Assembly: GCF_006704265.1 (NCBI RefSeq)
Contig: NZ_VIKA01000027.1
Location: forward strand, 1-32,550
Source: Elioraea sp. Yellowstone
GTDB lineage: Bacteria; Pseudomonadota; Alphaproteobacteria; Acetobacterales; Acetobacteraceae
DNA: 32,550 bases
Direction: 5' to 3'
Below the pieces are notes generated by a model that had not been told where the DNA came from, did no database searches, and saw only the letters and a program-made list of their open reading frames with translations. The translations under genes were made by a program, and so were the position numbers. Below are positions 1-32,550 of this stretch, one piece after another. Every line of letters begins with the position of its first letter. Positions within the stretch are counted from its first letter, which is position 1.

Positions 1-434
1 CCCTCGCGCTCGGCGCGGTCGCCCTGCCCGCCTTTCCGGGCGCGCCCCCCGCGCCGCCGCCGCCCGCCGGAGCGCTCGCCTTCTCGGCCGCCGAGGCGGA
101 ACGGCGCGCGCGCTCCGGCGAGACCCTGCTGGTCGACATCACCGCCGAATGGTGCATCACCTGCCAGGTGAACAAGGCGCTGGTGCTCGAGCGCGGCGCG
201 GTCGCCGAGCTTCTGCGCGCGGGCGCGGTCGGCATGATGCGCGGCGACTGGACCCGCCCCGATCCGGCGATCACCGCGTATCTCGCCCGGCATGACCGGG
301 TCGGCATCCCGTTCAACGCGGTCTACGGCCCGGCCGCGCCGGAAGGGATCGCGCTGCCCGAGATCCTGACGGAATCGGCCGTGCTGGACGCCATCGCCCG
401 CGCCGGCGGGACGCGCGCGCAGGCGGCCCGCTGA
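1..434 (+). CDS. DsbD-type thiol:disulfide interchange protein, C-terminal thioredoxin domain (5' partial)
   Basis: The reading frame is open from the left edge (codons in phase with position 3) to TGA at 432-434, giving about 143 visible residues. It starts in the tail of a hydrophobic segment and a Pro/Ala-rich linker (about codons 1-27). A thioredoxin-fold domain follows, with the hallmark TAEWCITC redox motif (Trp codon at 150-152, cysteines at 153-155 and 162-164) and a downstream cis-Pro region (GIPFNAVYGP). This arrangement matches the C-terminal periplasmic domain of DsbD/ScsB-like transmembrane reductases, which pass electrons from cytoplasmic thioredoxin to periplasmic disulfide partners or cytochrome c maturation. 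The membrane domain lies outside the window, so DsbD and other DsbD-like proteins cannot be told apart. The stop codon overlaps the -35 element proposed for the next gene. Confidence 0.85.
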   Translation, partial: LALGAVALPAFPGAPPAPPPPAGALAFSAAEAERRARSGETLLVDITAEWCITCQVNKALVLERGAVAELLRAGAVGMMRGDWTRPDPAITAYLARHDRVGIPFNAVYGPAAPEGIALPEILTESAVLDAIARAGGTRAQAAR

Positions 435-459
435 CGGATCGCCCCGGACAGGCTATAGG
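431..459 (+). promoter_or_regulatory. Predicted sigma70-type promoter for the peroxiredoxin gene
   Basis: CTGACG at 431-436 and TATAGG at 454-459 are separated by exactly 17 bases, matching the housekeeping consensus at four of six positions in each box. The site is 31 bases upstream of the peroxiredoxin ATG, and its -35 box overlaps the stop codon of the upstream gene. No experimental support; the call rests on spacing and match only. Confidence 0.5.
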
Positions 460-490
460 GCGGGCGCAACCACAGGGGAGAGCCTGCGCG

Positions 491-973
491 ATGACGATCA
501 AGGTCGGCGACACCATTCCGTCCGTGAAGCTGATGCAGGCCACGCCCGACGGACCGCGCGAGGTCTCCACCGACGAGATCTTCAAGGGCAGGACCGTGGT
601 GCTGTTCGCCGTCCCCGGCGCCTTCACGCCGACCTGCTCCGCCAAGCACCTGCCCTCGTTCCTGCACAACATCGACGCGCTCAAGGCCAAGGGTGTCGAT
701 ACGATCGCCTGCATGGCGGTGAACGACGTGTTCGTGATGGACGCCTGGGCCAAGAGCCAGGGCGTGGGCGACAGGATCGTCATGCTGGCGGACGGATCCG
801 GCGTGCTGACCCGCGCGCTCGGCCTGGAGCTGGACCTGACCGCGCGGGGCCTGGGCATCCGCTCGCAGCGCTTCGCGCTGGTCGCGAAGGACGGGGTGGT
901 GACGCATCTCGCCATCGAGGCGCCGGGCGGGTTCGAGGTCAGCAAGGGCGAGGCGATCCTCGCCGTGCTGTAG
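491..973 (+). CDS. Peroxiredoxin, Prx5/AhpC-TSA-like (thiol peroxidase)
   Basis: A 160-residue protein of the Prx5 branch, which reduces hydrogen peroxide and alkyl peroxides using thiol donors, often glutathione/glutaredoxin. The signature VPGAFTPTCSAKHLPSF puts the peroxidatic cysteine at residue 49 with the conserved Pro-x-x-x-Thr-x-x-Cys arrangement. The later IRSQRFAL segment carries the conserved active-site arginine region. A second cysteine (residue 74, TIACMAVND) is also typical of the family. Length matches bacterial Prx5 (about 160). The ATG at 491 is preceded by a GGGAG SD within 476-481. It has its own candidate promoter, and a GC-rich hairpin follows the stop, so it may be monocistronic. 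A glutaredoxin gene lies 3.5 kb downstream on the other strand. Family certain; physiological reductant inferred. Confidence 0.93.
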   Translation: MTIKVGDTIPSVKLMQATPDGPREVSTDEIFKGRTVVLFAVPGAFTPTCSAKHLPSFLHNIDALKAKGVDTIACMAVNDVFVMDAWAKSQGVGDRIVMLADGSGVLTRALGLELDLTARGLGIRSQRFALVAKDGVVTHLAIEAPGGFEVSKGEAILAVL

Positions 974-983
974 CGCGCCGCCG

Positions 984-1002
984 GCGGGGCGTGGCGCCCC
1001 GC
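984..1002 (+). terminator. GC-rich hairpin after the peroxiredoxin gene
   Basis: GCGGGGCG (984-991) and CGCCCCGC (995-1002) form a perfect 8-bp stem with a 3-base loop, 11 bases after the stop codon. No T-tract follows, so termination (as opposed to mRNA 3'-end protection) is uncertain. The SD of the next gene begins just past it. Confidence 0.4.
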
Positions 1003-1017
1003 GCAAGGGGAGGCGTG

Positions 1018-1704
1018 ATGGCATCGGGGCTGCGGCCGATCCCGCGTCGTGACGTGCCCGGGGGCGCGCATCCCGCGCAGGACGACGCGCCGGTGGATGT
1101 CGCGCTGGTCCTCGCGATCGACGCCTCGGGCAGCGTCACCGACGAGGCGCTGCGGACGCAGCGGCGCGGCCATGCCGAGGCGCTGGCGAGCGAGGCCTTC
1201 GTCGCCGCGGTGCTGGCGGGCGTGCACGGCCGCGTCGCCGTCACCGTGATCGAGTGGTCGAGCGGCGGGCGGCAGGAGGTGACCGTACCCTGGACCGTGA
1301 TCGCCGGGATGGAGCAGGCGCGCGCGGTCGCCGAACGCATCCTGGGCGCGCGGCCGCCGCTGCCGGGCCACACCTCGATCAGCGGCGCGATCGACGCGGG
1401 TGTCGCCCTGCTCGCGCGCTTCGCCGGACGGGCGGCGAGACGCGTGATCGACATCTCGGCGAACGGGCCGAACAACGACGGGCGCGCGCTCGCAGAGGCG
1501 CGCCGGGCGGCGCTGGAGGCCGGCGTGACCGTGAACGGGCTGGCGATCCTGGACGCCGATCCGGACCTCGCGCGGTACTTCGTCGCCGAGGTGATCGGCG
1601 GCCCCGGCGCCTTCGTCCTGCCGGCGGAGGATGCCGGCAGCTACCGCGCCGCGGTGCTGCGCAAGCTCACGACCGAGATCGCGGGGGCCGGCCGATGGGC
1701 ATGA
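1018..1704 (+). CDS. DUF1194 (von Willebrand A-like) protein, paralog 1
   Basis: A 228-residue protein. The start at 1018 is chosen because AGGGGAGG at 1005-1012 is well placed. It resembles DUF1194 proteins: vWA-like folds of unknown function widespread in alphaproteobacteria. Visible MIDAS-type metal-site elements are DASGS (Asp35, Ser37, Ser39) and Thr119 in PGHTS. The third position, usually the Asp of a SGDG-type loop, is Asn149 here (SANG). The C-terminus has the family-typical EVIGGPGAFV and a final helix. No clear signal peptide is seen with this start, unlike paralog 2 at 20431-21102. It sits between a peroxiredoxin gene and cfa on the same strand, 58 bases from cfa. The function is unknown; loss of the acidic MIDAS residue suggests altered or absent metal binding (inference). 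Confidence 0.8.
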   Translation: MASGLRPIPRRDVPGGAHPAQDDAPVDVALVLAIDASGSVTDEALRTQRRGHAEALASEAFVAAVLAGVHGRVAVTVIEWSSGGRQEVTVPWTVIAGMEQARAVAERILGARPPLPGHTSISGAIDAGVALLARFAGRAARRVIDISANGPNNDGRALAEARRAALEAGVTVNGLAILDADPDLARYFVAEVIGGPGAFVLPAEDAGSYRAAVLRKLTTEIAGAGRWA

Positions 1705-1731
1705 GCGTGCGACCGGCCGCTCCGGCCCTCG

Positions 1732-1749
1732 GCACCGCGGCGGCGGTGC
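1732..1749 (+). other. Intercistronic hairpin just upstream of cfa
   Basis: GCACCGC (1732-1738) pairs with GCGGTGC (1743-1749) around a GGCG loop, ending 13 bases before the cfa ATG. The cfa start has no recognisable SD, so this hairpin could affect initiation; it may also be chance pairing in GC-rich DNA. Confidence 0.3.
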
Positions 1750-1762
1750 GCGGCACGGCGCG

Positions 1763-3061
1763 ATGAGCCGGGACCGGATCGCGGAATCGGCGCGCACGCT
1801 GGCCGCACTCGTGGCCGAGGCCGCGCCCTCGTCGCTCGCGCTCCGGCTCTGGACCGGCGAGACGCTGAAGCTCGGGCCGGCGGCGGACGGCGCGGTCGGG
1901 ATCGCGATCAACACGCCTGCGGCGCTGGTGCGGCTCGTGCGCCGGCCGCGCCTGGCGACGCTGATCGAGCTGATCGCCGCAGGCGCGGTCGAGATCTACG
2001 GCGGAACTCTGCTCGACATCGAGGCCCGACGCGGGCGGGCCTCGCGCGGCGCCTGGCGGCGGCTGCCGAAAGGCAAGCTCGCGCGCGCGCTGTGGCCGCT
2101 CCTGGTCGCGCGCGACACGGCTGCGGCGACGCACCACGCCTATGCGGGGCCGGCGCAGGCACGGCTCGAGGAGGGGCGCGACGATGCCGCCCTGGTGCGG
2201 TTCCACTACGATCTCTCCAACGACTTCTACGCGCTCTTCCTCGATCCGGAAATGCAATACTCCTGCGCCTACTTCCCCGACTGGGAGGCGCCGTTGGAGG
2301 TCGCGCAGGTCGCGAAGCTGGAGATGACCTGCCGGCGGCTGCGGCTCGCGCCGGGCGAGCGCTTCCTCGACATCGGCTGCGGCTGGGGCGGGCTGATCTG
2401 CCATGCCGCGCGCCAACACGGCGTGCGCGCGCACGGCGTGACGCTCTCGGAGCAGCAATACGCCTTCGTGCGCGAGAAGATCGCGCGGCTCGGGCTCGGC
2501 GATCGCGTCACGGTGGCGCTGCAGGACTACCGCGAGGTCGGGGGCGAGTGGGACAAGATCGCCTCGGTCGGGATGTTCGAGCATGTCGGGCTCGCCAACC
2601 ACGCGACCTACTTCCGCAGGATGCGCGACCTGCTGCGTCCGCGCGGACTGCTGCTGAACCACGCGATCACGCGGCCGGCGAAGAAGGACGAGCGGGCGTT
2701 CCGCAGGAAGCGCGCGGAGTATGCCGCGCTGACGCGCTACATCTTCCCGGGCGGCGAGCTCGACCACATCGGCCGGACGCTGACCAGCCTCGAGCAGGCC
2801 GGGTTCGAGGTGCACGACGTCGAGGGCTGGCGCGAGCACTACGCGTGGACCTGCCGGCTGTGGACCGAACGCCTCGCGGCGCGGCGCGCGGAGGCCGAGG
2901 CCGAGGTGGGCCCGGCGAAGACGCGGCTGTGGCTGCTCTACCTCGCCGGCTGCGCGCTCGCCTTCGAGCGGGGCGGCGCGCTGATTTACCAGGTCCTGGC
3001 CTCGAAGCGCGCGCGGGGGGCGAGCGGCCTGCCGCCGACGCGGGCGGATCTGTACCGGTAG
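1763..3061 (+). CDS. cfa: Cyclopropane-fatty-acyl-phospholipid synthase
   Basis: A 432-residue SAM-dependent enzyme that adds a methylene bridge to cis-unsaturated acyl chains of membrane phospholipids. The N-terminal lipid-facing region (about 1-140) is followed by the family signature FHYDLSNDFYALFLD (about 147-161) and MQYSCAYF (164-171). The SAM-binding motif FLDIGCGWGGL follows (201-211), then EHVG in the core and a C-terminal acyl-pocket region with AFRRKRAEY and the YLAGCALAF segment. Length is in the usual range of mycolic-acid-synthase-like CFA enzymes. ATG 1763 is the first credible start; the frame is open further upstream but without similarity. No good SD is visible, which may mean low or coupled translation. 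It follows a DUF1194 gene by 58 bases. Confident on family; the precise lipid product is inferred. Confidence 0.92.
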   Translation: MSRDRIAESARTLAALVAEAAPSSLALRLWTGETLKLGPAADGAVGIAINTPAALVRLVRRPRLATLIELIAAGAVEIYGGTLLDIEARRGRASRGAWRRLPKGKLARALWPLLVARDTAAATHHAYAGPAQARLEEGRDDAALVRFHYDLSNDFYALFLDPEMQYSCAYFPDWEAPLEVAQVAKLEMTCRRLRLAPGERFLDIGCGWGGLICHAARQHGVRAHGVTLSEQQYAFVREKIARLGLGDRVTVALQDYREVGGEWDKIASVGMFEHVGLANHATYFRRMRDLLRPRGLLLNHAITRPAKKDERAFRRKRAEYAALTRYIFPGGELDHIGRTLTSLEQAGFEVHDVEGWREHYAWTCRLWTERLAARRAEAEAEVGPAKTRLWLLYLAGCALAFERGGALIYQVLASKRARGASGLPPTRADLYR

Positions 3062-3209
3062 GCGCGGACGTCCCGGGCGCGGTGGCGGCCGCGGCACGAT
3101 GCCTGCCTCGGGATGAGCGGCGCCGTCATGCCCGCCCCCCGCGGTCCCGGCGTTGACGCGGACGCCTACCGCGATCAGCGTCACCGTTCCGCCATCCGGG
3201 AACGCCGCC

Positions 3210-4451
3210 ATGCCCGCACCTTCCGCCGCGACCGCTGCCACGTCCGGGGCGGGCCACGATCTCCGCATCATGGCCCTGATCGGCACCGGGCATTTCCTGT
3301 CCCACTTCTACATGCTCTGCCTGCCGCCGCTGTTCCTGTCGTGGCGCGCGGAATTCGGCGCCTCCTTCGCCGAACTCGGGCTCGCGGTCGCGCTGATGTC
3401 GGGCACCACGGCGCTCTTGCAGACGCCGGTCGGGTTCGCGGTGGACCGGCATGGCGCGCGGCCGTTCCTGGTCGGGGGCACGCTGCTGATGGCGCTTTCG
3501 GTGTCCGCCATGGCGGCCGCGCCGGGGGTGTGGGCGATCTGGGCGCTCGCGATCCTGTCCGGCGTCGGCAATTCGGTGATCCATCCGGCGGACTACGCGA
3601 TCCTCGCGGGCTCGATCGACAAGGCGCGCATGGGGCGCGCCTTCGCGATGCACACCTTCACCGGGAACCTGGGCTTCGCGCTGGCCCCGCCGGTGATCGC
3701 GCTGCTGGCGGCGGCGGTCGGCTGGCGAGCGTCGCTGCTGATCGTGGGGCTCCTGGGCGTGCCGGTGGTCGCCGCCATCCTGGTGCAGAGCCGGATCCTG
3801 CGCGACCAGGCGAAGCCCCGGGCCGGCGAGGCGGGTCCCCGCGGACGCGACCTCCTGCTGTCCCGCCCCATCCTGCTGTTCTTCGCCTTCTTCCTGCTGT
3901 CCTCCATGGCCGGGTCGGGGATCCAGGCCTTCGTCATCACCGTGCTGGGCCAGCTCTGGGGCACCCCGGTCGCGGTCGCCTCGATGGTGCTGACCGGCTA
4001 CATGGTCGGCGCGACGGGCGGCACGCTGGTGGGCGGCTGGGTCGCGGATGCGACCAAGCGCAGCCTGATGGGCTTCGTCGTGGTGCTGACCCTGTTCGCG
4101 GCGGCGATGATCCTGGCCCTCGGCCTGCTGCCGATGCCGGAGCCGGTGCTGCCGGTCGCGGCCCTGCTGGGCGGTCTCGCCCTGGGGGCGTCGCGCACGC
4201 CGCGCGACATCATGCTGAAGGACGCCTCGCCGCCCGGGCAGATCGGCAAGGTGTTCGGCTTCGTCTCATCCGGCTTGCCGCTGGGCAGCGCGCTCATGCC
4301 GGTGCCGCTCGGGCTTCTGATCGACCTCGGCCATCCGGAGCTCGTGCTGCCGGTGGTCGCGGCCGTGCTGGTGCTGTCGCTGGTCTGCGCGGGCACGGCG
4401 CAAGCCGACGCGAGGTCGCGCCGCGGCGTGACGCCGGCGCCGGCGGAGTGA
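3210..4451 (+). CDS. MFS transporter (12-TM major facilitator)
   Basis: A 413-residue, strongly hydrophobic protein with about 12 predicted membrane segments in two six-helix halves and a charged central loop (about residues 190-215). It carries the MFS loop 2-3 motif as VDRHGARPFLVGG and a second-half equivalent around VADATKRSLMG. HFLSHFYMLCLPPLF in TM1 and HPADYAIL in TM4 resemble a group of small-molecule MFS exporters related to Fsr-like proteins. That specificity is only suggestive and the substrate is unknown. The frame extends upstream to a TTG at 3153, but the extra 19 residues are low-complexity and the ATG at 3210 fits the N-terminus better. It is convergent with grxD across a strong hairpin. 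Confidence 0.85.
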   Translation: MPAPSAATAATSGAGHDLRIMALIGTGHFLSHFYMLCLPPLFLSWRAEFGASFAELGLAVALMSGTTALLQTPVGFAVDRHGARPFLVGGTLLMALSVSAMAAAPGVWAIWALAILSGVGNSVIHPADYAILAGSIDKARMGRAFAMHTFTGNLGFALAPPVIALLAAAVGWRASLLIVGLLGVPVVAAILVQSRILRDQAKPRAGEAGPRGRDLLLSRPILLFFAFFLLSSMAGSGIQAFVITVLGQLWGTPVAVASMVLTGYMVGATGGTLVGGWVADATKRSLMGFVVVLTLFAAAMILALGLLPMPEPVLPVAALLGGLALGASRTPRDIMLKDASPPGQIGKVFGFVSSGLPLGSALMPVPLGLLIDLGHPELVLPVVAAVLVLSLVCAGTAQADARSRRGVTPAPAE

Positions 4452-4492
4452 TGCAGGCGCGCCGACACCACCCCTTCCCTCGGCGCGATGAC

Positions 4493-4522
4493 TGATCGCC
4501 AGAGGCAACCCTCTGGCGATCA
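4493..4522. terminator. Perfect inverted repeat between convergent MFS and grxD genes (bidirectional terminator candidate)
   Basis: TGATCGCCAGAGG at 4493-4505 is perfectly complementary to 4510-4522, with a CAAC tetraloop. This 13-bp stem lies between the MFS stop (4451) and the grxD stop (4527), so it would form in both transcripts. No T-tract is present on either side. Confidence 0.65.
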
Positions 4523-4526
4523 TGCG

Positions 4527-4868
4527 TCACGCCGCCACGGGCTTGTGCTCGACGCCCTTCTCGGTCAGCAGCGTCGCGAGCTCGCCCGACTGGAACATCT
4601 CGGTGACGATGTCGCAGCCGCCGACGAACTCCCCCTTCACATAGAGCTGCGGGATGGTCGGCCAGTTCGTGAACTGCTTGATGCCCTCGCGCAGGGACGG
4701 ATCCTCCAGCACGTTCACGCCCTTGAACTTCACCCCCATGTGCATGAGGATCTGCACCACACGCGCCGAGAAGCCGCATTGCGGGAACATCGGCGTGCCC
4801 TTCATGTACAGCACCACCGGGTTCTCGGTGATGTCGGCCTGGATGCGCTCGAAGACGGGGTTCGACAT
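4527..4868 (-). CDS. grxD: Monothiol glutaredoxin, Grx4/GrxD family (CGFS)
   Basis: A 113-residue monothiol glutaredoxin that binds a [2Fe-2S] cluster with glutathione and pairs with BolA proteins in Fe-S trafficking. The active-site CGFS is at residues 31-34, preceded by Lys23 (YMKGTP). The glutathione-binding TIPQ is at 71-74 and GGCD at 83-86, all diagnostic for the class. The start is ATG 4868 (MSNPVFERI); an in-frame ATG at 4901 overlaps the bolA stop and adds only residues not typical of the family. It is the third gene of purL-bolA-grxD, with 29 bases separating it from bolA. A perfect hairpin follows the stop. Confidence 0.96.
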
Positions 4869-4897
4869 CGTCGTGGTTCCTGGTCCCGTGTGGCGGT

Positions 4898-5134
4898 TCA
4901 ATCCTGCGGCGGGCTGGTCTGCAGGGCGAGCGCGTGCAGCGCGCCGCCCATGCGGCCCTGCAGCGCGGCATAGACCATCTGGTGCTGCTGCACGCGCGAC
5001 TTGCCCTTGAACGCGGCCGAGACGACGGTGGCGGCATAGTGGTCGCCGTCACCGCGCAGATCCTCCACCGTGACCTGCGCATCCGGCAGGCTGGCCTTGA
5101 TCAGCGCCTCGATCTCCGCCGCCGACATCGGCAT
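4898..5134 (-). CDS. BolA family protein (IbaG/BolA2-like)
   Basis: A 78-residue BolA-fold protein. It shows the N-terminal helix with [11 protein letters not shown], the central [24 protein letters not shown] core (split here as [19 protein letters not shown]) and the conserved C-terminal ALALQT strand/helix. The histidine in the RVQQHQ region is a cluster-ligand candidate in BolA-Grx complexes. Its short form is like IbaG/BolA2 and not E. coli BolA (105 residues). Two in-frame ATGs (5134 and 5128) are possible; GAGGGGGA about 10 bases upstream favours 5134. The SD overlaps the end of purL, whose stop is 16 bases away, indicating an operon. Adjacent to its expected partner grxD. Confidence 0.93.
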
Positions 5135-5150
5135 CGCCGCACCGTCCCCC

Positions 5151-7361
<2,211 letters not shown>

Positions 7362-7385
7362 GTGGTCCTCGGGCGCGTCTCGGCC

Positions 7386-7406
7386 GCGTTCGACGGCGTC
7401 GAACGC
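7386..7406. promoter_or_regulatory. 21-bp palindrome in the purL leader
   Basis: GCGTTCGAC (7386-7394), GGC (7395-7397) and GTCGAACGC (7398-7406) form a perfect 9-3-9 inverted repeat 24 bases upstream of the purL GTG. A perfect TTGACA is present on the minus strand at 7443-7438, but with no convincing -10 at standard spacing. The palindrome could be an operator or a 5'-UTR hairpin; nothing else is seen in the 260 bases between purL and the next gene. Confidence 0.4.
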
Positions 7407-7621
7407 TCGGATGCGAACGGCCATGCCCGGGTCGGCCTGTCAAGGAGCGTGCGTCGCGCGGCCGGCGAAGACGGCGCCGCCTCCGAGACGCCGATCCGGA
7501 CATGGCGACGGGGCGAGGCCGCGGGCATCGCCCGCCTCACGCAGCCTGCGGCGGTGGTCGGATCTGTCCCGCGGTGGGGGCGAGCGTGCCGGAGCGCCGA
7601 CCGCCAGGCCGCCGCGCCCGG

Positions 7622-7897
7622 TCAGCGCGTCGGGCTCTGCTGGCCGCGACGATAGGCGTCGTCGACCGAGCGGCGGTGGTAGTCGTAGAGCAGCCCGCCG
7701 GCCGCGCCCGCGCCCGCGCCGATCAGCGCCCCCCAGCCGAAATTGCCGGAGAGCGAGCCGATCAGCCCGCCCGCCGCGGCGCCCCCGGCCGCGCCGAGGC
7801 CGGCGCGACGGAGGGTGGGATCGGTATCGGCGCAGGCGCCGACCACCAGCAGGACGCCGCCCGCGGCGGCGATGCGTGCGATCCTGGTCATGTCCAT
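7622..7897 (-). CDS. Small glycine-zipper lipoprotein
   Basis: A 91-residue protein with an N-terminal hydrophobic stretch ending in the lipobox-like LLVVGAC (Cys22), so it is probably a lipoprotein anchored in the outer or inner membrane. Residues 33-70 are a glycine-zipper region (repeated GxxxG with Ala: GLGAAGGAAAGGLIG, then ALIGAGAGAAGGLL), like YMGG/SLT-type glycine-zipper proteins that insert into or associate with membranes. The tail is polar and charged (YHRRSVDDAYRRGQQ). Start ATG 7897 has GGAGGA 7 bases upstream; ATG 7891 is an alternative. The SD overlaps the end of the upstream gene (stop 7899-7901), so the two are probably cotranscribed and coupled. Exact function unknown. Confidence 0.8.
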   Translation of the reverse strand: MDMTRIARIAAAGGVLLVVGACADTDPTLRRAGLGAAGGAAAGGLIGSLSGNFGWGALIGAGAGAAGGLLYDYHRRSVDDAYRRGQQSPTR

Positions 7898-7898
7898 G

Positions 7899-8291
7899 TC
7901 ATCTCCTCCGACCCGGGCAGGGATAGGTCGTTGCGAGGAAGGCGAACACGCCCTCGACGGCGGGGCCGCTGAGCCGGTCCGGATTGGCGTCCGCCCAGGC
8001 GATGAAGCGGCTGCGCAGCGCCTCGGGCGCCGTGCCGGGTGGCGCGCAGAAGAGCGGCGGCGCGTGCGCCGGCACGACCGCGCGGTGATAGTCGAGCGCG
8101 CCGCGGCCGTAGCCGTTGCAGTAGCCGATCGCCTCCAGAGAGTGGGGGTCGCCCGGCGCCACGCGGCAGATCTCGACCAGATCCGCGAGGGTCTTGACCT
8201 CGAAGCGGCCGGCCTCGAGCGGCTTCGGCTGCGACCAAGCCGTTCCTGCGGCGACCAGCGCGGCCGCCATCGCGGCTGTTGCTCTGCGCAT
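7899..8291 (-). CDS. Secreted Rap1a/Tai-like immunity-domain protein
   Basis: A 130-residue protein with a signal peptide (about residues 1-20, ending AAGTAWS-QP). The mature part resembles the Rap1a/Tai domain, first described for immunity proteins against type VI secretion amidase-type effectors. The four cysteines (42, 58, 82, 125) are spaced as in that fold, and IGYCNGYGRGALDYH matches the family's central Cys-x-Gly-Tyr motif. ATG 8291 follows a GAGGAG SD. It lies immediately upstream of the glycine-zipper lipoprotein gene and shares an almost identical RBS layout. No effector gene is next to it, and Rap1a-like proteins also occur as orphans, so an immunity role is not established. Confidence 0.72.
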   Translation of the reverse strand: MRRATAAMAAALVAAGTAWSQPKPLEAGRFEVKTLADLVEICRVAPGDPHSLEAIGYCNGYGRGALDYHRAVVPAHAPPLFCAPPGTAPEALRSRFIAWADANPDRLSGPAVEGVFAFLATTYPCPGRRR

Positions 8292-8393
8292 CGCATCTCC
8301 TCGCTTGCGTGCGGCACCGTAGCGCAGGCGGCGGCGCCCCGGCCAATGACGGATCGGGGAGCCCCACGCCTAGCCCGTGGCCTGCCAGGGGGC

Positions 8394-8399
8394 TATAAC
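8394..8399 (+). promoter_or_regulatory. Possible -10 box of the ABC importer operon
   Basis: TATAAC at 8394-8399 lies 37 bases before the ATG of the solute-binding protein gene, in the divergent 145-base gap. No good -35 is seen at 16-18 bases upstream (TAGCCC is at 17), so the promoter may need an activator or the match may be chance. Confidence 0.3.
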
Positions 8400-8436
8400 G
8401 CGCGGGGAAGGCTCTACGAACCGGGAGTGCCTGCTG

Positions 8437-10017
8437 ATGATGACCGCCGGACTGCGTTCGCTGCTGCTCGCCGCAGCGTGCTCGTGCGCCATGGCAGGCG
8501 CCGCCGCTGCCCAGAACCTCACCATCGCGGTGGGCGCGCCCGTCACCTCGATCGACCCGCACTACCACAACCTCTCGCCGAACAATGCGATGGCGGCGCA
8601 CATCTTCGACGGTCTCGCGGATACGGACTCGCGCGCCAGGCTGGTGCCCGGCCTCGCCGAGAGCTGGCGGACGATCGACGACACCACCTGGGAGTTCAGG
8701 CTGCGCCGCGGCGTGACGTTCCACAACGGCAGCGACTTCACCGCCGAGGATGTCGCCTTCACCATCAGCCGCGCGCCGAACGTGCCGAACAGCCCCTCCG
8801 GATTCGGCATCTTCACGCGGCCGATCGCGGAGGTGCAGGTGGTCGATCCGCACACGGTGCGCATCCGCACGCGCGCCGTCTATCCGCTGCTGGCGGTCGA
8901 CCTGTCCAACGTGATGATCCTGGACAAGGAGACGCACGAGAACGCCACCACCGAGGATTTCAACAGCGGCAAGGTGGCGGTCGGTACCGGTCCCTACCGG
9001 TTCGTCCGCTTCGCTCCGGGGGATCGGATCGAGCTCGAGCGCAACGACACCTACTGGGGTGGCAGGCAGCCCTGGCAGCGGGTGAACTACCGCATCATCG
9101 TCAATGAGGCGGCCCGCACCGCCGCCCTGCTGGCCGGCGATGTCGACCTGATCGACCAGGTGCCGACCGCCGACATCGCCAGGCTGAAGCAGGACCAGCG
9201 CCTCAACGTCAGCGAGGTGGTGGGCCTCAGGATCATCTATCTGGCGCTCGACCACTCGCGCACCGACGGCTCGCCGTTCGTCTCCGGGCCGAACGGCGAG
9301 GCGCTGGACCGCAACCCGCTCAAGGACGTGCGGGTGCGCCGTGCGCTGTCGATCGCGATCGACCGCAACGCGATCGTCTCGCGCGTGATGGAGGGTGCGG
9401 CCATCCCGGCCGGGCAGTTCCTGCCCGAGGGCACCTACAGCCACGTGCCCGGCCTCAATCCGCCCGCCTTCGATCCGGACGGCGCGCGCCGGCTGCTGGC
9501 CGAGGCCGGCTATCCCAACGGCCTGCGGCTGGCCATCCACGGACCGAACGACCGCTACGTGAACGACGCCCGCATCATCCAGGCGATCGGCAGCTTCTGG
9601 ACGCGCATCGGCGTGCGCACCCAGGTCGAGGCGATGCCCTGGACCACCTTCATCGCCCGCGCCGGGCGGCAGGAGTTCAGCGCCTTCCTGGTCGGGTGGG
9701 GCAGCTCGACCGGCGAGGCCTCCTCGCCGCTGCGCAGCCTGGTCGCGACCTTCAACCGCGAGAAGGGCTTCGGCGCCTCGAACCGCGGCCGCTACTCCAA
9801 TCCCGAGCTCGACCGGCTGCTCGAGCAGGCGCTCGCCACGGTCGACGACGAGAAGCGCGAGAAGCTGCTGCAGGACGCGACGCGCGTCGCGATGGAGGAT
9901 GTCGCCATCATCCCCATCCACATCCAGAAGAACGTCTGGGCGATGAAGCGCGGCCTGCGCCATGACGCGCGCGCCGACGAGCTGACCCGGGCCATGGACG
10001 TGCGGCCTGGCGGCTGA
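8437..10017 (+). CDS. ABC transporter substrate-binding protein, peptide/nickel (SBP family 5)
   Basis: A 526-residue periplasmic solute-binding protein of the DppA/OppA (SBP_bac_5) class, capturing peptides or other small ligands for the permease complex encoded downstream. The signal peptide spans residues 1 to about 25 (LRSLLLAAACSCAMAGAAAAQ). Family features include the early ITSIDPHYHN-like segment (VTSIDPHYHNLS), LAESWRTIDDTTWEFRLRRG (as LAESW and WEFRLRRGVTFHNG), GTGPYRFV, and VRRALSIAIDR in the second lobe. The start is ATG 8437, with GGGAG at 8423-8427; ATG 8440 is an alternative. Ligand cannot be read from sequence. It is followed by a strong stem-loop before the permease genes, a usual device for raising binding-protein levels. 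Confidence 0.92.
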   Translation: MMTAGLRSLLLAAACSCAMAGAAAAQNLTIAVGAPVTSIDPHYHNLSPNNAMAAHIFDGLADTDSRARLVPGLAESWRTIDDTTWEFRLRRGVTFHNGSDFTAEDVAFTISRAPNVPNSPSGFGIFTRPIAEVQVVDPHTVRIRTRAVYPLLAVDLSNVMILDKETHENATTEDFNSGKVAVGTGPYRFVRFAPGDRIELERNDTYWGGRQPWQRVNYRIIVNEAARTAALLAGDVDLIDQVPTADIARLKQDQRLNVSEVVGLRIIYLALDHSRTDGSPFVSGPNGEALDRNPLKDVRVRRALSIAIDRNAIVSRVMEGAAIPAGQFLPEGTYSHVPGLNPPAFDPDGARRLLAEAGYPNGLRLAIHGPNDRYVNDARIIQAIGSFWTRIGVRTQVEAMPWTTFIARAGRQEFSAFLVGWGSSTGEASSPLRSLVATFNREKGFGASNRGRYSNPELDRLLEQALATVDDEKREKLLQDATRVAMEDVAIIPIHIQKNVWAMKRGLRHDARADELTRAMDVRPGG

Positions 10018-10070
10018 GGCGGGCGCGCGGATCCCGATTGCCGCGCGGTTGCGCAAGCGGCATCGTGGCG

Positions 10071-10106
10071 GCGTGCCCGGCGGGGAACGTCGCCCCGCGG
10101 GCACGC
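10071..10106 (+). other. Intercistronic stem-loop between the binding-protein and permease genes
   Basis: GCGTGCCC (10071-10078) plus GCGGGG (10080-10085) pair with CCCCGC (10093-10098) and GGGCACGC (10099-10106): a 14-bp stem with one bulged G (10079) and a 7-base loop. It lies 53 bases after the binding-protein stop. It could act as a 3' stabiliser and partial terminator, giving more binding protein than permease. Confidence 0.55.
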
Positions 10107-10147
10107 TGTCGCGAGGTGCCGGCCGCACCGGCCGGGGAGAATGACGG

Positions 10148-11125
10148 ATGACGGTCTATCTGATCAGGCGGCTGATGCAGAGCGCGCTGGTCGTGCTGGC
10201 GATGACCGTCATCCTGTTCCTCGGCGTCTATGCGATCGGCGACCCGGTGGAGATCCTGATCAGCCCCGAAGCCGACCAGATGGAGCGCGAGCGCGCGATC
10301 GCAGCCCTCGGCCTCGACCGCCCGCTCTGGGAACAGTACGTCGCCTTCCTCGGCAACGCGCTGCGGGGTGATCTCGGCCGCAGCTTCGTGTTCAACGAGC
10401 CGGCGCTGAAGCTGATCCTGCAGAAGATGCCGGCGACGCTCGAACTGGCGCTCGCCGCGACCGTGTTCGCGATCGTCCTCGGACTGCCGCTCGGGCTGAT
10501 CGCCGGGCTGAAGCCCGAGGCGCTCTACAGCCGCGTCATCATGGCGGGCTCGATCCTCGGCTTCAGCCTGCCCACCTTCTGGGTCGGGCTGATGCTGATC
10601 ATGGTATTCGCGGTGCAGCTCGGCTGGCTGCCCTCGACCGGACGGGGGCCGACCGCCGAGTTCCTCGGCGTGCAGTGGTCGTTCCTGACCGCCGACGGTC
10701 TGCGCTACCTGATCATGCCGGCCCTGAACCTCAGCCTGTTCAAGATCTCGCTGGTGATCCGGCTGACGCGCGCCGGCGTGCGCGAGACCGTGCTGATGGA
10801 CTACGTGAAGTTCGCCCGCGCCAAGGGGCTGAGCCAGAACCGGGTGATCTTCGTGCACGTGCTCAAGAACATCCTGATCCCGGTGGTCACCGTCACCGCG
10901 CTCGAGTTCGGCTCGACCATCGCCTTCTCGGTGGTGACCGAGAGCGTCTTCGCCTGGCCGGGCATGGGCAAGCTGATCATCGATTCGATCTACGTGCTCG
11001 ACCGGCCGGTGATCGTGGCCTACCTGATGATCATCGTCTTCATGTTCATCGTCCTGAACTTCACGGTGGACGTGCTCTACTCGGTGCTGGATCCGCGCGT
11101 GCGGCTGCAGGACCAGAAGGCATGA
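10148..11125 (+). CDS. ABC transporter permease, DppB-like
   Basis: A 325-residue inner-membrane permease of the DppB/OppB class with about six membrane segments. The first helix is at residues 8-30; residues 31-95 form a periplasmic loop typical of the subunit (LGLDRPLWEQYVAFLGNALRGDLGRSF, here split as LGLDRPLWEQY and GDLGRSF). The cytoplasmic EAA-type coupling motif appears as DYVKFARAKGLSQNRVIFVH. The C-terminus LDPRVRLQDQKA is typical. The start at 10148 has GGGGAG 8 bases upstream; another ATG at 10141 is out of frame. The stop overlaps the next start by ATGA, indicating translational coupling. Confidence 0.93.
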   Translation: MTVYLIRRLMQSALVVLAMTVILFLGVYAIGDPVEILISPEADQMERERAIAALGLDRPLWEQYVAFLGNALRGDLGRSFVFNEPALKLILQKMPATLELALAATVFAIVLGLPLGLIAGLKPEALYSRVIMAGSILGFSLPTFWVGLMLIMVFAVQLGWLPSTGRGPTAEFLGVQWSFLTADGLRYLIMPALNLSLFKISLVIRLTRAGVRETVLMDYVKFARAKGLSQNRVIFVHVLKNILIPVVTVTALEFGSTIAFSVVTESVFAWPGMGKLIIDSIYVLDRPVIVAYLMIIVFMFIVLNFTVDVLYSVLDPRVRLQDQKA

Positions 11126-12057
11126 CCCCGCCCCCCGCCGAAGCCGCGATCGCCTCCGCCGGACTCGCGCCGGCGGCATCGCGCGAGGAGACGCCGCTTC
11201 GCCGTTTCGTCGCCGATTTCGCCGAGAGCAAGGTCGCCGTCGGCGCCTTCGTCGTGTTCGTGCTGATCGTCCTCTGCGCGGTGTTCGCGCCGTGGATCGC
11301 GCCGCAGGACCCCTACGACCTCGCCCAGCTCGACATCCTGGACGGGCGGATGCCGCCCGGCACGATGGGCGGGGCGGGGTTCACCTACATCCTCGGCACC
11401 GACGACCAGGGCCGCGACATGTTCAGCGGCATCCTCTACGGACTCAGGATCTCGCTGATGGTCGGCGCGGGATCGGCCTTCATCGCCTTCATCGTCGGCA
11501 CCGCGCTCGGCCTGCTCGCCGCCTATTTCGGCGGTCGGACCGACACGCTGATCATGCGGCTGGTCGACCTGCAGCTCTCCTTCCCCTCGATCCTGGTCGC
11601 GCTGATGATCCTCGCCTTCCTCGGCAAGGGCATCCTCAACGTGGTGATCGCGATCGTCGCGGTGGAATGGGCCTACTACGCGCGCACCGTGCGCGGCACC
11701 GCGCTGGTGGAGCGGCGGCGCGAGTACATCGAGGCGGCCGAGTGCCTGGCGCTGTCGAAGCCCCGCATCGTGTTCCGTCACCTGCTGCCGAACTGCCTGC
11801 CGCCGCTGATCGTCATCCTGACCATGCAGGTGGCGCGCGCGATCGCGCTGGAGGCGACGCTGTCGTTCCTGGGCCTCGGCGTGCCGGTGACCGAGCCATC
11901 GCTCGGCCTGCTGATCGCCAACGGCTACGAGTACATGCTCTCGGGCCGCTACTGGATCAGCTTCTATCCCGGCATCGCGCTGCTCGTGACGATCGTCGTG
12001 ATCAACCTGGTGGGCGACCAGTTGCGCGACGTCCTGAACCCGCGGCTCCGGAAGTAG
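11122..12057 (+). CDS. ABC transporter permease, DppC-like
   Basis: A 311-residue partner permease of the DppC/OppC class. It has the usual polar N-terminal extension (about 30 residues), TM1 at about 37-58, the LGTDDQGRDMFSGILYG motif characteristic of the subunit, about five further membrane segments, and the EAA motif EYIEAAECLALSKPRIVFRH. The C-terminal LGDQLRDVLNPRLRK-like ending (VGDQLRDVLNPR) is typical. Start ATG 11122 overlaps the stop of the DppB-like gene by four bases. Forms the transmembrane heterodimer with the preceding subunit. Confidence 0.93.
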   Translation: MTPPPAEAAIASAGLAPAASREETPLRRFVADFAESKVAVGAFVVFVLIVLCAVFAPWIAPQDPYDLAQLDILDGRMPPGTMGGAGFTYILGTDDQGRDMFSGILYGLRISLMVGAGSAFIAFIVGTALGLLAAYFGGRTDTLIMRLVDLQLSFPSILVALMILAFLGKGILNVVIAIVAVEWAYYARTVRGTALVERRREYIEAAECLALSKPRIVFRHLLPNCLPPLIVILTMQVARAIALEATLSFLGLGVPVTEPSLGLLIANGYEYMLSGRYWISFYPGIALLVTIVVINLVGDQLRDVLNPRLRK

Positions 12058-12060
12058 CGC

Positions 12061-13040
12061 ATGACAGGGCAGCCGACCATCGAGGTGCGCAACCTGCGCA
12101 CGCACTTCTTCACCAAGGCGGGCGTGGTGAAGGCGGTGGACGACGTCTCGTTCTCCGTGGCCAAGGGGCGCATCCTCGGCCTGGTCGGCGAGTCCGGCTC
12201 CGGCAAGTCGGTCACCGGCTTCTCGATCATGGGGCTGGTCGATCCGCCCGGCCGCGTGGTCGGCGGCGAGATCCTGTTCCAGGGACGCGACCTTGCCAGA
12301 CTGCCCGAGGAGGAGATGCGCAGGATCCGTGGTGCGCGCATCGCCATGATCTTCCAGGACCCGATGATGACGCTCAATCCGGTCCTGCGCATCGACACCC
12401 AGATGATCGAGACCGTGCTCGCGCACGAGAGGGTGTCGGAGGCCGAGGCGCGCCGGCGCGCGCGCGCGGCGCTGGTGCAGGTCGGCATCCCGAGCCCGGA
12501 CGAGCGGCTGCGCGCCTATCCGCACCAGTTCTCGGGCGGGATGCGCCAGCGCGTGGCGATCGCGATCGCGCTCCTGCACAGGCCCGAGCTGATCATCGCC
12601 GACGAGCCGACCACCGCGCTCGACGTGACGATCCAGGGCCAGATCCTGTTCGAGGTGCAGAAGCTCTGCCGCGAGAGCGGCACGAGCCTGATCTGGATCA
12701 CGCACGATCTCTCGGTGATCGCCGGGCTGGCAGACGAGATCTGCGTGATGTACGCCGGCCGCATCGTCGAGAAGGGCACGGTGGACGAGGTGCTCGACCA
12801 TCCGCTGCATCCCTACACGCGCGGGCTGATCGGCTCGGTGCCGAGCCGCAACGTGCGCGGCCGCCCGCTCGCGCAGATCCCCGGCATGACGCCGTCGCTC
12901 CTCAACCTGCCGCCCGGCTGCGCCTTCCGCGCCCGCTGCCCGCGCGCCTCCGAGGCCTGCCTGGTCGAGCCGGGGATCACGACGCCGCTGCCCGGGCGCG
13001 AGGTGCGCTGCTTCCACCCGCATCTCGAGACGGTGCCTGC

Positions 13041-13044
<4 letters not shown>
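12061..13044 (+). CDS. ABC transporter ATP-binding protein, DppD-like
   Basis: A 327-residue nucleotide-binding subunit of the dipeptide/oligopeptide importer. Walker A is GESGSGKS (about residues 43-50), the signature is FSGGMRQRV, Walker B is LIIADEPTTALDV, and the switch histidine lies in WITHDLSVIAG. The C-terminal oligopeptide-transporter domain carries a cysteine cluster (GCAFRARCPRASEAC) that binds an Fe-S cluster in some family members. It begins three bases after the DppC-like stop and overlaps the next gene by ATGA. Confidence 0.94.
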
Positions 13045-14087
<1,043 letters not shown>

Positions 14088-14100
14088 CAGGTACGCAGCG

Positions 14101-14134
14101 GGGGGCGGGCCAGTTCCCCGTTGAACCCGCCCCC
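14101..14134 (+). terminator. Hairpin after the ABC importer operon
   Basis: GGGGGCGGG at 14101-14109 is perfectly complementary to CCCGCCCCC at 14126-14134, with a 16-base loop. It starts 14 bases after the last importer stop codon and precedes the glycine riboswitch. No T-tract. Confidence 0.5.
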
Positions 14135-14170
14135 GTCCTGGGGCACAACAACGCCGTCCAGACCACCCCA

Positions 14171-14357
14171 GCGGAAGAGCGCGTGGCGCAGGCCACGCCG
14201 CCGAAGGCGCAACCGGCCCCCGGAAACGCTCAGGCACCAGGGACCGCCCGGGGCGACGGACCTCTGGAAAGCCGGGTGCCGCGAGGCGCCCGCACCGACG
14301 GAGTAAGCGGGCCGGGCGAGGGTTCCGCGAATCTCTCAGGTCACGGGACAGAGGGGG
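14171..14357 (+). ncRNA. Tandem glycine riboswitch (gcvT leader)
   Basis: Two consecutive glycine aptamers upstream of gcvT. Aptamer 1 (about 14171-14250) has GGAAGAGCGC, GCCGAAGGCGCAA and GGAAACGCTCAGGCACCAGG followed by GACCG. Aptamer 2 (about 14261-14357) has TCTGGAAAG, CACCGACGGAGTAAGC, and AATCTCTCAGGTCACGGGACAGAGG. Its closing P1 helix is explicit: CCTCTG (14261-14266) pairs with CAGAGG (14350-14355). Glycine binding by this class generally switches on glycine-cleavage genes, matching the downstream gcvT-gcvH-gcvP. The region 14088-14400 otherwise holds only the upstream hairpin and the expression platform; open frames across it are not coding. Confidence 0.93.
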
Positions 14358-14367
14358 GCCAGGACCT

Positions 14368-14397
14368 GCCGGCATCGGGCCGGCGGGACGGCCGTCC
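14368..14397 (+). promoter_or_regulatory. Putative expression platform of the glycine riboswitch
   Basis: GCCGGC (14368-14373) pairs with GCCGGC (14379-14384), and directly after it GGACGGCCGTCC (14386-14397) is a perfect palindrome that ends at the gcvT SD (GGAG, 14398-14401). Without a T-tract, control of translation initiation is more likely than intrinsic termination. Which structure forms with and without glycine was not computed. Confidence 0.4.
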
Positions 14398-14406
14398 GGA
14401 GTGCGC

Positions 14407-15504
14407 GTGACCGACCTCAAGACGACACCGCTCGACGCCCTGCACCGCCGCCTCGGCGCGCGTATGGTTCCCTTCGCCGGCTACGCCATGCCGGTGCAGT
14501 ACCAGGCGGGGATCATGGCCGAGCACGCGCAGTGCCGCACCAAGGCGGCGCTGTTCGACGTCTCGCACATGGGCCAGGGCGTGCTGGAGGGTGCGGGGGC
14601 CGCGGCCGCGCTCGAGCGCCTCACCCCGGCGGACATCGCCGGGCTGAAGCCGAACCGCCAGCGCTACGCCCTGCTGACTGCCGAGGATGGCGGCATCCGC
14701 GACGACTTCATGGTCGCCAACCTGGGCGATCGGCTGTTCCTGGTGGTGAACGCCGCCTGCAAGGACGAGGACTTCGCGCATATCGCCGCGCATCTGCCCG
14801 CGGATGTGCGGCTCACGGTCTGGGCCGACCGCGCGCTGATCGCGCTGCAGGGACCGGCGGCCGAGGGCGTGATGGCGCGGCTCGGTCCCGCGGCCGTGCT
14901 GCTGCCGTTCATGGGTGTGGCCGAGGTGACGATCGCCGGCATCCCGTGCCTGGTGTCGCGCTCGGGCTATACCGGCGAGGACGGGTTCGAGATCAGCGTG
15001 TCCGCGGACCGGGCCGAGCGTCTGGCCGACACGCTGCTCGCCGATCCGGACGTCGCGCCGGCCGGGCTCGGCGCGCGCGACAGCCTCCGTCTCGAGGCCG
15101 GACTGTGCCTCTACGGCAACGACATCGACCGCACCACCAGCCCGGTCGAGGCCGCACTCGCCTGGACCATCGGCAAGCGCCGGCGCAGCGAGTGGAACTT
15201 CCCCGGCGCGGCGCGCATCCGGAGCGAACTCGAGGCCGGCACCAGCCGGCTGCGCGTCGGCATCCTGCCGGAGGGCCGCGCCCCGGCGCGCGCCCACACG
15301 ACGATCCACGCCGCCGACGGCGCGCCGATCGGCGCGATCACCTCGGGCGGGTTCGGCCCGACGCTGAACGCCCCCGTCGCGATGGGCTATGTGCGCCGCG
15401 ACCTCGCCGCCGAGGGCACGCCCGTCGCCCTCGCGGTGCGCGGCAGGATGCTGCCCGCGCGCGTCGCCGCGATGCCCTTCGTCCCCCACCGCTACAAGCG
15501 CTGA
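14407..15504 (+). CDS. gcvT: Glycine cleavage system T protein (aminomethyltransferase)
   Basis: A 365-residue tetrahydrofolate-dependent aminomethyltransferase that takes the aminomethyl group from lipoyl-GcvH to form methylene-THF and ammonia. Seen: [21 protein letters not shown] at the N-terminus (short pieces [16 protein letters not shown]), [14 protein letters not shown], and [20 protein letters not shown], the latter including the folate-binding acidic residues. The C-terminal barrel domain has [13 protein letters not shown] and GYVRRDLA. Start GTG 14407 is preferred since GGAG at 14398-14401 is 5 bases upstream; GTG 14401 is in frame but has no SD. First gene of the riboswitch-controlled operon; the stop is 16 bases before gcvH. 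Confidence 0.95.
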
Positions 15505-15520
15505 TGCAGGGAAGCCCGCG

Positions 15521-15895
15521 ATGAGCGAACTCAAGTTCACCAAGGACCATGAATGGGTGCGCCTCGACGGCGATGTCGCGACCGTCGGCATCACCGACCA
15601 CGCGCAGACCGCGCTCGGCGACGTGGTCTTCGTCGAGCTGCCCGAGGTCGGCCGCGAGGTCGCCGCCGGCGAGGCCTGCGCGGTGGTGGAGAGCGTCAAG
15701 GCCGCCTCCGACATCTACGCGCCGATCTCGGGCAGGATCGTCGAGGTGAACGGCGCGCTCGGCGACAATCCCGGGCTGGTGAACGCCTCCGCCTTCGACC
15801 AGGGCTGGTTCTTCAGGATCGAGCCCGCCGATCCCGGCGAGCTCGCCGGGCTGATGGACGAGGCCGGCTACGCCGCCTATCTGGAGACGCTCTGA
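15521..15895 (+). CDS. gcvH: Glycine cleavage system H protein (lipoyl carrier)
   Basis: A 124-residue lipoyl carrier that shuttles the aminomethyl intermediate between GcvP, GcvT and the dihydrolipoyl dehydrogenase. The N-terminus ([10 protein letters not shown]), the lipoylation motif [16 protein letters not shown] with Lys60 as the attachment site, and the NPGLVN and GWFF segments are all characteristic. Length is standard. The start is ATG 15521 with AGGGAAG upstream. The gene ends one base before the gcvP start codon. The L protein (lpd) is not in the window, as expected, since it is usually shared with 2-oxoacid dehydrogenases. Confidence 0.97.
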
Positions 15896-15896
15896 G

Positions 15897-18805
<2,909 letters not shown>

Positions 18806-18809
<4 letters not shown>

Positions 18810-19255
18810 CCGGCATCCGCATCGTTCCGGTGGCGCCGGAGCACCGCGCCGACTGGGACCGGCTCTATGCCGGCTACGCCGCGTTCTACAACGTCGAGCA
18901 GACGCCGGCGATGCGCGAGACGGTGTGGTCCTGGCTGATGGACCCGGCGCACGAGGTGAAGGGCCTGGTGGCGCTGGACGAGGCCGGCCGCGCGGTCGGG
19001 CTCGCGCACTACCGGCCCTATGCCCGGCCATTGCGCGGCGGCTATGGCGGTTTCCTCGACGACCTGTTCGTCGATCCGGCGATGCGGGGCAGACGGATCG
19101 CCGACGCGCTGATCGAGGCGGTCGCCGCGATCGGCCGGCAGAGGGGCTGGGGCGTGATCCGCTGGATCACCGCCGACGACAACTACCGCGGTCGCGGCGT
19201 CTATGACCGGCTGGCGACGCGTACCATGTGGATCACCTACGACAAGGCGCTGTAG
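18806..19255 (+). CDS. GNAT family N-acetyltransferase, coupled to gcvP
   Basis: A 149-residue GNAT-fold acyltransferase. Seen: an N-terminal acceptor region with [14 protein letters not shown], beta-strand [17 protein letters not shown], the core [20 protein letters not shown] (acetyl-CoA pyrophosphate loop, RGRRIA in place of the usual Q/R-x-x-G-x-G/A), and the C-terminal [20 protein letters not shown] with the general-acid tyrosine region. The start ATG 18806 overlaps the gcvP stop by four bases, so translation should be coupled and expression should follow the glycine riboswitch. The substrate is unknown; a small-molecule amine is plausible. It ends 7 bases before the convergent transaminase gene. 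Confidence 0.88.
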
Positions 19256-19262
19256 CGGCCGG

Positions 19263-20387
19263 TCACGCCGCCTCGCGCCTGCGCACGCCCATCTCGGCCA
19301 GCGTCTCGCCGATCGCCGCGACTGCGCGCTTCATGTCCTCGGGATAGACGCGGCCGATCGCCGCGACCCGGAAGGTCGGCAGCGCCGTGGTGGAGAAGTT
19401 GCTGATCAGGAAGCCGCGCCGCTTCAGGAGAGCGACGAAGCGCTGCAGGTCCCACGCCGGATCGGGCGGCTGGAGCATGTTGACGATGATCGGCCCCTGC
19501 CGTTCGCGCGCGAGCCAGGGCGTCAGCCCGAGCCCGGTGAGCCCCTCCCACAGCACGCGCGCGTTCTCGCTGTAGCGTGCGAGCCGCGCGGGCTGCCCGC
19601 CCTCCTGGTCGAACAGGTCGAGCGCCACCTCGAAGGCGGCGAGCGCCTGGATCGAGGGCGTGAAGCGGATCGACCCCCAGCCATAGCTCAGCGCGTGGCG
19701 ATAGACGTCCGAAAGGTCGAAGGACCAGGAGCCGGCGTTGCCCGCGCAGGCCTCCAGCCGGTCGATGCGCGCGACCGCGAAGCCGATCCCCGGCATCGCC
19801 TCCAGGCACTTGTTGGAGGAGAACACGACCGCATCGGTCTCCGGATGCGCGGCAAGGTCGAAGGGGATCGCGCCGAAGCCGGAGACCGCATCGACGATCA
19901 GGCGCCGCCCGGCGGCGCGGACGACGGCGGCGATCTCCTCGACCGGGTTGACCAGGGCGGTCGCGGTCTCCGAGTGCACCACGCTGACCACGCCGATCGC
20001 GGGGTCCTCGGCGAGCGCCTTCGCGACGAGGGCGGCCGGCACGGCCTCGCCCTCGGGAATCTCGAGCACCACCGGCACGCGCCCGGCCTCGCGCGCGAGC
20101 CGGACCATGCGCACGCCGTAATTGCCGTTCGAGGGGATCAGCACCTTGGTGCCGGGCGCGACGAAGCTGCGCAGGGCCGCCTCGACGATGAAATGCCCGC
20201 AGCCCTGCAAGGGCAGGCAGACATGCGTGCCGGCGATCCCGCCGGCGATCGCGCGCACCCGCTCGCGCAGCGCCGCGTAGCGCGGGCGGGTGTCGTTGTC
20301 CCAGGGGGCGATGTCCTGGGCCATCGCGGCCTTCACGCGCGGATCGGTCTGCACGGGGCCGGGGATCAGCAGGAGGGGTGCGGTCAT
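19263..20387 (-). CDS. phnW: Class V aminotransferase, 2-aminoethylphosphonate:pyruvate transaminase-like
   Basis: A 374-residue fold-type I PLP enzyme. The opening LLLIPGPVQTDPRVKAAM and PWDNDTR (conserved as PGP...W-D-D in PhnW), LPLQGCGHFIVEAAL, VVHSETATALVNP, IVDAVSGFGAIPFDL (Asp166, pyridine nitrogen partner) and SSNKCLEAMPGIGFA (Lys193, Schiff base) follow the PhnW pattern. PhnW transfers the amino group of 2-aminoethylphosphonate to pyruvate, giving phosphonoacetaldehyde and alanine. No phosphonatase (phnX), phnA/Y or phosphonate transporter is nearby, so the assignment rests on motifs alone; another class V activity such as an alanine/serine:glyoxylate enzyme cannot be excluded. ATG 20387 has a weak SD. 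Confidence 0.8.
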   Translation of the reverse strand: MTAPLLLIPGPVQTDPRVKAAMAQDIAPWDNDTRPRYAALRERVRAIAGGIAGTHVCLPLQGCGHFIVEAALRSFVAPGTKVLIPSNGNYGVRMVRLAREAGRVPVVLEIPEGEAVPAALVAKALAEDPAIGVVSVVHSETATALVNPVEEIAAVVRAAGRRLIVDAVSGFGAIPFDLAAHPETDAVVFSSNKCLEAMPGIGFAVARIDRLEACAGNAGSWSFDLSDVYRHALSYGWGSIRFTPSIQALAAFEVALDLFDQEGGQPARLARYSENARVLWEGLTGLGLTPWLARERQGPIIVNMLQPPDPAWDLQRFVALLKRRGFLISNFSTTALPTFRVAAIGRVYPEDMKRAVAAIGETLAEMGVRRREAA

Positions 20388-20430
20388 GGCCGGCGCTTTG
20401 CCACGGCCCGGGGATCGCGGTCCAGACGGG

Positions 20431-21102
20431 TCACGCGACCAGCGGCCCCGCGGTCTCGCGCAGGAGCTTGCGCAGGATCGCCTCGGCGAAGGCGGCGTAG
20501 TCCTCGGCGCGCATCACGAAGGCGCCGGGCCCGCCGATCACCTCGCGCCGGTAGTAGTCCTCGAGGTCGGGCTCCTCGTCCACCACCGCCAGTCCGTTGA
20601 CGGTGGCGCCCAGCGCGAGTGCGGCTGCCCGCCCCGCGGCCACGGGGATGCCGGCGTTGGTGCTGCCATCGCCCGAGACATCGATCACCCGGCGCGTGGC
20701 CGGATAGGGGCAGCGCGCGAGCAGCGCGGCGGCGGCCGCGAGTCCCTCGCCGAGCGCGGTGGCGCCGGCGGGCACGATGCGCGGCGCCTGCTCGATCGCC
20801 TCGGCGAGCGCACCGGCCTGCTCCACATCCGCCACCCGCGTCCACGGCACGGCGAGGTCGCGCGCCCCGGGCCCCGACCAGAACAGCATCGCCACGGCGG
20901 CGGCACCCCGCGGCCCTTCGACGAGCCGGCCGGCGAGTTCGGCATCGCGGAACGCCGCCGCATAGCCGCCGATCATCAGGCCGAACTCGGTGAAGTCCAC
21001 GCTCGCCGAGACGTCGACCGCGAGCACGAGCGCGAGATCGACCGGCGCCGTCGTGGCGGGCAGCAGCATGGCAGGTGCACTCAGCACCAGGCGGCGTCGC
21101 AT
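20431..21102 (-). CDS. DUF1194 (von Willebrand A-like) protein, paralog 2
   Basis: A 223-residue protein with a signal-peptide-like N-terminus (RRRLVLSAPAMLLPATTAP) and then a vWA-like domain of the DUF1194 family. The MIDAS elements are complete: DVSAS (Asp30, Ser32, Ser34), Thr115 in PAGATALGEGL, and Asp145 in DVSGDG. The closing REVIGGPGAFVM segment matches paralog 1. The start ATG 21102 is supported by GGGAGGGACGAGG directly upstream; the longer open frame to 21255 has no similarity. It reads toward the phnW-like gene 43 bases downstream, on the same strand. Probably periplasmic with a metal-dependent adhesion-type fold; role unknown. Confidence 0.85.
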   Translation of the reverse strand: MRRRLVLSAPAMLLPATTAPVDLALVLAVDVSASVDFTEFGLMIGGYAAAFRDAELAGRLVEGPRGAAAVAMLFWSGPGARDLAVPWTRVADVEQAGALAEAIEQAPRIVPAGATALGEGLAAAAALLARCPYPATRRVIDVSGDGSTNAGIPVAAGRAAALALGATVNGLAVVDEEPDLEDYYRREVIGGPGAFVMRAEDYAAFAEAILRKLLRETAGPLVA

Positions 21103-21417
21103 CCTCGTCCCTCCCGGCCACCCCGCCGCCCGGCGCCGCAGCGCAGGCGGCCCGTACAGCCATGGGCGTCGGTCATGCGCGTGTCCCATCAGGGTTGCTC
21201 GCGCGCGCATCATCGCGACGCACCCCAGGTGAAGTCGATTTAACTCGCCGTGCACGTCGGTTCGGCTAGTGTGACGGCGCTGGTGCGGCGGCGCAGCCCG
21301 GACATACCGGGCCCGGGATGGATGATCCCCGGCTGCCCAGCCGACGGATGGGGGCTTCCGTATGGCGGTCGGCAGCGGGTCTGTCGCCGACGCGGGCTGG
21401 GGGGACGAAGGGGAATC
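21103..21417. other. Divergent intergenic region between DUF1194 paralog 2 and exoD
   Basis: These 315 bases carry promoters for both directions by position, but I find no convincing -35/-10 pair. The only structure seen is CCCGG (21297-21301)/CCGGG (21307-21311) and neighbouring GC-rich repeats. The frame to the left of 21418 is open but lacks coding similarity. Confidence 0.35.
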
Positions 21418-22116
21418 GTGCAGGACGCGTCCGAGCTAGGGTTGCGCCCCGCGCCGGGCGGATGGACCGAGGCCGAACCGCCGCCCCCGCTGCCGGAGGG
21501 CGGCAATGGCCGCCACCTGCCGGTCTCCGCCCTGATGCTGGAACTCGCGCGTGCCTGGCCGAAGCCGCGCATCTCGCTCGGCGAGATGATCCACGCCTTC
21601 GGCGCCCGCGGCTACGGCATCCTGATCATCCTGTTCGCGCTGCCCAACCTCCTGCCGATCTACATCCCGGGCTGGTCGCCGATCTTCGGCATCCCGCTCG
21701 CGATCGTCTGCCTGCAGCTCGCGCTCGGCTTTCCCGAGCCGCGCCTGCCGCGCCTCCTGACCGAGCGTTCGATGAAGCGCGAGGACCTGCACATGATCGT
21801 CGAGAAGGCGATCCCCTGGGTGCGGCGCATCGAACGCTATGTCCGTCCGCGTCCGTCGGTGCTGACCGGCTGGAAGGCCGATCGCCTGGTCGGCGCGTAC
21901 GGGGTGTTCCTCGCCCTGCTCGTGATCGTGCCGCTGCCCTTCACCAACGGCCCCCCGAGCCTCGCCTGCGCGATCATGGCGATGGGCCTCCTGGAGGAGG
22001 ACAGCCGCGCGGTCGTCGTCGGCGCGGTCGTCGGGATCGGCGCGACCCTGCTCGCGCTCTCGATCATCGGCGGGCTGTTCTGGGTGGTGGTGAAGGCGAT
22101 CGGCTTCGCGTTCTGA
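21418..22116 (+). CDS. exoD: Exopolysaccharide synthesis protein ExoD family
   Basis: A 232-residue inner-membrane protein of the ExoD family, first linked to exopolysaccharide production and nodule invasion in Sinorhizobium; the biochemical function is unknown. Seen: SLGEMIHAFGARGYGILIILFALPNLLP (in parts SLGEMIHAFGARGYG and FALPNLLP), PIFGIPLAIVCLQLALG, RWR-like RRIERYVRPRP before the second membrane block, and PLPFTNGPPSLACAIMAMGL, followed by a C-terminal membrane helix. About four to five hydrophobic segments. GTG 21418 is chosen because AAGGGGA lies directly upstream and the length suits the family; ATG 21250 would add 56 non-homologous residues. Confidence 0.88.
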   Translation: MQDASELGLRPAPGGWTEAEPPPPLPEGGNGRHLPVSALMLELARAWPKPRISLGEMIHAFGARGYGILIILFALPNLLPIYIPGWSPIFGIPLAIVCLQLALGFPEPRLPRLLTERSMKREDLHMIVEKAIPWVRRIERYVRPRPSVLTGWKADRLVGAYGVFLALLVIVPLPFTNGPPSLACAIMAMGLLEEDSRAVVVGAVVGIGATLLALSIIGGLFWVVVKAIGFAF

Positions 22117-22160
22117 GCGGCCACTTCCGCCTCGCTCACATCCGCGCTAGCGTACCCGCG

Positions 22161-22341
22161 GCGCCGGTGGCCCGCACGGGCTGAAACGGGAACGCGGTCG
22201 GGGGCGACAGCCCCGAAGCCGCGGCTGCCCCCGCAACTGTGGGCGGAGGGCGGCCTGCCACATGCCACTGGGGCTCCGCCCCGGGAAGGCGGCAGGCCGC
22301 AAAGGAGGACATCCGACTCCGCGAGCCAGGAGACCGGCCGG
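22161..22341 (+). ncRNA. Cobalamin (B12) riboswitch
   Basis: The conserved core elements occur in order: GAAACGGGAACGCGGT (about 22183-22198), CCGAAGCCGCGGCTGCCCCCGCAACTGT (short pieces CCGAAGCCG and CCCCGCAACTG, 22212-22239), the B12-box-like GCCACTG (22264-22270), CGGGAAGGC (22282-22290), and the 3' GAGCCAGGAGACC (22323-22335). These match adenosylcobalamin-type riboswitches. It precedes a BtuB-type receptor gene, the expected target for repression when B12 is plentiful. Open reading frames across 22117-22513 are not coding. Confidence 0.95.
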
Positions 22342-22460
22342 CGCCGGTCGTTCGCGCGCGTCGGGCGGGGTGCACCGGCGCAACGGACCGAGTCCGCATG
22401 CGGCGACACCGGCCTGGACCTGCCGCGCGAGGAGGCGGACGAGACGTGCTGACATCGCCC

Positions 22461-22510
22461 CGGCTTCCGGCACGGCGGGACCTCGGCCGTCCCTGCCACC
22501 ACGGGAGCCG
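22461..22510 (+). promoter_or_regulatory. Predicted RBS-sequestering hairpin of the B12 leader
   Basis: CGGCTTCCG (22461-22469) can pair over all nine bases (one G-U) with CGGGAGCCG (22502-22510), which contains the SD GGGAG of the receptor gene. Nested inside, GGCGGGAC (22474-22481) pairs with GTCCC-T-GCC (22489-22497) with one bulge. This fits translational control by the riboswitch. Folding energies were not calculated. Confidence 0.55.
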
Positions 22511-22513
22511 ACC

Positions 22514-24478
22514 TTGCGCACATATTCGCTCGCCTGCGCGGCCGCCGCCGCGCTGATCGCCACGCCTGCCGCGGGCCAGAACGGCCCGCCGCTCAGCACC
22601 CTGCCCGAGACGGTCGTCACCGCGACGCGCATCCCGACGCCGATCGAGCGCATCCCCGCCGGCGTGACGGTGATCGATCGCGCGACCATCGAGGCGCGGG
22701 GCTATCGCAGCCTGGCCGAGGCGCTCGCCGGCGTGCCGGGGCTCGGCGTGGTGCAGTCGGGCGGCACCGGCCAGACCACCAGCGCCTTCCTGCGCGGCAC
22801 CAATTCCGGGCACGTGCTGGTGCTGCGCGACGGCATGCCGCTCAACGATCCCTCGACGCCGCAGGGCCTGTTCGATTTCGGCAACGACCTGCTGTCGGAC
22901 GTGGAGCGGATCGAGGTGATCCGCGGGCCGATGTCCGGGCTCTACGGCTCGGGCGCGATCGGCGGGGTGGTGAACCTGATCACGCGCTCGGGCCGCGGCA
23001 CCGGCCGTCCCTTCACCGCGACCGGCGAGATCGCGGGCGGGTCGCAGTCCACCGCCGCGGCGAGCGCGGCCGTCGCGGGCGAGACGCGCGGCTTCGACTA
23101 CGCGCTGGTCGGCCAGGGACTCTCGACGCAGGGCTTCAACATCGTCCCGCGCCGGCTCGCGACCTCGATCGGCGAACGCGACGGCGCCCGCATCGGCACC
23201 GCGACCGCCCATCTCGGCGCGCAGCTCGGCGAGCGGTTCCGCGTCTTCGGCTTCGCGCGTTGGCGCGAGAACAAGGCGGATCTGGATCAGGCTGGCCGGG
23301 ACGATCCGAACTACACCGCGCGCAACCGCTCCGGGATGTGGCGCACGGGCGTCGAGGGCGCAGTGATCCCGGGCTGGCTCGACACCACGCTCGCGGTCGG
23401 GCAGTCGCGCGACAGCCGCCAGTTCCGCGACCGGCCCGACCAGTTCCCGTTCTCCGGCAGCGACGATTCGCGCTATCTCGGCACGCGCACGGTCTACCAG
23501 TGGGACAGCACGCTGCGCCTGCCGGATGCCGGCCCGGTGGATGCCGCCGCGGTCACCTTCGGGCTGCAGCGGATCGAGGACCGCGTCGATGTGCAGGTGC
23601 GCTTCGACGGCCCGTTCGGCCCGTTCAACCAGGATGTCGATCGGGGCACGCGCAACGATGCCGGGTATCTCGGCGCGCAGTTCCGGCTGTTCCGGCGCCT
23701 CGACCTGACGGCGAACCTGCGCCACGAGGCGCCACGCGACTTCGCCGACACCACCACCTGGCGCCTGGGTGGGGTGCTCGCGCTGCCGGAGGTCGCGCTC
23801 ACGGTGCACGCGGCCTACGGCACCTCGTTCCGCGCCCCGACGCTGTTCGACCTGTTCGGCGTCGGCAGTTTCGGCTTCCGCGGCAATCCGAATCTCAGGC
23901 CCGAGAAGGGACGCGGCGGCGAGGCGGGGGTCGCGCTCGACCTCGGCGCCCTCGGCCTGCCGCCCGGACGGCTCTCGGCGACCTATTTCCGCACCCGCAT
24001 CACCGACCTGATCGACGACGATCCGGCCTTCACCACGCGCATCAATGTCGGGCGCGTCGAGATCGAGGGGGTGGAGAGCGCGTTCGACATGACCCTCGCG
24101 CCGTGGCTTGCGCTGCACGCCGCCCATGCCTGGACGGTGGCGCAGGACGCCGACAGCGGACTGCAACTGCTGCGTCGGCCGCGCCACCAGGGCAGCCTGG
24201 CCGCGACGCTGCGGGCCGATCCGCGGCTCTCGCTCACGCCCGAGCTCCTGGTGTTCGGCCCGGCGGCGGACGCGATCTACGCCGACAGCGGCGCGTTCCT
24301 CGGCCGCGGCACCAACCCGGGCGGCGTGGTGGTGAATCTGACCGCGCGCTGGCGCGCGACGGAGACGCTCGAGTTCTTCGCGCTCGGCCGCAACATCACG
24401 AACAGCCGCTACGAGCCGGCGAACAGCTACGTGGTGCCCGGCGCGGCCGTGCTGGTGGGGCTGCGCGCCGGGCTCTGA
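22514..24478 (+). CDS. btuB: TonB-dependent outer-membrane receptor, BtuB-like (cobalamin uptake)
   Basis: A 654-residue outer-membrane barrel. The signal peptide covers residues 1 to about 21 (SLACAAAAALIATPAAGQ), then the TonB box ETVVTATR, a plug domain with GYRSLAEALAGVPGLGVVQSG (short: EALAGVPGLGV), FLRGTNSGHVLVLRDG, VERIEVIRGPMSGLYGSGAIGG (short: IEVIRGPMSGLYGSGAIGG), and a C-terminal beta barrel ending in hydrophobic-aromatic alternation (PGAAVLVGLRAGL). The start is TTG 22514: GGGAG at 22503-22507 is well spaced and no in-frame ATG lies close. The upstream cobalamin riboswitch supports vitamin B12 as cargo. The stop codon lies inside a 20-bp hairpin stem. Confidence 0.93.
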   Translation: MRTYSLACAAAAALIATPAAGQNGPPLSTLPETVVTATRIPTPIERIPAGVTVIDRATIEARGYRSLAEALAGVPGLGVVQSGGTGQTTSAFLRGTNSGHVLVLRDGMPLNDPSTPQGLFDFGNDLLSDVERIEVIRGPMSGLYGSGAIGGVVNLITRSGRGTGRPFTATGEIAGGSQSTAAASAAVAGETRGFDYALVGQGLSTQGFNIVPRRLATSIGERDGARIGTATAHLGAQLGERFRVFGFARWRENKADLDQAGRDDPNYTARNRSGMWRTGVEGAVIPGWLDTTLAVGQSRDSRQFRDRPDQFPFSGSDDSRYLGTRTVYQWDSTLRLPDAGPVDAAAVTFGLQRIEDRVDVQVRFDGPFGPFNQDVDRGTRNDAGYLGAQFRLFRRLDLTANLRHEAPRDFADTTTWRLGGVLALPEVALTVHAAYGTSFRAPTLFDLFGVGSFGFRGNPNLRPEKGRGGEAGVALDLGALGLPPGRLSATYFRTRITDLIDDDPAFTTRINVGRVEIEGVESAFDMTLAPWLALHAAHAWTVAQDADSGLQLLRRPRHQGSLAATLRADPRLSLTPELLVFGPAADAIYADSGAFLGRGTNPGGVVVNLTARWRATETLEFFALGRNITNSRYEPANSYVVPGAAVLVGLRAGL

Positions 24479-24520
24479 TACCCTCCGCACAAAGGCTCGA
24501 CCTTTGTGCGGAGGGTATCA
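24476..24520. terminator. 20-bp perfect hairpin containing the btuB stop codon
   Basis: Bases 24476-24495 (starting TGATACCC, the TGA being the btuB stop) are perfectly complementary to 24501-24520, with a CTCGA loop. The stem is long and without mismatches; no T-tract follows. Probably a strong rho-independent-like terminator or mRNA 3' stabiliser. Confidence 0.65.
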
Positions 24521-24560
24521 CGCGCGGGGCTGGTGGGGCGGCCGCGCGCGAACATGACCC

Positions 24561-24603
24561 CAGACCAGCCCGCCGAAGGTCAAACCTTCAGCGGGCAGGT
24601 CTG
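24561..24603. terminator. Second hairpin between convergent btuB and wrbA
   Basis: CAGACC (24561-24566), GCCCGC (24568-24573) and GAAGGT (24575-24580) pair with ACCTTC (24584-24589), GCGGGC (24591-24596) and GGTCTG (24598-24603): 18 bp with A-A and C-A mismatches and a CAA loop. It is 18 bases beyond the wrbA stop, so it likely serves the minus-strand transcript. Confidence 0.55.
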
Positions 24604-24621
24604 AGGCCCCGGCCTCCGGGT

Positions 24622-25218
24622 TCAGCCGAACAGCTTCGCCGCCACCTCGGCGACGCGCCTGCCCTGGAAGCGGGCGATCGCAAGCTCCTGCGCCAGCGGC
24701 TGGCGCTCGCCCTTCGGGCCCGCGATCGTGCCGGCGCCGTAGGGGCTGCCGCCGTGCGCCACCGAGAGGTCCATCAGCTCGGGCGGACCGTAGCCCGGGG
24801 GCACATAGACCATGCCGTGGTGCAGCAGCGTGGGAAGCAGCGTCAGGATCGTGCTCTCGTTGCCGCCGCCGGTCGCGGTCGAGGTGAAGATCGATCCGAC
24901 CTTGCCGTAGAGCTTGCCCTCCATCCAGAGCCGGCCGGTCTGGTCGAGGAAGTTGCGCATCTGTGCCGCCGCATTGCCGAAGCGCGTCGGCGTGCCGAAC
25001 ACGATCGCGTCGTACTCGGGCAGTTCCTCCACCGCGGCGATCGGCGCGGCCTGGTCGAGCTTCGCGCCCGCGGCCCTGGCGACCTCGGCCGGCATCAGCT
25101 CGGGCACGCGCTTGACGGTCGCGGCGGCGCCCGCCTCGCGCGCCCCTTCGGCGACCGCCTGCGCCATGGTCTCGATATGGCCGTACATCGAGTAGTAGAG
25201 GACGAGCACCTTCGCCAT
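24622..25218 (-). CDS. wrbA: NAD(P)H:quinone oxidoreductase, WrbA type
   Basis: A 198-residue flavodoxin-like FMN enzyme performing two-electron reduction of quinones, guarding against semiquinone and ROS formation. The N-terminal phosphate loop is [30 protein letters not shown] and the [13 protein letters not shown] loop are characteristic of WrbA, as are the GMVYVPPGY and [12 protein letters not shown] segments that shape the FMN/quinone site. Length equals E. coli WrbA (198). ATG 25218 has AAGGGGAG upstream; the frame extends to 25296 without similarity. Transcribed divergently from the amidohydrolase gene and convergently with btuB. Confidence 0.95.
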
Positions 25219-25388
25219 GATCCGCTCCCCTTCGGTGTGGTGGCGCCTATCTGGCGGCGAGGCGCGCGCCGGTCCAGACGGGTGGCGTGATGGCACGGAT
25301 CGGCCAGGCCGATGCGGGGCGGCCCGTTGGCAAGGGGGCGCGCATGGTGCACGGTCCGGCCGAGGATCGCGGCGTTGGAGACAGGCGG

Positions 25389-26660
25389 ATGGCGGGTGGA
25401 GCGGCGGCGGATGCGGTCGCGGCGGTGAGCGAGGGCCGCCTGTGGGACCGCCTGATGGCGATGGCGCGGATCGGCGGGTTCACGACCGAGGAGGGGCACG
25501 AGGGGGTGAACCGCCCGTGCCTCACGCCGCTCGACCGCGAGGCGCGGCGGCTCCTGATCGGCTGGGCGCAGGCGGCGGGCGCATCGGTCTCCGTCGATCC
25601 GGCGGCGAACCTGTTCCTGCGCTGGGAGGGGACGGATCCGTCGCTCGCGCCGGTGCTGACCGGCAGCCACATGGACACGCAGCCGCAGGGCGGGCGGTTC
25701 GACGGCATCTACGGCGTGCTCGCCGGGCTGGAGGCGATCGAGGCGCTGGCGGCGTCGGGAGTGCGGCCGCGGCGGCCGGTCGAGGTCGTGGCCTGGACCA
25801 ACGAGGAGGGCGGTCGTTTCGCGCCCGGCTGCACCGGCAGCATGAGCTTCGCCGGCTTCAAGCCGATGAGCGCGTTCGACGACATCGTCGATGCCGAGGG
25901 CGTGCGCTATGCTGATGCGCTCGCCGCGCAGCTCGCCGAGGAGGCCGACCTGCCGCGCCGCCCCCTCGGCTACGTGCCACACGCCTATGTCGAGGCGCAT
26001 ATCGAGCAGGGGCCGCGGCTCGAGGCCGAGGGCCAGGACATCGGCGTGGTGACGGGAATCCAGGGCAGCCGCTGGTTCACGGTGACGGTGGAAGGGCGGA
26101 CCGATCATGCCGGCACGACGCCGCTCTCCTTGCGCAAGGATGCGGTGCAGGACGCGTTGCGCGCGATCGCGGCGTTGAACGCGCTGATGCACGATCCGAC
26201 GGATGTGCTGCGCTTCACGGTGGGATCGATCGCGGTGGAGCCGGGCACCTCGAACAGCGTGGCGCGCCGGGTCGTGTTCACGATCGACTTCCGCCATCCG
26301 GACGAGGCCGTGTTGCGGCCGCGCGGCGATGCGATCGCGGGTGTCGTGCAGGCGGCGCTGAAGGCGTGCACGGCGCGGGTGCACGAGCGGTTCACGGCGT
26401 GGCCGGCCGATTTCGGCCCGACGGTGCCGGAGGCGGTGGCGCGGGCGGCGGCTTCGCAGGGGCTGAAGGCGATCCGTCTGCCGTCGGGGGCGTTCCATGA
26501 CGCGCAGTTCCTGGTGCCCGTGTGCCCGACGGGGATGATCTTCATCCCGTGTCGTGGCGGGGTGAGTCACCATCCGAGCGAGTATGCGGAGCCGCGCGCG
26601 TGCGCGAACGGTGCACGGGTGCTGACGGAGGCCGTGCTCGAGCTGGCCGGGGGACCGTAA
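25389..26660 (+). CDS. M20-family allantoate amidohydrolase / N-carbamoyl-L-amino-acid hydrolase
   Basis: A 423-residue (from ATG 25389) dinuclear-metal hydrolase of the AllC/HyuC/beta-ureidopropionase group. Metal-binding and catalytic motifs: GSHMDTQ (His94, Asp96), GGRFDGIYG (Asp105), TNEEGGRF (Glu139/140), HIEQGPRLE, and the dimerisation-domain [10 protein letters not shown], with SGAFHDAQF near the C-terminus. Such enzymes hydrolyse allantoate or N-carbamoyl amino acids to release ammonia and carbon dioxide. The puuE remnant 0.94 kb downstream argues for a purine/ureide context, but the substrate is not settled. Starts at 25344 (AAGGGGG SD) and 25287 (GTG) are in frame; 25389 (GGAG, 8-base spacing) best fits the family length. 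Confidence 0.88.
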
Positions 26661-26701
26661 GGCTCCCGCCCTCCCCGGAGGCACCATCTCCGGCAGGAGG
26701 T

Positions 26702-26728
26702 GCGGGGGAACCACCGAGGTTCCCCCGC
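26702..26728 (+). terminator. Terminator-like hairpin between the amidohydrolase and pdxY
   Basis: GCGGGGGAACC (26702-26712) pairs perfectly with GGTTCCCCCGC (26718-26728) around an ACCGA loop. The following bases TGTTCCTTCCTC are pyrimidine-rich, the closest to a U-tract of any hairpin in the window. It lies 22 bases before the pdxY start and may separate the two genes or modulate pdxY. Confidence 0.55.
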
Positions 26729-26750
26729 TGTTCCTTCCTCGGAGTTCTCG

Positions 26751-27602
26751 ATGAAGATCCTCTCCATCCAGTCCTGGGTGTCCCACGGCCATGCCGGCAA
26801 CGCGGCGGCGGTCTTCCCGCTGCAGCGACTCGGCGCCGAGGTGGTCGCCGTGCACACGGTGCTGTTCTCCAACCACACCGGCTACGGCGCCTGGCGCGGT
26901 GCCGTCGTCGATCCGTCGCTCGTCCGCGAGGTGGTCGCCGGCGTGGAGGAACGCGGCTCGCTCGCCGACACGGACGCGCTGCTCACCGGCTACCTGGGCG
27001 ACGCGGCGATCGGGGAGGCCGTGCTCGAGGCGCATGCGCGGCTGACCCGCGCCAACCCGCGCGCCCTCTGGTGCTGCGATCCGGTGATCGGCGATGTGGG
27101 CCGCGGCGTGTTCGTCCGCCCCGGCATCCCCGAGTTCTTCCGCGACCGCTGCGTGCCGGCGGCTGACATCCTGACGCCGAACCATTTCGAGCTCGATTGG
27201 CTGACCGGCGGCGAGACCCGCACCCTGCCCGCGCTGTGCCGCGCCGCGCGCGGCCTGCTCGCGCGCGGGCCGAAGCGCATCCTGGTCACGTCGCTCACGG
27301 TCGAGGACACGCCCGCGGAGGCGATCGACGTGGTGGCGCTCGACGCGGCGGAGGCCTATCGCGTGCGCATCCCGCGGCTGCCGATCGTCGGCAGGGGCAC
27401 CGGAGACGTGATCGCGGCGCTGTTCCTCGCCCACACGCTCGCCGGCCTGCCGGTCGCGGAGGGTCTCGCGCGTGCGGTCTCCTCGCTGCACGGGGTGCTG
27501 GCGGCCACCGTCGCGGCCGGACGCGAGGAGATGGCGCTCGTCGCCGCGCAGGCGGAACTCGTGGCCCCCTCGCGGCTGTTCACCCCGGAGCGCCTGGCAT
27601 GA
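26751..27602 (+). CDS. pdxY: Pyridoxal kinase, PdxY type
   Basis: A 283-residue ribokinase-fold enzyme that phosphorylates pyridoxal in the vitamin B6 salvage pathway, producing the PLP used by, for example, GcvP and the PhnW-like enzyme in this window. Seen: ILSIQSWVSHGHAGNAAAVFPLQRLG (short: SHGHAGNAAAVFPLQRLG), SNHTGYGAWRG, GYLGDAA, CDPVIGDVGRGVFV, LTPNHFELDWLTG, and the catalytic GRGTGDVIAALFLAH, in which the Asp after GTG activates the 5'-hydroxyl. ATG 26751 starts directly at the conserved first strand. The stop shares ATGA with the start of the puuE remnant. Confidence 0.94.
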   Translation: MKILSIQSWVSHGHAGNAAAVFPLQRLGAEVVAVHTVLFSNHTGYGAWRGAVVDPSLVREVVAGVEERGSLADTDALLTGYLGDAAIGEAVLEAHARLTRANPRALWCCDPVIGDVGRGVFVRPGIPEFFRDRCVPAADILTPNHFELDWLTGGETRTLPALCRAARGLLARGPKRILVTSLTVEDTPAEAIDVVALDAAEAYRVRIPRLPIVGRGTGDVIAALFLAHTLAGLPVAEGLARAVSSLHGVLAATVAAGREEMALVAAQAELVAPSRLFTPERLA

Positions 27603-27700
27603 GCAACCCCTACGATCCCCGCATCTCCGGCTACCCGCGCGACATGGTCGGCGACGGCCGCACCCCGCCCGATCCGGAACGGCCGGGCGCGGCGCGGTCG
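27599..27700 (+). pseudogene. Truncated allantoinase (puuE) remnant
   Basis: From ATG 27599, which overlaps the pdxY stop, about 33 codons read like the N-terminus of PuuE-type (polysaccharide-deacetylase-fold) allantoinase: YPRDMVGDG, then RTPPDPERPG and AAR, comparable to the family's YPRD(L/M)(I/V)GxG..PPxPxWPGxAR. Similarity stops at about 27697. The expected continuation (IAVQFVLNYEEGGE-like) is replaced by Arg-rich non-homologous codons, and the convergent GST gene ends at 27748, leaving no room for the other roughly 280 residues. The remainder has therefore been deleted or moved. The family call comes from memory of the motif, without a search. Confidence 0.65.
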
Positions 27701-27710
27701 CGTCGTGTCA

Positions 27711-27750
27711 GGTCGATCGACCGGGAGAGGGCCGACCGTGACCGCGGTCA
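27711..27750. other. Two 12-bp palindromes at the puuE-remnant/GST junction
   Basis: GGTCGATCGACC (27711-27722) and TGACCGCGGTCA (27739-27750) are perfect 12-bp palindromes; the second includes the stop codon of the minus-strand GST gene. They lie where the puuE similarity breaks off. Possible terminator remnants or deletion-junction sequences; short palindromes are also common by chance in such GC-rich DNA. Confidence 0.3.
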
Positions 27751-28467
27751 GCCGCAGGCCTCGCCGGCCGGAGCCATCCCGGCCGCGGCGAGCGCGCGCG
27801 CCCCTTCGCCGTCGCAGGCCTGGTCCATGCGCGCGAGCCAGGCCGACAGGACGTCCGCGCGTTCCAGGGGCGGCAGGCGGCTGACCATGCGCCACCACAT
27901 GAACGTGCCGTAGAGCGCATAATCGGCGTAGTTCGGCGCCGCACCGGCGAGATAGGCCTGCTTCGCCAGCACACGGCGCGCCGGTTCGAACAGCAGGCGG
28001 AACGCGGGAAGTTCCGCCTTCGGATCGGGGCACACCTCCTCGAGCCTCCTGCCGAAGCGCTTCTCGCGCGTCGCGCGGAAATAGGCGCGATCGCCCGGAT
28101 CGAGGCTGGCGTAGATGTCCATCAGGATCGGCTTCGATGCGTGGAGCTGCACGGTGCGGTCGGTCCAGGCCGCGACGAAGCGCGCGAGGGCGGCGCCGTG
28201 CGTGCCGCCGAACAGGCTCGGCCGGTCCGGGTAGCGCTCCTCCAGGTACTCGGCGATCGCCATGCTGTCGTGCACCCAGGTCTCGCCGTCGCGGATCACC
28301 GGCACCAGCTTCGCCCCCGCCGGCGCGAGGCGATCCTTCTCGACGAGGCGCCAGGGCACGCCCTCGAAGGCCAGCCCCTTGTGGCGCAGGCTCATGCGGG
28401 CGCGCCAGCAATACGGGCTGAACCGGCGGGGCGCGTCCGCACCGGCGAGTTCGTAGAGCGTGATCAT
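27748..28467 (-). CDS. Glutathione S-transferase family protein
   Basis: A 239-residue GST with an N-terminal thioredoxin-like domain (about 1-85): RRFSPYCWRARMSLRHKGL holds the catalytic Ser/Cys region (SPYCWR), then AKLVPVIRDGETWVHDSMAI with the cis-Pro and the Asp-Ser glutathione-binding pair, and IAEYLEERYPDRPSLFG. The C-terminal helical domain contains NYADYALYGTFMWWRMVS. The SPYCWR motif resembles beta-etherase/GstA-like bacterial GSTs. The start ATG 28467 overlaps the stop of the upstream GST by ATGA; ATG 28476 is also in frame. The substrate is unknown. Confidence 0.88.
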   Translation of the reverse strand: MITLYELAGADAPRRFSPYCWRARMSLRHKGLAFEGVPWRLVEKDRLAPAGAKLVPVIRDGETWVHDSMAIAEYLEERYPDRPSLFGGTHGAALARFVAAWTDRTVQLHASKPILMDIYASLDPGDRAYFRATREKRFGRRLEEVCPDPKAELPAFRLLFEPARRVLAKQAYLAGAAPNYADYALYGTFMWWRMVSRLPPLERADVLSAWLARMDQACDGEGARALAAAGMAPAGEACG

Positions 28468-29189
28468 GCCGGGCATGGACCGTGCCGGCCTGCGGCGATG
28501 CTCGCCGCCGTCTGGCCGAACAGGATGCGCCGGCGCTCCTCGTCCATCGGTGCCGGCGCAGCCTGGTAGCGCCTGCCAAGCTCGTAGGCGCGCTGCACGG
28601 CGGGCCGTGCCGCGATGCGCTCGAGCCAGGCCTTCAGCCGCGGGAACTCCTCGATCCTCTGGCCCTGGCGTTCGTGCGGCACCACCCAGGGATAGCAGGC
28701 CATGTCGGCGATCGAGTACTCGCCGGCGAGGAAGTCGCGATCCTCGAGCCGCTTGTCCATGACGCCGTAGAGGCGGTTCACCTCGTTCTCGTAGCGCGCG
28801 ATCGCGTAGGGGATCTTCTCCGGCGCGTAGGCGCGGAAATGATTGTTCTGCCCCGACATCGGCCCGAGCCCGCCCATCTGCCAGAACAGCCACTCGAGCG
28901 TGGCCGTGCGCCCGCGCAGATCGGGGGCGATGAAGCGGCCGAGCTTCTCGGCGAGATAGAGCAGGATCGCCCCCGATTCGAACACGCTGAGCGGCGCGCC
29001 GCCATCGGCCGGGGCGTGATCGACGATCGCCGGAATGCGGTTGTTGGGCGCGATCCTCAGGAACGCGGGATCGAACTGGTCGCCCTGGCCGATGTTGACC
29101 GGCTTGATCGTGTAGGGCGTGCCCGTCTCCTCGAGGAAGATCGTGATCTTGTGACCGTTCGGGGTCGGCCAGTAGTAGAGGTCGATCAT
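28464..29189 (-). CDS. Glutathione S-transferase, YfcG/Nu-class-like (disulfide-bond oxidoreductase)
   Basis: A 241-residue GST closely resembling E. coli YfcG, which has disulfide-bond reductase activity with glutathione. Shared stretches include MIDLYYWPTPNGHKITIFLE, RIAPNNRIPAIVDHAPADGG, FESGAILLYLAEK, LEWLFWQMGGLGPMSGQNNH, IPYAIARYENEVNRLYGV and YSIADMACYPWV. The Thr-Pro-Asn-Gly-His-Lys active-site region is present. ATG 29189 has AGGAG 4-8 bases upstream. It overlaps the second GST, which is less closely related, so the pair is not a recent duplication. Confidence 0.92.
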   Translation of the reverse strand: MIDLYYWPTPNGHKITIFLEETGTPYTIKPVNIGQGDQFDPAFLRIAPNNRIPAIVDHAPADGGAPLSVFESGAILLYLAEKLGRFIAPDLRGRTATLEWLFWQMGGLGPMSGQNNHFRAYAPEKIPYAIARYENEVNRLYGVMDKRLEDRDFLAGEYSIADMACYPWVVPHERQGQRIEEFPRLKAWLERIAARPAVQRAYELGRRYQAAPAPMDEERRRILFGQTAASIAAGRHGPCPA

Positions 29190-29276
29190 GGGGTCTCCTG
29201 CGGAGATGCGCCGGCGCGGGCGTCGATCGCCCGCACGGCCCGACAGGATCGCATGCCGGGCCGGCACCATGCCGCT

Positions 29277-29305
29277 GCACGGCGCAGGGCGGCCCTGTGC
29301 CGTGC
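29277..29305 (-). terminator. Hairpin after the acyl-CoA dehydrogenase gene
   Basis: Bases 29277-29289 and 29293-29305 form a 13-position stem (one mismatch on the minus-strand RNA) with a 3-base loop, 24 bases beyond the dehydrogenase stop codon and 88 bases ahead of the YfcG-like start. No U-tract. Confidence 0.5.
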
Positions 29306-29329
29306 GCAACCCTTCGGCGCGGGCGCGCG

Positions 29330-31075
29330 CTACATCAGATCGAGCGCATCCTCGAGCGAGAGCGGGATCCCGCCCAGCCACGCATCGGTGATCGCCGCCT
29401 CGTCGGCGCGGTCGCCCGCGGCGAGGGGGTCGCGCGCGGCGAGGCGATGGTCGAGCACGAGACGCGCCAGGGTGACCCGCCGCGCATCGCCGCCGCGCGC
29501 GGCGAGTGCCGCGCCCTCCCAGACGAACAGCGCCGCGCAGGCGGCATGGTAGAGGCCCGAGGCGGCCTGCCGGTAGAGCGCCTCGTCGCCGCTCTCCGCC
29601 ACCTCCTCGGCGAAGCGGGCGGCCCGGTTCAGCGCCTCCGCCACCGGCCCGGCGGCGGCGAGAGGGACGTCGGCGAGATGCCCCGTCAGCGCCGCCACGA
29701 AGTCCGGCAGGCAGTTGCCGCGCCCCACCGCTCGCCTGATCGCATCCTCCGCCACCACCGCCGAGGTGCCCTCCCAGATCGAGCCGAGATGGGCGTCGCG
29801 CAGGAGGCGCGGCTCGACGAAGTCCTCGATGTAGCCGTTGCCGCCGCGCACCTCCATCGCGTCCCCGATCGCCGTGCGCGCATCGCGGCAGGCCCGGAAC
29901 TTGAGCAGCGGGGTCGCGAGCCTGAGCACGCGTGCCGCCCGCTCGTCGCCCGCATCGGCGCGGTCCATGGTGCAGGCGCAGAACAGCGCGAAGGAGAGCG
30001 CCTCCTCCGCCGGCAGGCGGATCTTCATCAGGGTGCGGCGGACGGCCGGGAAGGCGATCGCGCCGCGGCCGAAGGCGATCCGCCCCTGCGCGGCGACCGT
30101 CGCCTCGATCAGCGCGCGCCGCATCATCCCCGCCGAGCGCACGCCGTTCGAGAGCCGCGAGAGGTTCACCATCGTCGCCATCTGCGCGAAGCCGCGCGTG
30201 ACGTCGCCGACGAGATAGGCGGTCGCGCCCTCGAGCACGATCTCGCCCGAGGCCATGTCACGCGTGCCGAGCTTGTCCTTGAGCCGGACGATCCGGTAGC
30301 GGTTCGGCGTGCCGTCCTCCAGCAGGCGCGGCAGCAGGAACAGGCCGAGCCCCCTGGTGCCCGGCGCGCCGGTGGCGCGCGCGAGCACCAGCGCGGCGTC
30401 CGCGCCGGCGTTCGAGCAGAACCACTTCTCGCCCGAGAGCCGCCAGGTGCCGTCGGGCTGGCGCGCGGCGACCGTCTCGATCGCGCCGACATCCGATCCC
30501 GCCTGGCGCTCGGTCATGAACATCGCACCCGAGGCCCAGGTCTCGGGATCCTGGCTGGTCAGAAGCGGCAGCCAGCGCTCCCGGATCTCGGGCGAGGCGT
30601 AGAGGCGCAGCACCTTCGCCATCGTGTCCGTCATGGAGATCGGGCAGAGCAGGCCGAACTCGGCCTGCGCGAAGAGGTACTGGAAGGCGTATTTCGCGAC
30701 CGCCGGCAGGGGCTCGGGCCAGCCGAGCACGCCCGCTCGGTGCGTCATCGCGGCAAGGCCGAAGCGGCCGAGGCCGATGCGCTGCATCGCCGCGTAGGCG
30801 GGATGGTGGCGCACCTCGTTCGCGGTGGCGCCGAACCGGTCGCGCGGGGCGAGTTCGGGCGGGTTGCGGTCGGCCGCGCGGGCGAGCGCGTCGAGTTCGC
30901 CGCCGGCAAGCTCGCCGAGTGCGTCGAGATGCGGCTCCAGATGCGCGCGCAGACCGGGCGCGAGATGCAGGTCGAGCAGCGTCGCGAGCGCGGCATCGGC
31001 GCGATAGAGGTTCAGCCCCACGGCATCGGGCGCGACCCCGTGCCGGTCGCGCAGCACCGATCCCCCTTCCGGCAT
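29330..31075 (-). CDS. Acyl-CoA dehydrogenase, AidB-like branch
   Basis: A 581-residue FAD enzyme, longer than classical acyl-CoA dehydrogenases (about 380-400) and similar in layout to AidB-like proteins with an extra N-terminal region (about 1-120) and a C-terminal extension. FAD/substrate signatures: MFMTERQAGSDVGA (186-198), WRLSGEKWFCSNAGAD, KDKLGTRDMASGEI, MEVRGGNGYIEDF, and IWEGTSAVV with Glu435 at the position of the catalytic base. ATG 31075 is preceded by AGGGAGG. Retention of the Glu suggests a real dehydrogenase, but AidB itself is best known for a DNA-damage role, so acyl-CoA specificity is open. It is divergent from a dienoyl-CoA reductase gene, consistent with beta-oxidation. 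Confidence 0.87.
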   Translation of the reverse strand: MPEGGSVLRDRHGVAPDAVGLNLYRADAALATLLDLHLAPGLRAHLEPHLDALGELAGGELDALARAADRNPPELAPRDRFGATANEVRHHPAYAAMQRIGLGRFGLAAMTHRAGVLGWPEPLPAVAKYAFQYLFAQAEFGLLCPISMTDTMAKVLRLYASPEIRERWLPLLTSQDPETWASGAMFMTERQAGSDVGAIETVAARQPDGTWRLSGEKWFCSNAGADAALVLARATGAPGTRGLGLFLLPRLLEDGTPNRYRIVRLKDKLGTRDMASGEIVLEGATAYLVGDVTRGFAQMATMVNLSRLSNGVRSAGMMRRALIEATVAAQGRIAFGRGAIAFPAVRRTLMKIRLPAEEALSFALFCACTMDRADAGDERAARVLRLATPLLKFRACRDARTAIGDAMEVRGGNGYIEDFVEPRLLRDAHLGSIWEGTSAVVAEDAIRRAVGRGNCLPDFVAALTGHLADVPLAAAGPVAEALNRAARFAEEVAESGDEALYRQAASGLYHAACAALFVWEGAALAARGGDARRVTLARLVLDHRLAARDPLAAGDRADEAAITDAWLGGIPLSLEDALDLM

Positions 31076-31445
31076 CCCCGTCGCCTCCCTTGCGGACCCT
31101 TGCGCGGCGCCGATGCTAGCGCAGATCCCGATCGGGCGGACCCATCTGATCGGGTGAAGGGGCGCGCCGGGAAGCCCCGGAGACGGTTCCGGCAGGTCGG
31201 AACCGGGTCCCCGCGGCCGCGGCGCCCCGCCATGCCTGCCGCCGGCGGCGGGAGGCGTCAGCCTGCCGGCCGGCACGTGGTCGACGGCACGATGCGGGTT
31301 GCAGCCTGCCGGCCCGGAGGCCATGGTGACGCGACCGACGACGCCGGGAGGAGCGACCGATGGGCTGCGCGACCGCTACCGCCAGCGGGACCAGGCTCCG
31401 GCCGGGTACGGTTCGTGCGCCGACCATGCGCCGCGTGGGCGGGGG
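31076..31445. other. 370-base divergent region with palindromes and a leader ORF
   Basis: Between the divergent acyl-CoA dehydrogenase and dienoyl-CoA reductase genes. It holds the palindrome CCCGATCGGG (31127-31136), followed by a second CTGATCGGG (31147-31155), possibly half-sites of a regulator, and GGTTCC (31185-31190)/GGAACC (31199-31204) as a small hairpin. A short ORF with a strong SD begins at 31360. No convincing -35/-10 pair was found. Confidence 0.35.
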
Positions 31446-31449
31446 ATGA
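31360..31449 (+). CDS. Possible 29-residue leader/coupled ORF
   Basis: ATG 31360 follows GGGAGGAG (31346-31353) with a 6-base spacer, the best SD in this intergenic region, and the frame ends at TGA 31447-31449, overlapping the start of the dienoyl-CoA reductase gene by ATGA. The peptide is basic, Thr/Ala/Gly/Arg-rich, with no recognised domain. It may serve only to deliver ribosomes to the downstream start, which lacks a good SD. Could be chance. Confidence 0.35.
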   Translation: MGCATATASGTRLRPGTVRAPTMRRVGGG

Positions 31450-32303
31450 GCCGCGTGTTCGCCCCCGGCCTGCTCTCCGGCAAGCGCATCCTGGTGACCG
31501 GCGGCGGCACCGGCCTCGGCCGCGCCATGGCGGAAAGCTTCGCCGAGCTCGGCGCCGATCTCGTGCTGCTCGGCCGTCGCCTCGAGGTGCTGCAGGCCGC
31601 CGCGGCCGAGATCGGCGCGGCGACGGATGCCGAGGTCGCGACGCTGAGCGCCGACGTGCGCGATCCGGAGGCGGTCGAGGCGGCGATCGAGGCGTGCTTC
31701 GCCGATCGCGGCATCGACGTGCTGGTGAACAACGCCGCCGCCAACTTCATCGCGCGCACCGAGACGCTGAGCCACCGCGCCGCCGATGCGGTGCTGAACA
31801 TCACGCTGCACGGACCGCTCTACGCCACCATGGCGGCCGGGCGGCGCTGGCTCGCCGCGCAGCGGCCGGGCGTGGTGCTCTCGATCGTCGCCACCTATGC
31901 CTGGACCGGCAGCCCCTACGTCGTGCCCTCGGCGATGGCCAAGGCGGGGCTGCTCGCGATGACGCAGTCGCTGGCGGTGGAGTGGGGCGGCAAGGGCATC
32001 CGCACGGTCGCGATCGCGCCCGGGCCGTTCCCGACCAAGGGGGCGTGGGAGCGGCTCTTCCCGCGCGAGGACCTCGCCGAGCACGTGGTCACCACCGTGC
32101 CGCTGAAGCGCGTCGGCCGGCACGAGGAACTGGCGAACCTCGCCGCCTATCTCGTCTCCGACCAGGCAGCCTACATCAACGGCGCCTGCGTCACGATCGA
32201 CGGCGGCCGCTGGCTCAGGGGCGCGGGCAATTTCAGCTTCCTCGAGGGACTGACCGATGCGGAGTGGGAGAGCTTCCGGCCGAAGAAGACCGCCAAGGGC
32301 TGA
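31446..32303 (+). CDS. SDR oxidoreductase, 2,4-dienoyl-CoA reductase (DECR)-like
   Basis: A 285-residue short-chain dehydrogenase with the N-terminal NADP site TGGGTGLGRAMAE (18-30) and NNAAANF (95-101). It lacks the usual YxxxK: the segment reads PSAMAKAG. Instead it has ATYAWTGS with Tyr151 and Lys166, spaced 15 residues as in mammalian mitochondrial DECR1, and the same PGPFPTKGAWERLFP-type loop. Such enzymes reduce 2,4-dienoyl-CoA with NADPH during breakdown of polyunsaturated acyl chains. ATG 31446 gives the usual FAPGLLSGKRILVTGG start; an in-frame ATG at 31323 adds 41 non-homologous residues and its SD is only 2 bases away. Divergent from an acyl-CoA dehydrogenase gene. Confidence 0.9.
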   Translation: MSRVFAPGLLSGKRILVTGGGTGLGRAMAESFAELGADLVLLGRRLEVLQAAAAEIGAATDAEVATLSADVRDPEAVEAAIEACFADRGIDVLVNNAAANFIARTETLSHRAADAVLNITLHGPLYATMAAGRRWLAAQRPGVVLSIVATYAWTGSPYVVPSAMAKAGLLAMTQSLAVEWGGKGIRTVAIAPGPFPTKGAWERLFPREDLAEHVVTTVPLKRVGRHEELANLAAYLVSDQAAYINGACVTIDGGRWLRGAGNFSFLEGLTDAEWESFRPKKTAKG

Positions 32304-32393
32304 GGGCCGGGCCGGGGTTCCGCGCCGCGGCCACGGTTCCCATCTGACGCCGGACGGCCGACACTCGGCCCAGGCCCATATCCGCGAGGCAGA

Positions 32394-32550
32394 ATGGACG
32401 GCCCCACGCCGACCCGGGTCCTGACCCCGCTCGATGCCGTGCAGGCGCGCATCGCCGCGCGCCCGCCGCTCGGCCGCGTCGAGACGGTGCCGCTTGCCGA
32501 GGCGGCCGGGCGCGTCCTCGCCGAGGCGGTGCGTGCGGCCGCCGCGGTGC
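32394..32550 (+). CDS. moeA: Molybdopterin molybdotransferase MoeA, N-terminal fragment (3' partial)
   Basis: Open from ATG 32394 (GAGG SD a few bases upstream) to the right edge, 52 complete codons. The translation reads like the MoeA N-terminus: LTPLDAVQARIAARPPLGRV and ETVPLAEAAGRVLAEAV, corresponding to the family's conserved EA...VPLxEAxGRVLAExV. MoeA inserts molybdate into adenylylated molybdopterin in the last step of molybdenum cofactor synthesis. Only the first part is visible, so length and active site cannot be judged. Confidence 0.85.
   Translation, partial: MDGPTPTRVLTPLDAVQARIAARPPLGRVETVPLAEAAGRVLAEAVRAAAAV

Follow-up and report, generated by a model that had tools for sequence, protein, structure and literature searches.

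We found that the leader of a BtuB-like receptor gene in the analysed stretch of Elioraea DNA (the whole 32,550 nucleotides, hereafter the window) combines a cobalamin aptamer and a kissing-loop hairpin with a downstream stem that pairs the Shine-Dalgarno (SD) sequence of the gene. The leader is best read as an ordinary cobalamin riboswitch that acts on translation, of the same kind as that of E. coli btuB and with a long linker, and the hairpin as the off-position of a B12 riboswitch in which the ribosome-binding site would be hidden, its coupling to the ligand being predicted from the known system. We consider it likely that the leader acts as the expression platform of an RF00174 riboswitch and controls translation of the BtuB-like B12 receptor. 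Sequence comparison supports the aptamer, the kissing loop, P13 and the SD stem together with its upkeep in relatives; from the model of E. coli btuB, we infer the direction of control (repression by B12) and the link from P13 to the SD stem. This kind of riboswitch is already well known, and a literature search with the topics combined found no publication on btuB B12 riboswitches of Acetobacteraceae. The features of the leader are collected in Table 1.

Table 1. Features of the receptor gene and its leader, in positions of the window.
Feature	Position	Strand	Remarks
Cobalamin riboswitch aptamer, RF00174	22148-22356	+	cmscan 89.7 bits, gathering 31.5, full model 1-189
Loop L5, CCCCCG	22228-22233	+	kissing partner of L13; cmscan structure line; covaries with L13
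P13 hairpin	22358-22381	+	GCGUCGG 22358-22364 / CCGGCGC 22375-22381; directly after the aptamer
Loop L13, GCGGGGUGCA	22365-22374	+	CGGGG 22366-22370 complementary to L5
Small hairpin after P13 ('P14')	22384-22396	+	CGGAC 22384-22388 / GUCCG 22392-22396
Conserved block GGAGGCGGAC	22431-22440	+	22431-22436 complementary to anti-SD arm 22463-22468 (helix H3)
SD stem, 5' (anti-SD) arm	22461-22469	+	CGGCTTCCG, read directly
Inner hairpin	22474-22497	+	minimum-energy fold of the SD hairpin alone
SD stem, 3' arm	22502-22510	+	CGGGAGCCG, read directly
SD, GGGAG	22503-22507	+	inside the 3' arm, 6 nt upstream of the start codon
BtuB-like TonB-dependent receptor	22514-24478	+	TTG start, 654 aa; Pfam Plug and barrel

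The nine-base-pair hairpin over the SD that the sequence-only reading had described is present, with eight Watson-Crick pairs and one U-G pair (22466-22505), and it surrounds a second hairpin as claimed. Its 3' arm stops 3 nt short of the TTG. The end of the aptamer match lies 104 nt from the stem and 146 nt from the SD, and the earlier figure of about 120 bases downstream of the aptamer was roughly right.

Taken singly, the window's SD stem is marginally beyond chance. The best uninterrupted helix over at least four of the six SD bases has an energy of -15.2 kcal/mol, and when the 75 upstream bases were shuffled 1000 times with dinucleotides preserved, a helix that good arose in 46 cases. A search for the stem, with a pattern derived from the sequence itself, hit the window once and failed to hit any of 100 shuffles. 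For comparison, we used 52 other genes of the genome, with the receptor frame excluded and the starts chosen with the codon-position GC change; the calls are crude, and the genes are unrelated ones taken with a constant 95 bases of upstream sequence rather than matched leaders. An SD helix of equal strength occurred in two of the 52, and opening the region from the SD to the start costs 10.5 kcal/mol, which is average (23/52 genes were as costly). Neither 22340-22540 (z 0.60; 143/200 shuffles equally stable) nor 22148-22540 (z -1.38; 6/100 shuffles) is unusually stable. In a genome this rich in GC, finding the SD paired in a fold counts for little, and the stem is convincing because it is kept in all six congeners, not because of the single sequence.

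The leader was matched in all seven Elioraea genomes, the window's own included, and all seven leaders were read. Each has a stem of 8-10 bp over the SD, and the stem comes in two distinct sequence versions. In the window, G003 and G005, CGGCUUCCG is paired with CGGGAGCCG or UGGGAGCCG. The four other Elioraea leaders have a second version, which reads CUUCGGUCU/AGACCGAGG in two of them, is one pair longer in G006 (CCUUCGGUCU/AGACCGAAGG) and is one pair shorter in G004 by loss of an end pair. When folded alone, all seven hairpins had the SD paired at least partly and the inner hairpin present; SD helices as good were found in 0-53 of 1000 shuffles across the seven leaders. None of the six congeners keeps the aptamer and loses the anti-SD pairing, the combination that the sequence-only reading had named as evidence against it. 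Among the window, G003 and G005, the variable columns number 0/9 in the 5' arm, 1/9 in the 3' arm, 10/20 in the preceding linker and 6/32 in the enclosed part. The conserved block 22431-22440 has 0/10 variable columns, compared with 10/20 in the next 20 bases. The sole variable column of the 3' arm is 22502, a C to T change in both G003 and G005. Changes within the clades are one-sided: C to U at 22502 keeps a G-U pair, and U-G becomes U-A in G006.

The two Elioraea clades are out of register in the 10-sequence alignment, so that the homologous pairs, and hence the number of compensatory ones, are ambiguous, and we left column-wise pair counts for the SD stem out of the evidence. By column, only 4-5 of the nine pairs are found in the four other Elioraea leaders and three leaders of the genus g46 (G051, G125 and G126); each Elioraea clade nevertheless has an SD stem of its own. 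Local SD stems are present in all three g46 leaders as well; they are weaker, with 5-7 uninterrupted pairs, and singly lie within chance (84-252 of 1000 shuffles as good). An SD-containing stem kept in relatives, as seen in these comparisons, would place the leader among translational platforms of the E. coli btuB kind.

We extended the comparison to btuB leaders across the family. When 120 genomes sampled from the family were searched at the DNA level, 64 had matches with an E value of 1e-15 or lower, and 66 places were found, from which one at a contig end (G103) was left out. The 69 loci contained 70 B12-box sites, of which 54 are followed by a BtuB-like frame; the 16 lacking a BtuB-like hit downstream within the locus were dropped, as was L052, which has an unclear start. 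This left 53 leaders, seven of them from Elioraea, with starts chosen by rule or, in L014, L048, L049 and L075, set by hand. In L014 (G051, minus strand, leader 1383-1574), a good SD precedes an ATG that is not in frame with the BtuB-like sequence, which is either a sequencing error or a broken gene. For the swap tests, the near-duplicates L004, L007, L009 and L018 were removed, leaving 49 leaders. The swap test compares the complementarity of the SD flank to its own upstream with that to the upstreams of other leaders, and separates pairing from GC content.

The aptamer of the window scores above the gathering threshold and has the kissing loop, which identifies the leader as a probable RF00174 member with predicted corrinoid binding. 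The sequence-only reading overlooked the P13 kissing-loop hairpin, the part expected to carry the signal; the available text of two papers on cobalamin riboswitches describes the kissing loop as the sensor of the binding state (PMC9600662, PMC10653944). Among the 53 leaders, L5 and L13 read CCCCCG and CGGGG in 40, CCCUCG and CGAGG in 10, and CCCUCG and CGGGG, with a U-G pair, in one, no L5 being located in the other two; both loops thus changed together in 10 of the 51 leaders in which both could be read. The core of P13 is supported by the swap test (p 0.0002, 49 leaders); an extended P13 (p 0.12) and the lower P13 (p 0.51) are not and were rejected. In 10 leaders, 100% of the lettered cells of P13 and 80% of the cells of the small hairpin are paired, the latter with weak swap support (p 0.043). 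Together, the two hairpins are 91.1% paired versus 28.6-36.6% for slid versions; these counts did not exceed the shuffle control because few columns vary.

The SD flank fits its own upstream best 14 bases before the SD, with a residual of -1.55 kcal/mol and p 0.0002 (49 leaders, 19 offsets; this and the other swap-test p values come from related sequences and carry no correction for shared ancestry or the number of offsets). Offsets from -8 to +1 gave p 0.001-0.005, and weaker values were obtained at -29 (p 0.011) and at -23, -17, -11 and +4 (p 0.016-0.047). The effect is gone at +7 (p 0.45), with p 0.06-0.60 at later offsets. It persists when partners within 14 bases of the SD are removed (p 0.0004-0.034 from -8 to +6; 0.48 at +8). 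For the 52 other Elioraea genes, one of the 12 offsets gave p 0.049 and the remaining 11 gave p 0.13-0.90. Absolute energies are alike in the btuB leaders and the 52 genes, and the difference is confined to the own-specific part. Compared with per-leader shuffles, SD pairing in the 53 leaders is slightly raised (mean 0.71 versus 0.64; Wilcoxon p 0.0016); five leaders reach 5% or better, and for the seven Elioraea leaders 1, 44, 9, 16, 15, 38 and 21 of 100 shuffles were as SD-paired.

In the transcript folded to 22540, the SD stem has a probability of 0.92 without constraints, 0.95 if the aptamer is fixed and 0.89 if P13 is fixed as well; for the fragment 22340-22540, the value was about 0.6. 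Folding with and without the aptamer constrained, a check proposed in the sequence-only reading, hence gave no ligand effect on the SD stem, the kissing loop being outside the program's model. Of the translational control proposed there, the SD-hiding stem stands, as relatives keep it, and the aptamer dependence does not emerge from folding.

A switch of the E. coli btuB kind would need a partner that occupies the anti-SD arm in the ON state. The anti-SD arm contains GCUUCC, to which GGAGGC at 22431-22436 is complementary. When the transcript ends at 22490-22520, GGAGGC holds this arm with a probability of about 0.5, either in free folding or with the aptamer and P13 fixed, and of 0.12-0.54 when the aptamer is the only fixed part; when the transcript extends to 22540 or 22600, the SD stem prevails over this pairing (0.89-0.99). 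The anti-SD arm fits its own upstream better than those of others (p 0.010; the 45 of 49 leaders with enough upstream sequence), which supports a putative ON partner in general and not GGAGGC specifically. GGAGGC may be taken as a weakly supported candidate for the anti-anti-SD, the ON-state partner of the anti-SD arm. Two other pairings were rejected. Pairing of the 3' side of P13 with a downstream output stem, after the Priestia megaterium model, had no own-specific complementarity at 20 offsets (lowest p 0.12). In four Elioraea leaders, the strand that follows P13 can form a helix of 10-11 bp with the interior of the SD hairpin; by eye, this helix is bulged in the window and lost in G003 and G005, and we did not adopt it as the ON state because it breaks up in the near clade.

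The switch that we propose would work as follows. With B12 bound, L5 of the aptamer would kiss L13 and P13 would be held, and the downstream RNA would settle with the SD paired to the anti-SD arm, so that ribosomes would be excluded. Without B12, the anti-SD arm would be occupied by another strand, most likely GGAGGC, leaving the SD free. It is doubtful that P13, without touching the SD stem, triggers a succession of short helices that exclude one another along the linker of about 80 nt. Such a chain would comprise the 22384-22396 hairpin, 22392-22397 with 22435-22440, the SD-mimicking GGAGGC (22431-22436) with the anti-SD arm, and the anti-SD with the SD, and the signal would travel by alternation of partners. 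The sequences of its middle helix, GUCCGC (22392-22397) and GCGGAC (22435-22440), are in register in five of six leaders (three from the near clade and three from g46), and in all six by eye if a one-base shift in G125 is allowed; the four other Elioraea leaders have, by eye, a differently spelled counterpart. The folding probability of this helix is 0.00-0.01, and the extended P13, the would-be trigger, shows no covariation support (p 0.12).

The near-constant probability of the SD stem, irrespective of the state of the aptamer, would also fit a constitutive damper, in which the hairpin reduces initiation at all times and B12 has its effect at another point, such as Rho-dependent termination in the leader or the early coding region. 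The E. coli btuB riboswitch does trigger Rho-dependent termination; according to the same available text, however, this effect comes along with SD control (PMC11162775). Moreover, a damper of this type does not readily account for own-specific SD-flank complementarity that occurs in riboswitch-led btuB leaders and hardly in the 52 other genes, and we assign it a small, though not negligible, probability. A more general objection is that, in a GC-rich leader, the SD will find some partner anyway: shuffles equal the stem at times, the opening cost is average for the genome, and shuffled leaders already pair the SD at a mean of 0.64. Against this stand the retention of the stem in 7/7 Elioraea leaders in two sequence versions, the conserved arms adjoining a variable linker, and the swap test on 49 leaders with its gene control. 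Chance pairing is unlikely given these comparisons, and we put its probability very low.

A leader peptide, starting at ATG 22398 or in another short frame, could carry the control through its own translation instead of SD hiding. The frame from ATG 22398 is open to 22556 in the window, and leader peptides have been proposed for Mycobacterium B12 riboswitches in the available part of PMC11260477. However, this ATG is ACG in four of the seven Elioraea leaders, and the variable columns of the linker (10/20) have, by eye, no codon pattern, which makes this explanation extremely improbable. The translational riboswitch thus remains our preferred reading.

By eye, the receptor begins with a signal-peptide-like segment; a TonB plug and barrel come after it. 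Its best NCBIfam hit is TIGR01779 (TonB-B12) with 260.8 bits, and we named it BtuB-like because this falls under the equivalog cut-off of 599.7. The closest named relatives found for the gene are from Elioraea tepidiphila DSM 17972 and an uncultured Elioraea; NCBI taxonomy places Elioraea in Elioraeaceae, Acetobacterales. TTG 22514 is very probably the real start: it aligns with a GTG of four congeners, the only other in-frame start listed nearby lies far upstream inside the leader, and a start finder based on the codon-position GC change selected 22514 with the answer not supplied. The Elioraea leaders start with TTG (3/7) or GTG (4/7), and the 53 leaders with ATG (40), GTG (8), TTG (4) or CTG (1). 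TTG is an uncommon start in this genome, used in 4 of 53 gene calls with the receptor counted, and low basal initiation is therefore plausible. The suggestion that the TTG is part of the control was not borne out: congeners use TTG or GTG, and strong SD stems occur with ATG starts too, e.g. in L020 and L077, so that the start codon is no evidence about the switch.

The genome has two cobalamin riboswitches, including that of the window. The other one (L001, G000:C14:7301-7514, minus strand, 94.1 bits) lies directly before a metE-like gene, recognised by models of B12-independent methionine synthase and cut by the locus end, with 43 nt from the aptamer match to the metE-like ATG. The window also contains a glycine riboswitch (RF00504, 14254-14361, 54.9 bits) upstream of a gcvT-like frame with a GTG start at 14401; a gcvP-like frame comes next, from 15897, both gene names being assigned by eye on the translations.

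The E. coli btuB riboswitch, as described in the available text of PMC11162775, has P13 in the pseudoknot, a stem governing access to the SD, and an anti-anti-SD with which the anti-SD is paired in the ON state. The window resembles it in the aptamer, the P13 kissing loop, the separate SD stem and the btuB-type receptor gene, whereas for the third part, the anti-anti-SD, it offers a candidate only. It also differs in its TTG start and in the stretch between the end of P13 and the SD stem, which contains the small hairpin and the conserved block and measures 79 nt, a figure for the window only. The corrinoid riboswitch of P. megaterium metE has a terminator as output, and when it is ON, the 3' side of P13 is paired to the output stem (PMC10653944, available text). 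In the window, by contrast, pairing of the 3' side of P13 lacks support, and no terminator-like site was found in 22050-22700, a scan of little power because the DNA is so GC-rich (shuffles average 0.0); a sigma-70 promoter scan run alongside found none either.

With the other btuB leaders of the family (53 in the set), the window shares the aptamer type, P13 and L13 and, as a set, the own-specific complement of the SD flank. In L039, L046, L049, L066 and L077, the best 5' arm lies just after or inside the small hairpin that follows P13, whereas in Elioraea it stands 21-32 nt before the 3' arm, the gap between the arms of the stems. In four of these five (L039, L046, L049 and L077), the best SD-touching helix (5' arm CCGCAGGC...) starts within the 3' arm of the small hairpin, so that the two are directly mutually exclusive; this overlap is absent from the Elioraea leaders.

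As a single locus, the leader represents ordinary B12 control of B12 uptake. Across the group, the results suggest that hiding of the SD is kept in B12-receptor genes while the 5' arm shifts in position and letters, alongside an aptamer and a kissing loop that are nearly fixed. These leaders may therefore provide a natural series for the question of how the binding state promotes alternative platform structures, which is called open in the available text of PMC10653944.
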